Origin: a virus
Direction: 5' to 3' (one strand)
Virus record (IMG/VR): IMGVR_UViG_3300030060_003910
Coordinates: 1-64,000 of that record
DNA: 64,000 nt
Part shown: positions 1-64,000 of the stretch, in pieces
How positions within the stretch are numbered: the first letter of the stretch is position 1
Layout of the letters: each line of letters opens with the position of its first letter
The notes under the pieces: generated by a model
Databases searched by the model: none
Told to the model about the DNA's origin: nothing
The model's input: the letters and a program-made list of their open reading frames with translations, nothing else
Program-made: the position numbers and the translations under genes

Positions 1-548
1 AATTCTTTGTATTCTGCAACATCTAATTTATTCTCAAGTGCTTCCTGAATTAGTTCTAAATTATGCCTAAAGTTTTCGGGCAACTTGGCTTCTTTCATCC
101 CTAATGTAGTATTTATTCTTTCTAATACATCCTTTCTAGGATTTCTAATATCAATTCTTCCTTTAATTTTATCATTTAATAATTGAGCAGAAGTGACTCT
201 TGCGCCCTGATTATAAATATTTAATCGCAAAAATGGCTTAACTGCCTCTTGCATATTAGTGTCGGCAACCTGTAATTTTTTAGCCTTCTTGCTTTTAATT
301 TGTTCATTAATATATTTTCTTGCCCCTTTGACCTTTCCAGCGACTTTAGCAAAAGCCTCCTTTCTTTCGTCTTCTCTCTCAATTAAACGAGCCTTATCTT
401 TCAGGGCGTTAGTAAATCGTGTAGTGATACTCGCAATTTCTGACCTTCTTTCAGCACCATCAGCAAGAGCCAGACCTTCAACCCTTTCGGGGGTTAAACC
501 TAACATTTCTTTTTCTTCGGGGGTTAAAGGTCTAATTTCATCCGTCAT
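1..548 (-). CDS. Hypothetical protein, N-terminal 182 residues (runs off window)
   Basis: The reading frame stays open from an ATG at 546-548 to the window edge. It overlaps the stop of the preceding gene as ATGA, so it is the next gene of the minus-strand operon. The visible part starts MTDEIRPLTPEEKEM and is highly charged and mostly helical, with many Lys, Glu and Arg residues and no membrane segment. It lacks the MSW tag of its neighbours. The C-terminus is missing and I do not recognise a family. Confidence 0.8.
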   Translation of the reverse strand, partial: MTDEIRPLTPEEKEMLGLTPERVEGLALADGAERRSEIASITTRFTNALKDKARLIEREDERKEAFAKVAGKVKGARKYINEQIKSKKAKKLQVADTNMQEAVKPFLRLNIYNQGARVTSAQLLNDKIKGRIDIRNPRKDVLERINTTLGMKEAKLPENFRHNLELIQEALENKLDVAEYKE

Positions 549-2833
549 TCTTCCTCATCTCCTGCGTCTTTAATGATTCCAACCTTTTGAAATTGAGTGT
601 TTGCTACGATTACTTTATTGTCTGGGAAATTTTGAGGTTTATTAACAAATTCTTCTAAGCGGCCTTTAAAAGCAACAATGATACTTTTCTTGATATTAGA
701 AATAATGCTTGGCATTTTCTTATTTAATTCTCTTGCGGCATCCCCGGCCTCTTCCGAATCGGGGTTATCGTCTATGGACTTAAACGCTTCCCTGACCTCT
801 TCGTTTCCAGCCAGTTCATCTACTTGAGCAAAGAAACTAAGGCTTCTTTCGGGAGTAATTGATTCTAAAGCAGTTGCTTTGTTTGCCATTTCATCAGCAA
901 GTCCTAAAAGTCCTCCTTGAGAGGATAATTTTTTAGCAGTAGATAACAAATATTGTTCAAAATTATCCATGTTTAATAATTCTTCACGAAGAACAGAAAG
1001 TTGCTGAGTCATATCAATTTGCTCTCTTTTTCCCGTTCTTTTTTCTGCTTCTTCAAGTCTTTGTTCAAGATTCTTAATTTTTTCGTCGGCCCGTTGCTTA
1101 GATTCTTCTTTTTGAGCACTTGCTCTTTGTTTTCTAGCATCGGCTAATTTCTTTTTTAAGCCAGCAATAGTTTTTTCTGCTCTTGCTACTTGCTCTTCGG
1201 AGGTTTCAGCAGTTTTTACTTTACCTGCTTCTTTTACCGCTTTTTCAGGAGTCATAACTTCTCCTTCAACATTAAATACAGCATAATTAGCATCTTGCTT
1301 GCCGTCTTGTTCAACAGTTAGCAACTGCCCCGATTCATCATATTGCTTATTTCCTTTTTTATCAAGGTCAGGGGCAATAAATGCTGTGCTTCTTCCATCT
1401 TTAAAATACTCAATGGAATATTCACCAAAATCAGGCTCAGGGTTATCTTCACCTGCTGGAACTCTCTCAAGTCCAGATTGTTTCAAATAATTTTCGTAAG
1501 CAGTAGCCTCTTTGACTGAAAAATTACCTTCAAGGAATTGTAAAGACTCTCTTTGCTTCTCTAATGCTGCTTGGCTAATGGAAGTTTCTAAACTATCGCT
1601 TTCTTTAATGATGTTCCTAATTTCAGCAGTAACTTTTTTCCGTGATTTGGTATTTACATTCTCAATTCTAAATGGACGGACTCTAAAATTGCTCCTTGTT
1701 CTTTGTTGTCCATCAACTAATGCTTGATAAATCTCATCAATAATCTGTTCTGTGGCTTGTTCTTCAGTAAGGTTCTGCTGAATCCTCAAAGCATCAAAGA
1801 ATGGCTTTTCCCATTCATTAGGAAACTCATTTGTTAGAATAATTTGAACAAAAGGATTCACATTCATTGATTTTGTGCTAGATTTTTCTAGAAATATAAC
1901 ATTTGCGAAGGAAGCACCATTTTCAAAAGTCTTTGGCTTAAATGCTTCAATACTTCCTGGAATTTTATTAACTGCTCTAATATATTTTACAACAGATGCA
2001 CCGGTAAAGGGCTCAACAATTGATTTTCTCTCTTTTGAAGCAACAAAAATCTTCTTTTGGCGAACTATATCATCAACTTCAACAGTTTCGTTGCCCGAAA
2101 CAAATAACATCTTCGTATTTGTCTTGCTTCCATCGGGATTTCTCATAATTCTGTTGTAAGTTTTCTTAACTCTGTCTTTTTGCTTAATAGTCGCATCATC
2201 GTCAATGATTTCTTTTGTCTTTTTGCTTCTTTTTGGAACCATTAGAGCAACCAATTCACCATTATCTTTTAAATCTGTCAAAATTGAGCCTTCTTTTAGT
2301 TCTCCACCGATTGCTTCGGCAAAATCAGCCAAAAGTTGCTCATTTGTTGGCGGATTTTCAAACATAATTACAGATTTTCCTGCCTTTTCACGCAAAATAT
2401 CTAAAGAATCTCTAACATCTCGGTGTCTTTTAAGTGTTCTTGAGGATAAATCAGCATTTTGCTCAATATTTTCTAAAATTTCATTGACTTTTTGCTCATC
2501 ATCGTTCCTTTTGGCTTCCATAGCCTCACGAAGAAGTTCTCTTACATCATCAATTGTCATAAAACTGGCGGCATCTTTCAATTTTTGAACATTTTCTTTC
2601 ATCTGTTCAACCGTTTGGTCGCCTAATGGTGGTTTTGAATAAACTCTATGCAGTTCCTCAATAGAAATGTTGCCCGTTTCTGCCTGTCTTAGAATTTCTT
2701 TGAGTTTTTGGGGAGGAGTTTTGAGATTTTGGATTTCTTGAAGGGCTTTCTCCATTTGTTTTGAACTAGCGATAACTAATCCCAGCATTGGTTTATTGAC
2801 TGGAATCATTTTTAACTGTTCAAACCAACTCAT
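545..2833 (-). CDS. Large MSW-tagged protein of unknown function (762 aa)
   Basis: It begins MSWFEQLK, the tag shared by nine other proteins in this operon, after an AGGAGAT ribosome-binding site. The N-terminal third is helical. The middle (about residues 160-420) looks globular, and residues about 530-600 are a strongly charged coiled coil rich in Ala, Glu, Lys and Arg. The acidic C-terminus GDEEE overlaps the next start. I recognise no catalytic motif. Its size, position in an apparently late operon and tag suggest a virion or internal head protein, which is inference. Confidence 0.85.
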   Translation of the reverse strand: MSWFEQLKMIPVNKPMLGLVIASSKQMEKALQEIQNLKTPPQKLKEILRQAETGNISIEELHRVYSKPPLGDQTVEQMKENVQKLKDAASFMTIDDVRELLREAMEAKRNDDEQKVNEILENIEQNADLSSRTLKRHRDVRDSLDILREKAGKSVIMFENPPTNEQLLADFAEAIGGELKEGSILTDLKDNGELVALMVPKRSKKTKEIIDDDATIKQKDRVKKTYNRIMRNPDGSKTNTKMLFVSGNETVEVDDIVRQKKIFVASKERKSIVEPFTGASVVKYIRAVNKIPGSIEAFKPKTFENGASFANVIFLEKSSTKSMNVNPFVQIILTNEFPNEWEKPFFDALRIQQNLTEEQATEQIIDEIYQALVDGQQRTRSNFRVRPFRIENVNTKSRKKVTAEIRNIIKESDSLETSISQAALEKQRESLQFLEGNFSVKEATAYENYLKQSGLERVPAGEDNPEPDFGEYSIEYFKDGRSTAFIAPDLDKKGNKQYDESGQLLTVEQDGKQDANYAVFNVEGEVMTPEKAVKEAGKVKTAETSEEQVARAEKTIAGLKKKLADARKQRASAQKEESKQRADEKIKNLEQRLEEAEKRTGKREQIDMTQQLSVLREELLNMDNFEQYLLSTAKKLSSQGGLLGLADEMANKATALESITPERSLSFFAQVDELAGNEEVREAFKSIDDNPDSEEAGDAARELNKKMPSIISNIKKSIIVAFKGRLEEFVNKPQNFPDNKVIVANTQFQKVGIIKDAGDEEE

Positions 2834-2843
2834 TTTAATCTCC

Positions 2844-3089
2844 TCAATTGTCTTTTGTTCGGATATTGTCTATCGTCTTCATAGCATCTTCAAATTGTTT
2901 CTCTTCTCCGCCTTTTCCTTCTTTCATAAGAAGAATATCAATTAATCCCGATGCAAAGGCTCGCAACTTCTGTATTTCTTTTTTGTCATCAATTGATAAT
3001 TCTGATAAAGACCTTTTCATTTCCCTTTCTAGTGAATCTTCCATAGAGTCTATAGAAAATTTGTTTTTTACTATATCTTTCCAACTCAT
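2844..3089 (-). CDS. MSW-tagged small helical protein
   Basis: An 81-residue charged protein beginning MSWKDIVK. It follows a GGAGAGACTACA leader that closely matches the leaders of the other tagged genes. It appears all-helical, with no Cys motif and no membrane segment. Function is unknown; the tag and the context are the only clues. Confidence 0.8.
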   Translation of the reverse strand: MSWKDIVKNKFSIDSMEDSLEREMKRSLSELSIDDKKEIQKLRAFASGLIDILLMKEGKGGEEKQFEDAMKTIDNIRTKDN

Positions 3090-3104
3090 TGTAGTCTCTC
3101 CAAT

Positions 3105-3863
3105 CTACTCTAAATTACCCAAAAGGTCTGCTTCACCAAAAATTAAGTAAGCCTCTGGGAATCTTCTTTCTAAATTTCTAGTGTCTCCATTACTTATCGC
3201 AACAGTAAGGGCTTCTAATTCTTGATTAGTTTCTGGGTCAGTATATTCATTTTCATAATATTGTGTTTGAAAATCATCTAACGCTTCCACAATTTCTCTA
3301 TTTTGCATTCCTCTTTTATTTCCCGTTTCCTCACCGATTCTCTCTGCTAAATCGTTTCTTTCCCACTTACCAGACTCTTTCAAATATTCTACTAATTTGT
3401 TGTAGTCGGGTTCTTTAGTAAAAACAAAATTTAAACGAGTTTCTTCTTGGAAATTTGGTAATAACATCAAGTCTCGTAAAGTATCTAAGTCTTCACCATA
3501 TTTGTCTAAAAAGTCCATCGCTTCATCATCCAACTCTTCATCAGCATCAATATAGCCGATAAAATATGACTCATCTCGGTTTTTTGTGTTTTCAATGAAA
3601 AAATCAAAGTGCCCTATTAGAGTCCTATCTTCAATGTTTAAATTACCTAAAGCAACAAAACGGAAGTAGTCAGGAAATCCGACCTCATATTCTTTATCAA
3701 TAGATGAATAATAGTAGCCATCATAAATAGGAAATTCTGAAGTAAAATCTTCAATATTTAAATCAAAGCCATAGTCGGTGAGCATGGCTCTCTTAATCAA
3801 TTCCTTTTTCTCAGGGCTTAGTTTGTTATAGTCCATCTGTTTAAGAATACTCCACCAACTCAT
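3105..3863 (-). CDS. MSW-tagged acidic protein (252 aa)
   Basis: It begins MSWWSILK and is strongly acidic, with many Asp, Glu, Tyr and Phe residues. The N-terminal half is Tyr-rich (for example IYDGYYYSS). The start overlaps the stop of the 3860 gene as ATGA, and the preceding CAGGAGAGATTACA both ends the upstream protein and serves as the ribosome-binding site. No family recognised. Confidence 0.85.
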   Translation of the reverse strand: MSWWSILKQMDYNKLSPEKKELIKRAMLTDYGFDLNIEDFTSEFPIYDGYYYSSIDKEYEVGFPDYFRFVALGNLNIEDRTLIGHFDFFIENTKNRDESYFIGYIDADEELDDEAMDFLDKYGEDLDTLRDLMLLPNFQEETRLNFVFTKEPDYNKLVEYLKESGKWERNDLAERIGEETGNKRGMQNREIVEALDDFQTQYYENEYTDPETNQELEALTVAISNGDTRNLERRFPEAYLIFGEADLLGNLE

Positions 3864-4123
3864 TGTAATCTCTCCTGCTTTCTAGGTTTAAATCTCAAGA
3901 CATTGTTTTCCATATTTAATTTAGGCCCATATCCCGTTTGTTCTGCTAAAGACTCATCGGTGAAATATAGATACCTTGCCCCCATTAAACGGATTAAATA
4001 GTGAGTCTTTCCTGTCTTATTTGCTAGATTTTGAACCCTTTCTTTTGCTTCGCCAATACTAACTTCATCTCCAATAGGGGTCATTTTGCTAGTATCAATT
4101 TTTAATATATTTTCCCAACTCAT
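3860..4123 (-). CDS. MSW-tagged small protein
   Basis: An 87-residue protein beginning MSWENILKID and ending QERLQ. The C-terminal residues are encoded by the CAGGAGAGATTACA module that is also the ribosome-binding site of the next gene. The middle contains a short alpha/beta-looking stretch (THYLIRLMGARYLYF). Function unknown. Confidence 0.82.
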   Translation of the reverse strand: MSWENILKIDTSKMTPIGDEVSIGEAKERVQNLANKTGKTHYLIRLMGARYLYFTDESLAEQTGYGPKLNMENNVLRFKPRKQERLQ

Positions 4124-4140
4124 GTTAATCTCTCCTGCAT

Positions 4141-4476
4141 TTACAAATCAAATATGCTCGGTTGGTTAGGGTCTATATTTGGTCTTTGTTTGGGTTTTTC
4201 TTTTCTTTTTCTTTTAAGAGGCGGCCGTTCATTAAAAAATTCTTCAAAAGCAACAATTTTTATAAATCTTTTATAGTCATCTTCATCCAAATCTTCAGGT
4301 TTAATCTCCCCATAATTTGTAATATCGGCTAATTCGTAAGAGTCTTGATAAATAAGATTCTTTCCCGTTTCTTGCCCCATTCTTCTACCGCCCGCATTTT
4401 TAAATTCTTCTTTTCTTTTATCAATATCCTGTCTAACTTTTTCAGAATATGCCTTCAAAATTTCTTTCCAACTCAT
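4141..4476 (-). CDS. MSW-tagged small charged protein
   Basis: A 111-residue protein beginning MSWKEILK. It has a charged helical N-terminal half, a basic Lys/Arg/Pro-rich stretch near residues 90-103, and ends PSIFDL. The ATG overlaps the stop of the 4473 gene. The basic tail could bind nucleic acid. No family recognised. Confidence 0.8.
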   Translation of the reverse strand: MSWKEILKAYSEKVRQDIDKRKEEFKNAGGRRMGQETGKNLIYQDSYELADITNYGEIKPEDLDEDDYKRFIKIVAFEEFFNERPPLKRKRKEKPKQRPNIDPNQPSIFDL

Positions 4477-5138
4477 TGTAATCTCTCCTGCATTTTACTT
4501 TTAATATCCAACCAAATCTCAGGATTGTTCTGTGCAAGCACTTCTTGAACAATTTGCATCTGTGCGACAATAATTGTGTCCTGTCTCTTATGAATCAATT
4601 TACCCTTGAACTCCATAAGATACTTCAAAGATTCTCTAATTTCTCTTGCTAACTTTGTTAAAGCATCAATCATCTTAGGGTCAAGGTCATTCCCTAAATC
4701 ATTGAATACTTGCTCTAAACGCATGTCCAACTTCTGCACATTGTTTGAAAGCAAATCAACTTCATTTACTTCCTTTTTCGCTATCATCATGGCCGCAGAT
4801 TCTTGGACGATTGGGGCCAAGTGGTGCTTCATGTGGCGTTGCACCTGCGTTTTTGTGGTGTTGAGGGCAGAAGAAACAGCCTCACTTGAAATATTACCTT
4901 CTTTTAATGCTTGTTCGTAGTGTTTCCTCATTGGGTCTGTGCATAGAACACATTGAGGATTTGACGACATTTTGTATTCGCCCATGTGGTTTCTTTGATG
5001 TTGTGCCGCAGTTCCGCTTCTCCAATTATGAAGTGTGTCCAATTCGTCGCAGGTCGCCTGTCCTGTTTCAAGAGCCGATTCAAGTTCTTCTCTATTTGGT
5101 GCTTGACAAAGCCCACAACGCTTACGATTAACTGTCAT
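4473..5138 (-). CDS. Zinc-finger/helix-turn-helix protein, terminase small subunit candidate
   Basis: I place the start at MTVNRKRC, just after the upstream stop; an in-frame ATG at 5153 is an alternative. Two internally similar modules each carry a CxxC pair (CGLC and CVLC), a helical segment, and a distal HxxxH or HHL group (QHQRNHMG and QRHMKHHL). The second reads like a DNA-binding helix-turn-helix (AVSSALNTTKTQVQRHM). The C-terminal half is helical. A DNA-binding domain plus helical oligomerisation region beside virion-type genes suits a small terminase. That is inference, because no large terminase lies in the window. It is one of the few genes here without the MSW tag. Confidence 0.75.
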   Translation of the reverse strand: MTVNRKRCGLCQAPNREELESALETGQATCDELDTLHNWRSGTAAQHQRNHMGEYKMSSNPQCVLCTDPMRKHYEQALKEGNISSEAVSSALNTTKTQVQRHMKHHLAPIVQESAAMMIAKKEVNEVDLLSNNVQKLDMRLEQVFNDLGNDLDPKMIDALTKLAREIRESLKYLMEFKGKLIHKRQDTIIVAQMQIVQEVLAQNNPEIWLDIKSKMQERLQ

Positions 5139-5142
5139 ATTA

Positions 5143-5448
5143 TCACAAATCATACTTTGCTGCAAAACTTTTAAAACCATTTAAATAGGTCATAAACATG
5201 TCTGTGCCAATGCTATCTTCCATTTTCATAATCAATTCTTCCATAGCCATGAGGTCATCTTCATCGTAAATTGTTGTAAATTTCATATCTGATTTAATTC
5301 TTTTAACTATTTTCTTATGTCTTTCAGTTTGAAATTCTTTTTCTTTCTCGGCTTTTTCTTTATCATGTCTTTTCATATCTTTAGGCGCATATTTGCGACC
5401 CAATCTGCGGGCTTCGTCCATATCAATTTTAAGAACATTTTTCCACAT
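5143..5448 (-). CDS. Tagged small basic protein (MWK variant)
   Basis: A 101-residue protein beginning MWKNVLKID, a version of the shared tag lacking residue 2. Residues about 15-55 are very rich in Lys, Arg and Glu and helical; the C-terminal half is acidic and helical. The leader GTGGAGAGAGTAGA provides the ribosome-binding site. Function unknown. Confidence 0.82.
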   Translation of the reverse strand: MWKNVLKIDMDEARRLGRKYAPKDMKRHDKEKAEKEKEFQTERHKKIVKRIKSDMKFTTIYDEDDLMAMEELIMKMEDSIGTDMFMTYLNGFKSFAAKYDL

Positions 5449-5449
5449 T

Positions 5450-6625
5450 CTACTCTCTCCACAATAATTGTTGCCACATTTTAGAAATAACCTTTTGGTC
5501 AGGCTTCATTCTAAAACCTCTTCCCTTTGGCTCATCATATGTTTTGGGGAATGCTTCCTTTGCTGTCTTTCTATAATCAAAGCCAGTCTTTCTTTCTTGT
5601 TGCCATGCTCGGAAACCATTTGGTGCTTTCTTGGTATTCTTTCGCTTTAAGGCTCTATCTACTAAATTGATAATGGGTAAAGCAGTAAGTTTAATTCCCG
5701 AAACTGTTCCAGCCAAAGAATCCTTCTTTCCTTCTTCACCGAGGTTGGCAACTTTTCTTGCCAATGCTTGTTCTTTAGAGTTAGGCTTAATTTCAAAATT
5801 TGTGGCTTTTAATTCAGACCGAATCTTATTTGTAAGCAATCTACCGCCAGCATTCCAATAATTGCTATCACGAACAATCTTATTAAAAAAGATTTCAACA
5901 GACCTAATTCCGTCAATGTCTTCACCATCAACATCTGTGGGAATTTTAACCACATCAACTTCAATTTCCATATCATCAAGGTCTTCAACGGCTTGCTTCA
6001 TAATCCACAAAAGACCTCTTGGATTCGCAAACTTAGTTTTGACTTTTGAGAATAATGCCTGATGGGGAGGATTTCCTCCTTCAAATCCATCAATGTCAAT
6101 AACATGGGCTAACCACTCATCAGGAACTTTAGTGACTCCTTTATTTCTTTTAGCATACCATTCTGTCGCATAATGTCCTTGAACTGTGCGAGGTCTTTTC
6201 TTTTGACCTGTTTTGGTTCTTTCAACCTCAGTAAAAAGAATAAATGCTGGGTCACGGGCTGGCCCTTTTGCACCAGCATCACTTCCTTCACGATAATAAC
6301 TTTCTAGTGTTTTAGCCTGTTCTCTAATAATTTCTTCATGTTCGCCATCAAATAAATCATTATCAACAATGGCTTCAATAAATTCAATAAACTCAATAGC
6401 ACCTTCACCATCACGGCCTTTATTTCTACTTCCTGCACGAATATTATTCATCATGTGCGTTTTGAGAAACATATACAAATTAGGAACATTCTTAACTTGC
6501 ATAGCCGCACCTGAAATACCTTGACAGGTCTGCCTCCAAGTGTTAAATTCATTCACGAACTTAAACTCGCTTTGATTGACTTTATTTCCTTTATGGGGCT
6601 GAAAGTTCTTTTTCTTCTTACTCAT
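5450..6625 (-). CDS. Hypothetical protein (391 aa) of the virion-type operon
   Basis: It starts MSKKKKNFQPHKG after GGAGGAAGG and overlaps the end of the 6618 gene as ATGA. The N-terminus is basic, the middle is mixed alpha/beta (about residues 170-260) and the C-terminus is basic. I see no Walker, nuclease or membrane signature. The absence of the tag alongside the 4473 gene may mark these two as a different class from the tagged proteins. Function not recognised. Confidence 0.82.
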   Translation of the reverse strand: MSKKKKNFQPHKGNKVNQSEFKFVNEFNTWRQTCQGISGAAMQVKNVPNLYMFLKTHMMNNIRAGSRNKGRDGEGAIEFIEFIEAIVDNDLFDGEHEEIIREQAKTLESYYREGSDAGAKGPARDPAFILFTEVERTKTGQKKRPRTVQGHYATEWYAKRNKGVTKVPDEWLAHVIDIDGFEGGNPPHQALFSKVKTKFANPRGLLWIMKQAVEDLDDMEIEVDVVKIPTDVDGEDIDGIRSVEIFFNKIVRDSNYWNAGGRLLTNKIRSELKATNFEIKPNSKEQALARKVANLGEEGKKDSLAGTVSGIKLTALPIINLVDRALKRKNTKKAPNGFRAWQQERKTGFDYRKTAKEAFPKTYDEPKGRGFRMKPDQKVISKMWQQLLWRE

Positions 6626-7463
6626 CCTTCTTCCTCCGTTTCTTTCTACCTCTTACCACCTTATTAAACATAGCGGGGGCAGAACCCGTAGTGACAGCAC
6701 CAACCATTTTTAGTTCTTCATCACTAAATGAAGCACTATTATTAGGGAATTTATTGTAAGCCTCTATTTTTTCAAAGAACTTTCTATTTTCTTCACCATA
6801 TCTTTCAATCCAAGAATTGATGTCATCTGGGTTAATTATATCACTAAAAGTGTCAGCAGGATTTTGAGTTCTAGCGGTCACTTCAAGCCTTGCTAATTTA
6901 TTCTTAATTTTATCTTTAGTGGGTGTATCAACATTTATATTATCTGTAATTACCTCAGCCCATGCCAAAAACTTAGTTATTTCTGCAAGAGATTCTTTAC
7001 CTACTTGGCCGTCAAGACCCAACATCATTTCTAAGGCTGGAGGAATAACTTGCGTTTTTGTTGCAGGGTGTTCTATATATGACCGTAGCCTATAAAAAAT
7101 ATTATCTGGGAATTGTCCAGTAAAAGCACCATATTCCTTTGCGGCATCATCCATCGGTAATTGGTCAAAACCCATACCAGCATGAGTCGCTTCGTGCATA
7201 ATTGCCCTAATAACAAATTCTGTGATTTCTCTCTCTGTTGGCTGTCTGTCTAGTTTTCTTCTAAGATACCTATAAATTTCATGGTGGTTAATTCTAATTT
7301 CTTCATCTACCATTTCTTTTAATTTAGGTTTTTTTCCTGCCATAATCATACGAAACATTTCAGAAGTATTAATGGGCTTGCCTGATATACCATAATGCCC
7401 AAATCCTCTAATGCTTGAATCAAAGTCAATATCTTCAACTTTAAGAATATCAAACCAGCCCAT
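6618..7463 (-). CDS. Tagged HExxH metalloprotease-like protein
   Basis: I chose the ATG at 7463 (MGWFDILKVED) because it follows GGGGGAGTGA and restores the shared tag; a longer frame reaches 7490. Around residues 95-100 lies IMHEATHAGM, a zincin-type HExxH motif, followed by an acidic KEYGAFTG segment that may supply a third ligand. Zincins are zinc-dependent peptidases. In this operon the enzyme could process virion proteins or act on the host surface. It carries the same N-terminal tag as its neighbours, so it may be packaged itself. The peptidase call rests on the motif alone. Confidence 0.75.
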   Translation of the reverse strand: MGWFDILKVEDIDFDSSIRGFGHYGISGKPINTSEMFRMIMAGKKPKLKEMVDEEIRINHHEIYRYLRRKLDRQPTEREITEFVIRAIMHEATHAGMGFDQLPMDDAAKEYGAFTGQFPDNIFYRLRSYIEHPATKTQVIPPALEMMLGLDGQVGKESLAEITKFLAWAEVITDNINVDTPTKDKIKNKLARLEVTARTQNPADTFSDIINPDDINSWIERYGEENRKFFEKIEAYNKFPNNSASFSDEELKMVGAVTTGSAPAMFNKVVRGRKKRRKKDE

Positions 7464-7465
7464 AT

Positions 7466-7633
7466 TCACTCCCCCTGTCTCATTGGGCAACTTGGGCTAA
7501 GAGGCGGTGCTGGCAAACTTAATGGACACTTTTCATATTTAACGACCATTTGCTGACAACGGCGACAATAGCCTGTCTTTTGAACACGGCTTGCGGCATC
7601 TCTTTCGTCAAACTTGACGATTTCTTTCCACAT
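7466..7633 (-). CDS. Tagged small zinc-binding protein (MWK variant)
   Basis: A 55-residue protein beginning MWKEIVKFD. It has a CRRC pair and later single cysteines (KCPLS and SCPMR) that could complete a zinc site. The ATG at 7633 is preceded by GGAAAGATTGAG and lies two bases past the upstream stop. A longer in-frame extension lacks a ribosome-binding site. Function unknown. Confidence 0.72.
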   Translation of the reverse strand: MWKEIVKFDERDAASRVQKTGYCRRCQQMVVKYEKCPLSLPAPPLSPSCPMRQGE

Positions 7634-7634
7634 C

Positions 7635-7844
7635 TCAATCTTTCCGAGAAAATGGATTTTTAGACTTAGGTTTCTTTTTAGCATCTTTTGCCGCTTCTTT
7701 CATTGACTCGGTTTTGTTTCCATCACCGTCAATATCAATAAAATCGGGCTTTGCTGCTTTTAGTTCTTCATCATCGTCAGTCTTTTCAGTCCCACAATGG
7801 GCCTTTTCATCCTCTTCCTTTCGTATAATATCTCTCCAACTCAT
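7635..7844 (-). CDS. MSW-tagged protein with EF-hand/dockerin-like loop
   Basis: A 69-residue protein beginning MSWRDIIRK. Residues about 35-47 (DFIDIDGDGNKTE) match a calcium-binding DxDxDG loop like those in EF-hands and dockerins. A Lys-rich tail follows. It overlaps the end of the 7841 gene as ATGA. Calcium binding is inferred from the loop only. Confidence 0.78.
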   Translation of the reverse strand: MSWRDIIRKEEDEKAHCGTEKTDDDEELKAAKPDFIDIDGDGNKTESMKEAAKDAKKKPKSKNPFSRKD

Positions 7845-7948
7845 TTCTTCTCACCTGTTATCAAGTCTTTCTTTTGTTTTGCTTCTTCTTTGTCTAAACG
7901 CTTTGATTCAGCATCAAACCACGAATCTAAGTAAGTGCATCTTGTCAT
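7841..7948 (-). CDS. Very small charged protein (35 aa)
   Basis: The frame runs MTRCTYLDSW to GEKK, with a good GGAGGAATTGAC ribosome-binding site and ATGA coupling to the next gene. It is helical and charged, with one Cys near the start. The Trp at residue 10 is not in tag position. Function unknown. Confidence 0.65.
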   Translation of the reverse strand: MTRCTYLDSWFDAESKRLDKEEAKQKKDLITGEKK

Positions 7949-7963
7949 GTCAATTCCTCCAAA

Positions 7964-8620
7964 TTAGTAATAATATCCTCTTCTTTCGGCTCTTAATTGA
8001 CCTTCACTAAATCCTCTATCCATATTTGCGCCCATTTCATTCATTTCAGCAATAAATTGACTATATGTAATCTCTTCGGCTCTTAATTGTCTATAAAGTT
8101 CTTCGGCTCTTTTTTCGTCCATTCTGTCATCGTGTTTAATTCCGACATTAAATCCTAGCCTGTTCATAACTAAAGCAGTAAAAGCAGTAGGGTCAGTTAA
8201 TTCAAATGGTAAATGTATATTTTCTATTTCAGGGTAATCTCCGGCTACCCAATATGCTTCGGTGTCGGTGTCAAAATAAAGTATAATTTCTTTTCCTCTT
8301 GATTTGGCTTTTACCGCTACACCAAAATGAAGATGCCCCGACATATCATCGGGGGTGTTTTCATTTATTAAATCGGCCACAAAACATTCAACACCCAAAG
8401 TATTCAAAGCATCAATTCCTTTTTGAATATTAAATTGTTGAGCCTTATTAGAGACAAAAAGACTACTAGCATCTTTACTCCATGCGTTTTGCTTTAATCT
8501 TTCTTCTTCTCCCTCCATTCCCGGATTACTAGCCGTCCATTCCCATTCAAACTGCAAGTTCTTGGGCATAGAAGAGTATTTTTCGTTATTTTCCTTTTTA
8601 ATCGTTGTTTTCCATGTCAT
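7964..8620 (-). CDS. Tagged protein (218 aa), first gene of the left operon
   Basis: It begins MTWKTTIKKEN, a divergent form of the shared tag, after AAGGTGATGTT. The middle is mixed alpha/beta and the C-terminal quarter is helical, ending RRGYYY. It is followed by AT-rich sequence upstream (8621-8812), where a promoter for the operon is expected; I cannot single out one TATA box. Function not recognised. Confidence 0.82.
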   Translation of the reverse strand: MTWKTTIKKENNEKYSSMPKNLQFEWEWTASNPGMEGEEERLKQNAWSKDASSLFVSNKAQQFNIQKGIDALNTLGVECFVADLINENTPDDMSGHLHFGVAVKAKSRGKEIILYFDTDTEAYWVAGDYPEIENIHLPFELTDPTAFTALVMNRLGFNVGIKHDDRMDEKRAEELYRQLRAEEITYSQFIAEMNEMGANMDRGFSEGQLRAERRGYYY

Positions 8621-8812
8621 AACATCACCTTAAATTTCTCAAAATTTGGCTCGGAATTTTTTTGGCACTTGCGCCCTCATTTAAATTTTATGAAATGTAT
8701 TCCCAGGATAAAAACTTCTGCTTCAAAGTAGTTTATTTAAAGATAATGAGTTTGGCCGCCGTGTAAAAATGTTGTTATAACTAATCGGATTATCATAATT
8801 AATTTAATTATT

Positions 8813-9040
8813 TTAATTGCCAAAGTCTGTTAAACTGGTTTGTTTATCATATCTATTAATAAAATCATTAATATGGCTTTTAACTGTTTGTAGTTGCTGG
8901 CCTATTTCCCCTAGTTTAGTAATATCGGCTATACTCATATTCTTCATTTGTTTGCGTTTAGCCTTCATTTCAGATAAAATTTCAACAATCTCTTTATTGA
9001 TACCCTGTAATAGTTCTAATGCCTTATCCTCACTAGACAT
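8813..9040 (-). CDS. Small helical/coiled-coil protein (75 aa)
   Basis: The frame starts MSSEDKALELLQ and is almost wholly helical with heptad-like Leu and Ile spacing. It stands apart from the operon (192 bases) and has no tag. No ribosome-binding site is obvious, so it may be leaderless. Function unknown. Confidence 0.6.
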   Translation of the reverse strand: MSSEDKALELLQGINKEIVEILSEMKAKRKQMKNMSIADITKLGEIGQQLQTVKSHINDFINRYDKQTSLTDFGN

Positions 9041-9179
9041 ACTGTATCATGTAATGGGAGTAGGCCATACCCTATAATGGTGGCGGTTTTACCCTTGTTT
9101 AATTAAAGTTAATGCTTCAAAATGAGGCTTTTAAAGCATTTCGCTCTAGATGAGAAGAAATAAAAAATTTGAAACAAAG

Positions 9180-9188
9180 CCATATGGT
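9180..9188. repeat. Degenerate copy of the ACCATATGGT element
   Basis: This copy reads CCATATGGT preceded by CAAAG. The left hairpin is absent and the right one is not convincing. It marks the low-coordinate edge of the array. The 492-base stretch 9041-9532 holds only this copy, the 9374 copy and a hairpin at 9412-9438; I see no gene in it. Confidence 0.5.
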
Positions 9189-9373
9189 TGTAGATTATGA
9201 ATGCGTGAAAAGTTGTTAATAACTACCATTTTCATCTATTGTCTTATTTTCATCTTCCTCTATGGTTTGCTATAGAACGCTATTGGTAACTACAAAATGT
9301 TTGTTTACAGCCATCTATGATGAATAACCATCTAATGCATCAACCCTAAATGATAGTTATTAAAAACATTAAA

Positions 9374-9397
9374 ACCATATGGTGTTGCTTTGCTATA
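9374..9397. repeat. ACCATATGGT element, partial (right half only)
   Basis: The core at 9374-9383 is followed by GCTTTG. The left arm lacks both the GGT partner and the CAAAG loop seen in other copies. Downstream at 9412-9438 a nine-base-pair hairpin (CGGGAAGAA paired with TTCTTCCCG) could be a terminator or processing site. Confidence 0.55.
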
Positions 9398-9532
9398 ACC
9401 CCCAAGTGGGACGGGAAGAATTACCTCTTTTCTTCCCGCCCCCGTCTATCCCTCTATTCCCTGTTTGTTTGGGTCATAGTGCCATAACGAGAGGCTCATG
9501 GCTAACGGGCCGTTTTTGGGGTGCTACGGACT

Positions 9533-9778
9533 TCATGCCGTATTTGTTGAGTTTAGTCTTACAGAAATGCCATAATCATTTGAACTAATTTGGTAAGGGT
9601 AAGGAATACCCCAAATTAACTCATAATGGTCTGTGAAAGCCTTGATGAAGCGGTCAGCATCAAAACGCCCATTATCACGACGAAACATGAGAATCATGCT
9701 TTCAATGACTGGAACGGTAATGCCGTTCAATTCTGCTAAGGTTTCTGCTATCTTTTGGTAGTGCCTTCGTTGGAACAT
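9533..9778 (-). CDS. Hypothetical protein in double-hairpin array
   Basis: I prefer the ATG at 9778 (MFQRRHYQKIAETL), because the longer frame from 9832 begins inside the ACCATATGGT repeat. The product is 81 residues, helical in the N-terminal half (AETLAELNGITVPVIESMI). It is the only gene between two repeat copies. Function unknown. Confidence 0.6.
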   Translation of the reverse strand: MFQRRHYQKIAETLAELNGITVPVIESMILMFRRDNGRFDADRFIKAFTDHYELIWGIPYPYQISSNDYGISVRLNSTNTA

Positions 9779-9805
9779 GATTAACCGCTTGATAAGCGGA
9801 TATAA

Positions 9806-9855
9806 GGTTTTATTACCAAAGTATGCAACCATATGGTAATTGCTTTGGTTTTACC
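9806..9855. repeat. Double-hairpin element, copy 3
   Basis: Left stem GGTT (9806-9809) pairs with AACC (9827-9830) around a loop containing CAAAG. Right stem GGTAA (9835-9839) pairs with TTACC (9851-9855) around a loop containing GCTTTG. The two stems share the ACCATATGGT junction at 9828-9837. Confidence 0.75.
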
Positions 9856-9892
9856 TCAAGCAGTTTAGACCCATGCTTAGGGGTATTTGGGT

Positions 9893-10177
9893 TTAGATAA
9901 CCTTAGAGGCTGCCCAAACCTCAAGTTTTTGGACATCTTCGCTTCCAAGCGGGTTTTTCCGTGGAGTTGGGAAACCATGTATTTCACGATAATCGCGCAG
10001 ACCAAAACGACGGTTCAATTTATTGTTCACATATCTTTTCATTTTTTGATACTTATTCCAATGTATGTGGGAATAACCCAAACCGTTCATCTCATTGAGA
10101 CAAAACTCTTCCCCGCTAATTTTGCACACTCCCGTTATGGCTTTTTCTTTGCTCATGTTAAACATTAAATTAATCAT
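9893..10177 (-). CDS. Hypothetical protein in double-hairpin array
   Basis: The product is up to 94 residues; starts at MINLM (10177) or MSKEK (10156) are both possible and neither has a clear ribosome-binding site. The C-terminal part (KLNRRFGLRDYREIHGFPTPRKNP) is basic and compact, a little like DNA-binding homing or integrase pieces, but I cannot assign it. It is the only gene between two repeat copies. Confidence 0.6.
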   Translation of the reverse strand: MINLMFNMSKEKAITGVCKISGEEFCLNEMNGLGYSHIHWNKYQKMKRYVNNKLNRRFGLRDYREIHGFPTPRKNPLGSEDVQKLEVWAASKVI

Positions 10178-10184
10178 TTATTAA

Positions 10185-10231
10185 GGTTTTATCCAAAGTA
10201 TCAAACCATATGGTTAGGCTTTGCATTAACC
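10185..10231. repeat. Double-hairpin element, copy 4
   Basis: Left stem GGTTT (10185-10189) pairs with AAACC (10203-10207) with CAAAG in the loop. Right stem GGTTA (10212-10216) pairs with TAACC (10227-10231) with GCTTTG in the loop. Core at 10205-10214. Confidence 0.8.
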
Positions 10232-10271
10232 CCATATAGGGGCTTCACAGGGGAAAACGCCGTGAAGAGCA

Positions 10272-10787
10272 TCATTCTTCCTCGGAAACCTCCATATCTG
10301 CTTTCACAGGGGTTGGCGTGATTTGAGGAACTCCGTCCTCAACAGCGAGTCCATCCCAACGATTTTCCTTAATGGCCTTGACCATGTAAGAATGCGCCTT
10401 ACTGCGGAAGGAATCAACCAATTCGCTAAAGGAGCCATAAACGCCGCCGGTTCGTCCGTGTGGCACAATAACCGATAGAATCATGTTGTGGTATTCAGTA
10501 GGGATTGCAGCAATAGCACCTGCCACTTTTTCCTCCACAGTCGCCAAAACAAGTTCCTGTTCGTCCGAAAGCGTGGATTCTCGCCCTCGTCGTGCCGCAG
10601 GAAAACCCTCCATAGTAGAGCCAATTGAACGAATAGCCGTCCAATAGGTGCTTCGCAGTTCATCTGTTCCCGCATTATCGCCCAAAGTGAGCGAAAGGAG
10701 AACAGCATTCAAGTTGTCGCTTTTTGGCTGTGTTTCAGCCCAAGCCCGCACTTTGTTTGTGTTCAATGTCCAATTCTTCATCTTCAT
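10272..10787 (-). CDS. Paralog A of a three-member family of unknown function
   Basis: The start at 10787 (MKMKNWTLNTNKV) follows AGAGGTGAAAAAA. The 171-residue product shares long identical blocks with the 11410 gene: LRSTYWTAIRSIGS, FPAARRGRES, PHGRTGG and a C-terminal RWDG. A more distant match lies in the 14170 gene. Residues about 40-150 form the conserved region, and the acidic tail ends SEEE. The basic AARRGRES and PHGRTGG segments could contact nucleic acid or phosphate. It sits alone between two double-hairpin elements. Function not recognised. Confidence 0.85.
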   Translation of the reverse strand: MKMKNWTLNTNKVRAWAETQPKSDNLNAVLLSLTLGDNAGTDELRSTYWTAIRSIGSTMEGFPAARRGRESTLSDEQELVLATVEEKVAGAIAAIPTEYHNMILSVIVPHGRTGGVYGSFSELVDSFRSKAHSYMVKAIKENRWDGLAVEDGVPQITPTPVKADMEVSEEE

Positions 10788-10868
10788 TTTTTTCACCTCT
10801 TTCCTAAAAAAGATACTCCGCGTCGTTTTTCCCCTGTGGAGCAATAACCCACGGAGGTTGGCGTATAA

Positions 10869-10922
10869 GGTTGTTCCTACGCAAAGCGATTAACAACCAT
10901 ATGGTGTTACTTTGTTAATACC
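10869..10922. repeat. Double-hairpin element, copy 5
   Basis: Left stem GGTTGTT (10869-10875) pairs with AACAACC (10892-10898) with CAAAGC in the loop. Right stem GGTGTTA (10903-10909) pairs with TAATACC (10916-10922), with one G-T pair, around CTTTGT. It lies between divergent genes, so it could carry control signals for both. Confidence 0.85.
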
Positions 10923-10952
10923 CTAAACAATACGACAAACAAGACATAAGGC

Positions 10953-11201
10953 ATGAACAAAGACAAAGCAAACCACATTATGAACCTTCTCGCAAAAACC
11001 TTTCCAAGCCTTGAACCGTGGCTTACTCGCCAATACATGGATGCCGTTATGAAGGATATGATACTCTATGCCGATGAACCACACGCTATGATTGGATTAG
11101 CGGAGATGGCCGCAAGTATTGAGGCTTTTGCTGATGCTATCGCTGAAGCCTCAATTGAAGAGATGTTTCATATTATGGCCGACATGATGGGGGGTGTTTG
11201 A
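10953..11201 (+). CDS. Small helical Met-rich protein (82 aa)
   Basis: The frame starts MNKDKANHIMNLLAK and is all-helical, with many Met and Ala residues (EASIEEMFHIMADMMGG). It is one of only two plus-strand genes in the array zone and directly precedes the 11202 gene. No ribosome-binding site is clear. Function unknown. Confidence 0.65.
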   Translation: MNKDKANHIMNLLAKTFPSLEPWLTRQYMDAVMKDMILYADEPHAMIGLAEMAASIEAFADAIAEASIEEMFHIMADMMGGV

Positions 11202-11363
11202 ATGATTTCCCATTGTCCTACTTGTAGTGCAGAATTGGCTAAAGATGATTTCATGTCTTTCGCTTTCATCTTAGGAGGCGATATTTGCCGTCATTGTCTT
11301 GATGACGGCCCTTCGGGGTCAAAAAAACAAAGCATGACCATATGGTTGTGCTTTGCCAGTTGA
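11202..11363 (+). CDS. Small zinc-ribbon protein overlapping a double-hairpin element
   Basis: The ATG directly follows the stop of the preceding gene. The 53-residue product has CPTC near residue 5 and CRHC near residue 31, a typical zinc-ribbon spacing. The last ten codons run through the ACCATATGGT element (encoding SMTIWLCFAS), so the repeat is translated here. A terminator-like hairpin (CCCCACC paired with GGTGGGG) follows at 11372-11389. Function unknown. Confidence 0.65.
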   Translation: MISHCPTCSAELAKDDFMSFAFILGGDICRHCLDDGPSGSKKQSMTIWLCFAS

Positions 11364-11373
11364 AAACGAAACC
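11317..11373. repeat. Double-hairpin element, copy 6
   Basis: Left stem GGTC (11317-11320) pairs with GACC (11336-11339). Right stem GGTT (11344-11347) pairs with AACC (11370-11373), with a longer loop. The arms CAAAGC (11328-11333) and GCTTTG (11350-11355) flank the core symmetrically at three bases, so this copy can also form one long 28-base palindrome. Confidence 0.75.
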
Positions 11374-11409
11374 CCACCCGTAGGTGGGGCTGCGAGGGGA
11401 AAACCCGCA

Positions 11410-11916
11410 TCATTCCTCTTCTTGACCTCCTTCAGCCGATTTCACGGCAGGTGGGGTCAATGCTGGGATTTCACCGTTCATGGTTCCATCCCAACGACCT
11501 TCTTTGTAGCCCTTAACGAGAGCGTCATAGGCCTTTTTGCCCATTGACTGAGCCAAAGCCATGATGTCCTCAAATGCGCCACCAGTTCGCCCATGAGGGA
11601 GAATAACGGCGGTAATGAGGTCAGGGTTAGAAATGCCCGCAAAGGCAGTAATAACCGCATTCTTCACAGAAGTCGCATTTAGGTCTACTTCTTCGGGCAA
11701 AGATGATTCTCGGCCTCGGCGGGCGGCTGGGAAATCATCATAAGGACTCCCAATTGAGCGAATTGCTGTCCAATAGGTGGAGCGCAAATCATCGCTATCC
11801 GTTGCATTTCCAAGTGTAATAGACAAAGAAATGGCTTGACCCACTTCTCCCCTATCTTCAAGTTCAAGCCATGCTTGAACCGCATTTGTGTTTTTAATCC
11901 AGTTGTCTTGCTTCAT
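11410..11916 (-). CDS. Paralog B of a three-member family of unknown function
   Basis: The start at 11916 (MKQDNWIKNTNAV) follows TTGGAGGAATTGATT. The 168-residue product is clearly homologous to the 10272 gene: both have LRSTYWTAIRSIGS, FPAARRGRES, PHGRTGG and RWDG in the same order and spacing. The acidic C-terminus ends GQEEE. It occupies its own inter-element cassette. Function not recognised. Confidence 0.85.
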   Translation of the reverse strand: MKQDNWIKNTNAVQAWLELEDRGEVGQAISLSITLGNATDSDDLRSTYWTAIRSIGSPYDDFPAARRGRESSLPEEVDLNATSVKNAVITAFAGISNPDLITAVILPHGRTGGAFEDIMALAQSMGKKAYDALVKGYKEGRWDGTMNGEIPALTPPAVKSAEGGQEEE

Positions 11917-11990
11917 AATCAATTCCTCCAAAAAGGTTTGATGCGTCCGTTTTCCCCTCGGAGCAACCAATGGCGACCATAGGCGACTAT

Positions 11991-12055
11991 GGTTGCTTTT
12001 TCATTAACACTCGCAAAGCGAAAAGCAACCATATGGTAATGCTTTGTTATTTACC
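11991..12055. repeat. Double-hairpin element, copy 7 (ten-base-pair left stem)
   Basis: Left stem GGTTGCTTTT (11991-12000) pairs perfectly with AAAAGCAACC (12021-12030) around a loop containing CAAAGC. Right stem GGTAA (12035-12039) pairs with TTACC (12051-12055) around GCTTTG. A further hairpin (ACCATAG with CTATGGT) lies just left, so this leader is highly structured. Confidence 0.85.
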
Positions 12056-12101
12056 CCAACGCTCCGCTATTAAGGGCATTTGAAGGGGTTATTACACTAT
12101 C

Positions 12102-12218
12102 TCACTCTTCTTCACTCTCCAAATGCGCCATCACGAGGATAGACGCTTCTATCACTAACCCATTCTTATTGCACAGCCTCACAAGGGCTTTAGCCAATTC
12201 GCACCAATCTACCTTCAT
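12102..12218 (-). CDS. Very small protein (38 aa) in double-hairpin array
   Basis: The ATG at 12216-12218 follows AGGAAGAACA. The product runs MKVDWCELAKALVRLC to HLESEEE, helical with two Cys residues and the acidic tail typical of this genome. It is the only gene between copies 7 and 8. Function unknown. Confidence 0.6.
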   Translation of the reverse strand: MKVDWCELAKALVRLCNKNGLVIEASILVMAHLESEEE

Positions 12219-12290
12219 TGTTCTTCCTAAGTGGGTATGCTCTTAATTTATTGATTTAAATCCTTAAAGCCCTAATTTAAATTTTAGCAG

Positions 12291-12352
12291 GGTATTTATA
12301 ACAAAGCAACAATACCATATGGTTGTTGTTATGCTTTGCAGTAATAAAAACC
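12291..12352. repeat. Double-hairpin element, copy 8
   Basis: Left stem GGTATT (12291-12296) pairs with AATACC (12311-12316) around CAAAGC. Right stem GGTT (12321-12324) pairs with AACC (12349-12352) around a longer loop containing GCTTTG. Core at 12314-12323. Confidence 0.75.
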
Positions 12353-12920
12353 ATAGCGAAGGCTTCACCAAACGGACAGGGAAAAGCCTATGTTGGTTGC
12401 TTTTTGCGCTAATTTGTCCGTTTGGTGTGTGAGTAAAATAAAACGCCGCCTACTCCATACATATCCGACTAACCACGCTACTTTGTTTCCTCTCTCGTAG
12501 TCTTGAATAAATCCCATGGAATAAATTCAAGCGGAGTTTCTTTCACGATTTATTGCGCTGTGTTTCGGCTTTGTTTCACTATGGTTTTATGGCCACTAAT
12601 AGCCATAGGAATGTGAAGGGTGGGATGAAGAATTGGGTATCTCCAAGTATGATGCGATTAGGTCGCACTCATTTTGAACGCTCTAATTGTTCTTAAGAGC
12701 CATACTGCCGACTTCGTGAAGTTGGTTTGTGGCCAACCGCCTTTTGAGCCTTAATCACTTTCACAGGGAACAATTAATCTATGCCACTTGGCCGTCATAA
12801 CTGCTTTGTGTCCCACAACAGGAGAAATCGCACATTACCCCCGTTCAAAGGGCATTGATGTTAATCCCCTCCGGGGGGAGCGACCCCCCGAAGCAATAGA
12901 ACCGAGCGATTATCGCTTAT
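12353..12920 (-). other. Gene-free cassette, candidate structured RNA
   Basis: No frame longer than about 25 codons with a start and ribosome-binding site is convincing on either strand, unlike the neighbouring cassettes. The segment has strong hairpins: CACCAAACGGACA (12366-12378) with its exact complement at 12415-12427, with an inner AAAAGCC pairing, and CGGGGGG (12872-12878) with CCCCCCG (12884-12890). The high-coordinate end resembles the structured leaders of copies 5 and 7, suggesting minus-strand transcription. It could be a non-coding RNA gene or a decayed cassette. I found no RNase P or SRP signature. Confidence 0.45.
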
Positions 12921-12974
12921 GGTTCTCCATGTGCAAAGCAATATAGAACCATATGGTTTTACTTTGGTTAAACC
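12921..12974. repeat. Double-hairpin element, copy 9
   Basis: Left stem GGTTCT (12921-12926) pairs with AGAACC (12945-12950) around CAAAGC. Right stem GGTTT (12955-12959) pairs with AAACC (12970-12974) around CTTTG. Core at 12948-12957. Confidence 0.85.
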
Positions 12975-13003
12975 CCTCAGCAATTGCTTCACAGGGGGGA
13001 TAA

Positions 13004-13366
13004 TCACCATTCATCCCTTGGGTTGAAGTAAGTGTGCCTACCTCGCTCATCGGAAGTAAATGAACCTCCCCAACCCATTTCATACGAGCGAGTTCGCATT
13101 TCGGCGTTGTCCTCACGAATGCGCTCATTGATGTCTTTTTGAGTGTAGTGGAACGGCTTGTGTTTCTTGGCGTATTCCTTCCAAATTGGAAGAATTTCAT
13201 CCAAGTCGTCCTTTTCCATCATCTCTTCGGAAACATCAGCAGTTTCCCAAAAGGTTTCGTAGATGGTATCTACGCAGAAGAAATACCTAATTCCTTCCTC
13301 GTTTCTAACCCATCGGTTTTCCCTATCTGTTTTTTCATCAAGCCATTCATAAAATGTTTTTGCCAT
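13004..13366 (-). CDS. Hypothetical protein (120 aa), highest-coordinate array cassette
   Basis: The frame starts MAKTFYEWLDEKTDRENRW after GGAGGTTAAAAA. It is charged and rich in Trp, Tyr and Phe, with a basic centre (AKKHKPFHYTQKDINER). No Cys motif or membrane segment is seen. It lies between copies 9 and 10. Function unknown. Confidence 0.75.
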   Translation of the reverse strand: MAKTFYEWLDEKTDRENRWVRNEEGIRYFFCVDTIYETFWETADVSEEMMEKDDLDEILPIWKEYAKKHKPFHYTQKDINERIREDNAEMRTRSYEMGWGGSFTSDERGRHTYFNPRDEW

Positions 13367-13408
13367 TTTTTAACCTCCAGCGAAAAAATGAGAGTAGTGG
13401 GTGCTTAA

Positions 13409-13493
13409 GGTATTATTTATTCAAAGTAAATAATACCATATGGTTTGAATAAATCAAAGAGCGCAGAATGTTCTTATTTAGCCATATTCAAAC
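13409..13493. repeat. Double-hairpin element, copy 10 (eleven-base-pair left stem)
   Basis: Left stem GGTATTATTTA (13409-13419) pairs perfectly with TAAATAATACC (13427-13437) around TTCAAAG. The right side has diverged: GTTTGAAT (13443-13450) can pair with ATTCAAAC (13486-13493), but CTTTG is missing. Copy 10 is the last of the array and adjoins the divergent control region. Confidence 0.75.
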
Positions 13494-13499
13494 ACGCTG

Positions 13500-13920
13500 A
13501 AACAGGGAGGATTTTCAGCCCCCGAAAATCCGTCAAATTTGACAGGGTGTTTCTCAACTGTGGTTATATTAATTCGTATTCATATTCTAATATGAATATT
13601 AGTATTATAGTAAAATAAATGGGTTGTCTCATGGTCGGGAGGGGATGAGATGAGACAACTCACGGAAGAATCATCAAGGTTATGCAACATAAGTAAAAAT
13701 ATATTTCTATTATCTCATTATCTCATCATCTCATCATCATCATCACTACTACTACACAACCCCTTATTTTCTTAGGGGTATGGAGAGAGAAACATTCCCC
13801 TTTTCGGATGAGATGAGATGAGACAACTTATTTTTGCAGGTTTCCGCAAGGTTCTAAGGGGTTGTGTTGCATAACCCCGTTGTCTCAAGATGAGACAACA
13901 GGCGAGACAATCTCATGCAG
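13500..13920. other. Divergent AT-rich repeat region, candidate replication origin/control region
   Basis: This gene-free region separates minus-strand from plus-strand transcription. It holds GTTGTCTCA (13623-13631, 13879-13887) and its complement TGAGACAAC (13651-13659, 13819-13827, 13891-13899), plus a near copy CGAGACAAT (13903-13911). Two pairs form hairpins, one with a three-base loop. It also has an ATTCATATT inverted repeat (13578-13597), the palindrome GTCAAATTTGAC (13532-13543), a GGATTTTC/GAAAATCC hairpin (13509-13531) and a run of TCATC and CTA triplets (13711-13757). Repeats in an AT-rich divergent region are typical of origins, but binding sites for a regulator would look the same. 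Confidence 0.5.
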
Positions 13921-14110
13921 GGGGGCTTTGAAGTTATTTCAATGGGCGAACTATTGTTGAAAATAAAATCTATTTGATTCAACAACCGAATTAATTTATC
14001 ATTTAAGTTAAAATATAAAGGTGAAAAAAGGGTAGGCAAACTGCTGAGTCATTAAGGAAAAGTTAGTAATTCCCTCAAAGGAAGTGCATTCGGAGGCATT
14101 TCAGGACTCC

Positions 14111-14118
14111 TTTATATA
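14111..14118 (+). promoter_or_regulatory. Archaeal TATA box for the 14170 gene
   Basis: TTTATATA preceded by GGACTCC, 59 bases before the ATG. The same GGACTCCTTTATATAC string occurs at 22087-22102 before another gene. It fits an archaeal TATA box with an upstream TFB-contact element. Confidence 0.7.
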
Positions 14119-14169
14119 CCTCAAGACAACTGTTGAGAATACCCCGCAAAGGGGAAGGAGAGATATAAC

Positions 14170-14646
14170 ATGGATGATACCACATGGGAAAGCCTCGTCA
14201 TTGAGGTGAACGAATACCTAGAAGCCGACACTACGCTTGATGCTGGATTGCGTCAGGTCGTTGAACTGAACCTGCAAATTGGGACAAACAACCCCGATGA
14301 GCGAACTGCCGCCGAAGGTGCGCTTAAAGCACTTTTGAAGGGAAGAGATGGAACCCCGTTCCGCCGAGGCCAAAAGAGCGCAGTTCCAGCCGCAGTTCGT
14401 GTTTCAATTGACCGAATCTGTGGAGTTGTTGAAGAAGCCTCTATTGGCTACTACAACCATGATGCAGTTATTGGTGCAATTACCATGAAGCACATCAAAT
14501 CTGGTGGCGGTGCTTATGATGACGCAGAAGATTACGCTTCTGCTGTTGTTAAGCGAACCCGAAACAATCTTGGCAAAATGTTCAAGAACGGTTCTTGGGA
14601 CGGTAGCGTTGATTCCCTTTTAGGAAACGACGAAACCACGCTTTGA
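14170..14646 (+). CDS. Distant paralog C of the array family
   Basis: The 158-residue product starts MDDTTWESLVIEV after AAGGAGAGATATAAC. It aligns loosely with the 10272 and 11410 proteins: a TPFRRGQKS segment matches FPAARRGRES, a KSGGGAYDD segment matches GRTGGVYGS, and a C-terminal SWDG matches RWDG. It has its own TATA box and a strong terminator downstream, so it is transcribed alone and may be abundant early. Function not recognised. Confidence 0.8.
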   Translation: MDDTTWESLVIEVNEYLEADTTLDAGLRQVVELNLQIGTNNPDERTAAEGALKALLKGRDGTPFRRGQKSAVPAAVRVSIDRICGVVEEASIGYYNHDAVIGAITMKHIKSGGGAYDDAEDYASAVVKRTRNNLGKMFKNGSWDGSVDSLLGNDETTL

Positions 14647-14693
14647 GATTAAAACCTCAATAAGCAACATCTCAGGTCTATGACCTGAACAAC

Positions 14694-14732
14694 GGGGAAT
14701 AGGGAGCCAAGGCTCCTTATTCTCCCCTTTTC
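14694..14732 (+). terminator. Hairpin terminator after the 14170 gene
   Basis: A long near-perfect stem from GGGGAATAGGGAGCC to GGCTCCTTATTCTCCCC is followed by a run of five T. A smaller hairpin (CAGGTC with GACCTG, 14673-14687) precedes it. Confidence 0.75.
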
Positions 14733-14739
14733 CACACAT

Positions 14740-14792
14740 GGGGGAAGAGAGGCGCATGAAAATGTGGCTTGGGCCAAATCCTCTCTTTCCCC
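14740..14792 (+). promoter_or_regulatory. Leader hairpin with CATGGGG...CCCCGCC ends
   Basis: GGGGGAAGAGAGG (14740-14752) pairs with CCTCTCTTTCCCC (14780-14792), followed by GCC. A similar hairpin with the same outer sequence lies at 15301-15362 before the helicase gene, so this may be a shared leader element rather than a terminator. Confidence 0.5.
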
Positions 14793-14808
14793 GCCTTTGG
14801 GTGGTTTA

Positions 14809-15066
14809 ATGCGTTTAGTTGAAGAAGTTTTTGTTAAGGCTAAAGAGGATTTAATCTGCCAGTCTTGCGGTGTTGATATACCAAAAGACAGCAACCATCT
14901 TCTTGAGTCTTATGTTCATCATGGCGTTATTTCAACCAGTCATTACTGTTTAAACCCAAAGTGCAATCCACCTAATAATGTTCGTTTGAAGTTATTTTGG
15001 GGAACAATAGTCATAGGGGCTTCTCTGTGGCTAATCTACTTTTTCTATCAAAACGCAGGGCTTTAG
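14809..15066 (+). CDS. Zinc-ribbon protein with C-terminal membrane segment
   Basis: I chose MRLVEEVFVKAK at 14809, though a frame from 14764 is open. The 85-residue product has CQSC near residue 18 and CLNPKC near residue 46, giving a four-Cys zinc ribbon. The C-terminal 22 residues (LFWGTIVIGASLWLIYFFY) form one membrane helix. It may hold a cytoplasmic zinc domain on the membrane. Function unknown. Confidence 0.65.
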   Translation: MRLVEEVFVKAKEDLICQSCGVDIPKDSNHLLESYVHHGVISTSHYCLNPKCNPPNNVRLKLFWGTIVIGASLWLIYFFYQNAGL

Positions 15067-15207
15067 GTCTATTCGCTTAGGCGACCCGTGGCCCCGCAAC
15101 ATATACGCCCTCGGCAGGTGGGGGTATGCTTGAACAGTCGCCAAGCGACTTCATTTCACTTTTACAATTTGAAATGGTGTGGTTTTTCTTCTGTTTAAGT
15201 AATTCAC

Positions 15208-15291
15208 GCTGAGATGGCTGAGTTTGGTTAAAAGCGCAGGGCTTAAACTCCTGTCCATATTGGTTCGCAGGTTCAAATCCTGCTCTCAGCA
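15208..15291 (+). tRNA. tRNA-Leu (UAA)
   Basis: The acceptor GCTGAGA pairs with TCTCAGC. The anticodon stem CAGGG/TCCTG holds the loop CTTAAAC with anticodon TAA. A long variable region typical of Leu and a T-arm (GCAGG, TTCAAAT, CCTGC) follow. CCA is not encoded. No intron is seen. Confidence 0.92.
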
Positions 15292-15300
15292 CTTTCACAT

Positions 15301-15362
15301 GGGGAAGGTTGAACAGGGGGCTAAAGAGTAATGACCGCAACGGTGGTTTTGTTCCCTTCCCC
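15301..15362 (+). promoter_or_regulatory. Leader hairpin before the helicase gene
   Basis: GGGGAAGG (15301-15308) pairs with CCTTCCCC (15355-15362), and an inner GAAC pairs with GTTC. It resembles the 14740 hairpin in its outer CATGGGG and CCCCGCC. The short tract 15067-15207 before the tRNA holds no gene; a TCGCCAAGCGA hairpin is visible at 15131-15141. Confidence 0.5.
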
Positions 15363-15393
15363 GCCTATTCCACATTTTTAAGAGGTAATAAAA

Positions 15394-16821
15394 ATGAAAC
15401 ATACAAATGAACAAATCGCAATCTTTGATTGCATAGAAAAAACAGAAGACCACCTAATTATTAATGCAGGTGCAGGAACAGGGAAAACGACAACGATTGT
15501 TGAAGCAGCAAATCGTATCAATGGACAGAAAGCCGCATTCTTGGCTTTCAATAAATCTATTGCTACTGAATTAGCAGAAAGACTTCCAACTGGCGTAGAA
15601 GCGAAAACCTTCCACGCATTCGGATTCGCTGCGATTCGTGCGGCTGGCGTTAAAACAAAGGTGAACAACTTTAAGGTCAATAACATCATTAAAGAACTTC
15701 ATGGTGCTGATTTCTATGTCGCTCCACTAAAGAAACTTGTTTCTCTGGTTAAGGGAAGTATGGTTGATGGAACCGACAAAAAAGCAATCAACCAACTGAT
15801 TGATGAATACAATATTAACTTCAATTCTGACCGTGAAGAACGAATTGCAGTAGAATCAATACCTGCAATTCTCACGATGTGCCGAACCCAAACCCATATC
15901 ATTGATTTTGACGACATGATTTGGATGCCCATTGTTAATGGCTATCCTTTCCCAAAATACGATGTTTTGTTTGTTGATGAAGCACAGGATTTCAACGAAG
16001 TGCAACGAGAAATGATTTCTTTGTGCGTCAATGGTGGCCGTTGTATTATTGTTGGTGATAAAAACCAAGCAATTTATGGCTTCCGTGGTGCTGATTCAAA
16101 CTCAATTTCCATGTTCCGACAACGACTTCTCAAGGGTGAGAAAAAAATCAGCGAATTTCCTCTCTCAATTACTTGGCGTTGTCCTAATTCGGTTGTTCGT
16201 GAGGCCAACCGATATGTGCGTGAGTTTAATGCTCCTGATTTTGCCGAAGAAGGCACAGTTATCGTAGATGCTCCGTTCAATCCACAAAGAAATGATATGG
16301 TTCTTTGCCGATACAACGCTCCTTTGGTGTCTGCTTTCTATGATTTGATTTCACAGGGTAAATCGGCGTATGTTCTTGGTCGTGATATGACGAAGGGTTT
16401 AATTACTGCCGTTCAAAAGATTTCTAAGAACAACCACATGGGCGTTGAAGAGTTCACACAGTTATTCCAAAAAGACTTCGCTTACAACTATCAACGACTT
16501 CTTGACCAAAACAAAGAGAATCAAGCGATGGCTCTTGAAGATAAGCGTGATTGTATTATGATTTTCGTCAAGAAAGCAACGACTGTTGGTGGAATCATTG
16601 AAGAGATTAAGCGTGTCTTTGATGGAAATGATAAAGGTGAAATCATGCTTTCAACTGTTCACAAGGCTAAAGGTCTTGAAGCAGACAATGTTTATATTCT
16701 CGCAACTGAGCGAATGCCTCACCCAAATGGAAGTTTGGAAGAGAACAACATTTGCTATGTAGCGATTACACGGGCCAAAAAGAATTTGTTCTATTGTGGC
16801 CCAAAACCAGGAAAAATTTGA
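15394..16821 (+). CDS. UvrD/Rep-like superfamily 1 DNA helicase
   Basis: The 475-residue protein has the SF1 motifs in order: motif I GAGTGKTT (about residue 27), a TFHAFG motif Ia, motif II VDEAQDF (about 195), motif III GDKNQAIYGFRGAD (about 220), motif V STVHKAKGLE (about 425) and motif VI ITRAKKNLFY near the C-terminus. The family unwinds DNA 3' to 5' using ATP and serves replication restart and repair. It is shorter than bacterial UvrD (about 720 residues), so accessory subdomains are reduced. The start follows AAGAGGTAATAAAA. Confidence 0.93.
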   Translation: MKHTNEQIAIFDCIEKTEDHLIINAGAGTGKTTTIVEAANRINGQKAAFLAFNKSIATELAERLPTGVEAKTFHAFGFAAIRAAGVKTKVNNFKVNNIIKELHGADFYVAPLKKLVSLVKGSMVDGTDKKAINQLIDEYNINFNSDREERIAVESIPAILTMCRTQTHIIDFDDMIWMPIVNGYPFPKYDVLFVDEAQDFNEVQREMISLCVNGGRCIIVGDKNQAIYGFRGADSNSISMFRQRLLKGEKKISEFPLSITWRCPNSVVREANRYVREFNAPDFAEEGTVIVDAPFNPQRNDMVLCRYNAPLVSAFYDLISQGKSAYVLGRDMTKGLITAVQKISKNNHMGVEEFTQLFQKDFAYNYQRLLDQNKENQAMALEDKRDCIMIFVKKATTVGGIIEEIKRVFDGNDKGEIMLSTVHKAKGLEADNVYILATERMPHPNGSLEENNICYVAITRAKKNLFYCGPKPGKI

Positions 16822-16830
16822 GGTGGAAAA

Positions 16831-17043
16831 ATGGAATATGCAGAATTTATGAAAATTACAGATAGATGGTCAGACAACGACACAGTTTGTTTCTTGATGG
16901 AATATCCATTGTGGAATAAACTAATTATACGTTTTATTGCGAATATTTGGCATGATGGCGTTATTGAGGCAGAACATATTGAAGGGTATGCTAATGATAA
17001 CAATATCATGGAACACACGGATTTGCCGGAGGTGGAAGAATGA
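16831..17043 (+). CDS. Small hypothetical protein (70 aa)
   Basis: It starts MEYAEFMKITDRWS after GAGGTGGAAAA and overlaps the next gene by four bases. The sequence is acidic with aromatic residues in the middle and ends LPEVEE. Function unknown. Confidence 0.75.
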   Translation: MEYAEFMKITDRWSDNDTVCFLMEYPLWNKLIIRFIANIWHDGVIEAEHIEGYANDNNIMEHTDLPEVEE

Positions 17044-17234
17044 TTACACGAATGCATTGTCGTCATGTTGATTATGAACTAACAGCAGAAGATTTAGAAT
17101 TGAATGAATTTTACAACATTATCCATCAACACTTTATTTGTTTGGATTGTGGTGCAATTGGTGAGCGAACCTATCGTATTCCAAATGAAATCACTTGGAA
17201 TGGTAATCAAGACACCCTGCCTTTGGAGGAATAA
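17040..17234 (+). CDS. Small zinc-binding protein (64 aa)
   Basis: It has MHCRH near the start and HFICLDCG around residue 35, giving a probable Cys/His zinc site. It is coupled to the upstream gene by ATGA and lies two bases before the 17237 gene. Function unknown. Confidence 0.72.
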   Translation: MITRMHCRHVDYELTAEDLELNEFYNIIHQHFICLDCGAIGERTYRIPNEITWNGNQDTLPLEE

Positions 17235-17236
17235 AT

Positions 17237-18541
17237 ATGGAATCAATCGTAGCAAAGCGTGAACTCGGTAATGGCCGATGGGATAAAGCCCTAAAGCGTA
17301 AAATGGTTGAATTGTCCGTTGCTGATAACTATGATGAAGCAAAAGAAGAATGGATTGCTACTGGTGAAGTTTGGTGGGCTGGAAACGAAGAAGTTCCTGA
17401 TTGGGTCGCTAATTCACAAATGGGGCAAGGTAAATGTCTTTGTGGACATATTGTAGTTTATCACTTTCAAATCACTAACACCGAAAACGGTATTGTTGAA
17501 TGCGTTGGTAGCGACCACATCAATACTTATCTAATTATGCGAGCAATTGCAGAAGATGAAGGCATTTCAATTAACGCTATCACCGATGAGAAGATTCAAC
17601 AATGGATTGATGTGCGAACTAAGTCAATGAAAGCAGAAGCATGGTGGAAAGCCAACGGTGCTGGATTTGAAATGATGTTTGATTCTGTCAAGGAAATGGA
17701 TTTGTTCTTCAATGTTCGTGATACTAACAAAACCTTTTATGACTCCGAGATTCAAGCATATTCAACTGAAAAGCATATCCGTAAGCGAGCCGAAGGTCAA
17801 TTTGGTAGTCCTGAATATAAGATGGCTTCTATCGTTTGGCGTTGGAATCACCCAGATAATCCAAAGGCTCAAATCAATACGACCGGCTATCCGAATGATA
17901 ACTTGATGAAGGATTTGTCTTTGTTCTATGTAATGCAAGCCCAGTATCTTCCACAATTCAATAAAGCAAAGAAAGCGCGTGAACAGCGTATCTTTGAAAT
18001 TGCAGAAAGAAAGCGACTAGCGGAAGAACGCATGGAACGGGAACGAATTGCCCGTGAAGAACAAGAAGCCGAGCGTTTGCGTATTTACAATCTTCCTGAA
18101 AATGTTGAGAAGCGTCGTCTTCAAGCAATTGAAGAAGAAAAGCGTTTAGCGTCGTTGGCTGAAGCCCGACGACTTGCAGCAATTGAAGACGAAAAGCGCC
18201 GTAAAGCAAGAGCCATTCAAAAACAAATGGAACAGGAGGACACGCTTAAAGATAATAACAGCGAGTTTGAGAATATGTGTGGCTATTATGGTATTCCAGT
18301 ATTTGATGAATCTTATGCAGGTAATGATTGGGAACGAGAGTTTTTGTCAAGTGTTAAGGAACAAATGCTGTCGGGCAAATCAATGTCCGATAGACAACTT
18401 AACACTATGAGAAGGATTCTAACCCAAGAACCAGCAACATCAAAGCAAATTAACTACTTGATTAGTCTTGGCTTTGAAGGTCAAACTGATAATTTATCAA
18501 AAATGCAAGCAAGCAAGTTAATTAGTGAATATATTCAATAG
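17237..18541 (+). CDS. Zinc-finger/coiled-coil protein with phage-type C-terminal helical domain
   Basis: The 434-residue protein has three parts. Residues about 1-110 include a CLCGH motif followed by HFQITN and CVGSDH, like the zinc domains of some phage proteins. Residues about 235-340 form a long Glu/Arg/Ala coiled coil. The C-terminal 40 residues (ATSKQINYLISLGFEG) match a short helical module I associate with phage DNA-handling proteins. The combination suggests a nucleic-acid-binding scaffold. Exact function not recognised. Confidence 0.8.
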   Translation: MESIVAKRELGNGRWDKALKRKMVELSVADNYDEAKEEWIATGEVWWAGNEEVPDWVANSQMGQGKCLCGHIVVYHFQITNTENGIVECVGSDHINTYLIMRAIAEDEGISINAITDEKIQQWIDVRTKSMKAEAWWKANGAGFEMMFDSVKEMDLFFNVRDTNKTFYDSEIQAYSTEKHIRKRAEGQFGSPEYKMASIVWRWNHPDNPKAQINTTGYPNDNLMKDLSLFYVMQAQYLPQFNKAKKAREQRIFEIAERKRLAEERMERERIAREEQEAERLRIYNLPENVEKRRLQAIEEEKRLASLAEARRLAAIEDEKRRKARAIQKQMEQEDTLKDNNSEFENMCGYYGIPVFDESYAGNDWEREFLSSVKEQMLSGKSMSDRQLNTMRRILTQEPATSKQINYLISLGFEGQTDNLSKMQASKLISEYIQ

Positions 18542-18774
18542 GCGGATGTTGTTATCGGTAGGGGCTTCACAGCCCTGTTGTGTCTAAACCGCCATTGATA
18601 CCGCAGGTTTAAAAGTAAAAATCATCATTAAATCCTCTCTCAGGGCGCAATTTGAAGATGGTTTTCCTGCACCTACTCACGGGGTTTTTCTAGTAAAAAC
18701 GACAATCTTTACCTCACAGAATAGTAGTATTTGCATTCTATGAGTCGTTTATCCCCACCTTTTGAGGTTTTATT
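18542..18774 (+). other. Gene-free spacer with hairpins
   Basis: This 233-base stretch has no credible gene. It contains GGCGG and CCGCC pairing around a GGGGCTTCACAGCCC hairpin, and later a GGTTTTTCTAGTAAAAACG hairpin. It could be a terminator plus leader, or a small structured RNA. It is not a tRNA: no T-arm is present. Confidence 0.35.
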
Positions 18775-18957
18775 ATGAAATTAATGAAAGATATAATCCC
18801 ACCCGACAAACAACGCTTTTACAAAAAAGAATATCTATTGCGAAGTTGTTGGGCGGAAAAAAATAGAAAAAGAATATTTAAAGAATTAAGGAGTTTAGGA
18901 ATGCCTCCGTATCAAGCATTCCAAATATCAATAAAAAGGATGTATGAAAATGAATGA
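18775..18957 (+). CDS. Small basic protein (60 aa)
   Basis: It starts MKLMKDIIPPDKQRFYK and is rich in Lys and Arg, with a likely C-terminal helix-turn-helix-like segment (LGMPPYQAFQISIKRM). It overlaps the next gene by eight bases. Function unknown. Confidence 0.65.
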   Translation: MKLMKDIIPPDKQRFYKKEYLLRSCWAEKNRKRIFKELRSLGMPPYQAFQISIKRMYENE

Positions 18958-19117
18958 AGAAATTAAGAAAAGGATGTGGGAATTGCTTGATTATGCGACT
19001 TCTACTTTGAAGCACTATGATGAAGGAGATAACCATTGGAAAGTTACACTTTCTTTGGCTCGCCATGAAGCAAAAGAATTGCTAGAATTGACCGAATCTT
19101 TAGATGAGGAGGAATAA
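18950..19117 (+). CDS. Small acidic helical protein (55 aa)
   Basis: It starts MNEEIKKRMWELL and ends SLDEEE. The terminal Glu codons overlap the GGAGGAATAA ribosome-binding site of the next gene. It is all-helical. Function unknown. Confidence 0.68.
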   Translation: MNEEIKKRMWELLDYATSTLKHYDEGDNHWKVTLSLARHEAKELLELTESLDEEE

Positions 19118-19119
19118 GT

Positions 19120-19350
19120 ATGGATAGTTTTGTTGAAATTAAATACGGAACCATCATCTACAATGACGGGACAATTAGCAAGACCACTATTTACAATTTT
19201 AATACTGTGCAGGGTTTTCGCACATCGTGGGAAAATCGCAGTCAGTTGTCAAAAGCAGAATATCAGGCAAATGTTAGTGAATTAACTATTCAATGCCGAG
19301 AGTTTGTTGATGCTACTGAATACCTTAACTCTTTGGGTGAAGAAGAATGA
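19120..19350 (+). CDS. Small hypothetical protein (76 aa)
   Basis: It starts MDSFVEIKYGTIIYNDG with beta-strand character in the first half and a helical second half. The start is two bases after the preceding stop with GGAGGAATAAGT. Function unknown. Confidence 0.7.
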   Translation: MDSFVEIKYGTIIYNDGTISKTTIYNFNTVQGFRTSWENRSQLSKAEYQANVSELTIQCREFVDATEYLNSLGEEE

Positions 19351-19487
19351 ATCACTATGAAAAAATCGGAAACGAAGTTATGTCAATGAATGTGGCAGAA
19401 ATGGCCGACCTACCGACCTTTGAATTGGTTGGGTTGATTTTGTATCTTCGGTTTAAACTGCGGGCATTTATGGGGGAACAACAATGA
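19347..19487 (+). CDS. Very small helical protein (46 aa)
   Basis: The frame MNHYEKIGNEVMSM to RAFMGEQQ is coupled on both sides by ATGA overlaps, which supports its reality. It is helical with a hydrophobic C-terminal half (ELVGLILYLRF), too short to call a membrane segment. Function unknown. Confidence 0.65.
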   Translation: MNHYEKIGNEVMSMNVAEMADLPTFELVGLILYLRFKLRAFMGEQQ

Positions 19488-20170
19488 ATATATTTGCACT
19501 ATCACGAAGTCCAGCACAGGCGGCCAAAGAAATGATTGACAAACATATTGTCAAGATGCCGACTGAAACCTGTCAAATGTTGCATACTAATATTCTTTAC
19601 ATGCAATATGTTCAAGAACACGGTGAAGAACCTCAATTGAAAGACCTTAAGGCTTTTCACCTCGCCACCGAGTCGGAATTGATGAAGCCAGCCATGCTAA
19701 ATCACCCCTCAACCATTTGGGCGAGGCAATCTTTGGCTAACTTTGACTGGCTTTTAATGCATGGTGTGTTTCTTTGTTCTGAATACACTTATCGTTATGA
19801 GAAAACACATGGAACCGAGCATAGAATCGTTGATTGCGGTTCATACCGTGAATTGATTATTAATCACAATTATCCTTTAGATGAACTAACACCCGTTTCA
19901 ATTGCTATGGACGACAAGTATCGTATTGATAGATATGAGTTTTACAACACATCAAGAGTTCAATTTGGCATTGAAACCGATGAATGGGACTTTGTAATTG
20001 AGTCGTATCGCCACTATTATCTTGAAGGCAAGTGGCGTTTTGCCGAATGGCGTAAGAATCGTCGTCCTGATTGGTTTCCTGCCGACCACTACGCAAAGAA
20101 ATATAATGTAGGTGTTCGTGCCTATAATGCCCGTAATCCACGATACCCACAACAACTAATGGAGGAATAA
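19484..20170 (+). CDS. Phage-type DKHxVKM family protein
   Basis: The 228-residue protein starts MNIFALSRSPAQAAKEMIDKHIVKMPTE. From memory, the pattern of a short strand, an AA pair, DKHxVKM and a Glu is shared by a family common in phages whose members are sometimes annotated as pyrimidine-dimer glycosylase. HPSTIWARQS and FAEWRKNRRPDWF are other conserved-looking segments. A DNA-repair role would be inference from those annotations. Confidence 0.75.
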   Translation: MNIFALSRSPAQAAKEMIDKHIVKMPTETCQMLHTNILYMQYVQEHGEEPQLKDLKAFHLATESELMKPAMLNHPSTIWARQSLANFDWLLMHGVFLCSEYTYRYEKTHGTEHRIVDCGSYRELIINHNYPLDELTPVSIAMDDKYRIDRYEFYNTSRVQFGIETDEWDFVIESYRHYYLEGKWRFAEWRKNRRPDWFPADHYAKKYNVGVRAYNARNPRYPQQLMEE

Positions 20171-20172
20171 AA

Positions 20173-20424
20173 ATGTATAGTGATATTGAAATGACAATGC
20201 TTGAGTCTCTCAAGAAAGAATTTGGAGAGACTTACGAAGCATTAGAAGAAGTAATCGTGATGGATAAATTGCGTATTGCTCAAGAATTGTATAACAAAAC
20301 AGTTGATGATTATCGTGGAAACCAATCAGCCAAAAACTACAATATGCTGGTGGTTGCTATGGTTTGTCTCCAATATTGGGGTCAAAAGAAAGTCAAACTG
20401 TTTTCTCTTACGGAGGACTTTTGA
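20173..20424 (+). CDS. Small helical protein (83 aa)
   Basis: It starts MYSDIEMTMLESLKKEFG after GGAGGAATAAAA and is helical throughout, slightly acidic. It directly abuts the 20425 gene. Function unknown. Confidence 0.72.
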   Translation: MYSDIEMTMLESLKKEFGETYEALEEVIVMDKLRIAQELYNKTVDDYRGNQSAKNYNMLVVAMVCLQYWGQKKVKLFSLTEDF

Positions 20425-20727
20425 ATGAAATGTGAAAAATGTGAAGGAACGGGATGGTATAAAGTCCCAAATCATCGTCTTGAAATTATGGAGAATGTTG
20501 AATGTATGGATTGTTTAGCACATGAACACTTCAAAGACCACTTGAAAGACGAATTATCTCGCTTGTTAATCAACACAAGTCCACAAAAACTGGCACAAAT
20601 TGTAGCACAGTTAGTCGTTAATTCGGTGGATAGAAACGAGAATGACGATATTCAGCGCATTGAGGGCATGATTCATACGAAGAATGTTTTGAACGCGCTC
20701 ACGCTTGCAGAAGCGTATTCACAGTAG
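20425..20727 (+). CDS. Zinc-finger protein with helical tail
   Basis: The 100-residue protein starts MKCEKCEGTGWYKVP, a CxxCxGxG motif like one half of a DnaJ zinc domain, with CMDC around residue 31 completing four cysteines. The remainder is helical. It is the last gene before tRNA-Arg. Function unknown. Confidence 0.75.
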   Translation: MKCEKCEGTGWYKVPNHRLEIMENVECMDCLAHEHFKDHLKDELSRLLINTSPQKLAQIVAQLVVNSVDRNENDDIQRIEGMIHTKNVLNALTLAEAYSQ

Positions 20728-20740
20728 GAATGGCTCACAT

Positions 20741-20816
20741 GGGCGTATGGTGTAATAGGATAGCATTCTGGCCTTCTAAGCCGGAGATTCGGGTTCAAAT
20801 CCTGATACGCCCGCCA
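20741..20816 (+). tRNA. tRNA-Arg (UCU), CCA encoded
   Basis: The acceptor GGGCGTA pairs with TACGCCC. Anticodon stem CTGGC/GCCGG holds loop CTTCTAA with anticodon TCT. The T-arm has GGTTCAAATCC. Discriminator G and the terminal CCA are encoded. It would read AGA codons, which look frequent in the AT-rich genes here. Confidence 0.93.
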
Positions 20817-20868
20817 TTTCTTTTGTATGACCAACTTTTTGGGAACGACGGCCTCGGATTTTGGGTTC

Positions 20869-20876
20869 TTTATATA
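20869..20876 (+). promoter_or_regulatory. Archaeal TATA box for the 20930 operon
   Basis: TTTATATA lies 61 bases before the ATG at 20930 and just after the tRNA gene. Spacing and sequence match the 14111 and 22094 boxes, although the upstream GGACTCC is not kept. Confidence 0.6.
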
Positions 20877-20929
20877 CTCTCATCCGATGCTCGTTTCACC
20901 CTGAAGTAAATAAATAAAGAGGAAGAAAT

Positions 20930-21301
20930 ATGCACACAGAACAAGAAACAATACAAACCGTGTTGCTCAATGTAATGTTGAACAATGACGGTGCGACAAC
21001 AGAAGAATTAAAAAATGCTTTGATTCATGCTCAGTTGATTAAACCAACAGAGGAATCAATGCATAATACGATTAGAGCAGGTATGATTGCTTTAAGAAGG
21101 AGATTCAAAAAACAATTTAGAATTGAATTGTTGAGAACCAATCCAGCAATCAACCAAAAGAGATACACTCCAACAACAGAAGCATACTTATTTTGTATGG
21201 ATAATCTTTTAGAAGAGATGTATGACGAGGACGGAAACCAAGTTGGATATTATTTTCAACACCCAATAGCAATAAGTAAAGAGAGGATTGATTTAATATG
21301 A
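20930..21301 (+). CDS. Hypothetical protein (123 aa), possible winged helix
   Basis: It starts MHTEQETIQTVLLNVM after GAGGAAGAAAT. The first half alternates helices with a short turn (NNDGATTEELKNALI), and KRYTPTTEAYLF could be a wing. Basic residues (ALRRRFKKQFR) sit in the centre. A DNA-binding role is possible but unproven. Confidence 0.72.
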   Translation: MHTEQETIQTVLLNVMLNNDGATTEELKNALIHAQLIKPTEESMHNTIRAGMIALRRRFKKQFRIELLRTNPAINQKRYTPTTEAYLFCMDNLLEEMYDEDGNQVGYYFQHPIAISKERIDLI

Positions 21302-21546
21302 TACCAAAAACACCAAATGTAGAATTTAGAATAATTGACGCAGAAGATATGCCACCAATGGTTATATCACAGAATGAAAATGATGAGCCAAAGGTAGTGA
21401 TTAATACTTATCACCGACTTTGGTTAAGTCTTAACCGACGATTGATTGCAGGTATCATTGATGCTTTGCCTGAAAAACTAGATATGATTTTGTCTTCATA
21501 TCTTAGGGAACAACGAAACTTTGAAAAAATGGACAGGGAGGAATAA
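21298..21546 (+). CDS. Small hypothetical protein (82 aa)
   Basis: It starts MIPKTPNVEFRIIDAED, coupled by ATGA to the upstream gene. Mixed strand and helix, with an Arg-rich stretch (LSLNRRLIAG). It ends MDREE over the next ribosome-binding site. Function unknown. Confidence 0.72.
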   Translation: MIPKTPNVEFRIIDAEDMPPMVISQNENDEPKVVINTYHRLWLSLNRRLIAGIIDALPEKLDMILSSYLREQRNFEKMDREE

Positions 21547-21548
21547 AT

Positions 21549-21974
21549 ATGGCTAGTGGAATACACAAAGAATGCAGAATGTGTAAAATAACATTTGTTA
21601 CGAGAACAATTTCTTCTGCCAAGTGGCAAAATTATTGTGATGGATGTCAAATTACAAGAAAAAGAGAACAGCACATTCACCGAACTCAATCAAAGATTGA
21701 GAACCTTGAAGACTCTCTTCGCTCAGAAATGAAAACTTTGAGCAATAAAGTGTCAGATATTGATGTTCTAATCTCAGCAGAGATTAGTAATGCTTTATCC
21801 ACACTTACAAATAATGATTTGTATGAGGCTTTAATGGCTTCCATACAAAAACAAATTGATGCATTCGTGTCTCAAATTGAGACTGATAACAAAAAATTTA
21901 GAGAAAAGATTCAAAAACAATTACTTACTATGAACAACAAATTGGTAAAAATTATGAAGGAGATGGAAAAATGA
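21549..21974 (+). CDS. Zinc-ribbon coiled-coil protein (141 aa)
   Basis: The N-terminus has CRMC (residue 8) and YCDGCQ (residue 27), a zinc ribbon. The remaining hundred residues are coiled coil (KIENLEDSLRSEMKTLS). It may be an oligomeric nucleic-acid-binding protein. Coupled to the 21971 membrane protein. Confidence 0.75.
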   Translation: MASGIHKECRMCKITFVTRTISSAKWQNYCDGCQITRKREQHIHRTQSKIENLEDSLRSEMKTLSNKVSDIDVLISAEISNALSTLTNNDLYEALMASIQKQIDAFVSQIETDNKKFREKIQKQLLTMNNKLVKIMKEMEK

Positions 21975-22084
21975 TTAAAACATTGGCAAAGATTGCATTT
22001 TGGGGAACATTCGGCGTAGCAACGGGTCTTGTGGGTATTGGCTTACTTGCCGCCCTTGACGATGCGGATTACCCTTTGGAGTAG
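21971..22084 (+). CDS. Single-pass membrane microprotein (37 aa)
   Basis: It starts MIKTLAKIAFWG, and one Gly-rich hydrophobic helix (GTFGVATGLVGIGLLAAL) spans most of it, ending in an acidic DDADYPLE tail. It overlaps the upstream stop as ATGA. Function unknown; short viral membrane proteins often act in exit or superinfection. Confidence 0.65.
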   Translation: MIKTLAKIAFWGTFGVATGLVGIGLLAALDDADYPLE

Positions 22085-22093
22085 GTGGACTCC

Positions 22094-22101
22094 TTTATAT
22101 A
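22094..22101 (+). promoter_or_regulatory. Archaeal TATA box for the ubiquitin-like gene
   Basis: TTTATATA preceded by GGACTCC, identical over sixteen bases to the sequence at 14104-14119. The ATG follows 46 bases after the box. Confidence 0.7.
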
Positions 22102-22139
22102 CTTTGGAAGAGTAGAGAAAACACAACGGAGATGAAAAT

Positions 22140-22346
22140 ATGATTAAGTTGAGAATTATGAACGAAACTGGACACACAGAAGTTGTCCTTGCAGAAAGCG
22201 AAGTTATTGACCAAATTGACCAGCACCCGACTCATTGGGTGTTTATTGATGGTGAAATGGTTGCGAGAGAATCTATTGGAGAGATTAACTGGGACACAGT
22301 TCAATCGGTGGATTTGACTCCTGCTATTGTTGGAGGAAGTTATTGA
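22140..22346 (+). CDS. Ubiquitin-like beta-grasp protein with C-terminal GG plus two residues
   Basis: The 68-residue product begins MIKLRIMNETGHTEVVLAE, like the first beta hairpin of ubiquitin or ThiS/MoaD. It continues with a helix (EVIDQIDQ), a strand WVFIDGEMV, and ends VDLTPAIVGGSY. The VxLTPxxxGG ending is a hallmark of prokaryotic ubiquitin-like proteins. The two residues after GG would need removal before activation. Promoter and terminator flank it alone, so it is transcribed as a single gene. The same operon region encodes an E1-like protein (27981) and a JAMM peptidase (29584). A sulfur-carrier role is the main alternative. Confidence 0.65.
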   Translation: MIKLRIMNETGHTEVVLAESEVIDQIDQHPTHWVFIDGEMVARESIGEINWDTVQSVDLTPAIVGGSY

Positions 22347-22381
22347 GATTAATTTCTCTTAACTCTTCCAAACCACCATTC

Positions 22382-22426
22382 GGGGGTAGCGTAGGATTTA
22401 ATCCATCCTGCGCTATCCCCTTTTTT
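22382..22426 (+). terminator. Strong hairpin terminator after the ubiquitin-like gene
   Basis: GGGGTAGCGTAGGAT pairs with ATCCTGCGCTATCCCC and is followed by six T. The hairpin isolates the single-gene transcript upstream from the ribonucleotide reductase operon. Confidence 0.8.
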
Positions 22427-22431
22427 GGGTG

Positions 22432-22812
22432 ATGACACCCGATTTGATAAATTTTATCAATCAAAATGGATTAAAAATAATGCTAGACCTCAAAGGATGG
22501 ACTTATTCCTCCGCTATTGAGATAAATGGTTTAGCAGTAGTCAAACCCGATTTTTACCCACCCCGTCATGTCCTCGCTATGGGCAAGAGGGGCTACATTT
22601 ATTGCGACGGGCAGACTCGGATAGATTACGCAGGGCAAGTGTTTTCATCAACAGATGAATTACTCAATACCTGCGGAGAAGAAGCAATTCTTCATTTTAA
22701 GGATTGGGTATTCCTTGAAGAAAAAGAATGGGTGATAACTGATGGTAGCCGTTGGTTAGCCTCATTCTCAAATCTTTCAGAATTACCTAAAAGAAGTAAA
22801 TATAGGTGTTAA
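22432..22812 (+). CDS. Hypothetical protein (126 aa) upstream of ribonucleotide reductase
   Basis: It starts MTPDLINFINQNG immediately after the terminator (a GTG at 22429 is in frame), so it may be leaderless. Strand-rich, with a WVFLEEKEWVITDGSRW segment near the end and single scattered cysteines. Function unknown. Confidence 0.7.
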   Translation: MTPDLINFINQNGLKIMLDLKGWTYSSAIEINGLAVVKPDFYPPRHVLAMGKRGYIYCDGQTRIDYAGQVFSSTDELLNTCGEEAILHFKDWVFLEEKEWVITDGSRWLASFSNLSELPKRSKYRC

Positions 22813-22814
22813 AT

Positions 22815-24680
22815 ATGACTCAAGCCCCAAACAAAAAGATTTTATCAGATATTACTGTTCACATGAAATATGCAAAATACAACCCAGAATTACTCCGAAG
22901 AGAATCGTGGGATGAAATTGTTGAAAGAAATATGCAAATGCACATCAAAACCTATCCTCAATTAGAAGAGGATATTCGTGATGTTTATACTCACTTTGTC
23001 AAAACCAAGAAAGTTTTGCCTTCTATGCGCTCAATGCAATTTGGCGGTAAGCCAATTGAAATTAGCCCAAACCGTGTCTATAATTGTGCTTATATGCCAA
23101 TTGATACTCATGTTGCTTTTAGTGAAGCCATGTTTCTTTTGTTAGGAGGAACAGGCGTTGGATATTCTGTTCAGAGACATCATGTAGAATTAATGTCTGC
23201 TATTCAGCATCCCAATCCAAATCGCCAACGACGCTATTTGGTGAATGATTCAATAGAGGGCTGGGCTGATGCAGTAAAGATTCTAATGGAATGCTATTCT
23301 GGTATTAGAACATCTACACCTACATTTGATTATTCTGATATTAGACCAAAAGGTTCTCTTTTGAAAACTTCTGGTGGAAAAGCACCCGGCCCACAACCAT
23401 TGAGAGAATGTCTCGTTAAAATTGAAGGTATGCTTCAAAACATTCCTAATGGTTCTATGTTGAAACCAATTCAAGCACACGATATTATGTGTCATATTGC
23501 AGATGCAGTTCTTAGTGGCGGTATTCGTCGTGCGGCTATGATTAGCCTATTTTCAGCAGACGACCATGAAATGATTGCTTGTAAATCTGGTAATTGGTGG
23601 GAAAACAATCCACAAAGAGGTAGAGCAAACAATTCAGCAGTTCTTTTGCGACACCGAGTAACAAAAGAATTCTTTATGGATTTGTGGAATAGAATTAAAG
23701 CATCTGGTTCTGGAGAGCCGGGCATTTACTTCAACAATGATAAAGACTGGGGAACAAACCCCTGTTGTGAAATTGCGCTCCGACCATATCAATTCTGCAA
23801 TCTAACCGAGGTTAATGCTTCAGATATTACAGACCAAGCAGATTTAGAATCAAGAGTTTCTGCCGCCGCTTTCCTCGGAACACTTCAAGCGGGTTATACT
23901 GATTTCCATTATCTTCGTGAAGTATGGCGTAAAGCAACAGAAAAGGATGCTTTGCTCGGTGTTTCCATGACAGGTATTGCTTCAAATGTTGTTGAACATT
24001 TGGATTTAGAAATGGCCGCTTATGAAGTTAAGAAAGAGAATGAGCGTGTTGCTAAAGAAATCGGTATCAATCCAGCATCAAGAACAACCTGCGTTAAACC
24101 TGCTGGAACCACTTCTCTTGTTTTAGGGACTTCTTCAGGAATCCACGCATATCACGATGAGTATTACATTCGCCGTTTGCGTGTTGGTAAGAATGAGGCA
24201 ATCTATGGTTATCTCGCAAACAATCATCCCGAATTGGTTGAGGATGAGTTCTTTAACCCGCACGAACAGGCAGTTATTTCAGTTCCTCAAAAAGCACCCG
24301 AAAGGGCAATTACACGCCACGAATCAGTATTTGATTTGTTAGAGCGAGTCAAAAACTTTAGTATTCGTTGGGTTCGTGCAGGACACAATGATGGCCTGAA
24401 TACTCACAATGTTTCCGCTACAATTTCTATCAAAGAAGATGAATGGGAAACCGTAGCCGATTGGATGTGGTTAAACCGGCATTATTATAACGGTCTTTCT
24501 GTTCTCCCATATGACGGAGGAACATATACTCAAGCACCTTTTGAAACCTGTGATAAACAAACCTATGATAAATTGACTGAGGCACTTCAAGATGTTGATT
24601 TAACAATGGTTCAAGAATTACAGGATGATACAGACCTCTCAGGTGAATTAGCCTGTGCTGGCGGTGCTTGCGAAATTTAA
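22815..24680 (+). CDS. nrdJ: Adenosylcobalamin-dependent (class II) ribonucleotide reductase
   Basis: The 621-residue protein converts ribonucleotides to deoxyribonucleotides for viral DNA synthesis. Visible elements are YNCAYMPI (first active-site Cys), GGTGVGYS, a NPCCEIAL plus FCNLTEVN block holding the radical-site and substrate-specificity residues, and a C-terminal CAGGACEI cysteine pair for reduction. No R2 or NrdG partner lies nearby, and the layout resembles monomeric class II enzymes. It depends on cobalamin from the host or sea. I chose the ATG at 22815 after AGGTGTTAAAT rather than a GTG at 22806. Confidence 0.9.
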   Translation: MTQAPNKKILSDITVHMKYAKYNPELLRRESWDEIVERNMQMHIKTYPQLEEDIRDVYTHFVKTKKVLPSMRSMQFGGKPIEISPNRVYNCAYMPIDTHVAFSEAMFLLLGGTGVGYSVQRHHVELMSAIQHPNPNRQRRYLVNDSIEGWADAVKILMECYSGIRTSTPTFDYSDIRPKGSLLKTSGGKAPGPQPLRECLVKIEGMLQNIPNGSMLKPIQAHDIMCHIADAVLSGGIRRAAMISLFSADDHEMIACKSGNWWENNPQRGRANNSAVLLRHRVTKEFFMDLWNRIKASGSGEPGIYFNNDKDWGTNPCCEIALRPYQFCNLTEVNASDITDQADLESRVSAAAFLGTLQAGYTDFHYLREVWRKATEKDALLGVSMTGIASNVVEHLDLEMAAYEVKKENERVAKEIGINPASRTTCVKPAGTTSLVLGTSSGIHAYHDEYYIRRLRVGKNEAIYGYLANNHPELVEDEFFNPHEQAVISVPQKAPERAITRHESVFDLLERVKNFSIRWVRAGHNDGLNTHNVSATISIKEDEWETVADWMWLNRHYYNGLSVLPYDGGTYTQAPFETCDKQTYDKLTEALQDVDLTMVQELQDDTDLSGELACAGGACEI

Positions 24681-24689
24681 GGTGATTAA

Positions 24690-25064
24690 ATGAAACTCTC
24701 CAAAATTTCTAATTTTGAAGAGTATTTAGATGTAATAACAATAATGGCTAGAGATTTATCCGATGAATCTTTGCATAGAATAGGTATGGCAATCAATGTC
24801 TGTGATTCCTACATGGATGAGCAGGAAAAAATATATAGGCTAAATACCACTCTCAAAAAATGTCTCTGGGAATATGAAGAAGCAATCAACATGGGCTTTC
24901 ATAAATTCATAATCAAACAGACAGGTAAAATTAAAGAATTACTTAACTACCACCACTACAATTGTGAAGGAAAATCATGTGATGTTTGTAATATATTAAA
25001 AGAAACTAAAATAAAAATGGTGATTAATAATGAAAGAAAAGAACCCAGAATATATTCTCAATAA
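24690..25064 (+). CDS. Hypothetical helical protein with C-terminal Cys pair
   Basis: The 124-residue protein starts MKLSKISNFEEYLDV after AAGGTGATTAA. It is mostly helical, with HHYNCEGKSCDVCN near residue 90 that might bind metal. It follows the reductase and could be cotranscribed. Function unknown. Confidence 0.7.
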   Translation: MKLSKISNFEEYLDVITIMARDLSDESLHRIGMAINVCDSYMDEQEKIYRLNTTLKKCLWEYEEAINMGFHKFIIKQTGKIKELLNYHHYNCEGKSCDVCNILKETKIKMVINNERKEPRIYSQ

Positions 25065-25191
25065 GAGAAGCAATAAACCAATAGCCACACGCTGTCGTGT
25101 GTGCGGTGGGCAACTTTTGTTAGCCCATGAAATCAAAAATGAAATCCATGATAAGTGTGATAATGATGATAAAAATGTATATATGATGTGA
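25030..25191 (+). CDS. Small zinc-binding protein (53 aa)
   Basis: It starts MKEKNPEYILNKRSN. A CRVCGG motif and a later HDKC make a probable zinc knuckle. It overlaps the preceding gene by 35 bases in another frame. Function unknown. Confidence 0.65.
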   Translation: MKEKNPEYILNKRSNKPIATRCRVCGGQLLLAHEIKNEIHDKCDNDDKNVYMM

Positions 25192-25195
25192 TATA

Positions 25196-26353
25196 ATGAA
25201 ACTAAGAATTAAAAAACCAAATGATAGTAATGATTATTTTGAAACAAACATTACTTGTGCTACCTATGCTTTTAGGGACATTATGACAGTTGGTTATCTA
25301 CGAAATGCTAAAGACCCAATCCAAGCAGGATTAGAAGCCTTTTGGAAAGATATTATTTCTCCTAGAAAATCAAGGAGAACCTATTATAATGGCTTTGGAT
25401 ATAACTTTCATCATATTGTTTTTATTGAAGGTTGCCCTATCGTTCTTTCAAGAGAAGGCATTCGTTATCAATTGAATGGTAAGTCTTACAGCCTTGCTAC
25501 TATTTGTTCAGCACTATCAAGGATTACCTATAAATCATGTTTTGAGAAGAAGCCAGAGGCTTTGTTGTCTGCTTTGTATTCTACACTCAATTTGCCAGAA
25601 AATGTTAAGTATTGTATTGAAAATCGTGCACCATTTCATTTCTTCCAAGACTTTGAAAAGCAAGATGTTCGTTTGAATGTGGTTCAAATTGATGATAAGA
25701 TGCTTGCTATGGAAATTAGCGATGGTGTTTGGGGTGAAATAACTCCTAAGCAACTAGACTCTTACTGTAATTTTTATGTTCATGGTAAGCGCAGAGGCTC
25801 ATGGAAGTATCTTTCTCCTAAATCCCTATATACTAGGTTGATGGGTCGTGAACCAACGGAGGCTGAATTGAAAGTGATGGTTGCCTTTTTGATGCAGAAC
25901 AGAATGCAAGACATTGTGGACGCAAGAGCATTAGAATTGGTGGCTGATATGTTGATTCAACATAAAGGCCGACTATCTGCTGAGTATGACAATGATGGAG
26001 TATTGACTGACCTTTTCGTTAGAGGCAAGGATTATGACTGGCGATTGACAAATAATCGCTATAAGTCTGGTATTCAAATGGTTTCAACCTATGTCTGGCA
26101 ACCAGTCGTAGAAGCCATTAAGAGCAAAGACGACCTTAACGAAATCATTGATAAAAAATTATCCGAACCAGATTGGCGTGGCCCGATTTGTATTGATAAT
26201 ATGGCTGATGGTTCTCCATTGGGCGACCAATTCGCCGCAAGAGCATTAGCCCTTCTTAACGACTCTTTTACAATAACAATAGTGAATACGATTAAGCGGT
26301 ATCTTGCCGCCGAACCAAATGAATATAGGATTGATAATAATGATTTGCGATGA
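25196..26353 (+). CDS. Hypothetical protein (385 aa)
   Basis: It starts MKLRIKKPNDSNDYF and is mixed alpha/beta, with basic segments (PRKSRRTYYNG, YVHGKRRGSWKYLSPKSL). No Walker, nuclease or metal motif is evident. The end overlaps the TFB gene by 14 bases. Given its basic patches it may bind DNA. Not recognised. Confidence 0.78.
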   Translation: MKLRIKKPNDSNDYFETNITCATYAFRDIMTVGYLRNAKDPIQAGLEAFWKDIISPRKSRRTYYNGFGYNFHHIVFIEGCPIVLSREGIRYQLNGKSYSLATICSALSRITYKSCFEKKPEALLSALYSTLNLPENVKYCIENRAPFHFFQDFEKQDVRLNVVQIDDKMLAMEISDGVWGEITPKQLDSYCNFYVHGKRRGSWKYLSPKSLYTRLMGREPTEAELKVMVAFLMQNRMQDIVDARALELVADMLIQHKGRLSAEYDNDGVLTDLFVRGKDYDWRLTNNRYKSGIQMVSTYVWQPVVEAIKSKDDLNEIIDKKLSEPDWRGPICIDNMADGSPLGDQFAARALALLNDSFTITIVNTIKRYLAAEPNEYRIDNNDLR

Positions 26354-27197
26354 ATGTGGTAGTAATGATAACTCATTTGATGAGATACAAGGCGAAAGAG
26401 TTTGTAATAACTGTGGACTTATCTTAGTCCAAGAGATGTTTGAAGAAACCGTTCATATTTTAGATACGGGCGGAAACCTCAAACATTCTGCTGATAAAGG
26501 CAGATTAGGTTCTGTTATCACAGGTAAAGGTTCTTACAAATTCAATAAGTTCGGTAAGAATAGCGTGATTCCTCAACATATTCAAAATGCTTTAATGCAT
26601 TGTAATATGATTTTGGCTCATGTTGCTCCAGATTTGGGGCTAAACGAGCGTGTTGAGAAACTGTATCTTGATTTACATAACAAAGGCATATTTGGAAGAA
26701 GTCAAATTGAAGCAAGAGCAACGGCTGTTATCTTTTATGCTTTGAGAGAAAACGGAACACCTCATACCTTTGCAGAAGTTTCTGCTGAATTTGATGCTAA
26801 TTTAAAATCAGTTAAGAGATTAGTTAGAAAGATTAATCAAGTCTTTAGAAACAAAGCAGGATACAATCCTGTTAATCCACAGTATCTGTTAGAGAAAACT
26901 CTCAACGACATTACCGATGATTTAGTCTTTAGACGACAAACTATCAAAGTGTTGGAGTTCTTTGAAACAAAAGTAGCGCAGAATACCTTCAACAAAGGAA
27001 GGTCATATTATGCGTCTATCATTTGGATTTCAGCAAACATGAATGTGAACACGATGATAACTCAAAATCTAATCACAAAGAAAACGGGGTTCTCTCGTTT
27101 CAATATTAGGAGACAAACAAAAGCAATTCTATCTATGATTGGTTTAGAACTAGCCAGCCAAGTAAAGGGAAAACAATTAAGTGAATTAGGTGAATAA
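26340..27197 (+). CDS. tfb: Transcription initiation factor TFB (TFIIB-like)
   Basis: The 285-residue protein starts MICDECGSNDNSF. The zinc ribbon has CDEC (residue 3) and CNNC (residue 22). A B-finger-like segment (SVITGKGSYKFNKFGK) follows, then two helical cyclin-fold repeats (about residues 80-170 and 180-280). TFB bridges RNA polymerase to TATA-bound TBP. A virus-encoded copy would steer host polymerase to viral promoters, consistent with the repeated GGACTCCTTTATATAC boxes. Upstream in-frame residues were dropped because the CxxC begins directly after this ATG. Confidence 0.9.
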   Translation: MICDECGSNDNSFDEIQGERVCNNCGLILVQEMFEETVHILDTGGNLKHSADKGRLGSVITGKGSYKFNKFGKNSVIPQHIQNALMHCNMILAHVAPDLGLNERVEKLYLDLHNKGIFGRSQIEARATAVIFYALRENGTPHTFAEVSAEFDANLKSVKRLVRKINQVFRNKAGYNPVNPQYLLEKTLNDITDDLVFRRQTIKVLEFFETKVAQNTFNKGRSYYASIIWISANMNVNTMITQNLITKKTGFSRFNIRRQTKAILSMIGLELASQVKGKQLSELGE

Positions 27198-27198
27198 T

Positions 27199-27522
27199 AT
27201 GTTTGAAAAAGAATGGAATAAAATAGCAAAAAAAGTATATAAGAACGCAGTTAATCACGGGTTTTGGAAAGAAACCCCGAATGATGGTGAACGCATGGCT
27301 TTAATCCATGCTGAAATTAGTGAAGCACTTGAGGCTTTGCGTGATGGAAACCCATCATCTTCAAAGATTATTGAGTTCAGTAATCTTGAAGAAGAATTAG
27401 CCGATGCAGTAATTCGTATTATGGATTATGCTTTTGGCAAAGATTTAGATATTGCAGGAGCAATTCTAGCAAAAATAGAATATAATGAAAGCCGTGAATT
27501 TATGCATGGTAAATCGTTTTGA
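27199..27522 (+). CDS. MazG-like nucleotide pyrophosphohydrolase
   Basis: The 107-residue protein has the MazG/all-alpha NTP pyrophosphatase pattern: HAEISEALEAL (ExxE) near residue 37 and LEEELADAVIRIMDYA (ExxxD) near residue 65. These enzymes hydrolyse NTPs or dNTPs to monophosphates and may reset alarmone or nucleotide pools. Small viral MazG proteins are common in marine phages. Start at ATG 27199, after GGTGAATAAT. Confidence 0.82.
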   Translation: MFEKEWNKIAKKVYKNAVNHGFWKETPNDGERMALIHAEISEALEALRDGNPSSSKIIEFSNLEEELADAVIRIMDYAFGKDLDIAGAILAKIEYNESREFMHGKSF

Positions 27523-27532
27523 GGTGAATATA

Positions 27533-27715
27533 ATGGTTGTTTTTGGCATTAAAAAAGGAACAGGCAGAACCTATTGCAGATTATGTAGAGAAACTATACA
27601 AAATGGACAGCCCACTATTTATGTTAGCGGCTACCGAACAAGTGGGCAGATTCACGCCCTAACAGAACATTGTTTCTATCTTAGAGAAACATTAGAAAAA
27701 ATAAAGGAGGAATAA
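27533..27715 (+). CDS. Small zinc-finger protein (60 aa)
   Basis: It starts MVVFGIKKGTGRTYCRLCRETI after GAGGTGAATATA. CRLC pairs with ALTEHC to give a probable C2HC zinc site, reminiscent of PARP-type fingers. Function unknown. Confidence 0.7.
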   Translation: MVVFGIKKGTGRTYCRLCRETIQNGQPTIYVSGYRTSGQIHALTEHCFYLRETLEKIKEE

Positions 27716-27717
27716 AT

Positions 27718-27984
27718 ATGAATGAATTTAATAAAAAGAAAGAAAGATTAATTATGGGATATAATCTTTATATTGAGGATTATGAATCAGACATTACATT
27801 TGAAGAATTTTTGATTTTACGCATTTTGAATCAAGAAGATGAAATTGACGCACTTATGAAGGAGTTAATAAAATATAATCCCCCGTATTTAGAAGAGGTT
27901 GATGAAGCAGTTGAAGAAATTTTAGACACTCTTAAAAAACAAGATAAAGAAGCGGAAGAAAAATTTAAGGAGGAATATCAATGA
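27718..27984 (+). CDS. Acidic helical protein (88 aa)
   Basis: It starts MNEFNKKKERLIMGYN and is very rich in Glu and Asp in its C-terminal half, all-helical. It is coupled by ATGA to the E1-like gene. It lacks a beta-grasp pattern or GG end, so it is not the ubiquitin-like partner. Function unknown. Confidence 0.72.
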   Translation: MNEFNKKKERLIMGYNLYIEDYESDITFEEFLILRILNQEDEIDALMKELIKYNPPYLEEVDEAVEEILDTLKKQDKEAEEKFKEEYQ

Positions 27985-28538
27985 GAAAAATATTAGTAGT
28001 TGGAGCAGGTGGAATTGGGAGTTTCTTGATTCCTACTTTGGATAAAGTCGGTCTTTACCGCATTCATGTGGCTGACCCTGATGGTGTAGAAACAAAGAAT
28101 CTACCTTATCAAAACTTTAAGAAAGGTCATGTTGGGCAGAATAAGGCTCAAGTAATGATGGATTCCTACGAATCTGTTAGTTCTTTTAGTAAATACCCAA
28201 TTTTAACGGCAAAACAAATGGAGGGCTATGACCTTGTGGTTTGTTGTGTTGATAACTTGGGCGTGAGGCGAACTTTATACAACACAACCCTTAAATGGCT
28301 TGACTTACGAGCGCAAGGCAGAAATGCCGCCCTTGTGTCGCATAAGGCCGACCCGAAGATGTATGATATGCTCTTAGCAGGTGAAGAAGGTTCATTCAGT
28401 TGTCAAGGAGATTCATGGGATGGAACAAATAGTAATGTTCACTTTATGCAGGTCGCAATTGCTGGATTAGGTTCACAATGGATTCAAAGATACTTCAATG
28501 AAGAAGAAGTGAGAGATTATATGGTGGTGAATGTATGA
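27981..28538 (+). CDS. ThiF/MoeB/E1-like adenylating protein
   Basis: The 185-residue protein begins MRKILVVGAGGIGSFLIPTL, the Rossmann ATP-binding start of E1-like enzymes, followed by HVADPDGVETKNLPYQNF, the canonical DxDxVExxNLxxQ block. VVCCVDNLGVRRTLY and a later SFSCQGD (candidate catalytic Cys) followed by AIAGLGSQWI also fit the fold. It lacks the zinc CxxC pairs of larger members. E1-like enzymes adenylate the C-terminal GG of ubiquitin-like or sulfur-carrier proteins; the 22140 product is the obvious candidate substrate. Confidence 0.82.
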   Translation: MRKILVVGAGGIGSFLIPTLDKVGLYRIHVADPDGVETKNLPYQNFKKGHVGQNKAQVMMDSYESVSSFSKYPILTAKQMEGYDLVVCCVDNLGVRRTLYNTTLKWLDLRAQGRNAALVSHKADPKMYDMLLAGEEGSFSCQGDSWDGTNSNVHFMQVAIAGLGSQWIQRYFNEEEVRDYMVVNV

Positions 28539-29581
28539 GTAGAAAAAGGAGATTTTGGACAGATGAACAGTTAGCATTTCTTGTTGTTTGCAGGACAAAG
28601 AGACAAACATGGGAACAAATTGCTCATTCTATGCAGGAAAAGTTCGGTTTTTGGAGAAGCCCTGCTAGTATTGGAGCAAAATATCGCAGTCTTTTTGATG
28701 GCGACCACGCGAAAGAATATACACCCGAACAATCAAAATTCATTGTTGATTGTTATTTAAATCATTTCCAAACAAAAATAATTCTTGATGGTTATTTTGA
28801 ACAATTTGGTCAAACTATCAATAAATCAGATATTGATGAAGTCGTTAAAAAGCATCTAGCGACTGAAAAGAAAGTAGATGCTGAAATTAAAACAATAAAA
28901 ACAAAAATTAAGGAGAGAAAAAATATGAAAAGAAAAACATGGACAAAAGAAGAAGATGAGCAATTGCTTGCTTGTGGTTCTTGGAAGAAAGCGATGGAAT
29001 TACAGAATGGTCGCTCAAGGTCGGCTAAAAATGCTCGTTGGGCGTTGCTACAACAGCAAAAGAAAAAGAAAGGCGCAAAGCGTGGCCGAATGACAAAGGC
29101 TGAATTGGAAATGATTCGCAATTGTGAAACCGTTGAAGAAGCATTGGCTTTGAATTTGCGAAAGCCCGAAACAATTATTCGGCAATTTGCTACCTTTAAC
29201 TCAAAGAAGAAAGAAGTTGTTCTTGCTGTTGGGCCTAAGCCAAAGAAGCAAAAGAAGGTGCGTAAGCAATATGCCCCTCGTTGGACGAAAGAAGAGGATT
29301 ATGACCTCATCTTGAACTTTTACGAACTTTCAATTGATGAAGCCCGAAACCGATTCAATCGGTCATACGGGACTATCGCAACCCGCTTAGAAAAGTTGGT
29401 TGATAGCACAAAGCCTGAGCATATCTCTATGCTTATGGAGGCTTCTAAGGAAATTAAGAGTCGCAAGGAAGCACAGAAACCAACGCCCAAAAAGAGCCGC
29501 AGAACGCTACGCAAGGAGCGAAAGAAGGCTAAGAAAGAGGCTAAGTTGAAGGCCAAGTTGCAGAAAATCCGAGGTGAATAA
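28535..29581 (+). CDS. Myb/SANT-like DNA-binding protein with three repeats
   Basis: The 348-residue protein contains three tryptophan-led helical repeats: RFWTDEQLAFLVV (residue 6), KTWTKEEDEQLLA (residue 132) and PRWTKEEDYDLIL (residue 249). Each is followed by a helix-turn-helix with a basic recognition helix. The linkers and the C-terminal 40 residues are extremely Lys/Arg-rich. Such repeats bind DNA in transcription or chromatin proteins. It lies between the E1-like and JAMM genes with four-base and two-base spacing. Confidence 0.78.
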   Translation: MSRKRRFWTDEQLAFLVVCRTKRQTWEQIAHSMQEKFGFWRSPASIGAKYRSLFDGDHAKEYTPEQSKFIVDCYLNHFQTKIILDGYFEQFGQTINKSDIDEVVKKHLATEKKVDAEIKTIKTKIKERKNMKRKTWTKEEDEQLLACGSWKKAMELQNGRSRSAKNARWALLQQQKKKKGAKRGRMTKAELEMIRNCETVEEALALNLRKPETIIRQFATFNSKKKEVVLAVGPKPKKQKKVRKQYAPRWTKEEDYDLILNFYELSIDEARNRFNRSYGTIATRLEKLVDSTKPEHISMLMEASKEIKSRKEAQKPTPKKSRRTLRKERKKAKKEAKLKAKLQKIRGE

Positions 29582-29583
29582 AC

Positions 29584-30165
29584 ATGGGAAGAATTAAAGA
29601 TAAAATGATTAAAGATGGTGATGACGACGATGATGATGGTTATGACCATTATGAGATTGAACAAGCGGAATTGGAGTATTTCCGACAAAAAGTGATTGAG
29701 GACATTGGAAACCTTCACGAAGAATTGTTTCAAGAACAGTTTAAAACAACGACTGTTGATAGAAACAAGTTTGAAGGTGCAGTTATGCACGATTTAAATT
29801 TCCACGCTGCAATTTGGAAGGCTTCAACAGAAACCCTTCCTAATCTTGAAGTGCAGGTTGTTATTGACAACAACAACAATTGTTTCGTTTCAACCGGAAG
29901 TCCGGGCTATGTTGATTTTTTCCAACCACCAGTCGGCATGACTCTTCCTATTCGTTGTTGGATTCATACTCATCCATTTGGGGCCGCATATTTTAGCGGA
30001 ACTGATATTCGGACTGTTTCTATTTGGGAACCAAACATGGAATGTGCATATGTTCTTGGAGACAATCAGTATGGTTTTTGGGAGAACCAATTTAATCCTA
30101 AACAATTAGAAATATTTTTGGACAATGAAGTGCAAAAAACTCAAACATGGGGTGAAGAAGAATGA
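29584..30165 (+). CDS. JAMM/MPN metallopeptidase (deubiquitinase-like)
   Basis: The 193-residue protein carries HTHPFGAAYFSGTD around residues 124-137, which matches the JAMM motif HxHPx6SxxD binding catalytic zinc. An upstream Glu in the EVQVV strand could be the general base. The N-terminus has an acidic DGDDDDDDGYD stretch and helices. JAMM enzymes remove ubiquitin-like proteins from targets or trim their C-termini. It could remove SY after GG in the 22140 protein or reverse conjugation. A tail-assembly role, like lambda K, is an alternative, but this gene sits among early functions. Confidence 0.85.
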   Translation: MGRIKDKMIKDGDDDDDDGYDHYEIEQAELEYFRQKVIEDIGNLHEELFQEQFKTTTVDRNKFEGAVMHDLNFHAAIWKASTETLPNLEVQVVIDNNNNCFVSTGSPGYVDFFQPPVGMTLPIRCWIHTHPFGAAYFSGTDIRTVSIWEPNMECAYVLGDNQYGFWENQFNPKQLEIFLDNEVQKTQTWGEEE

Positions 30166-30452
30166 GAGGAAAACCTCTTAAAAGAGGATTAAGCACAGCC
30201 GCAAAATATCCAGATAGACCAATGCGAGAATTTGAAAAAATTTCTTTGAAGGATAGAGCAGAGCGACACGCAAAGGCTCATCCTAACGATAAGAATAAAT
30301 TAAAGGAAAACAAAGGTGTTCAATGGGCAAAGTCAAGAAAGACTGAGCGAGATAAGAAATTGAAGGAGTTTTACAAAACTCATGTTTATACTTGGGTTTC
30401 CGAAACTAACCGAGCATGGGTAGCAATTCCACAATTGGAGGAAGAAGAATGA
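30162..30452 (+). CDS. Small basic protein (96 aa)
   Basis: It starts MRGKPLKRGLSTAAKYPD and is rich in Lys and Arg throughout (KDRAERHAKAHPNDKNK). No fold is evident. It may bind nucleic acid. Coupled to the JAMM gene by ATGA. Confidence 0.7.
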   Translation: MRGKPLKRGLSTAAKYPDRPMREFEKISLKDRAERHAKAHPNDKNKLKENKGVQWAKSRKTERDKKLKEFYKTHVYTWVSETNRAWVAIPQLEEEE

Positions 30453-30808
30453 ACATTATTATACCCGACCATGCAATACACCGAACAGAATTGAGAATGA
30501 AAACTCCTGATATGGAAATGTCAGAAGAAGAAAAACTTGTTGAGCAACACAAAGAAAAGTTTCCCAACCAACATTACATTGTCTATTCTAATTGGACTGA
30601 TGCTATGCTTTGTTTGAAGCAGAAAGTTTTTATCACCCCAAAATGTCTGGGTGAGTTTAACTACAGCGAAAAGGGTCAAACTCCCACTTGCGATTATTGC
30701 GATGAAAGAAACACTTGGATTTTGAAAGAGTTTCACTACGATTTGGAGGATTTGGACTGGTTGATGGAGAACGGCCCATTCGCCCCAAATAAGGAGGTGA
30801 AAGAATGA
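30449..30808 (+). CDS. Small protein with C-terminal zinc site (119 aa)
   Basis: I chose MNIIIPDHAIHRTEL at 30449 after GGAGGAAGAAGA. A CLGEF...CDYCDE arrangement near residues 65-85 may bind zinc. Otherwise acidic. Function unknown. Confidence 0.68.
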   Translation: MNIIIPDHAIHRTELRMKTPDMEMSEEEKLVEQHKEKFPNQHYIVYSNWTDAMLCLKQKVFITPKCLGEFNYSEKGQTPTCDYCDERNTWILKEFHYDLEDLDWLMENGPFAPNKEVKE

Positions 30809-31044
30809 AGGTTGAAATTAACGGAATGGATTTCAAAGAATGGATGGTTGCCTTTGAAAAGCAAAGGAACCATATGAACCAAATTATTGCAGAAACTCTT
30901 GGTGAAAGTGTTGAAAAAGTCAAGAATGATATGGATAATATGACTCATATTGCTCTTTTATATCATGAAGGGAAAATTTCAGAAGAGGAATTTACTCGTC
31001 TAATGACCCAAGAGTTTCCTGAATTAATGGAGGAAGAAGAATGA
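30805..31044 (+). CDS. Small acidic helical protein (79 aa)
   Basis: It starts MKVEINGMDFKEWMV and ends ELMEEEE over the next ribosome-binding site. Helical with many Met and Glu residues. Function unknown. Confidence 0.7.
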   Translation: MKVEINGMDFKEWMVAFEKQRNHMNQIIAETLGESVEKVKNDMDNMTHIALLYHEGKISEEEFTRLMTQEFPELMEEEE

Positions 31045-31355
31045 CGGAAGAAAAGAAAGACTTTTGGTGGAGAATACCGTGGAATGTTTTAGCAAAAAGA
31101 CCTGGAGGAATTAGGTATAATCAAGTTTTGACTTGGTTAGAAAATGAACACAATGAAGCGTATAATCATTGGGTTTCAATTGAAAATGATTATCGTAAAG
31201 ACTTCACTTTTGGAAATTATGCTCGTATTTTGACTTGGCTAGAAGAGGAATATATTGAACTATTTATTCAATGGAAGCCAGTCCTTAAACAAATTGAGGT
31301 TGAATCGGAAAAATCGGCAAGAGAATTAGCGAGAAAGAGAGGTTGGGTAAAATGA
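31041..31355 (+). CDS. Small Trp-rich protein (104 aa)
   Basis: It starts MTEEKKDFWWRIPWNV and has repeated TWLE segments (VLTWLENEHNEAYNHW and ILTWLEEEYIELFIQW), suggesting an internal helical duplication. Coupled to the cochaperonin gene. Function unknown. Confidence 0.72.
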   Translation: MTEEKKDFWWRIPWNVLAKRPGGIRYNQVLTWLENEHNEAYNHWVSIENDYRKDFTFGNYARILTWLEEEYIELFIQWKPVLKQIEVESEKSARELARKRGWVK

Positions 31356-31570
31356 AGGCTTTAGGTAAATATGCAATAATTAAACTAGAAAACTCTACCT
31401 CTAAATCAGGTATTCAGGTTAGGATTGATAGCACAGGTATTGTGCATTCATGTCCTTCAATGCCTGAAATTGAAGGTAAATTGGTTTTGTTTGATGATAG
31501 ACACCGTTTCGTATCTCACGATGATATGATTATTGTTTCTACTGAACACTTATTGGGAGTGATTGAATGA
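31352..31570 (+). CDS. groES: GroES-like cochaperonin
   Basis: The 72-residue protein starts MKALGKYAIIKLENS and ends HLLGVIE, as do GroES proteins (LGDRVxVK at the start, ILAVIE at the end). KLVLFDDRHRFVSHDDMIIVSTEHLL matches the C-terminal strand region. The mobile-loop region (KSGIQVRIDS) is short, so the protein is smaller than the usual 95 residues. It precedes the chaperonin gene with ATGA overlap, which supports the pairing. Confidence 0.75.
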   Translation: MKALGKYAIIKLENSTSKSGIQVRIDSTGIVHSCPSMPEIEGKLVLFDDRHRFVSHDDMIIVSTEHLLGVIE

Positions 31571-33090
31571 TTTTGAATGGAGAAGAAGTAAAGCAAAAGT
31601 TGCTACAAGGCATCAATCTGGTTGCTGATACAGTTAAACCAACATTAGGCCCACAAGCAAAGACTGTAATTTTGCAGGGTAATCCTCCAATTGTGATTAA
31701 TGATGGAGTGACGATTACGAAATATATTTCCCATGACGACCCTTATGTTCAAATGGGAGTTCAATTAGTTCAAAATTTAGCAAGTAAAGCCCAAGAAGGT
31801 TCAGGCGATGGAACAACAACCGCCTGTATTCTTGCACAGGCTTTTTGTAATGAATTAATGAGTAATGAAGAACAAATGACCACGCATGACTTTAACCTTC
31901 TAATGGACTCTCTTCGTGAGCAAACAATTAATTTCTTAGACGGTATCTCTATGACTGTTGATGATTCGGATATTCTAAATGTTGCTACAATTGCGGCAAA
32001 CAATGATGCTTCTCTTGGCTATTTGATTCAAGAAGCGTTTAATACGGTTGGTCGTGATGGTGTGATTACTGTTGAGGAATCTAATGATTATCAAACTCAA
32101 TTGATTCTTCGTGAAGGTATGGAAATCCAAGAAGGATATTTGAGTCATCTTATGTGCAATACGGAAAGTGGAAAGGTTGAGTTTAATAATCCCGTTGTTT
32201 TCATGTCAAATATGGGCCTTCGTCATTTTAAAGACATCATGCCTTTGCTTGAATATTCAGCGAGTCAAAGCCGACCTCTTTTGATTATGTGCAAAGGTAT
32301 GGATGGTTCAGCACTTAACAATTTGATTATGAATCTAATCAATAAGACTGTTGAATGTGCAGTAGTGATGGCTCCTAATTTCGGAGATGCTCAGATTGAT
32401 GAATTGTCGGATATTCAATCATTAATTGGTGGTAAAGTCTTTGTTGAAGAAAGCAAAGACGATTCAAAACTCTTTACTGAAACCGATTTGGGAACCTGTT
32501 CCAAGGTCATTATCACAAAAGAAACTACGACTTTTATTGGCGGAGAAGGCAAAACCGAAGATAGAATTAAAGCCCTGAAAGAACAGGCACTTGATTTGAA
32601 AGGACATGACTTGGCTCGGATTAAATCAAGAGTAGCCCGCCTCAAAGGTGGAATTGCTACTATCAAGGTTGGTGCATCTTCATCAATTGAAATGCGAGAA
32701 AAGAAAGAACGACTTGATGATGCACTTCACGCAACAAAGGCCGCTTTGGAAGAAGGTATTGTTGTTGGTGGTGGTGTCCCATTTATTCGTCTTGCTTATG
32801 CAATTGAAGCACCCGAATGGTTCAGAAAGTCTGTTGTAAAACCTTATCGTGTTTTGATGGATAATGCAAACTACACCGAGCAAACAAGGGTTGTAGGGTT
32901 TGAAATTGAAAAGACAATTGATGGAACAAATCCTAATTGGGGATTCAATGCAGTTTCATGTCAGCATGAAGATTTGTTTAAGGCAGGAGTCTTTGACCCC
33001 GTGAAGGTTTCCAAGAATAGTTTCTTGGCGGCATTGTCAATTGCTCAGTTGTTTTATTCAACAGATGTTGCAGTATTAGTGGAGGAATAA
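31567..33090 (+). CDS. groEL: GroEL-like group I chaperonin
   Basis: The 507-residue protein has the ATP-binding signatures VKPTLGPQAKTVIL, NDGVTITKYI and GDGTTTACILAQAF, the intermediate AATIAANND, and the C-terminal VARLKGGIATIKVGASS with EEGIVVGGGVP. These fit group I (GroEL) rather than the archaeal thermosome. It lacks the usual GGM tail and is about 40 residues shorter. It folds proteins in an ATP-driven cage with the upstream GroES. A viral copy probably assists head or tail proteins. Confidence 0.9.
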   Translation: MILNGEEVKQKLLQGINLVADTVKPTLGPQAKTVILQGNPPIVINDGVTITKYISHDDPYVQMGVQLVQNLASKAQEGSGDGTTTACILAQAFCNELMSNEEQMTTHDFNLLMDSLREQTINFLDGISMTVDDSDILNVATIAANNDASLGYLIQEAFNTVGRDGVITVEESNDYQTQLILREGMEIQEGYLSHLMCNTESGKVEFNNPVVFMSNMGLRHFKDIMPLLEYSASQSRPLLIMCKGMDGSALNNLIMNLINKTVECAVVMAPNFGDAQIDELSDIQSLIGGKVFVEESKDDSKLFTETDLGTCSKVIITKETTTFIGGEGKTEDRIKALKEQALDLKGHDLARIKSRVARLKGGIATIKVGASSSIEMREKKERLDDALHATKAALEEGIVVGGGVPFIRLAYAIEAPEWFRKSVVKPYRVLMDNANYTEQTRVVGFEIEKTIDGTNPNWGFNAVSCQHEDLFKAGVFDPVKVSKNSFLAALSIAQLFYSTDVAVLVEE

Positions 33091-33092
33091 AA

Positions 33093-33260
33093 ATGGATAA
33101 AGTAACATTAGAAGAACTTAGAGAGTTAAGAGATGAAGGGATGCTACCGTTTATGATGTATGGTTGGGCTATACGCAAAGGAATTCCCAAAGATAAAATT
33201 GATGAAGAAGTCGCTAAATTAGAAAAAGCGATTAATGAAATGCTTGAACAGGAGGAATAA
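33093..33260 (+). CDS. Small helical protein (55 aa)
   Basis: It starts MDKVTLEELRELRDEG two bases after the chaperonin stop with GGAGGAATAAAA. Acidic and helical, ending EQEE. Function unknown. Confidence 0.68.
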   Translation: MDKVTLEELRELRDEGMLPFMMYGWAIRKGIPKDKIDEEVAKLEKAINEMLEQEE

Positions 33261-33262
33261 AC

Positions 33263-33484
33263 ATGGTTAAAAAATTAGAAGATATGGGTTATGTTAAAAT
33301 TTCCGAGTATGAGAAAATACAATTATTTAACAAAGATGCTGATTTTGACGAACTAGACGCTATTTTATATCTTACTGACGGTATTTCTCGTGAGAGTTTT
33401 AATATTCTTGATGAATTTGTGGAAGTTTGGCTACCAAGAGAGTATTTCTTTCCAAATAATGTGGAAGAACTAAAGGAGGATTAA
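33263..33484 (+). CDS. Small acidic protein (73 aa)
   Basis: It starts MVKKLEDMGYVKISEYE. It is mixed, with aromatic residues in WLPREYFFPNNV. Good GGAGGAATAAAC ribosome-binding site. Function unknown. Confidence 0.7.
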   Translation: MVKKLEDMGYVKISEYEKIQLFNKDADFDELDAILYLTDGISRESFNILDEFVEVWLPREYFFPNNVEELKED

Positions 33485-33486
33485 AT

Positions 33487-33618
33487 ATGTTAGATGCTTT
33501 AAATATTTTACTAGATAGCGAAATTGTGAGAATGACTGTTGTTTATGCTGATGGTTCACTAGATATTTTAATTAGGCAAAAAGACGGGACATTTAGTGTA
33601 GAAAGGAGGAATCGTTGA
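33487..33618 (+). CDS. Very small strand-rich protein (43 aa)
   Basis: It starts MLDALNILLDSEIV and continues MTVVYADGSLDILIRQKDG, a probable beta hairpin. Stop and next start overlap as TGATG. Function unknown. Confidence 0.65.
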   Translation: MLDALNILLDSEIVRMTVVYADGSLDILIRQKDGTFSVERRNR

Positions 33619-33734
33619 TGGAATGTCCAAATTGTAAGAGAAGTATTATTCCTCATTTTGGTGGGTATCATATGCGAAGATATGGTATGTGTCAGGATTG
33701 TTGGGAATTAAAACTCAAGGAGACTAAGAAATGA
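33618..33734 (+). CDS. Small zinc-ribbon protein (38 aa)
   Basis: It starts MECPNCKRSIIPHFGG and has CQDC near residue 25, a four-Cys zinc ribbon. It is followed by the ATGA overlap with the 33731 gene. Function unknown. Confidence 0.7.
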   Translation: MECPNCKRSIIPHFGGYHMRRYGMCQDCWELKLKETKK

Positions 33735-34129
33735 AAGAGAAAGCAATTACTGTTGTTTTACCTGCGCCACACAAGCAAAGGATAAAATGCCCTATTTGTG
33801 AAGGAAATAAATGTAAAGTCTGCAATATGTCTGGGGAACTAGGTATTAATGTAGCACCAAAGATTCCGATTCAAAGGGCGCATATTATCAAATATGTTGC
33901 TGAAAATATGCACGAAGTAGCAAAGGAAATTACTCGCAAATATGGTTTAGTGCCTGAAGTTAATACGGCTGAAGTGATAGAAGTAAATGGAGGACAATTT
34001 GAAGTTGTTCAGATTTCTAGTCTTGGTGGTGTTTGCTGGGTTGTAAATCGCTTGGATGATTTAGATACTCCAAGATACTTTACATCAAAACAGGAACTTG
34101 ACAAGTTTAAACAGGGGTGGATGAATTGA
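33731..34129 (+). CDS. Hypothetical protein with N-terminal zinc site (132 aa)
   Basis: It starts MKEKAITVVLPAPHKQRIKCPICEG, and a second KCKVC pair at residue 33 completes a zinc knuckle. The C-terminal part is alpha/beta (FEVVQISSLGGVCWVVNRL). Function unknown. Confidence 0.72.
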   Translation: MKEKAITVVLPAPHKQRIKCPICEGNKCKVCNMSGELGINVAPKIPIQRAHIIKYVAENMHEVAKEITRKYGLVPEVNTAEVIEVNGGQFEVVQISSLGGVCWVVNRLDDLDTPRYFTSKQELDKFKQGWMN

Positions 34130-34143
34130 TAGAAGGAGATGAA

Positions 34144-34266
34144 TTGATAGACTTTGATAGATGGTTTTTAAAAACCTATCCTCCCAAAAACATTAGAGAC
34201 ATTATTATGGAAAAAGGATTCTTTCATAAGATACTATTTCCTATTTATTCGGAGGAAGAGGAATGA
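34144..34266 (+). CDS. Very small protein with TTG start (40 aa)
   Basis: No ATG is available; a TTG at 34144 follows AAGGAGATGAA with good spacing, and another TTG lies at 34126. The product IDFDRWFLKTYPPKN to SEEEE ends in the Glu run that overlaps the next ribosome-binding site. Function unknown. Confidence 0.5.
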   Translation: MIDFDRWFLKTYPPKNIRDIIMEKGFFHKILFPIYSEEEE

Positions 34267-34475
34267 CAGATGAATTAGAAGTAAAAGGAACCATAGTCCG
34301 TAATGCTGAACTGGACTGTAAAATAAAGCGTGGTGTCTATTGGAACATAGATGTCATGGATATTCGTTGGTATCGTAATGACAAGCCAACAAATAAAGGC
34401 ATTCGTTTGAATGTTGATGAAGCAAAATTGTTATTACAAATTTTAAGGAGAGAATTAGATGAAGAGAGTAAGTGA
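34263..34475 (+). CDS. Small strand-rich protein (70 aa)
   Basis: It starts MTDELEVKGTIVRNAEL with several beta strands (VYWNIDVMDIRWYRND) and a C-terminal helix. It overlaps the 34459 gene by 17 bases. Function unknown. Confidence 0.7.
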   Translation: MTDELEVKGTIVRNAELDCKIKRGVYWNIDVMDIRWYRNDKPTNKGIRLNVDEAKLLLQILRRELDEESK

Positions 34476-34719
34476 TGTTCAATCAAAGAAAAGCCTACGG
34501 GCGGCAAATGAAGAAAGACAATATGGGCATAATGCTGTTCCTCGGTTTGGAAACTGTGCTGGAAAAATTATTGATTTGTTTGCTATTTATGTTGAAGAAA
34601 GTATGACTGTTCCGCCTAAAGGTGGAAGAGGTTGTCGTGTTCAAAAAGAACATATTGATTTGTGTTTCGGTAAGTTTTATCAGGCTATGAGAGAATTTAT
34701 GGATGGTGAAAAAGAATGA
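34459..34719 (+). CDS. Small protein (86 aa) with Gly/Arg segment
   Basis: It starts MKRVSDVQSKKSLRAAN after AGGAGAGAATTAG. A conserved-looking VPPKGGRGCRVQKEHIDLCF lies mid-sequence. Function unknown. Confidence 0.7.
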   Translation: MKRVSDVQSKKSLRAANEERQYGHNAVPRFGNCAGKIIDLFAIYVEESMTVPPKGGRGCRVQKEHIDLCFGKFYQAMREFMDGEKE

Positions 34720-34871
34720 CTGAGAAATTTAAAAAAGGAGAGTTTTTGTATATGGAATTGACAACATGGTTATTAGAACACTTTAAAGATGTTTATGATG
34801 ATTATCAATTAAATGCTGCTGAAGCACACATTCAAAAGTGGAGAAAATACATAAAGGGTGATAAAGAATGA
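34716..34871 (+). CDS. Small helical protein (51 aa)
   Basis: It starts MTEKFKKGEFLYMELTT and is helical and charged. ATGA overlaps on both sides support it. Function unknown. Confidence 0.65.
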   Translation: MTEKFKKGEFLYMELTTWLLEHFKDVYDDYQLNAAEAHIQKWRKYIKGDKE

Positions 34872-35221
34872 ATAAACTTTACTTGATTACAACCAACAAT
34901 AAGAAGTTTGATTCTTGGGCTAAACAATTGAAGAAGAACCTCAAGGGACTAGCCCTTGACCACTTCAATTCAGGATATAATGATGTAGTTAATGGAAACT
35001 ATTTGGCGAGAGCCTCTTTTGTTTGTTATTGGGAAATCTATTCAAATGATTCTCTAGCAAGATTAGCACCAGCCATTACCCAAGCATCATTTATTCATAT
35101 GTTGCATAGGTTCATGGAAATGGAAATGCACGAAGAAGTGAGAGTTGTTGAGCAATTAATGATGAATTTCTTGCGGCTCCTTCAAAGACTAGAAGGAGAG
35201 GAAAATAATGAAGAAGAGTGA
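34868..35221 (+). CDS. Hypothetical helical protein (117 aa)
   Basis: It starts MNKLYLITTNNKKFDSW and is helical, with a Met-rich stretch (MLHRFMEMEMHEEV). It ends ENNEEE. Function unknown. Confidence 0.72.
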   Translation: MNKLYLITTNNKKFDSWAKQLKKNLKGLALDHFNSGYNDVVNGNYLARASFVCYWEIYSNDSLARLAPAITQASFIHMLHRFMEMEMHEEVRVVEQLMMNFLRLLQRLEGEENNEEE

Positions 35222-35450
35222 TTGGGTCTATCTAGCAAACGCTATGTGGACTTATTCAGAAAGAAATGAAGGAAAAATCAGTATACTTCTAAAACAACTG
35301 ATTAAAGAAATAAATAATAATAAGGAGATGATTGAAAATGACATGGGAAAATATGAGCAGAATGCTACAAGCAACAGACCAATTGACACCGACTCAACAA
35401 ATAAGTCGGATTTCAAGAGACTTGGAAACATTCACGACGGAGAAGAATAG
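35208..35450 (+). CDS. Small protein overlapping the ligase start (80 aa)
   Basis: It starts MKKSDWVYLANAMW after AGGAGAGGAAAATA. Its last 37 codons overlap the ligase frame, an unusually long overlap for this genome. Either the frame is real or its true end has drifted. Function unknown. Confidence 0.5.
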   Translation: MKKSDWVYLANAMWTYSERNEGKISILLKQLIKEINNNKEMIENDMGKYEQNATSNRPIDTDSTNKSDFKRLGNIHDGEE

Positions 35451-36879
35451 CCCTTCTTTGGTTTTGCAGATTCTTGACAAAGATAAACTGGAAGCAAATA
35501 GCCTCGGTTTAGCAAAGGCAAAGAAATGGATGGCTAAAATCTTTGATGTTTTTGATGATGAAATTGATGGATTGATGTATGCCCACGATGATTTGGGCGA
35601 AGCAATTTATCACCTTGACCCATCAGCAGAAAAACAACGAACCATTTCTGTTCAGTATGTTCATCGTATTTTGAACATGAACTGCGGAAAGATTGATTCT
35701 AACGAGTTTTCTATTCTTGAGGAATCAATTTTGGCTATGTCTGCAAATGCACGACGCTGGTTCATTCGGTATATGCTAAGAACGCCACGAAATGGAATCA
35801 ATGAAGGAACCGTTGCGAAGATTATCGCCAAGCACTACAATAAGAAGCAAGCAGATGTTAAGAAACATTTGAACTTCAATTCTGTTGAGGTGGTTTGTTA
35901 TCACTATAATGCTGGTTCCAATCCTCCATGTAATCTAACCTATGGAAAATTCATCAAACCAATGCTTGCTAAGGAAGTTCCGATGAATAAGTGGCCTACT
36001 AACTTTGTTGTTGATTACAAATACGATGGAAACAGATACCAAATTCATATTGATGGCGACAAAACTATGATTTTTAATCGTAAAGGTAAAATCGTAACTC
36101 AGCAATTCCCTGATGTTGTTGAATTGGTTCAAGAGTATGATGTTGAAAATGCTATTCTTGATGGTGAAATCTATCCTATCTTGGAAAATGGCGCACCTGC
36201 ACCTCATAAGCAAATGGGAACAAGGGTTCATTCAAAGAATATTCAAGAGGCTATGGAAAGAGTCAAGGTTGAATGGGTCATTTTTGATTGTCTCATGTTG
36301 AACAACGAAACAGTCATGGATTTGTCATATACGGAACGGTTGGAGAAGATGAAAGACCTGCCGAATCAAGCACACCGAATCACCGAGGGCGACATTATGG
36401 CCTTTTACCATGAAGCAATCAACGAAGGGTTTGAAGGAATCATCGTTAAGGATGCAAGCCAACCTTATCAATCAGGAAAACGCTCCGTTTTCTGGGCTAA
36501 ATATAAACCTCCGCAGATTAATCTTGATGTTGTTATCCTCTCCGCAAAATATGGGGAAGGTAAGCGGTCAAATGTTTTCGGCACTTACGAGTTAGGCGTG
36601 AGGGCTAATAATGGTTATCACAGCGTCGGATGGTGTGGAACAGGCTTCTCGGATAGCGATTTAATCAACCTCACGAACACGCTACGGCGTAATGTTGAAT
36701 CCTTTGACAACGGGCGATTCTTTGTTTCGCCTGTTGTTATTCTTGAAGTTAAGGCTGATTTGGTTAGCCGTGATGAAAAAGGCAACTTGGGTCTAAGGTT
36801 CCCAAGATGTGTCCGTATTCGTGATGATAAATTTGTTGCGGATATTAATACCTTGAATGATGTGGAGAGATTAGAATGA
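35338..36879 (+). CDS. lig: ATP-dependent DNA ligase
   Basis: The 513-residue enzyme seals nicks using ATP. The nucleotidyltransferase motif I DYKYDGNR (Lys at about residue 227) carries the adenylated lysine. Others seen are the RVHSKN and LDGEIYP region, FDCLMLN, EGIIVKD (motif IV) and FWAKYKP (motif V). The N-terminal 190 residues match the helical DNA-binding domain of archaeal/eukaryotic ligases, and the C-terminus is the OB domain. ATG at 35338 follows AAGGAGATGATTGAAA. Confidence 0.93.
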   Translation: MTWENMSRMLQATDQLTPTQQISRISRDLETFTTEKNSPSLVLQILDKDKLEANSLGLAKAKKWMAKIFDVFDDEIDGLMYAHDDLGEAIYHLDPSAEKQRTISVQYVHRILNMNCGKIDSNEFSILEESILAMSANARRWFIRYMLRTPRNGINEGTVAKIIAKHYNKKQADVKKHLNFNSVEVVCYHYNAGSNPPCNLTYGKFIKPMLAKEVPMNKWPTNFVVDYKYDGNRYQIHIDGDKTMIFNRKGKIVTQQFPDVVELVQEYDVENAILDGEIYPILENGAPAPHKQMGTRVHSKNIQEAMERVKVEWVIFDCLMLNNETVMDLSYTERLEKMKDLPNQAHRITEGDIMAFYHEAINEGFEGIIVKDASQPYQSGKRSVFWAKYKPPQINLDVVILSAKYGEGKRSNVFGTYELGVRANNGYHSVGWCGTGFSDSDLINLTNTLRRNVESFDNGRFFVSPVVILEVKADLVSRDEKGNLGLRFPRCVRIRDDKFVADINTLNDVERLE

Positions 36880-37250
36880 AAGAAGAATCAGCAGTATGGA
36901 ATACAAAGTATTTTGCAGACCAACATGGGCGTTGTAGGAAAATTTCTGAAATGAGTATGAAACAAACAGATATAGCAATTAGGTCTTCATTTACAAGAAT
37001 GAAGACCTCTATGCTACATTTAGAAAGACTTTACCATAGAAGATTTGTTTTGAAGCAGAAATTAGGAGAAGAAGATTACATGGTGAGAAACCATAAGCAA
37101 AAGATTATTCAAAATCTTGGTCTGAAATCGGAACTTGAAAAGAATGAACATATGCAACAGATTCTTCTAACTGCTCTCACTTTCATTGAAAGCGGAAAGG
37201 ATATTTCTTTGATTAAGGCTGTTCTTGAACAAGCGAGGGATGATGAATGA
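36876..37250 (+). CDS. Hypothetical helical protein (124 aa)
   Basis: It starts MKEESAVWNTKYFADQ and is basic and helical (SSFTRMKTSMLHLERLYHRR). Coupled by ATGA to ligase upstream and the histone-fold gene downstream. Function unknown. Confidence 0.72.
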   Translation: MKEESAVWNTKYFADQHGRCRKISEMSMKQTDIAIRSSFTRMKTSMLHLERLYHRRFVLKQKLGEEDYMVRNHKQKIIQNLGLKSELEKNEHMQQILLTALTFIESGKDISLIKAVLEQARDDE

Positions 37251-37690
37251 TTCAACAAGGAGAAATGACAATTATTGATGCAATTACTTACAGGTGTTTA
37301 AAAATTGATGAAGATGGCTATGCTCATCTAAAAAATATTCTGCATGAACAAGGCCGACCTAAGTTAGTTTTACAGAAGTATTGTCCTTATATTAAGGATA
37401 ATCAAATCATTGTTCCTGAAAAGCCTGCCTATAAGAAACCAAAACCTACCACTAAAATTAATGTAACTCAGTTAATTAAAGAAACAACCGACCTTCAAGT
37501 TTCAAATGAGGCAAAATATTTTATTACTCAATGGGTTGAAACAGCGATTGCCAACCTTATTAGCAACGCAGAAGAAAACGCAATTGAAAGGGGAGAGTCT
37601 CGCTTAACGGCCGCTCACTTCTTTTGGCTTGAAACAAATACTGCACCTAATGGTTATTGGCCTTCAAATACACAATATATGCAGGACTGA
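37247..37690 (+). CDS. Histone-fold protein
   Basis: The 147-residue protein has an N-terminal region of its own (residues 1-70). A C-terminal segment aligns by eye with archaeal histones: LIKETTDLQVSNEAKYF resembles IIKDAGAERVSDDARIT, then a long middle helix (WVETAIANLISNAEENA), then GESRLTAAHFFWLE resembling GRKTIKAEDIELA. That is the helix, long helix, loop-T-A, helix pattern of a histone fold. It could compact viral DNA or form a DNA-binding dimer with another subunit. Confidence 0.65.
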   Translation: MIQQGEMTIIDAITYRCLKIDEDGYAHLKNILHEQGRPKLVLQKYCPYIKDNQIIVPEKPAYKKPKPTTKINVTQLIKETTDLQVSNEAKYFITQWVETAIANLISNAEENAIERGESRLTAAHFFWLETNTAPNGYWPSNTQYMQD

Positions 37691-37695
37691 TATTT

Positions 37696-38091
37696 ATGTA
37701 TAGTAAAGATATGCTAATTGGTATCTTACTAACTGCTGGTAAGTTGGATTTTAATATTGAAAGAGCAAGTGATTCTCAAATTGGTTATCGTGTAAGAGTG
37801 AAAATTATCCTTCGTGCTGAAGAATCATTTCTTAGGGCCGTTGAAAGAACGCTTTTTCAACATGAGATTACTTCTTCTTACAAAGAAAAAGAGTCAAAGA
37901 CAAGACCAAAGCCCATTCTAAAGATTGGCGGAATCAAAAATCTGTATAAATTGACAGAATTGGTTCCTGTATTACCTGACGCAAAAGGAGACTGGGGAAC
38001 ATTTAGAGAACTGGTTGAATTAATATCAGAGAATAAACATAGAACATCAAGTGGACTTGATAGAATATTTGAATTGAAAGGGGTCATTTAA
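37696..38091 (+). CDS. LAGLIDADG-like domain protein
   Basis: I start at MYSKDMLIGILLTAGKLDF (37696). The LLTAGKLDF segment, then a strand-rich middle (GYRVRVKIIL), then ILKIGGIKNLYKLTELVP and PDAKGDWGTF, resemble one LAGLIDADG homing-endonuclease half. Catalytic acids are uncertain. It may be a domesticated DNA-binding domain. Stop and next start overlap as TAATG. Confidence 0.5.
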   Translation: MYSKDMLIGILLTAGKLDFNIERASDSQIGYRVRVKIILRAEESFLRAVERTLFQHEITSSYKEKESKTRPKPILKIGGIKNLYKLTELVPVLPDAKGDWGTFRELVELISENKHRTSSGLDRIFELKGVI

Positions 38092-38945
38092 TGGGACTAA
38101 CAAATAGAAATAATGATAATAGAACAATCCTACTAACAGGCAAAACTGGAACTGGAAAATCAATAAAGGCACTTACTTTCGTAAATGACCCAATCGTTCT
38201 ATATGCAAACGACATTGATTTTGATGTAGGTTCATTTCCTGTGGAGAACGGAATCGTTATTGAAGATGTGCATTACAAACCTGATAAGTCAGCAATCTTG
38301 CACATCATACGCAATTATCGTGGTCAAGTAGTATTGACTTCTATTAACCAAAAGTCTGTTCCCAAAGAAATTAAGGATATGTGTAAAATCAAAAGAGCAG
38401 GTTCTCATAATTTCCTTGAGGAAGAAATTAAAGCAATTGCTCCAAATAGCGAAAGTCCTTTCTCTTTAGATAGAGATACTTATTCTATTGTGAACGGTTT
38501 TCTTAAGGAGAGAAATAGAGATTTGGTCGCTGAAATTTTACTGTTTAACAAACCATCAGATACACAGATTCTATCGTGGTTGTCTGAAAATATGCACCCT
38601 AACAGATTAATTTTTGTTGATGGAAGAGTTAAGCGAAGATGGAGTCAAAGATACTTTTATGAGATGCTTGCCTATTCTCATACAGGTTCTTTTGTTGGAC
38701 AATTAAATATGCCAAAAAGAAGAGCATATTCACAAATACCAAAACTAGCAAGAAGACTTGGTGTTAAGAACCAAAGACTTCTTCCTGCTTTATTGAAAGA
38801 TGAAGCGTTTAAAGAACAGGCAAAAAAGAAACTTAACAATGCCGAATGCCGATTGCTTAAAATCGGTGAGAAACGGCGTAGAAAGAAAACTACACCTATT
38901 GTAATAACACAAACATCATTAGGTGATTTTATGAAGGATGGATAA
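38091..38945 (+). CDS. P-loop ATPase with C-terminal PIP box, RFC large subunit candidate
   Basis: The 284-residue protein has Walker A LLTGKTGTGKS near residue 20 and a basic, helical C-terminal half. It ends QTSLGDFMKDG, which fits the PIP box QxxLxxF(F) used to bind PCNA. In archaea the RFC large subunit ends in such a box, and the small RFC subunit lies two genes downstream. It is much shorter than cellular RFC-L (about 480 residues). A nuclease-free clamp-binding ATPase is the alternative. Confidence 0.65.
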   Translation: MGLTNRNNDNRTILLTGKTGTGKSIKALTFVNDPIVLYANDIDFDVGSFPVENGIVIEDVHYKPDKSAILHIIRNYRGQVVLTSINQKSVPKEIKDMCKIKRAGSHNFLEEEIKAIAPNSESPFSLDRDTYSIVNGFLKERNRDLVAEILLFNKPSDTQILSWLSENMHPNRLIFVDGRVKRRWSQRYFYEMLAYSHTGSFVGQLNMPKRRAYSQIPKLARRLGVKNQRLLPALLKDEAFKEQAKKKLNNAECRLLKIGEKRRRKKTTPIVITQTSLGDFMKDG

Positions 38946-38947
38946 AT

Positions 38948-39181
38948 ATGCCAAGAGGAACTCACGGATTTAGCATGGCTATAGAAGAAATAATTAAATT
39001 GATTAAGAAAGAGGGGCCACTACCCACCGAAGCAATAAAGATTAAAATTGAAAATATTCCTAGACTCAAAAATACTAGAATAACTTCAAATCGTATTGGT
39101 CAGTATCTTCGTAGAATGCCCTTTTTTGTTGTTGAAAAACAGCCAAACGGAACAAAAATATATGGAATAATGGAGGAATAA
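38948..39181 (+). CDS. Small winged-helix protein (77 aa)
   Basis: It starts MPRGTHGFSMAIEEII. Helix, helix, a TSNRIGQYLRRM recognition helix and a FVVEKQPNGTKIYGI wing give a likely winged-helix fold. It lies between the two clamp-loader genes. DNA binding is inferred. Confidence 0.7.
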   Translation: MPRGTHGFSMAIEEIIKLIKKEGPLPTEAIKIKIENIPRLKNTRITSNRIGQYLRRMPFFVVEKQPNGTKIYGIMEE

Positions 39182-39183
39182 AA

Positions 39184-40092
39184 ATGCTATGGACAGAAAA
39201 ATATAGACCTAAAAATTTAAATGAAGTAATTGGACAAGAACACTTTGTATCTGATGCAAGAGGTTGGGTTGAAGAAAACAATATGCCTAATATTTTGTTA
39301 TACGGAAATCCTGGAAATGGTAAAACAGGCGCAGGATTAGTGATTGGAAGAGAAATCTTGGGTGATTCCTTTCAAGATAATTTTGTTGAAGTGAATGCTT
39401 CGGATGATAGGCGATTAGAAAATGTGCGAACTACGATTAAGAATATCGCACAAAGCGGAACAATTGGGGATGCACCTTTTAGAATCGTATTATTAGATGA
39501 GATGGATGGTATGACCACCGATGCTCAAAATGCACTAAAGCGTATCATGGAACGATATGCAAGCAATATTCGTTTTATTATTACCTGCAACGACAGAAAT
39601 AAGATTATCTTTGCATTACAAAGTCGCTGTGCAAATTATCATTTTAAGCCACTCTCTAATGAGGCGGTCTTGGAAGTTTTAACTTCAATTCTCAAGGCTG
39701 AAGAAATAACCCGATTCTCCCAAGATGAATTGGACTCCTTTATATATGCGATGAATGGTGATATGCGGAGGGCGATTACGGAACTCCAAGCGGCAAAGGC
39801 AAGCAATTCCACCCTCAAAACGCAAATTGATGCAGGATTAAATGAATACAAAAAATTGTTAATGAAAATCGTCAATAAAGATAACTTCGCATTAAGCACG
39901 ATACATGATTTCTTACACAACGGATTTACTATCCGTGAAATCTGTATTGGCTTACATGATGCAGTTATTCAAACTGAATTAGAAAGTAATGTCAAATTCA
40001 AAATTTTAAGAACCATAGGAGAAAGCGAATGGCGTTCAACCACTATGACTCCAAAGGTTTTAGCATCTTGGCTAGTTAGCCAACTATCATAG
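39184..40092 (+). CDS. rfcS: Replication factor C small subunit (clamp loader)
   Basis: The 302-residue AAA+ protein starts MLWTEKYRPKNLNEVIGQ, the signature RFC opening. Walker A is GNPGNGKT, Walker B LLDEMDGM, sensor 1 ITCN, and the arginine-finger motif SRC (LQSRCANYHF). It loads PCNA onto primed DNA. A TTTATATA string inside the gene at 39739 matches the promoter boxes, but is more likely coincidence. Confidence 0.95.
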   Translation: MLWTEKYRPKNLNEVIGQEHFVSDARGWVEENNMPNILLYGNPGNGKTGAGLVIGREILGDSFQDNFVEVNASDDRRLENVRTTIKNIAQSGTIGDAPFRIVLLDEMDGMTTDAQNALKRIMERYASNIRFIITCNDRNKIIFALQSRCANYHFKPLSNEAVLEVLTSILKAEEITRFSQDELDSFIYAMNGDMRRAITELQAAKASNSTLKTQIDAGLNEYKKLLMKIVNKDNFALSTIHDFLHNGFTIREICIGLHDAVIQTELESNVKFKILRTIGESEWRSTTMTPKVLASWLVSQLS

Positions 40093-40130
40093 AATTGAAC
40101 AAAGAAAAAATAAATATGGAAGTGAAGAAC

Positions 40131-41351
40131 ATGGACGAAAACATGAAAGCAGAAATTGAAAAAGGCGCACAGGCTATCGGCTTGAGCGTTGAAGAAGCGA
40201 AGAACAAGTTTGAAGAGATTTGTTCCGAAAACAACATTGAAACCACAAACCCTATCGCAAAGGGTCTTTGGCGAAACTTTGTTGCGAATGTAAAGCGAAC
40301 ACAGAACAATGATGGTGCTGAACAGAAAGACAATGATTCTTTCTACAAAGCAGCCTTTGGTTTCTTTGTGTCGTTAGATGCACCAAGAGATATGATGGCT
40401 TGGAACAGAATGAAAGCAAAAGAAGAGTTTATGCGTGATTCTGACAATGCTCTTGAACAGGGTATTGTGGCTATTGCTTCACAGAATGCTCTTGGAAAGT
40501 GGGTTGTTTCCCGCTATCACAACGGAGAATATAATGAAAAGACCATTTCAACTCTCCCTTCGGGTGCAGAAGAAACAGAAGATGGTCGTTTCTTTATCCC
40601 ATTGGATAACACCCCTACCTACATGAATGGTGGTAGAAACAACAATTACGGTAAGCCTCTTCCCGCAGAACAAATGCGACGAAGTGGTATTTTCTTTGGT
40701 TCCGTTGGAACGGGAGAAATGAAGCCGTATTATTTCTCTTACAAAAATCAAGGTGGTGTGGACTTTGCACCAAATACTTTTGAGTGGGTGCATTTCCTTT
40801 GTGTTGCCAATGACAATGGAACTGACATTTATGGTGCTAAGGATTTGACTTTCAACAGTCTTTCTCTTAACTCTGAAATGAATCCTGATAACGAACTTTA
40901 TCGTGATATGTCCACCTTTGACTTTGAGGATTGCTTGCGTGAAAACTTTTCATCGCATCTTGTTCCTCTTGTTGATATGGATAAAGCGCACATTGAACGC
41001 CAAGCACTTCCTTCAAAGGAACGCTATGTCATTACTGACGGAACGGTGTGCAATATGAACATGACTCCAACAAAGAACGGAAACAGAATCATCAATCTAA
41101 CTGACTTGAATGCAGAAATGGATTATGATTCTAATGAATCCGGTATTACTACTTGCTGGATTCCTGAGCATTTAACGCTTGACTTTGGCATTGGTTCTTC
41201 TGTCGTTGTTATTGGCCGAACAAGCCAAAGAACAACTGATGAAGGTGTTGAACCAACAACAATTAATGTTGCTGGCCTTTACTGCACAGTTCGTCATGGT
41301 TCAGCCGTTGAGGTTTCTGTTCCTGTTGAAGAGGACTTTGACTGGTTTTGA
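40131..41351 (+). CDS. Probable single-stranded DNA-binding protein (RPA/SSB-like)
   Basis: The 406-residue protein starts MDENMKAEIEKGAQAIG (frames from 40095 or 40116 are open too). The C-terminus VPVEEDFDWF is an acidic tail ending in an aromatic, as in SSB proteins that recruit partners. The segment before it (GSSVVVIGRTSQRTTDEG) looks like an OB fold. Its place between RFC and PCNA genes supports the role. The identity is inference without a profile search. The 80-base gap after it has a CCCTTTGGAGGG hairpin. Confidence 0.6.
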   Translation: MDENMKAEIEKGAQAIGLSVEEAKNKFEEICSENNIETTNPIAKGLWRNFVANVKRTQNNDGAEQKDNDSFYKAAFGFFVSLDAPRDMMAWNRMKAKEEFMRDSDNALEQGIVAIASQNALGKWVVSRYHNGEYNEKTISTLPSGAEETEDGRFFIPLDNTPTYMNGGRNNNYGKPLPAEQMRRSGIFFGSVGTGEMKPYYFSYKNQGGVDFAPNTFEWVHFLCVANDNGTDIYGAKDLTFNSLSLNSEMNPDNELYRDMSTFDFEDCLRENFSSHLVPLVDMDKAHIERQALPSKERYVITDGTVCNMNMTPTKNGNRIINLTDLNAEMDYDSNESGITTCWIPEHLTLDFGIGSSVVVIGRTSQRTTDEGVEPTTINVAGLYCTVRHGSAVEVSVPVEEDFDWF

Positions 41352-41431
41352 TTAAAAACCATTCATTGTGTAGTCGTTGGCGTTAATGACGGCCATAGGG
41401 GTGCGAAGCCTTTCCCTTTGGAGGGAAAAAC

Positions 41432-41683
41432 ATGGATGATATAAAGAACGAAAGATTTTTAATTAAAGAAACAAGTTATCTCGTTGATTTGAAAGATGTA
41501 GATTTTATCACTTGGAGCGAAAATGAAAGAGACTTAGGTAAGTATTTGGCTAAGTTGCATATTGGTTCTAAGGAAACAAGATATATGTGTCAATCAGCAG
41601 AAGAACTAAAGACTTTACTTCAAACTTGGTCGGAAGTGAAGGGAGAAAAATTAGACCTTGATATAGATGAATTAGCATGGTGA
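41432..41683 (+). CDS. Small acidic protein (83 aa)
   Basis: It starts MDDIKNERFLIKETSY after TTGGAGGGAAAAAC and is mixed strand/helix. It precedes the RecA-like gene by four bases. Function unknown. Confidence 0.7.
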   Translation: MDDIKNERFLIKETSYLVDLKDVDFITWSENERDLGKYLAKLHIGSKETRYMCQSAEELKTLLQTWSEVKGEKLDLDIDELAW

Positions 41684-41687
41684 TAAC

Positions 41688-42503
41688 ATGGGATTAACAA
41701 ATGGAAAAACGAAAATTGATGAAGGAATGGCACAAAACGCAAGAGTTGTGGCTTTTAAGGATAAACTGGCAAAACAAACGGCAGGGCGATTGGCTCGTAA
41801 AAATCGTTTAATTTGTGGTATTTGGGGAGAACCAAAGACCGTTAAAAGCGGTTTGGCTCTTGATTTTCCAGATAAGCAAATTTATGTTCTTGACTGGGAT
41901 GATGGTTGTGAACCAACATGGCGACAAAACCATGAAATGACTGATAGGATTACTCTTTGGAATCCTGAAGTGCGAAACAAAAACGGTGAATTGGATATTC
42001 AAAAGTCTGAAGCCAATTCGGAAGATTTTGTTCTCTTTGTTAAATCAAAGATTGAAGAAGGCGAAGATTGTCTTTTTGTCTTTGACGGTGTAGATAAGTG
42101 GCTTGATTGTTGCACATTAAATGTAACTGGCTCTTCAAAAATTGGAAAGCCACAAAAGATGAAGTTTGAGTGGGGCAAGAGAAACGCTCCATTTTATTCT
42201 CTTTTGATGATGTGTAAGAATCTTGATTGCGACCAAATCTACATTACACACGCAAAGGCTGATTATGGAGCAACAGGTGAAGTTATTGGTTCTAAACCAA
42301 ACTGGCACAACTGGGGCGATTATCTGTATCAAATCATTTCAACAAGAAGAACACGCAAAAAGAACGATGTTGTGTATAAGTCTGAATTAATCAGCAGTAA
42401 AACCAACACCGAGTTAGTGGGCAAATCTTGGGAAACATTGACTGTTGGTAGCGGTAAAGTTTCTTGGGGAGGAATGCCTGAATTGCGTGAGGGATTGATT
42501 TGA
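41688..42503 (+). CDS. RecA/Sak4-like P-loop ATPase
   Basis: The 271-residue protein has a variant Walker A, GEPKTVKSGLAL, and FVFDGVDKW as Walker B. It continues with YITHAKADYG and ends in short strands. The arrangement fits the AAA_24/Sak4 family of phage recombination ATPases. The usual Gly before Lys-Ser is replaced by Val. Recombination or annealing with the SSB-like neighbour is the likely role. Confidence 0.72.
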   Translation: MGLTNGKTKIDEGMAQNARVVAFKDKLAKQTAGRLARKNRLICGIWGEPKTVKSGLALDFPDKQIYVLDWDDGCEPTWRQNHEMTDRITLWNPEVRNKNGELDIQKSEANSEDFVLFVKSKIEEGEDCLFVFDGVDKWLDCCTLNVTGSSKIGKPQKMKFEWGKRNAPFYSLLMMCKNLDCDQIYITHAKADYGATGEVIGSKPNWHNWGDYLYQIISTRRTRKKNDVVYKSELISSKTNTELVGKSWETLTVGSGKVSWGGMPELREGLI

Positions 42504-43267
42504 AGTTCACAATTGATAGTGATACTCTAAAGAAAGCATTAGAAAGTGTTCAAGTAAGAGGCAAAGGAACAACGAATAGTGGTTTTGGCTCAACTAATTT
42601 TGGCACTTATGCTTATTTAGTGGCTGATACTGCTTCCATTGAAATTTGGAATGGGAATGCTACTTTTTGTGTTAAAATTAGCCTTGATGCTACTGTTGAA
42701 GAACAGGGTAGAGTTTGTTTTGATAGCGCAACTGTTATTCCTTATTTAAAGAATTTTAGCGGAGAAGATATAGTTTTCTCGGTTAGGGATTTTATTGTCA
42801 TCAATTGCGGAACAAAGAAGGCTTCTATTCCTTTAGTAGTTAATCACCCGAATGCTGATGCTATCGCAAGAATCCAGAATATGTTGAATCCAGTTTCATA
42901 CGAGATTCAGCCGCAGACTCTTTATAACTTCGGTAAATCTAAGTTTGAAGGAGCATTTACTCTTACACAACGACAATTACAGGATGCAATTAAAGCCTGT
43001 GAATTAGTCAAAAGTGGAGTGTATAAGTTTGATTTCAATAATGGTGTGTTGAATGTTTCAACCCGCCAAAATGTTACGAATAAATACGAAGAAACGATAA
43101 CTCCTGCTTTTCCTACGGGAGAACCTGCTACGGTGGAGTTTAGTTCACCAATCTATGCTTTCTTTAAGAAAGACCAGATGTTGAACTTTTACCTAAAAGA
43201 TGACTTTCCTCTTTTAGTAGTAGCAAATGATAGAATACTGTTGAAAGCACCACATATTTCGGGGTGA
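42500..43267 (+). CDS. pcn: PCNA-like sliding clamp, TTG start
   Basis: The 255-residue protein starts with TTG at 42500 (KFTIDSDTLKKALES), overlapping the upstream stop by four bases. No ATG is available near. The two-domain pattern with FYLKDDFPLLVVANDRILLKAP near the end matches PCNA (LxxDFPLKI, YxLAP). It would tether PolB and ligase. It is divergent in the first 60 residues, so a search should confirm it. Confidence 0.78.
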   Translation: MKFTIDSDTLKKALESVQVRGKGTTNSGFGSTNFGTYAYLVADTASIEIWNGNATFCVKISLDATVEEQGRVCFDSATVIPYLKNFSGEDIVFSVRDFIVINCGTKKASIPLVVNHPNADAIARIQNMLNPVSYEIQPQTLYNFGKSKFEGAFTLTQRQLQDAIKACELVKSGVYKFDFNNGVLNVSTRQNVTNKYEETITPAFPTGEPATVEFSSPIYAFFKKDQMLNFYLKDDFPLLVVANDRILLKAPHISG

Positions 43268-43273
43268 ATAATA

Positions 43274-44977
43274 ATGATAATTAGCAGAATGAATGATGGA
43301 AATAGAATATATAAATCTTGGAGAGAAAACGGAGAGAAGAAACACGAGATTGTTCCCTTTCGGCCTTATTTTTATGTTAAGGAAGATAGCGCAGAACCAT
43401 TTGAATATAGACCTTCTAAATATATTAGTCGGGAGTTTGAGTATATTCGTGGTGATTGGGTTAATCTTGACAACGAGCCATTGAAGAAAGTCATTGTTGA
43501 AACTTCTCACGATATGCGAAAAGCAAAGGATATGTTCGGTGAAACCTATGAAGCCGATGTTCCCTTTCACTTTCGGTATTGTGTTGATGAGTTAGATGAA
43601 ATGCCAGAATACAAACTGCGTAAGTGGTATTGGGATATGGAATGGCAACAAGGTGGTGATTATCACGACCAATTGACTACAATCGTTGTTTATGATAATT
43701 ATGACGAAGAATACATTCAATGGGTTTGGTGGCCTAATTTCCCATTCAAGGAAGAAACCACCCAAAAAGATTTGGCTGATGTTATTTTAGAAGGAGATAT
43801 TTGCCCACCCTCTAACTGTGCTGTGCGTTTTTTCTCATCAGAAAAAGATATGATTGAGGATTTTATGAACACCATGATTGTAAAAGACCCCGATATGCTA
43901 ATTGCTTGGTTTGGTCATTTTGCTGATTTACCAAAGTTATTTGAACGGGCTTGTGCGGTGGGTCTTGACCCTCGCATTATTTCACCAACGGCAACAGTTA
44001 AGGGAGTAAAGTCTGTAAAAGATGGCTTTGAGTTTAAATATTCCGAAAAAGGTTTTTCACCAATTGAACAACCTATTGGTGGACGAATTACACTTTCTTT
44101 GGACTTGGCCTTTGAAAGACAATGGAATGATTCTCAAAGAGGAACATTACCTTCTCTTTCTCTTGATTATATCGGTGAAACTGTTCTTGATAAGAAGAAG
44201 TTAGTATCGGAAAAATTTCCTGATACTAACGAATTTTATCGTAGGGGTTGGTTAGAAGATACAGCAACTTATCTTCAATATGCTTTAAGAGATGTTGAAT
44301 TGATGGTTGAGATTGATGAAACTAATTTTTGTAGTGAAGCAATTGTTTCTCTTCAACGACTACTGAAAGCACCATTTGATGCTTGTTTCTATGCTTCTCA
44401 CATGGGTTCTATTTACTTTATGAGAAATGCTTGGTGGAAAGCACCAACGGGTAGCAAAGTGGATAAAAGACAAGAATATGAAGGTGCTATGATTTATGAC
44501 CCATTAAGTGAAGAAACAAACGGACTACATTTGAATGTAGCCGCTTTTGATTTTGCTGGTCTATACCCTTCAATGATGATTGCTCGCAATATCAGTTGGG
44601 AAACCAAATCTCAAGAACCAACAGAATTTGCAGTTAATATTCTAACTCCTAGAGACTTTAGCGAAACCAAGCATGAACAGATGCTCTATTACAAAACAGA
44701 TGAACTCGGCCTACTACCAAGAGCCGTCCTTGAATTGAAGGAGTTGCGAAATGAATATAAACGACTGATGCGAGAGGCAAGAGAAACGGATAATGGCGAG
44801 TATGTAAAGTGGTATAACAATCAAATGGCAGTAAAGCGATTAATGGCCTCTTTTTACGGCATTGTTGCTTTTCAAGGATTTGGATGGGCTGATGTAGATT
44901 TAGCAGCATCTATTACCGCAAGTGCAAGAGAAGCAATTAGATTAGCGGCGTTTGCTGCAAAGGAGATGGAAGTATGA
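43274..44977 (+). CDS. polB: DNA polymerase B, N-terminal piece (exonuclease, motifs A and B)
   Basis: The 567-residue piece holds the exonuclease domain (DMEW near residue 119, IAWFGHFADLP, YALRDVELM) and the polymerase motif A DFAGLYPSMMI. Motif B is KRLMASFYG, with Ala for the usual Asn. It stops after AFAAKEMEV, just before where motif C would begin. The missing part is the 45670 gene. The two pieces must associate to make an active polymerase. Confidence 0.92.
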   Translation: MIISRMNDGNRIYKSWRENGEKKHEIVPFRPYFYVKEDSAEPFEYRPSKYISREFEYIRGDWVNLDNEPLKKVIVETSHDMRKAKDMFGETYEADVPFHFRYCVDELDEMPEYKLRKWYWDMEWQQGGDYHDQLTTIVVYDNYDEEYIQWVWWPNFPFKEETTQKDLADVILEGDICPPSNCAVRFFSSEKDMIEDFMNTMIVKDPDMLIAWFGHFADLPKLFERACAVGLDPRIISPTATVKGVKSVKDGFEFKYSEKGFSPIEQPIGGRITLSLDLAFERQWNDSQRGTLPSLSLDYIGETVLDKKKLVSEKFPDTNEFYRRGWLEDTATYLQYALRDVELMVEIDETNFCSEAIVSLQRLLKAPFDACFYASHMGSIYFMRNAWWKAPTGSKVDKRQEYEGAMIYDPLSEETNGLHLNVAAFDFAGLYPSMMIARNISWETKSQEPTEFAVNILTPRDFSETKHEQMLYYKTDELGLLPRAVLELKELRNEYKRLMREARETDNGEYVKWYNNQMAVKRLMASFYGIVAFQGFGWADVDLAASITASAREAIRLAAFAAKEMEV

Positions 44978-45183
44978 ATAGTTTTTGTAAAAATTGGATT
45001 AATCAAGAAATACCTAAAATGCCAGATGGATTTACTGCATCACAAATGCACAGTAGGCTATCTAATTTAGGTAAAACTTTAAAGTATCTTGAGAATACGA
45101 CTAGCATTGGGGTTTATCTCAAAAGACACGAAGCCTTAAATATGAATGATTCATCGGGAATTAGAACCTATTGGAGGAAATAA
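44974..45183 (+). CDS. Small protein inside the split polymerase locus (69 aa)
   Basis: It starts MNSFCKNWINQEIPKMP, coupled by ATGA to the polymerase piece. Helical and basic. Function unknown. Confidence 0.68.
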   Translation: MNSFCKNWINQEIPKMPDGFTASQMHSRLSNLGKTLKYLENTTSIGVYLKRHEALNMNDSSGIRTYWRK

Positions 45184-45185
45184 AT

Positions 45186-45359
45186 ATGAAAACAAAATAT
45201 ATTACAGTTAAATTATCTTATGATACAGAAGAAACCTATGATATTACAATGCAGGAAGTCAAAGAGATTTTTCAAATGATGAATAATCTCAAGAGACACG
45301 CTATCATTGTAGATGTTGAACAAGGTGTGAATGAAAATGATGATGGACAGGACGAATGA
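45186..45359 (+). CDS. Small acidic protein inside the split polymerase locus (57 aa)
   Basis: It starts MKTKYITVKLSYDTEETYDI after TTGGAGGAAATAAAT. Short strands, then an acidic tail ENDDGQDE. Function unknown. Confidence 0.68.
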   Translation: MKTKYITVKLSYDTEETYDITMQEVKEIFQMMNNLKRHAIIVDVEQGVNENDDGQDE

Positions 45360-45378
45360 ATTGCTGGAGGAATTATTG

Positions 45379-45468
45379 ATGATGATTAACAGAAGCAACA
45401 AAATTCTAATGATGGTAAATGTCGTCAATATCGCAACAATTATTACATTACTGGTGGTGGTATTATGA
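45379..45468 (+). CDS. Hydrophobic microprotein (29 aa)
   Basis: It starts MMINRSNKILMM after GGAGGAATTATTG, with one hydrophobic stretch (VVNIATIITLLVVVL) to the end. It overlaps the next gene as ATGA, which supports translation. Probably membrane-inserted. Confidence 0.5.
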   Translation: MMINRSNKILMMVNVVNIATIITLLVVVL

Positions 45469-45665
45469 AAGAAGAAAAACTATATTTAGAAACATTGAAA
45501 GAAATAAGAGACATGAAAGAATATGTAAAGGACGAGATTGATTCCCTGTTTGTGGAATTACAAAAACTTCGTGATATGCGAGGAGCAATTGAAGAATTAC
45601 AAGAAGAAGTGGCGAAACTTGCAGGTGAACCTGTTGGTATGCTCTTTACTAATTATTGGGCGTGA
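45465..45665 (+). CDS. Small coiled-coil protein (66 aa)
   Basis: It starts MKEEKLYLETLKEIRDM and is a charged heptad-like helix. It is the last of four small genes between the polymerase pieces. Function unknown. Confidence 0.68.
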   Translation: MKEEKLYLETLKEIRDMKEYVKDEIDSLFVELQKLRDMRGAIEELQEEVAKLAGEPVGMLFTNYWA

Positions 45666-45669
45666 TTGA

Positions 45670-46563
45670 ATGAAAGTGGTTTATGGACATACTGATTCTA
45701 TCTATGTGCAAATTGATTCCGTAGAAGCCGCACAAAAAGCAATTAAGGTGATTGAAGATGAAGTCAAAAAAAGTTTCCCGAATATTCTCGGACTTGAACA
45801 GCATCCCGTTAGTCTGGAGTTTGAGAAGTATTATTCGGCGTTGGGTGTTGGAACAACCAAAAACAGAAACGCAGGGTTAGTATCTTGGGAAGATGGAGAA
45901 TGGTTAGAAAAGCCCAAGTTTAGTATGACTGGATTTACGGCAAAGCGTGTTAGTGAAACTAAATTGGCTAAACATATTCAAACTGAAACTCTCAAAATGT
46001 GGGTTGAAGGTAAAACACAAGCAGAAATTGTGCATTATCTACACCGACAATATACAATGGTTCTTGATGGAGAATTGAGTATAATGCCTCTTATCAAAAG
46101 AAGCCGTCTGAGGGAAAATAGGTTCATGGTAAAATGCCCCGAATGTAATACAAAGTATCATGTTCGTGATTGTATTAACTTGAAACATAAGGTATGTGAA
46201 AAGTGTGCAACAGAAACGACTAGATTTACAACCCTTGATGGAAAGAAACCCACATTTGGTGCTGGTATTGCAGGTGTTTTGTATGCTTGGGAAAAGAAAG
46301 ACACTAATTTTGATGATTCTTATATTTATTTAAAAGTAAAGGGCGTAAATGATTTTTATACTCATCCTTTAACGCAAGAAAGGCGAGAAGTTGAATACTT
46401 ATCAGGCACAACCGCTAAGGATTTTAGCGGTTATCGTCCAGACCTTGCGTTCTATGCCTCGCAGGTGGTAAAGAAGGCCGAACCGATTTTCAAGGCGATG
46501 GATTGGGATATATCGGCCATACGGACGGGGAGATTACAGGCAAGCCTTGATGAATGGTGGTGA
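45670..46563 (+). CDS. polB: DNA polymerase B, C-terminal piece (motif C and thumb)
   Basis: The 297-residue piece starts MKVVYGHTDSIYVQI, so motif C (usually YGDTDS) lies at its very start, with His replacing the first Asp. The second Asp, the metal ligand in well-studied enzymes, is kept. MTGFTAKRVSETKL is the KKRY-like palm element. An insertion with CPEC and CEKC (about residues 155-185) makes a zinc ribbon in the thumb region. Together with the 43274 piece it completes one polymerase with no residues missing at the join. Confidence 0.9.
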   Translation: MKVVYGHTDSIYVQIDSVEAAQKAIKVIEDEVKKSFPNILGLEQHPVSLEFEKYYSALGVGTTKNRNAGLVSWEDGEWLEKPKFSMTGFTAKRVSETKLAKHIQTETLKMWVEGKTQAEIVHYLHRQYTMVLDGELSIMPLIKRSRLRENRFMVKCPECNTKYHVRDCINLKHKVCEKCATETTRFTTLDGKKPTFGAGIAGVLYAWEKKDTNFDDSYIYLKVKGVNDFYTHPLTQERREVEYLSGTTAKDFSGYRPDLAFYASQVVKKAEPIFKAMDWDISAIRTGRLQASLDEWW

Positions 46564-46567
46564 AAAT

Positions 46568-46744
46568 ATGAAAAAAGATACATTAAATAAAATAAGAGAA
46601 AAATGGATTTATGAATTTGGTAAATTTCAATTAACTGTCAAAGAAGATATGTCCTTTGAGGATTTTCTTCTTTGGTATGTTGATATGTTAGATGGAGAAT
46701 ATAGAGCATTTGTTGATGAGGTGAAAAGAAATGAACACAGATGA
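46568..46744 (+). CDS. Small acidic protein (58 aa)
   Basis: It starts MKKDTLNKIREKWIYEF after GGTGGTGAAAAT and overlaps the nuclease gene by 14 bases. Helical. Function unknown. Confidence 0.68.
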   Translation: MKKDTLNKIREKWIYEFGKFQLTVKEDMSFEDFLLWYVDMLDGEYRAFVDEVKRNEHR

Positions 46745-47642
46745 AAAATATGAAGCAAGAATTAACTCAATGAGGCCATTTACTTACGATTGGCAACCAG
46801 AAAATTATGACGACCCATCAAAGCCAATTTTGAAGATTAGTAAATCTTCTCTTGTTGGTGCATTTGCTTGGTGCAACAAGAAATATGAATTTTCATATAT
46901 CCAAAGATTACCTCAAGACCAAACAGAAGCCATGAGAAAGGGAACGGTTCTTCACAATAACCGTGAAGAATTTTTTGATGTTTTTGATATTAAGAAAGCA
47001 GAAACTATGAATAACTCCGAAGTGCTTGAATACTGCACTTCGCTTATGCCTATTGATGATTATTTTGATATTTCTTTAACAGTCGCCGCATTTGAAGCAC
47101 AGCGATTTATTGAAGCGAGAAGTGAGGGTAGAGTTGAAGAATACTTACCCGTCATTAATGAGCGAATGTTTGATTGTGAAATTACTGTTCCTCAAAATGT
47201 AAGTAAGAAATATCCTTTACAGCGAGATTATGTAGTAAGGCTTCAAGGCATCATTGACCGTGTGTTTATTGAGAACGGCAAACTTATTCCGTTTGAATAT
47301 AAGACAGGCGGTTGGAAAGATTCAAAGTTTAGTAGTATGCGGCAAGAAATGGCTTTTTATCAATTGATGATTGAAAATGCTCCCGAAGAAGTGCTTGAAA
47401 AGCATGGATTGACAAAAGACATGGAGGTTAGTCATTGGGGTTGGTATTATCCTGTTGCTAACCATATCACAGTTGAACCTGTTAAGAAGCGTTCAATGAC
47501 AGCACTTTGGGATAATATTGCTAAACTAATTTATACATATGAACAGGGAGAATTTCCGACTAGTTTTTGGAGAAGCACCTGTTCACAATATTGTTCGTAT
47601 TACGGTATTTGTCCTGCGGCACAAGAGGATGCGTGGCTATAA
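46731..47642 (+). CDS. Cas4/RecB-like PD-(D/E)XK nuclease with iron-sulfur site
   Basis: The 303-residue protein has ISKSSLVGAFAWCNKKYEF near the start, GTVLHNNREEF, then LQGIIDRVF with PFEYKTG, the D-ExK of RecB-type nucleases, and QEMAFYQLMI (QxxxY). The N-terminal Cys plus C-terminal CSQYCSYYGIC could bind a 4Fe-4S cluster as in Cas4 and AddB. It probably resects DNA ends in recombination or replication. Confidence 0.88.
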   Translation: MNTDEKYEARINSMRPFTYDWQPENYDDPSKPILKISKSSLVGAFAWCNKKYEFSYIQRLPQDQTEAMRKGTVLHNNREEFFDVFDIKKAETMNNSEVLEYCTSLMPIDDYFDISLTVAAFEAQRFIEARSEGRVEEYLPVINERMFDCEITVPQNVSKKYPLQRDYVVRLQGIIDRVFIENGKLIPFEYKTGGWKDSKFSSMRQEMAFYQLMIENAPEEVLEKHGLTKDMEVSHWGWYYPVANHITVEPVKKRSMTALWDNIAKLIYTYEQGEFPTSFWRSTCSQYCSYYGICPAAQEDAWL

Positions 47643-47815
47643 TGATAGATGAGTTTATGAATTGTATTTATGATTTATTACTGATATATTGGCCTAATAT
47701 AAACCCAGTAATATTACATGACGCTTTATTTGACCCTATGAATGTAATTAAACTAGACCAACTTTTGAGTAATTTATATACAATAACGGAGGAATTAGAT
47801 GAAAGATTTAATTGA
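47642..47815 (+). CDS. Small helical protein (57 aa)
   Basis: It starts MIDEFMNCIYDLLLIYW immediately on the nuclease stop (TAATG). Hydrophobic in the first half. Function unknown. Confidence 0.62.
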   Translation: MIDEFMNCIYDLLLIYWPNINPVILHDALFDPMNVIKLDQLLSNLYTITEELDERFN

Positions 47816-48170
47816 AAGAAAAGTGCTTGGAAGAAATTGGACATTCAATGAGATTTCTAATCTCAATGATACGGTAGCCAATCTATCGCAAGATATTTAC
47901 TCAGAAATGACTCTTATTGAAAAATTTAAACTGGTTCAGGATTTGAGAATCAAAGAAGATTATGTAGGAGCATATTTTGAAGATGTGCTTAAATTAACAG
48001 TAATGACCGTCTTAAACGGCGAGATTGCTATGACAATAAAACAGTTGCTCAATGGAGCAACAATTAATTTTGGAGGTAATACAAATGAAGTTTCCGAGGG
48101 AAGTATGGGCGGGGAGCCACATAAAGAACGCCCCGCAAATGAAAAGAAAAGTCGTCTTAGCGAGGAATGA
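47799..48170 (+). CDS. Hypothetical protein (123 aa) overlapping the primase start
   Basis: It starts MKDLIERKVLGRNWTF after GGAGGAATTAG. Helical, ending in a charged Ser/Glu/Lys tail that overlaps the primase by 86 bases. Function unknown. Confidence 0.68.
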   Translation: MKDLIERKVLGRNWTFNEISNLNDTVANLSQDIYSEMTLIEKFKLVQDLRIKEDYVGAYFEDVLKLTVMTVLNGEIAMTIKQLLNGATINFGGNTNEVSEGSMGGEPHKERPANEKKSRLSEE

Positions 48171-49125
48171 TTATGCTAACTTTATTAATGCTCAAAATAA
48201 CAGGACGAATGTATATACTACGGTCTATGATTTCCAGCATTTTTCAGAGAAAGCGAAGGTAGAATCCTCAGTAATTATTGATAGAATTTTTCTTGATTTT
48301 GATGCACACGAAGATAAATTAGATTTGGCTTGGAGGGATGTTAAAGTGGTAATGCAATTAGTTCATCAAAAAGATTATCTACATACGCTTTTCTTTTCGG
48401 GTCGTGGCTTTCATCTATTTTTGTTCGGTAAGAAAACAAATAATATGAGAAATGTTCAAACTCTTTTCCGAGAGATTAAAGCATATCTCTCATCAAAAGT
48501 TGGTAGTAAAAATACACTTGATGATAGGGTAGGACAAACAACAAGATTACGCCGTATTCCTAATACGGTAAATATGTCATCTTCTGACGAAAACGGCAAA
48601 CCCTATTATTGCATACCCTTGACACAGTTTGACCTTATGTGTGAACTTGAAGATATTCTTGAGATTGCGAAAGAACCCCGCCTTATCCCCTTCCAAAAGG
48701 GTGGAAAAAACGAGGTGTTGTTTCCCGATGCACCCCCCATTGAGGCGATAGAGGGCGAGGTTTCCGTTCCTGATACGGTAGGAAAACTCCCAATGTTGCC
48801 CTGTTTGCATAATGCGGTAATGACGGAGAATCCTTCACATATGGCGAGAGCATACCTTGTTTCTTGGTATCGTGATTTGCTTTCGGGCTATCGTGATTTA
48901 TCTTCGGGACAAGAAAAAATGAAAGTGCTGAACTTAGTGGTTGAAGAACTTGAAAGAGTATTTTCTGAATCTGATTCGGTATGGCTTGATTGGGATAAAA
49001 ACGAAACTAGAAAACACGCAAGATTTACAGTATTCAATAACTACAATACGCCTCATTGTGATAAATTGATTAGTGATGGTTTTTGTGTTGGTAAATGTTG
49101 GAGGTATCACGGTGCTAGTAATTGA
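48085..49125 (+). CDS. Archaeo-eukaryotic primase, PriS-PriL fusion
   Basis: The start at 48085 (MKFPREVWAG) follows GGAGGTAATACAA. The catalytic half has IFLDFDAHE (metal-binding DxD) and FFSGRGFHLFLF, the sGxGxH motif of small primase subunits. The second half has PMLPCLHNAV, HMARAYLVS and HCDKL...FCVGKC, matching the four-Cys iron-sulfur domain of the large subunit. One 346-residue chain thus carries both functions. It makes primers for PolB. Confidence 0.85.
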   Translation: MKFPREVWAGSHIKNAPQMKRKVVLARNDYANFINAQNNRTNVYTTVYDFQHFSEKAKVESSVIIDRIFLDFDAHEDKLDLAWRDVKVVMQLVHQKDYLHTLFFSGRGFHLFLFGKKTNNMRNVQTLFREIKAYLSSKVGSKNTLDDRVGQTTRLRRIPNTVNMSSSDENGKPYYCIPLTQFDLMCELEDILEIAKEPRLIPFQKGGKNEVLFPDAPPIEAIEGEVSVPDTVGKLPMLPCLHNAVMTENPSHMARAYLVSWYRDLLSGYRDLSSGQEKMKVLNLVVEELERVFSESDSVWLDWDKNETRKHARFTVFNNYNTPHCDKLISDGFCVGKCWRYHGASN

Positions 49126-49801
49126 TTCAAGAGAGAAGTCCAAATTAGCCAAACTGGTTATGCAAAAAGCAAAGGGCTTAAATATACAATACGAACAGCG
49201 TTGGATTGAGATAGGCGACTACATCTACGATGATGTTTGTTTTGAAGCAAAATCAACAACGGACTTTTTGGGTTCAGTAATGACAAAAAGATTATGGACG
49301 CAAATTGACAATATGGATAGACACTATAAAACAAATGTAGTGATTATTCATGGTAGTCTTGATGAAGCCATTATGAATGTAATTGAGAACTCTGGAAGCA
49401 ATATGCCAATTGGAACAAGAAGTATAATGCTTAACAATAAATTTCTTGGTGCAATTGGTAGACTTATTCTTGATACAGATGTAAAACCAGTATGGGTTGA
49501 AACAGAAGAAGAAGCGGCTTTGATTATTACAGCAGTATGTAAAATGAAACCAATGACAAGAGATGTAATTGCGCCGCAAGTATTCAAGAGATTAACTACT
49601 GATGATTTGCGACTAGATTTGCTATCCAGCATTAAAGGCGTATCAATTAAGAAAGCAAAAGAATTAATAAAACAATTTGGTTCCATTATGGAAATAGGTG
49701 AGTGTTCAGAATATGAATTACAAGCCATTGAAGGAATCGGAGAAACCTTAGCCAAAAGAATACTCTCCACATTAAACTCGGAAGAGAAGGTGAAAATATG
49801 A
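49112..49801 (+). CDS. XPF/ERCC4-like nuclease, GTG start
   Basis: GTG at 49112 follows TTGGAGGTATCAC. The 229-residue protein starts LVIDSREKSKLAK and continues GDYIYDDVCFEAKSTTDF, equivalent to GDxxxxxxxxxERKxxxDF of ERCC4 nucleases (here EAK). A C-terminal pair of helix-hairpin-helix motifs (LLSSIKGVSIKKAKELIKQF and LQAIEGIGETLAKRI) binds DNA. It cuts branched or flap DNA. Overlaps the primase by 14 bases. Confidence 0.87.
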   Translation: MLVIDSREKSKLAKLVMQKAKGLNIQYEQRWIEIGDYIYDDVCFEAKSTTDFLGSVMTKRLWTQIDNMDRHYKTNVVIIHGSLDEAIMNVIENSGSNMPIGTRSIMLNNKFLGAIGRLILDTDVKPVWVETEEEAALIITAVCKMKPMTRDVIAPQVFKRLTTDDLRLDLLSSIKGVSIKKAKELIKQFGSIMEIGECSEYELQAIEGIGETLAKRILSTLNSEEKVKI

Positions 49802-51261
49802 ATGAAGAATATAATGAAGAAGAATATATGGAAGCATTTGAAACAAACGCAGGTGTTTTTAGCGAAGCCTTGCCCAAAGTCGTTAGAGACTTTCAATCAT
49901 CAGCAGTTGAGGTATCACACTACAATGATATTCCTGCTGGTATTAGTTTCTTTAACATTCTTGGTCAAGTGGTAAAAGATTTTATTACAATTCCTAACGG
50001 AAGAAACCATGAAGATACGCGAATCCATTTCTGTTGGGTTCAAACAAGTGGAACTGGTAAATCTACTATGTGGAACTTTGTTGGGCCAGTTGCGGAAAAA
50101 ACATTTGGTATGATTAATTCTGCAAACAATCACCCTCCGTTTGTTCGTAATAACTTACCAATGAATCGTATTTTCAATACATTCGGTGTAACTGATTATA
50201 CAGATTCAGTTCTTATTGGTGGTTATGATAAAGAAGTGGACGATGATGGAGAAATTGAATATCAAAGAAGGCCAGGAGTTTTAGAAGGAAATGGTCTTGC
50301 TCATTGGGATGAGTTTGAATATTCAGGTATCTTCAAACAAAGCCAGCACAAAGAAAACTCTATCGTTTATCTCAATACTTTGATGAACTCCTTAGCAGGT
50401 GAGTCTTGGATTATTTCTAAGGCTTTGACTTCTTTTGGTGGCATGATTATGGAATGTTTCTGTGAGCGTTCTGTTTTGGCTATGACTTATCCACCTAATA
50501 ATCTAAACGATGTTATGGCTGAGAAGGGCGTTCTTCAAAGAATGCTTTTGTATGTTTGGGAAGTGCCTGAGTTTATTCAACACAAGATGCGTCTTGAACA
50601 AATTGACAAAGCAGGAACGGTTGAAGAAGTTAATCAACCTATTGATAAATACGCAAATGCTTTGTATAAGATTTATGAATTAACTCGCGAAAGGTTCAAT
50701 CAAGTGGGAGGCGACCCACTTAAAACCATGAAATATACTCAAGACTTTAATCAAGTTCTAAGACTTGAATATGAAAGTATGCGTATGTATCTTCAAAACA
50801 CCCGGCCCGATGTTGCTAAAATTGCGGGTAATTTTACCACCCGTTTGATGAAGATTCTGTATAAAATGTCTGTTCTTTGTAGTGTTGCATCTGCGCCTTC
50901 AATTAAAGATAAAGACCAACAATTCGTAGTTACTGGGCATAATGTCCGTCAAGCGGCAACAATCGTCCGACAATGTTATATGACATTGGTTGATTGGCTA
51001 GAGCGAAGCCTACGGGCGAAGCGCAAGAGCATAGCCGAGAACTCGCTTGAGTCGGTGTTTATGGACATTTATAACAAAATGAAGAAAGACGATGATGGTT
51101 TCGTCAATAAGACTACTCTCTTAACGGAAGTCCGAACAAAGGCTAAAAAATCAAGAGCGCAAGTGTATAGGCACTTTGATGTTATTAGACATAAGTTTGA
51201 AGAACAAAAAGGGCCAAGCAATAGGACTTACATTAAGTTGATAAGGAGTGATGAAGAATGA
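49798..51261 (+). CDS. P-loop replicative helicase-like ATPase with winged helix
   Basis: The 487-residue protein has Walker A VQTSGTGKSTMW (about residue 82) and Walker B LAHWDEFEYSG (about 173). The C-terminal 75 residues (MKKDDDGFVNKTTLLTEVRT) form a winged helix as in MCM. DUF3987-type phage helicases share the DEFE box. Its position next to primase and XPF genes suits the replicative helicase, but the exact family is unsettled. Confidence 0.68.
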   Translation: MNEEYNEEEYMEAFETNAGVFSEALPKVVRDFQSSAVEVSHYNDIPAGISFFNILGQVVKDFITIPNGRNHEDTRIHFCWVQTSGTGKSTMWNFVGPVAEKTFGMINSANNHPPFVRNNLPMNRIFNTFGVTDYTDSVLIGGYDKEVDDDGEIEYQRRPGVLEGNGLAHWDEFEYSGIFKQSQHKENSIVYLNTLMNSLAGESWIISKALTSFGGMIMECFCERSVLAMTYPPNNLNDVMAEKGVLQRMLLYVWEVPEFIQHKMRLEQIDKAGTVEEVNQPIDKYANALYKIYELTRERFNQVGGDPLKTMKYTQDFNQVLRLEYESMRMYLQNTRPDVAKIAGNFTTRLMKILYKMSVLCSVASAPSIKDKDQQFVVTGHNVRQAATIVRQCYMTLVDWLERSLRAKRKSIAENSLESVFMDIYNKMKKDDDGFVNKTTLLTEVRTKAKKSRAQVYRHFDVIRHKFEEQKGPSNRTYIKLIRSDEE

Positions 51262-51485
51262 AGTGGGAAAACACATACCTAGTGTTTCAAGTTGAAAAAG
51301 GGCCAAAAGTGATTATTGATACTCTAAACACTTACGGCGATGATGGATGGGAATGTTGTTCGCAATTAATTGTTGCGAATAAGCAAATCGTCTGCTTTTT
51401 AAAGCGACGAACTGACATTGACGAGGAACCAAAGGTGAACAAGGAAGAAGAAAAGATTAGCAAACTTTGGTCTAACGGTGAATGA
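51258..51485 (+). CDS. DUF4177-like small protein (75 aa)
   Basis: It starts MKWENTYLVFQVEKG. DTLNTYGDDGWECCSQLIV followed by FLKRR matches the DUF4177 pattern (LNxxGxDGWExV, FLKR). It is followed by an acidic tail. Function unknown in the family. Confidence 0.7.
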   Translation: MKWENTYLVFQVEKGPKVIIDTLNTYGDDGWECCSQLIVANKQIVCFLKRRTDIDEEPKVNKEEEKISKLWSNGE

Positions 51486-51486
51486 T

Positions 51487-52080
51487 ATGTCTGTATTGGC
51501 TATTGATTTAGAAACCAAAAATATGTCCTATGACATTGGTGGTTTTGGTAATACCCATATGTTTCAGGTTTCAACCGTAGCAACATGGGATGGAAACAAC
51601 GGAACTGTTTATGTTGATGAACCTGTTGAATCTTTTGCTAAATCAGGCCACACCATTAAGCCTTTGTCCGAACTTAAATATGATTTAGATAATCATTTTC
51701 AAAAGGGAGGATTATTGTTGGGACACAACATTAAGGCTTTTGATTTGCCTGTTCTTAGAGATGCGATGGATATTTATTGCATTAATAAGTATATTAAAGA
51801 AGAACAATTTATTGATACTTCAAGAATCCTGCTGAAAGAACATGGTGAGAGATTTCAACTAAAAAATCTTGTTAAATGCACCATGAATGATGCAAAATTA
51901 ATGGAAAGTGCTGATGCACCTAAATTATGGAAGATGGGTCAATTTGATGATGTGGTTGAGTATTGTATGAAAGATACCCAATTAGTCTATGACCTTTGGA
52001 AGTATGGGCAAAATAATGGTATTGTTAAGGCTTTTTCCTTAGAAAAAGGAGAACATAAAGAATTAGAGGTGATGTGGTAA
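51487..52080 (+). CDS. DEDD-type 3'-5' exonuclease
   Basis: The 197-residue protein starts MSVLAIDLETKN (DxE), continues LLGHNIKAFDLPVLRD (second D) and ends YCMKDTQLVYDLW (YxxxD, the DEDDy form). This RNase H-like fold removes nucleotides from 3' ends, for proofreading or processing. Start at ATG 51487; a GTG at 51478 is in frame. Confidence 0.85.
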   Translation: MSVLAIDLETKNMSYDIGGFGNTHMFQVSTVATWDGNNGTVYVDEPVESFAKSGHTIKPLSELKYDLDNHFQKGGLLLGHNIKAFDLPVLRDAMDIYCINKYIKEEQFIDTSRILLKEHGERFQLKNLVKCTMNDAKLMESADAPKLWKMGQFDDVVEYCMKDTQLVYDLWKYGQNNGIVKAFSLEKGEHKELEVMW

Positions 52081-52226
52081 TGACGACATGGGAATGGATT
52101 GGTTTATTCTTTTTCATCAGTATTCTAATGCTTCTATTCTTTGCCGCTTTCGGTGGAACTAATATCACCGATGAAAGCGTTGAAGAATACATGAAGCGGC
52201 TGATGGGCGAAGATAGCCAAAAGTGA
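52080..52226 (+). CDS. Single-pass membrane protein (48 aa)
   Basis: It starts MTTWEWIGLFFFISILMLLFF, one N-terminal membrane helix, then an acidic tail. Stop and start overlap as TAATG. Function unknown. Confidence 0.68.
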   Translation: MTTWEWIGLFFFISILMLLFFAAFGGTNITDESVEEYMKRLMGEDSQK

Positions 52227-52230
52227 TGAT

Positions 52231-52374
52231 ATGGGATTAAAGCAAGAGTGTTTTTACTGTAAAGAAAAGACAGTAGCAAGACGATTACTTGGCTTTTATG
52301 TCGGTTCTACTGAACAGACAAAATTATGGGAATGCCGAGCCTGTAATGCCATTTGGTCGGAAAAAACAAATTGA
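52231..52374 (+). CDS. Small zinc-ribbon protein (47 aa), last gene of the plus-strand operon
   Basis: It starts MGLKQECFYCKEKTVARR. CFYC and CRAC give a zinc ribbon. The terminator hairpin begins within its stop codon. Function unknown. Confidence 0.7.
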   Translation: MGLKQECFYCKEKTVARRLLGFYVGSTEQTKLWECRACNAIWSEKTN

Positions 52375-52405
52375 GGGGGAGCGTATGCTCCCTCTCTTTT
52401 TTTTT
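52373..52405 (+). terminator. Hairpin terminator of the plus-strand operon
   Basis: GAGGGGGAGC pairs with GCTCCCTCTC around GTAT and is followed by a run of nine T. It marks the end of the replication block. Confidence 0.85.
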
Positions 52406-52502
52406 GGTTTTTCAACTTTTGTGAATTTTTTAAAAATTCATTAGGCCGTAATTTTTGTTTGGCTAAATGAGAGCATTTATGCTTTTTAAAAAGACGACCC
52501 CT

Positions 52503-52536
52503 GCATTCAATTCCTCCTGCGGCACGAATTGAATGC
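52503..52536 (-). terminator. Hairpin terminator of the minus-strand tail operon
   Basis: GCATTCAATTC (52503-52513) and its exact complement (52526-52536) form an eleven-base-pair stem. On the minus strand it is followed by CTTTTT. It lies 35 bases past the tail-fibre stop and faces the plus-strand terminator. The tract 52406-52502 holds only a GAATTTTT/AAAATTC palindrome. Confidence 0.7.
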
Positions 52537-52571
52537 AACGCAAAAGTTGGTGTCTTTGGGCCAAAGCCTCA

Positions 52572-54248
52572 TCAATTGAGTTGCATAAGCATCCACATAT
52601 CAGCATCAACACAGGTAATATCATAAATTTTTCCAGCCGCCAAAGAATAAGGAAGGCTTAATACCGCACCCGTGGTATCTGTTATGGAATCGTCGCTTCC
52701 TGTTCTATTTATCTGTAAAGTATCACCAACAACCTTTGCTACAATTCTATATGTTCTTCCTATATCTACTGATTCTGCGTCAGGTAAATTAAGCATTAAA
52801 TCTTGTGGTGGCTGTCCACCACCAGCCGCAGGTGCAGAAGCAATAATCAAATCATCTGTTTTTAAAATATCATAAGCAGAAAGTGGTGGCCCCCCGCTTA
52901 AACCGTTATCACCGGCTTTGTGAACAACATTTTGTATTCTTCCTTTTGTATTTATTGCTCCGCTTAGTGATAGAACTCCATCCCCTACTGTGCTTGTTCC
53001 TATTCCTACTTTATCTTGTCCAGCATCAGCAAAAATTAAATTTGCATTTGTATCGCCCTCTACTCTAAAATTTATATCTGCTCCGGCATCATTGAAAACT
53101 GTCTCATCGCTATCCAATTCAATTCTTGAAGTGATAGCGCCATTTTTCAAAGTTCTAAAGGTTATTCTTCCGTCTTCGCTTCCATCAGTAGGGTCTACGA
53201 TTTCTGCAAAAATGTCCACATAATCTGCTGTGCTTCCTGCTGAATCTTTTCCTCTAAATCTTAAATGGGCTAAATCATCACCTGCGGCTGGACTTGCTGA
53301 ATTACGATAATAAACAACATCGGGAGAAGCAGAACCGCCATCTTCTGCAACCTCAATTAAAAAGTCAATATCAGAAGAACTTGTTCCTTTAACATGTAAA
53401 ATACCAGTTGGGTTGCCTGTCCCTATCCCTACTTTCCCATCGGTTGTTATTCTTAATCTTTCTACTGCCGAACCAGTTTTGAAAACCATAGGTTCTGAAC
53501 TAGAATATGCTTGTATTTCTGCTAAACCGCTTGTTGGCGAATTTGCATATCCTAGGGAAATTTTATTCGCTTGAATGTCTTCTGTGACTAGTAAAGAACC
53601 TTCAATCTTTACTTCTGTATTTGGAAATGATGGGTCATTGTCGCCATACAGAACCAACCTATCTACAACGCTAGAACCGTCTTTTACCTTAAAAATAATA
53701 TCTTTGTCTGTTTCTAAAGACTCAAATTCAACATCTCCGGCGTTGCTTTTTATTGTAGCACTTTCAGTATATCCTGAATCATCTCTACCGATGCTCAAAC
53801 TGTTTTCAGTTTTATTAACAGTAAGATACTGAATACCTACATTTGCAGTTCCGTTATGAGTAATAACTGCAATAATAGTATCTCCTGCCGTATATTGGGC
53901 AACCTTATCAGCCGCAGTAGGGTTTCTTATGGTTAAAACTGGAGAAGAAGCACTACTAGCAATTAATAAATGATAACCATTTGTATATGTTGAACTCAAT
54001 GTTAAATTAGCAACTGCCGAAACCGCCACTCTTTTACCATCACGGAAAATAACTCCTGCGCCAACATCAATTTGTGTTGCGCTGTCAATAGTAATGTCAA
54101 AACCACTAATTGCATAGTTTTGACCTAAACCATCTGAAAGGGCTTTAATAATCCCGGTATGAGGAAAATCTACACCATCTTCAATTTGATTAGGCGTTCC
54201 AGTTGTGCTTTGTCCATAAAAGTTCGGATTACTTACCATATTACTCAA
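52572..54248 (-). CDS. Tail fibre protein (558 aa)
   Basis: It starts MSNMVSNPNFYGQSTTG. Strand-rich repeats with ERLRITTDGKVGIGTGNPTG and DKVGIGTSTVGDG match the RLxI-DGxVGIGTxxP segments common in marine phage tail fibres. A Gly/Pro-rich linker (SAPAAGGGQPPQDL) precedes a compact C-terminal domain that may bind the receptor. It is the distal gene of the tail operon. Confidence 0.85.
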   Translation of the reverse strand: MSNMVSNPNFYGQSTTGTPNQIEDGVDFPHTGIIKALSDGLGQNYAISGFDITIDSATQIDVGAGVIFRDGKRVAVSAVANLTLSSTYTNGYHLLIASSASSPVLTIRNPTAADKVAQYTAGDTIIAVITHNGTANVGIQYLTVNKTENSLSIGRDDSGYTESATIKSNAGDVEFESLETDKDIIFKVKDGSSVVDRLVLYGDNDPSFPNTEVKIEGSLLVTEDIQANKISLGYANSPTSGLAEIQAYSSSEPMVFKTGSAVERLRITTDGKVGIGTGNPTGILHVKGTSSSDIDFLIEVAEDGGSASPDVVYYRNSASPAAGDDLAHLRFRGKDSAGSTADYVDIFAEIVDPTDGSEDGRITFRTLKNGAITSRIELDSDETVFNDAGADINFRVEGDTNANLIFADAGQDKVGIGTSTVGDGVLSLSGAINTKGRIQNVVHKAGDNGLSGGPPLSAYDILKTDDLIIASAPAAGGGQPPQDLMLNLPDAESVDIGRTYRIVAKVVGDTLQINRTGSDDSITDTTGAVLSLPYSLAAGKIYDITCVDADMWMLMQLN

Positions 54249-54579
54249 CCTCCAACAAAATAAACAGTTCTAGTGTTTCTGTTGTGGAAAATGGGCCAAC
54301 TCCTTCAAAATTGGTTCTATATACTAAATCGCTCCCGTTAAATAAACCTACTTCACGAATAACTTGGCCTTGAATAGCACTACCCGCTACTGATACTTTT
54401 ACCTCAATAACATTTAATGTAGAATTTGTAATTGTTAATGTTGTAGAAGCAGATAATGGAACATCTAAATCGGTAGCAGTTGGGCTAGTAGAGTTTCCAC
54501 CAAGACCAATTTTTGCAGTATCAAACAGATTATCTTTGATATGGGTAGCAATCAATGTTTTTAATTCATCTGTAATCAT
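54241..54579 (-). CDS. Tail collar/fibre-attachment protein (112 aa)
   Basis: It starts MITDELKTLIATHIKDN. A beta-rich body with GQVIREVGLFNGSDLVYRTNF is typical of phage tail-collar fibre N-terminal domains. It overlaps both neighbours, and may link the hub to the fibre. Confidence 0.75.
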   Translation of the reverse strand: MITDELKTLIATHIKDNLFDTAKIGLGGNSTSPTATDLDVPLSASTTLTITNSTLNVIEVKVSVAGSAIQGQVIREVGLFNGSDLVYRTNFEGVGPFSTTETLELFILLEVE

Positions 54580-57500
54580 GCTAAATCTTCCTCCACTAAA
54601 TCAGTAATCGTGATTGCTCCACCTGTAAATCCTAAAGCAGTAGTAAATCCTAACGCTGTTCCAAAGCCGAGAGTCCGACCTGCGCCTCCCGCACTTCTCT
54701 TCCGAACCAACAATTTAAGTTCTTTGGTGTTCAAGGTGTTTAAGAAATTGTAAGAAATCTCATTTGATTGTAAATTAGCACTTCTTAACGCTGCTTTTGT
54801 TTCTTTGCTTGAAATCAACAGTTCCGAGAAAACATCAGAAAGGTCTTTACTGTATCGGCCAAGTTGTAATTTAATAAAACCAGTAAGTTGGTGTTCCATT
54901 TCTAATACGATAAACTCATTCATCTCAATATTCTCTCTCGGAATAAATACATTTACAATATCGCCAACTCGTAATTGATTTATTCCTTTATTTTGCATAG
55001 TGAAAGATAATTTTTGATTAAGACGAGAATGAATCAGCAAAAGTTTAGTAGCCCTCTTATCTACTTCTTCTTGAGTTAATAGAGTATTATCTACCACTTC
55101 TAATGTCTTCCGCCCTCTTTTTTGTATTGAGCGCAAGTCTTTACGAATTGCTTTATGTGCATTTCCATATACATTGATTTCGTTAAAGAAATCAAAGAGA
55201 GTTGAAACTTTATCAAATTCAGAAATTAAAAATTCTCCGCTATCATCAATGGTAATATTCGTTTTTAAAGAATTTTCACTTTCAGGAAAAATCTTGAACA
55301 CATTGTTTTCTTCAACAAGTTTCATTCCCTTTCTATCAAGAATATATTGTATTGCAGAATACAAATCTAATCCTTGATAATTAGGTGCTAAATACATAGG
55401 AGCATTAGTTGATGTTGTTTCAAATTCAATTCCTTCTTGTTCAAGTAATTCATTGATTAGGTCTTCACCTTCAAGACCAACGCTAACAGTAGAACCAATA
55501 CAGGCTCTCGTTGGGTCAATTTTTAATTCTTCATTTGATGAAACAGTAAAGGTTTCGGAAACTGAAACAATTCCTTGTCTATTCAATTGCTTACCAAGAT
55601 TAATAGAATCATATTTTAAGTTGGCTTTAGCCGTAAAAGTTACTTTTTCAGAATTGATTCCATCACTAAAATTCATAGAGTATTCACCGTCAGGAAGATT
55701 ACTTTCAAAGAAGTTAGAAGTAGAATGCAAAACCAAATTAGCGTCTGTGGATTGTTTGTCAGTATCAACCATAACAAACATGGATAGAACACCCTCATCT
55801 GAAAACTCATTATTGGTTCCTAAAACCTTCCCTTCTTTGTAAAAATAGCCATCTTTTATTTCTTCATATACTTCATTTTTATTAGATTTTTTAGTATAGG
55901 TTGAAGAAAGAATATTGAATTTTATTTCTTCTGGCATAAAATCATAGAGGCAAGTTTCATTTGGTTGTAAAATTCTATATGCTGTTTCATCAACCAAAGC
56001 GGCATCGCAAATTAAATGATGTTCTTCACTATCACTATTTGAAACTTCGTGTGAAATAACATAGATTAAAGTGTTTGAACTTGTATGTTGCGGTATCGCA
56101 CCTTCCATACCTGCTCTTTTTTCTTTTCCTCCTTTTGTAAAAGCCGTTCCTTCCGCATTGACTCCATCTTCGGGAACCAAATAGCAACCAGTTAAATCCA
56201 TAAATTTTAAAAAGGTATTGTAAAAAGTTGTTTGGCTATCATCAGGTCTTGTGGTTTTAATAACATTTTTCTTTAATGTTCCTGCTGAAGTTAAAATATC
56301 GGAAACAGAAAAATTACTCATATCATCGCCGTCGCCATCTACTGAATCGGCATCAATCCAAAGCCTAGGCTTAAAACACATAAATGCTCCATCTGCTTCA
56401 TATGGTCTTGAACCTCCATAAGAAGCACTTGAATCGGAAACATTATCAAATCCTTTAAAATGATATAAAGAACCAATAACAGCATGATTATCGCTACCTA
56501 CCACTACCTTTCTATTACCCATAAGAACCTGAGTTGTTGAGCCTTCTTCTGCTTTGTATTTTCCTCCATCTTCAATAGAAAATCTATCTAACACTACACC
56601 TATCAAAGAATTGTGCGCTCTCGCCGGAATAAAATTACCAGCAGAATGCTGTGTCATTTGTTGAATTACTGCAAAATTACCAACATCTCTATCGGCTGTG
56701 CCTAAATTGGTATCAAATGCAAGTGGCCCAATAATTTCTGACAGCCTATCTCCTGTTCCAAAACTTTCAAAACTTAATGCTCCGCTATTGGCAGTATGGG
56801 CATCATCTCCTGAATCATCACCATAATTGCTTCCATTAGGAATAATACAGCACTTTAGAGGATGAACATCATTATTATCTAATCTAGCAAAACTATCTTT
56901 TTTATTTCTGCCTTTCATAGTGATGGTATCAAAACTTATTTTAAAGCACCCATTAGTGGTTGTATCTGCACTTCCATCATTTGTTAAAAACCCGTCGCTA
57001 ACTAAGTCGTAAGTATTTCCGCTAACTGGCGTTCCGCTTGATATTGTTCCGATAGTTCTTCCCTTACTATCAAATAAGAAATCATTTGTTGATAAACTAA
57101 CACTTCCAGTAAATGTTATTTTATCACCTGTAATGTTGTCTATTGTTCCAACTAGTGTCTTTTCTCCATTTTTAACAGAAAGACCATAAGAATTGTCTCG
57201 GTATTTTATGATTGGTTTTTCTGGATTAATGGGATTAAAGAAAAAATCAACACAAACTTCTGTTAATCTCATAATTCCAAATCTATTTAGTTGAGAAATA
57301 TCTTCCGAACTAGAAAAAGAGACGGTTTGATGATTAATGTCCTTTAATTGTATTCTGTTTCCTCCGTTTGTTGCGGAGTCTTTTTGATTTTTATTTTCCA
57401 ATAAAAATAAATTATAGTTATTTATCTCTTTTGCGATACTACCAGAAGATTCACTTAATAGGCTATCTTGTCTTAAACTAGTGTATGGTAAAATATCGCT

Positions 57501-60500
57501 ATTAATATAGATAAATAATCTAGCGGCAGATTCGTCTGGATAAACAAAAGAAGCCTTTGTTCTCTGTTCTAATTCAGTCAATTGTGGAAAGGCACGATTA
57601 GATGTTTTATGAATGCGAATATCTGAAAAATTAGAGCCGAAGGGACTAGTTAATCCCCTTTCTTCTGGCGGTAAGACTCTATAAGAAGAAGAGGTTGTGT
57701 GTGCATTTGTTAGATTAGTAGTAGAAATGTTAGGTTTAAAATTATAGGAATTTGCTAAATAGTTATATTTTCCTTTATTTGGGTAGGCAGGTCTAATGGC
57801 TTTTTCTGCTCCAGTAGAACCAGTATGAACTAAAGGAAGATTTAGTGAAAAGTTTCCAATAGATAGACCTGTAATTTTGTAATATGGTTGTCCGAACCGT
57901 GAAGAATAATCACCAGCAATTGTTGTGCTATCTACATTAAGTGGAACTAATCTTACATTTGGCCCTAGTGTTGCGTATTGAAGATGAGGGCGAGTTAAAA
58001 TTTTTCCTCCCCAAAGGTGCGCTCCATTAATCAAAAGTAATTCGTTTGTAGGTTTAGCGACAGTAAAGATAATATCATTCGTATCTAAATCAACAGGAAA
58101 TCTGTCCAGCATAACTAATGTGTGATTAGCATTTGAGGTGGTTGCGGTGTGTAAAACATCAAATACTAAACCAATAAAAACTTTGTCAGCAGAAGTATCT
58201 TCGTTAGGAACAAAAAATAACGGGTCGCCAATATTTAAAGAATGAGCGTTTGCTGTTGTCATTTGAAAATGCAAATTTGTAATATTTCCAAAAGCAGTAA
58301 TCGTTCCAACTTCAGTAAAAGTAAATTCACTTACATCATCATAAAAATGAACTTTTCTACCTAAAGTGATAGGAATATATGGAGCCAATTCAATTTCTGT
58401 AATGTTGTCTTTCTTTGAAGTAGAAACCACTTCAAAGTCAATTAAAGTATTTACAGTATCAAAGGTTGATTCTCCTGCGCTCCCGTGTTCGTCTTTTAAT
58501 TTTGATTGAAAAGCAAAGTCATTTGAAATAGATGATGGCTTATGAATTGCATAACCAATTGCACCAGCACTTGCATTTGCGCTTGTTGAGACTAATGAAG
58601 TATCTTCAAGACCGCTTGACATCGTAATTTTATTTCCTGCTGTAAAAATTAATCCTTTATTAGCGGCTCCTGTAAGAGAAGAGGGTTTATTTGTAGCAAG
58701 ATGGGATGAACTAAGTGCTTTTGAGAGAACATAATTTTTCTCTGTGTCAATGTAAATTTTTTCTGAATTTGCTTCTGTTAATGCTGCAGTAAAGGTAAGA
58801 ACTACATTAGAAGTTCCAGAAACCCCAAGAATTTCTCCTATATATCCATTAACTGTAAAAATCTTATCTCCTTCTGTTGGAAGAATATCAAAGTCAGAGT
58901 CTGCAACTCCTGTTGTTAATGAACCAGCATTCAAAGGAACAGTAAAATTAGTAGAATCAATCTGCGATAATTTATTATATGGACTATTGCTAGAATAAAT
59001 AATGTCTTCACTAAACAAAGTATTTAGATTCACAATTGGAGAAAGTAATTTACTAAACTTATCTCTTCCTTGAATTTCCATAATGGTTTGTCCATTCTCC
59101 TTTTTGTTTTCAATATTTTCAACTTCACCATTGAACCTTTCAATAAAGATTTGATATTGTCCTTTAGCAAAACTCAACGGGTTAGTATGATATGAATCGG
59201 TATCAAATGATAAAGTAATCATTTCTTTTGTTGCATCACAGGCAGTAATGGTCGCAAATCTTTCATTATGGTTTAATGATGTAAAAGAGACATACATCTT
59301 GCTAAACCTGCCGTTTAGTAGTGAAATATCAAGCATAAGTGTCCCGTCAGTTGCGTTATATGCTCGCCTGTGAAGCACATCGCCGCTTGTCGGGGTCGTG
59401 GACTGTGCGGTAAAAGAAGCGTCGTTCTCCGTTCTCGCATAGGGGTGTGTGGACGATTGGAAGGTTATCTCTTGGGTTGTTCCAGACAGGCTTCCAAAAG
59501 ATTGAACAATTAAAATGTTATCTCCTAACTTGACCTCATCTCCTGCATTTAGAACAGTATTTAAATTATACTCAGTATTGAAAGAAAATACTGCATTAGA
59601 AGTCTTTGAACTATATGTTGCGGCTAAAGCAAAAAATTCGTTCATATCACCACGATGAATATTATGACGCACACGATATGCGTCAAACTCTTTCACCTTT
59701 CTGGGCATAATTCTGCCGTTATCAATAATAGATGTTTCTGCAAACCCGCCCTTTCCATCAATTGATTCAGTATTTGTGTGGTCATATACATTGTAAAGTA
59801 GATTAGATTTTGTTGGTGAAAAATCATAATGCAAATATCTTTTTGGGCCAGTATATGCAGGAGAGTTCTTCTCATCATCATCCATTCTTTTAGCATTCGG
59901 AAACATTTCATTATAATCACTATTATCAGCAGTAAGAGTTCCGCCTTCATTAATAGTAATTGAATCACCCTCAGTAATAGTATTATCTAAATCTCTTAAT
60001 TTATCTGTTAATGTGACTCTATGAGTAAATCTACTATAATCAATAACTACCTTGCCAAAGTCTTGAACAGTTCTAAATGTAATAGCATTTGTTGTATCAA
60101 AGGTATGAGAAGTGGTTGATATGCTGGCGTGTTTTTGCATAGCATAATATTTGGTATCGTGGTCTAATTCATTGTTTTTATCAAGCAATTCATTAAAGAA
60201 ATAAAATAAAGGTCTAGCACAGGAAAGTTTATCTTCTAATGTAAGGCTTGAAGTGTTGTTTAAAATACCAGCAGAGAAAGCAAGAATGTTATTATTTGTT
60301 TTTACATGGCCCTTAAAAATCATAAACTTCGTATCTTTAGGAATCTCATTTCCTAATTTTGGTTCAAACTCAAAAGCATCTCCCGCCGAATCTTCTGTTA
60401 AAATTTCTGTAATTCTAGCAAAATGATGACGAGTATCTGTGTCTGAATATACTAAAACAAAGTAATAGTGAGTAGCAAAGGCGGCGGGATTAAATTGTAT

Positions 60501-60761
60501 TCCATCTGTGGTGAGAGCATCATAACACTTAATCCTAAACCCTTTCGTTGTATTTAGATTAGAATATTGAGTAGTCCCTGTAAAGACTTCTGTTGTAAAG
60601 GTATTTGCTCCATCAGCCGCAATAGCCGTAAATATTCTTTCGTCATTATTTATAGATGTATCTGTGAATAAAGGATTTGTTGGTGCTTCTGCTAAAGAAA
60701 TAGCCGCAGAAGAAGAAGGAGTTGGGGGTTCAACTGGAATATTGCCTAAAGTGAAGGTCAT
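54576..60761 (-). CDS. Giant baseplate hub/tail protein (2061 aa)
   Basis: The largest gene here. The first 1600 residues are beta-rich domains, probably carbohydrate-binding or structural. Residues about 1790-1990 (GLDLYSAIQYILDRKGMKL, VYGNAHKAIRKDLRSIQKRG, LRVGDIVNVFIPRENI) resemble the hub domain of late-control D/gp27-type baseplate proteins. The end has short Gly-Phe repeats (LGFGTALGFTTALGF). It looks like a fusion of hub and large side domains. The individual domains need a structure prediction. Confidence 0.8.
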   Translation of the reverse strand: MTFTLGNIPVEPPTPSSSAAISLAEAPTNPLFTDTSINNDERIFTAIAADGANTFTTEVFTGTTQYSNLNTTKGFRIKCYDALTTDGIQFNPAAFATHYYFVLVYSDTDTRHHFARITEILTEDSAGDAFEFEPKLGNEIPKDTKFMIFKGHVKTNNNILAFSAGILNNTSSLTLEDKLSCARPLFYFFNELLDKNNELDHDTKYYAMQKHASISTTSHTFDTTNAITFRTVQDFGKVVIDYSRFTHRVTLTDKLRDLDNTITEGDSITINEGGTLTADNSDYNEMFPNAKRMDDDEKNSPAYTGPKRYLHYDFSPTKSNLLYNVYDHTNTESIDGKGGFAETSIIDNGRIMPRKVKEFDAYRVRHNIHRGDMNEFFALAATYSSKTSNAVFSFNTEYNLNTVLNAGDEVKLGDNILIVQSFGSLSGTTQEITFQSSTHPYARTENDASFTAQSTTPTSGDVLHRRAYNATDGTLMLDISLLNGRFSKMYVSFTSLNHNERFATITACDATKEMITLSFDTDSYHTNPLSFAKGQYQIFIERFNGEVENIENKKENGQTIMEIQGRDKFSKLLSPIVNLNTLFSEDIIYSSNSPYNKLSQIDSTNFTVPLNAGSLTTGVADSDFDILPTEGDKIFTVNGYIGEILGVSGTSNVVLTFTAALTEANSEKIYIDTEKNYVLSKALSSSHLATNKPSSLTGAANKGLIFTAGNKITMSSGLEDTSLVSTSANASAGAIGYAIHKPSSISNDFAFQSKLKDEHGSAGESTFDTVNTLIDFEVVSTSKKDNITEIELAPYIPITLGRKVHFYDDVSEFTFTEVGTITAFGNITNLHFQMTTANAHSLNIGDPLFFVPNEDTSADKVFIGLVFDVLHTATTSNANHTLVMLDRFPVDLDTNDIIFTVAKPTNELLLINGAHLWGGKILTRPHLQYATLGPNVRLVPLNVDSTTIAGDYSSRFGQPYYKITGLSIGNFSLNLPLVHTGSTGAEKAIRPAYPNKGKYNYLANSYNFKPNISTTNLTNAHTTSSSYRVLPPEERGLTSPFGSNFSDIRIHKTSNRAFPQLTELEQRTKASFVYPDESAARLFIYINSDILPYTSLRQDSLLSESSGSIAKEINNYNLFLLENKNQKDSATNGGNRIQLKDINHQTVSFSSSEDISQLNRFGIMRLTEVCVDFFFNPINPEKPIIKYRDNSYGLSVKNGEKTLVGTIDNITGDKITFTGSVSLSTNDFLFDSKGRTIGTISSGTPVSGNTYDLVSDGFLTNDGSADTTTNGCFKISFDTITMKGRNKKDSFARLDNNDVHPLKCCIIPNGSNYGDDSGDDAHTANSGALSFESFGTGDRLSEIIGPLAFDTNLGTADRDVGNFAVIQQMTQHSAGNFIPARAHNSLIGVVLDRFSIEDGGKYKAEEGSTTQVLMGNRKVVVGSDNHAVIGSLYHFKGFDNVSDSSASYGGSRPYEADGAFMCFKPRLWIDADSVDGDGDDMSNFSVSDILTSAGTLKKNVIKTTRPDDSQTTFYNTFLKFMDLTGCYLVPEDGVNAEGTAFTKGGKEKRAGMEGAIPQHTSSNTLIYVISHEVSNSDSEEHHLICDAALVDETAYRILQPNETCLYDFMPEEIKFNILSSTYTKKSNKNEVYEEIKDGYFYKEGKVLGTNNEFSDEGVLSMFVMVDTDKQSTDANLVLHSTSNFFESNLPDGEYSMNFSDGINSEKVTFTAKANLKYDSINLGKQLNRQGIVSVSETFTVSSNEELKIDPTRACIGSTVSVGLEGEDLINELLEQEGIEFETTSTNAPMYLAPNYQGLDLYSAIQYILDRKGMKLVEENNVFKIFPESENSLKTNITIDDSGEFLISEFDKVSTLFDFFNEINVYGNAHKAIRKDLRSIQKRGRKTLEVVDNTLLTQEEVDKRATKLLLIHSRLNQKLSFTMQNKGINQLRVGDIVNVFIPRENIEMNEFIVLEMEHQLTGFIKLQLGRYSKDLSDVFSELLISSKETKAALRSANLQSNEISYNFLNTLNTKELKLLVRKRSAGGAGRTLGFGTALGFTTALGFTGGAITITDLVEEDLA

Positions 60762-61921
60762 TCATCCACCTCCTCAAATCGTAAATATAAAACAGTATTA
60801 TTTAAATTAGGCATTAGGTTATTAACTGCACTAAATTCAGTTTTTCTAATATTCATGATACTTAACTCATGCAATTCTCCCATGAATTGATTATTTGTTG
60901 TAGCAGAATTAGCCCCCGTTGCACCTCCACCATTCGCCCCGATAAAAAAATCTTCTGCTTCCATTGTAAAGGAATCCGTTTGAGTATGCGTTCCTGTTTT
61001 AACCAGTCTTCCGTTTAAAAAGACTAGGACTTCTTTATTTTGATTATCCCATGAACAAGCAACATGATAAGTATTATTTATGTAAGAAGGCTCAAAGAAA
61101 TCGTCATGTATAAATATTTCACTACCCGAAGAAACAGAAACCGAAGGGTCTAATTTCAAAGTAAGTGCGCTTGATGAAGCAGAATCTACTATACCAAAAG
61201 AAGTAAATGTAAAACCATCCCTAATGAATACTTCCTTGCCATCAAAAACATATTGATTGGCATTAGATAAATTAGCAGCCTTGCTTGAAAAAGCACTTGT
61301 AGTAGAACCGATTGATTTATATTTTACTTTTCCATCTTCTTCAAAACCCTTTTCTACAAAAGAATCATATTGGCTTCCAAGATTCGGGATAATCACGGCA
61401 TCACTTGTAAAGTATTCCATTGATGCAGTTCCTAATTTGATTCCTACTTTGATTTTATATCTTGCTGGATTATTCTCATTGTGTAAAGTATCGTTCACTA
61501 AACTCACTTGAAAATTAGTGCTGTGAAAAATTCTCATTTCATGTGTAATTCTGCTGGCTCTTGGTAAATACAATTCACTTTCAAAATTATTTTGCTCAGT
61601 AGCAGTAAAGATTGCCTGTTCTAAACCTGGCATAATTTTTTTATTATGTGCATTAAAAGAAAAACCACTACCGATAGTAGTTTGAGTAATATTTGATGGT
61701 TTGGTTATGCTACCCGTGGTTCGGTGGATGCCATAGCCATTTATTTCATACGGTGTCAAAACACACTCAAAGGTAAAATTATCTTCTAAATCCCAAAGAC
61801 CATAGGGAATACCCGTTCCTGTTGAAACGATATTGTCTGTATAATCTAAAGTCAAAAAACCATTACACATAATCGGAAAAACAAGCGAGCGTTGTTTTCC
61901 TGTAAAAATAGCATATGACAT
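60758..61921 (-). CDS. Tail protein with LamG/concanavalin-like domain
   Basis: The 387-residue protein starts MSYAIFTGKQRSLVF. Residues about 280-330 (NTYHVACSWDNQNKEVLVFLNGRLV, then FFIGANGGG) match the LamG jelly-roll core; another half lies near residues 40-110. Such domains bind sugars, so this may contact the host surface. Overlaps the hub gene as ATGA. Confidence 0.82.
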   Translation of the reverse strand: MSYAIFTGKQRSLVFPIMCNGFLTLDYTDNIVSTGTGIPYGLWDLEDNFTFECVLTPYEINGYGIHRTTGSITKPSNITQTTIGSGFSFNAHNKKIMPGLEQAIFTATEQNNFESELYLPRASRITHEMRIFHSTNFQVSLVNDTLHNENNPARYKIKVGIKLGTASMEYFTSDAVIIPNLGSQYDSFVEKGFEEDGKVKYKSIGSTTSAFSSKAANLSNANQYVFDGKEVFIRDGFTFTSFGIVDSASSSALTLKLDPSVSVSSGSEIFIHDDFFEPSYINNTYHVACSWDNQNKEVLVFLNGRLVKTGTHTQTDSFTMEAEDFFIGANGGGATGANSATTNNQFMGELHELSIMNIRKTEFSAVNNLMPNLNNTVLYLRFEEVDE

Positions 61922-61930
61922 AATAAAACC

Positions 61931-62545
61931 TCAAGGAAGAACATTTGCTACGACAAATTCTAAATTAAATGAAATATCAATGCTTTCTCCAGTCATTTCG
62001 TATGAAAAACTTTGAATAAATCCACTTAACCCCTTTGATGTAGATGATGTAGGAAATGTTCCTGCTCTGACCACATTTGTATTATCCTTTTCTAAAGAAT
62101 TTCCTCTTGATTTAAAGGTTAAAGGAATTTGAACAGTAGTTCCTCTATCTGCATAATTTTCATCAACCTTTGAATCCATAAGAACAACTAATTCATTGAT
62201 TGCTTGATAAGAAGCCAGACCTGTTGAATCAACACCAGATGCAATCATTTGAGCCACTTCTTGCGCTGTAAAGGTTAGGTTAGTAGCACTTCCACCCGAT
62301 TTAGTGTGGCTTCTGCGTATTTCCGTATCAACGATAAAACCACTTAATGAAATTCTCTTATTAGACATCCCTAAATCTAAAGCAACCGTGGTAGATTCTC
62401 CTGTGGCTAAACCGCTTAAAGGAATGGGAATAGCAGGAATTGTTTTATCAACTGATACGCTCACACTATTTACTTTTAATGGTATAGTATCAATAGATGA
62501 ACTACTACCACTATGTTCTTGTAATTTAAGATAAACAAAACTCAT
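61931..62545 (-). CDS. Tail protein (204 aa), distal-tail candidate
   Basis: It starts MSFVYLKLQEHSGSSSS and is beta-rich, with GTTVQIPLTFKSRGNSLEKDN and SGFIQSFSYEMTGE. Its place between tape measure and hub genes matches distal tail proteins. Sequence motifs are too weak to confirm. Confidence 0.68.
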   Translation of the reverse strand: MSFVYLKLQEHSGSSSSIDTIPLKVNSVSVSVDKTIPAIPIPLSGLATGESTTVALDLGMSNKRISLSGFIVDTEIRRSHTKSGGSATNLTFTAQEVAQMIASGVDSTGLASYQAINELVVLMDSKVDENYADRGTTVQIPLTFKSRGNSLEKDNTNVVRAGTFPTSSTSKGLSGFIQSFSYEMTGESIDISFNLEFVVANVLP

Positions 62546-62550
62546 TTAAA

Positions 62551-64000
62551 TCACCTAAATGTGCTTGAAGAGGTGCTTCTGTTAATTTTTGAATTAATCA
62601 TTCGTCCAATTTCATCGGCCATTCTTCTCATTTCTGCCTTTGAAGTGTCTTTAGCATTAATAGTAATATTGAAATTATTTACTGTTCCACCTGCCATTTT
62701 TCTTGAATTAGTATTTGAATGAACTCTTGAACCTCTTGGTAATGAAACTAATTCTGGCCCTTTCTCTCCAACAACGGCAAGACCACCCGCCGAAACACCG
62801 CCGTTAGCAAAGAAAGGAATTTTATTTAATAACTTTTTAATACCTAATTTAACCAAAAGCGATGCTACTGCTCCGACAACAATTGCACCAATAATAACAG
62901 GAAGACCGAAGATAAAAGCAGATACAACGGTTGCTATCACTAAAATCCTAATAATTTTCTCTTTTAAGGTAGTTGTTCCTGAAAGAATATTGAAAACATA
63001 TCTAAGTCCTTGTTCAAGGGCTTTTCCTGCAATACCAACTAGAAAAGCGATAACGGTAGATATTAGTCCCGTAAAGATACCAAATGAAATTTGAAGTAGG
63101 CCCCAAATAATTTCCCACATTCCGCCAAACATTTTAATAAAATCGCCTTGCATGAGTCCTTCATAGATTTCACTTATACCCTGCCAAACATCAGAGAAGC
63201 CCTCAATAATCATAGGTAAAAATGATGAAACTACCTTTGATGCAAATTCAAAGCCTTTCATAATAGGGCCTTTAAACATCCACAATAAACCAAAGAAAAG
63301 AGTAATGTAAATAGTTCCCATCACAACAAATTTAAACAATGCCTTGCCTAATCCTTTAGCAAATAATTTGAAAGACTGTCCTGCAAGTTTCCATTTAGGA
63401 TTCTTAAAGAAAGCCACAACTCCTTCTCTTATATTTTTCATGGCTTGTTTTCTTTGAAGCATACCCTGTTTCATCATTCCTTTGAATCCTCGCTTTTTGC
63501 CTTTAAATTGGCCTTCCATTTCAAATCCTGTCGGGAACATTAACGGAGCCTTATCAATTACTTCTCCATAGCGCAAATCCTGAATACTCTTAAAAGAAGG
63601 AAGGGCTTTTCCTATTTTTCCAATATTTCCTAAAAATGAACCTTCTTTTCCTTCTTTCATTTTTCTAGTTATGCTACCTAGAGTTCTAAAAGCAGTTGAA
63701 AGTTTATTTACCGCCCTAAACATTCCAGGCGGTAAAAACCCATACATAATTTTTCTAGCGTTTGCTGCTTCTAAACCAAAGATTTTTACTTGCTCATTAG
63801 TGCTAGATAAGGCTAAATCAAAGAATTCAAAGATGTTAGCACCTTTATTTGCTTCTAGAAATGCTTTTCTTGATGCTTTGTTTGTTAATTCAAATGCCTT
63901 TCCTTGACGATTTAAAAGTTTAATTGAATCAGTAAGTGCTTTGCTTCTTCTTTCAAAACTAACATCTAATTCCTTTTCAACTTTATTTAGTCTTTCATTT
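62551..64000 (-). CDS. Tape-measure protein, C-terminal part (runs off window)
   Basis: The frame is open to 64000, so the protein continues beyond the window; the ATG at 63747 is internal. At least four hydrophobic stretches are seen (FVVMGTIYITLFFGLLWMF, IWGLLQISFGIFTGLI, ILVIATVVSAFIFG, IIGAIVVGAVASLL). Near the end FANGGVSAGGLAVVGEKGPE followed by LPRGSRV is the signature C-terminus of tape-measure proteins, which set tail length and help DNA entry. Confidence 0.9.
   Translation of the reverse strand, partial: NERLNKVEKELDVSFERRSKALTDSIKLLNRQGKAFELTNKASRKAFLEANKGANIFEFFDLALSSTNEQVKIFGLEAANARKIMYGFLPPGMFRAVNKLSTAFRTLGSITRKMKEGKEGSFLGNIGKIGKALPSFKSIQDLRYGEVIDKAPLMFPTGFEMEGQFKGKKRGFKGMMKQGMLQRKQAMKNIREGVVAFFKNPKWKLAGQSFKLFAKGLGKALFKFVVMGTIYITLFFGLLWMFKGPIMKGFEFASKVVSSFLPMIIEGFSDVWQGISEIYEGLMQGDFIKMFGGMWEIIWGLLQISFGIFTGLISTVIAFLVGIAGKALEQGLRYVFNILSGTTTLKEKIIRILVIATVVSAFIFGLPVIIGAIVVGAVASLLVKLGIKKLLNKIPFFANGGVSAGGLAVVGEKGPELVSLPRGSRVHSNTNSRKMAGGTVNNFNITINAKDTSKAEMRRMADEIGRMINSKINRSTSSSTFR

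Follow-up and report, generated by a model that had tools for sequence, protein, structure and literature searches.

The array and its genomic setting

The window, the whole stretch of DNA analysed here, comprises 64,000 nt of a 94,354-bp virus record and, like the other arrays analysed, comes from a metagenomic assembly. The record carries genes for a chaperonin, a family B DNA polymerase, a clamp loader, a TFIIB-like protein and an ERCC4 nuclease, arranged in two modules with opposite transcription directions. Magroviruses, viruses of the Poseidoniales (abundant surface-ocean archaea) for which metagenomes are the sole source, are described by the ICTV as a family with genomes of 90-110 kb, opposite modules and no integrase (PMC12999244). 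The gene content and the opposite modules of the record match this description and fit a magrovirus-like virus.

All ten copies of the core motif ACCATATGGT in the window lie within 9179-13444, with 1.55 expected at one mismatch or fewer; they start at 9179 (one mismatch), 9374, 9828, 10205, 10896, 11337, 12028, 12314, 12948 and 13435. The sequence-only reading had described about ten copies of a double-hairpin element here, and the scan agreed, with both arms of CAAAG..ACCATATGGT..CTTTG at seven of the ten cores (0 expected by chance). The left stems it had listed, including GGTTGTT/AACAACC, GGTTGCTTTT/AAAAGCAACC and GGTATTATTTA/TAAATAATACC, were recovered, as was pairing of the right stems in five copies. 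The only other match in the window, at 5615, has a single mismatch and lacks the invariant ATAT, and no copy of the exact 10-bp core was found in the remainder of the 94-kb record. The sites are as follows, with the strand given where one applies.

9158-9187 (- strand): terminus, the fixed array end, ATAT-GGCTTTGTTTCAAATTTTTTATTT; one copy per locus in 57 loci, array sites always on the array side
9180-9187: site core 1 (GCCATATGGT), at the terminus, from the core scan
9375-9400: site 2, core 9375-9382 (ACCATATGGT at 9374-9383), right half 9381-9400, no left hairpin
9806-9855: site 3, left GGTT..AACC, core 9829-9836, right GGTAA..TTACC
10185-10231: site 4, left GGTTT..AAACC, core 10206-10213, right GGTTA..TAACC
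10869-10922: site 5, left GGTTGTT..AACAACC, core 10897-10904, right GGTGTTA..TAATACC
11317-11373: site 6, left GGTCA..TGACC, core 11338-11345, right GGTT..AACC
11991-12055: site 7, left GGTTGCTTTT..AAAAGCAACC, core 12029-12036, right GGTAA..TTACC; DNA fold z -4.06 (left) and -2.45 (right)
12291-12352: site 8, left GGTATT..AATACC, core 12315-12322, right GGTT..AACC
12921-12974: site 9, left GGTTCT..AGAACC, core 12949-12956, right GGTTT..AAACC
13409-13455: site 10, the other array end, left GGTATTATTTA..TAAATAATACC (DNA fold z -6.86), core 13436-13443, non-canonical outer half GGTTTGAATAAATC

Because they form the array ends, the outermost sites are incomplete: a left hairpin is missing from the two leftmost ones, and the rightmost has no CTTTG half. 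The sign of the GC skew flips at ~14 kb, a short way beyond the array, which places the array at the switch between the modules and possibly at an origin. Leftward genes occupy the side that the terminus faces, and a UvrD helicase gene is on the other side. Searched against a phage database, the array region gave no DNA match and two of its genes gave no protein match.

Structure and spread of the half-sites

Marine viral contigs carry this site in at least 120 stretches, and ~600 sites in 121 sequences were surveyed (the window and 120 viral stretches, some from one contig). Read outward from the core, each half-site has the form GGTn-CTTTG-n'ACC, with ATAT as spacer in 319 of 321 full sites. 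The covariation seen in the window holds in this larger alignment: for pairs 4 to 10, z was 18.1, 14.8, 9.7, 5.0, 5.3, 5.0 and 2.5 among 447 dereplicated halves, under a shuffling null that keeps phylogeny in and with very diverse halves (944 after dereplication). Pairing is register-specific, 61% Watson-Crick in register versus 22-34% when one arm is slid by 1-3 nt. The covariation thus upholds the earlier proposal that selection acts on the folded element and not on a plain binding site, while folded RNA, one of the two forms suggested there, is improbable in the 5' halves, since a TATA-like box and a start codon lie downstream of the hairpin. A switch between two hairpins and one long palindrome, also proposed there, is unsupported, because the two halves of a site are complementary only at ACCATATGGT and at CAAAG/CTTTG; at positions 4 and 5, matching of half to half was in fact below chance (z -2.8 and -3.5).

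Depletion is milder for G-T pairs (173 seen, 217 expected) than for A-C pairs (64 seen, 114 expected), which weakly supports the CTTTG strand as the one that folds. Several stems in the window are short and, as free DNA, fold weakly (-1 to -3 kcal/mol); overall, many hairpins were weak and a few strong. Any folding therefore probably depends on a protein or on exposed single strands. A canonical hairpin is present in 753 of 1041 inner halves versus 18 of 97 outer halves. Hairpins are therefore a property of the units, and each half-site belongs to its neighbouring cassette, not to the site.

A host origin of the element was considered and rejected: 257 Gb of bacterial and archaeal genome contigs gave 26 stretches, 25 of them single-site and scattered across unrelated bacteria, and the sole array among them was on a contig with virus genes.

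Cassettes, terminus and rearrangement at the ATAT core

Units between sites have a median length of 555 bp. Most contain a single small ORF, which may point either way (216/204 by strand), and the longest ORF takes up 66% of the unit. A TATA-like box stands directly after the ACC of the 5' half, and an in-frame ATG follows 20-40 nt on in 116 distinct of 302 5' halves, mostly at 27-31 nt, a spacing as for a leaderless archaeal message. Many cassettes are thus predicted to carry a promoter of their own, with the 5' hairpin outside the message. Downstream composition at 3' halves differs from that at 5' halves, and GC-rich inverted repeats come after some of the 3' halves. The units of the window, with two genes elsewhere in it that bear on the array, are:

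9180-9380: unit 1, ~195 bp beside the terminus, no ORF recognised; 96% counterpart in a close relative, contig A
9381-9830 (- strand): cassette 2, ORF 9533-9778 (-), from a family of 17 units
9835-10207 (- strand): cassette 3, ORF 9893-10177 (-)
10212-10898 (- strand): cassette 4, ORF 10272-10844 (-), family 0 protein
10903-11339 (+ strand): cassette 5, ORF 10953-11201 (+), orientation opposite to its neighbours
11344-12030 (- strand): cassette 6, ORF 11410-11970 (-), family 0 protein; at a different array position in contig B
12035-12316: unit 7, in the opposite orientation in contig A
12321-12950: unit 8
12955-13437 (- strand): cassette 9, ORF 13004-13366 (-)
14170-14646 (+ strand): fixed flanking copy of a family 0 protein, same family as cassettes 4 and 6; all three complete relatives have a match (64-67% identity)
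49073-49801 (+ strand): ERCC4 (XPF-type) nuclease with a helix-hairpin-helix domain, a candidate processing enzyme only; 46 of 50 records with sites have one

The family 0 protein (186 aa) has an all-helical predicted model with pTM 0.50, and a conserved neighbour protein of 391 aa has a predicted model with pTM 0.75; neither gave a significant structural match or a profile match.

Each array seen has a conserved fixed end. The terminus, ATAT-G(G)CTTTG..CAAATTTTTTATTT, occurred exactly once per locus in 57 loci, with array sites always on its array side. A separate, stricter pattern search found one terminus copy in each of 25 contigs, and in 8 additional loci with sequence beyond the terminus, sites were on the array side only. 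The half beside the terminus is GGTTG in 55 of 57 loci. The terminus itself has no stem, CTTTG coming directly after GG, and this suggests that CTTTG and ATAT are what is read and that the stem serves to position them.

Within arrays, 113 alignment ends fell no more than 8 bp from a core in both partners, against 0.65 expected (maximum 4) under a null with shifted sites. An earlier breakpoint test over whole loci had been weak, and it is this array-only comparison with its shifted-site null that is decisive. Alignments extend up to the core and seldom end just before it, giving a sharp cut at the core. Three related arrays were compared over their full length. With T for the terminus and R for the other end, the order is T-1-2-3-4-5-6-7-8-9-R in the window, T-1-2-3-4-5-6-X-7(inverted)-8-9-R in contig A and T-b1-6-b3-2-b5-4-X-8-b9-R in contig B; all junctions are at cores, and half-sites move with their cassettes. 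A further pair of contigs (G050 and G051), 82-93% identical around the array, differs by one unit relocated to the other end of the block and by another that is inverted at 91% BLAST identity (95% by MAFFT). A variant core base, GAT for GGT, moved along with the inverted unit, placing the exchange point within ATAT or at the base beside it. Cassettes have thus been inserted, relocated and inverted exactly at the ATAT core in related contigs. Among array gene families, 75 of 256 pairs differed in orientation relative to the terminus; among flank families, 8 of 724 did. Contig pairs at least 94% identical had largely collinear arrays; shuffling is therefore not fast, and turnover is slow or rare. 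A neighbour-conservation statistic was uninformative, as the flank-gene control did no better.

The sequence-only reading had overlooked that the sites bound mobile cassettes, that ATAT is the recombination junction and that the halves belong to the cassettes.

Interpretation and relation to known systems

The explanation we prefer, at a probability of roughly 0.7, is that the elements are the junction sites of an integron-like gene-cassette array in magrovirus-like viruses, served by a dedicated, conservative exchange. Each cassette is compact, mostly with a single gene and often with a predicted promoter, and inverted hairpin half-sites bound it, GGTn-CTTTG-n'ACC on one side and the reverse complement on the other. 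Adjacent cassettes join as ACC-ATAT-GGT, and exchange inside ATAT inserts, removes, moves or inverts cassettes while the terminus ATAT-GGCTTTG..CAAATTTTTTATTT stays put. The sequences themselves show the site structure, the covariation, the make-up of the cassettes, the ATAT junctions, the relocations and inversions and the fixed end. Beyond that, the hairpins presumably act as folded DNA, and a dedicated enzyme working at the DNA level would recognise a hairpin with CTTTG in its loop beside ATAT and join the ends conservatively; candidates are the virus-encoded XPF/ERCC4-type structure-specific nuclease, an unrecognised recombinase and a host enzyme.

Profile searches for recombination enzymes covered 50 site-bearing records. 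Tyrosine recombinase/integron integrase (PF00589) was found in 0 of 50, while 14 of 14 control genomes were positive; serine recombinase (resolvase/invertase, PF00239), as used by inversion and shufflon systems, Y1 (HUH) transposase (PF01797) and the Cas1-type casposase of casposons (PF01867) were likewise each found in 0 of 50, Hjc was not found in these records, and no convincing conserved protein had an HUH motif. The ERCC4/XPF nuclease, present in 46 of 50, could cut such structures; it is kept as a candidate only, because it may serve replication alone, and a host-encoded or unrecognised enzyme is possible.

Short-homology recombination, too, would place junctions at a core of 10 bp that the sites share. 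In the main rival, which we consider unlikely, ordinary homologous or short-homology recombination between promoter/stem-loop repeats would shuffle the genes with no dedicated enzyme, the hairpins being kept for transcription (insulating, terminating or regulating) and core recombination being a by-product. Gene shuffling via such repeats (PeSLs) is reported for T4-type phages, and the haloarchaeal virus HGTV-1 has an inverted repeat and a TATA motif before many genes (PMC3950731, PMC4503421). The promoters adjoining half-sites here, the slow shuffling and the failure to find a recombinase in the 50 records suit it as well. But the sites have only ~10 contiguous bp and two 5-bp motifs in common, a hairpin stands at both ends of every unit, including 3' ends distant from the promoter, and the site is symmetric with a near-invariant ATAT and one fixed array end; moreover, the stems covary and are not conserved, whereas the HGTV-1 stem is largely fixed and its motif directional.

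Single-strand transposition of non-autonomous units, of the peel-and-paste kind used by IS200/IS605 elements and with ATAT as both cleavage and target tetranucleotide, is more doubtful still. It would account for hairpins that abut a tetranucleotide on either side, for the mild extra tolerance of G-T over A-C with the CTTTG strand folding, and for an array near the skew switch point, but it has to contend with the lack of a Y1 transposase and of a convincing HUH motif, and with units that are not dispersed, no ACCATATGGT core lying outside the array in the window or the 94-kb record. Least probable by far is a cis-acting RNA element with processing or stability hairpins flanking each mRNA. Covarying stems, 3' halves that would be transcribed and GC-rich inverted repeats after some of them are as it predicts, but the TATA-like box and the predicted start codon come after the 5' half, the element has the same form on both strands and is present whatever the gene direction, a search of Rfam gave no family at threshold, and the ATAT breakpoints are left unexplained.

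An array of cassettes bounded by such sites would explain the swapping of small accessory genes in magroviruses. The site would then be a marker for finding such genes, which are putative candidates for host takeover or counter-defence, and the array points to recombination chemistry outside every enzyme family searched; a structure-reading cassette recombinase from archaeal viruses, if found, could be a useful tool. In a literature search that was not exhaustive and ran mostly outside subscription papers, no description of such sites in magroviruses was found. We put at even odds the stronger proposal that this is a previously undescribed archaeal-virus system, in which an enzyme of viral or host origin reads folded half-sites, with CTTTG held in a covarying hairpin beside ATAT, and takes up, reorders and flips cassettes while the terminus stays fixed, a non-homologous counterpart of the integron. 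Newness of kind hangs on the preferred mechanism; PeSL-like shuffling would make the array an extension of an already known type.

The ends of IS200/IS605 elements and REP/BIME sequences resemble our sites in having hairpins next to a conserved tetranucleotide and inverted hairpins in pairs; unlike these, the sites here have neither a Y1 transposase nor a RAYT and form a single array that is not dispersed. A PeSL is a directional element with one hairpin per promoter. A promoter-like box and a hairpin are both present at the 5' ends of units here, but the array is not built of directional, single-hairpin elements. The PeSLs of T4-type phages resemble our sites as intergenic stem-loops that, with a promoter, bound shuffled modules, in the accounts given by PMC3950731 and PMC4503421; the differences are the symmetric site, hairpins at both unit ends, covarying stems, the near-invariant ATAT, the fixed terminus and inversion. 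HGTV-1 likewise has an inverted repeat and then a TATA-like box before many small genes, but its stem, which we checked, is largely fixed (CTCCTCGTGGCACGAGGAG), directional and present once per promoter, and its motif has no palindromic core or paired half-sites.

Integrons and attC arrays, including phage integrons and integrase-less attC clusters (PMC9892861), are also built of small-gene cassettes, with recombination sites separating neighbours. They likewise have a distinct fixed end and covarying stems in their sites, and genomes have cassettes in common but in differing order. Unlike them, the array here has no integrase (PF00589 in 0 of 50), and R'/R'' boxes (RYYYAAC/GTTRRRY) occur at 4 of 599 sites, 0.67% versus 0.73% background. 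The site is symmetric, made of two half-sites that each belong to a cassette, and the cassettes take both orientations, often with predicted promoters of their own, in an archaeal-type virus. In sum, the array lacks both defining features of an integron, the integrase and the attC boxes, but it works like one, with cassettes exchanged at the site and a fixed array end that is analogous but unrelated.

An all-helical protein family in and beside the array

One all-helical protein family is represented three times in the window, by two cassette copies and by one fixed gene next to the array. Across 70 loci, 106 ORFs of this family were found in units, the stretches between two double-hairpin sites; comparison with solved structures and profile libraries gave no match. 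The GC skew flips at the non-coding stretch adjoining the array, a candidate replication origin. Elsewhere in the window, a family B DNA polymerase is seemingly divided between two ORFs separated by about 690 bp.

Features of the window
10272-10844, all-helical family member, cassette copy
11410-11970, all-helical family member, cassette copy
13560-13960, long non-coding repeat-rich stretch (repeats gagatgagacaac and ATCTCATC)
14170-14646, all-helical family member, fixed gene adjoining the array
15208-15292, tRNA-Leu (taa), predicted by ARAGORN
20741-20816, tRNA-Arg (tct), predicted by ARAGORN
43274-46563, family B DNA polymerase (ORFs 43274-44977 and 45670-46563)

Array-bearing records of doubtful assembly or binning

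NZTP01000027.1 (site-bearing stretch L125), deposited as part of an Altibacter MAG, holds a cassette array, the conserved terminus and virus genes, the latter with protein identity of up to 96%; it is probably a virus contig misbinned into that MAG. The 184,733-bp record IMGVR_UViG_3300021958_000021 (stretches L074, L011 and L114) carries two separate arrays and two ERCC4 nuclease genes, and probably joins two virus genomes.

Half-site sequences

The half-site (one half of a double-hairpin site) adjacent to the terminus was GGTTG[TG][AG], near-invariant over 57 arrays regardless of the neighbouring cassette. Over all sites, identical stem sequences in the two halves of one site were avoided, a pattern that would fit selection against long, perfect palindromes.
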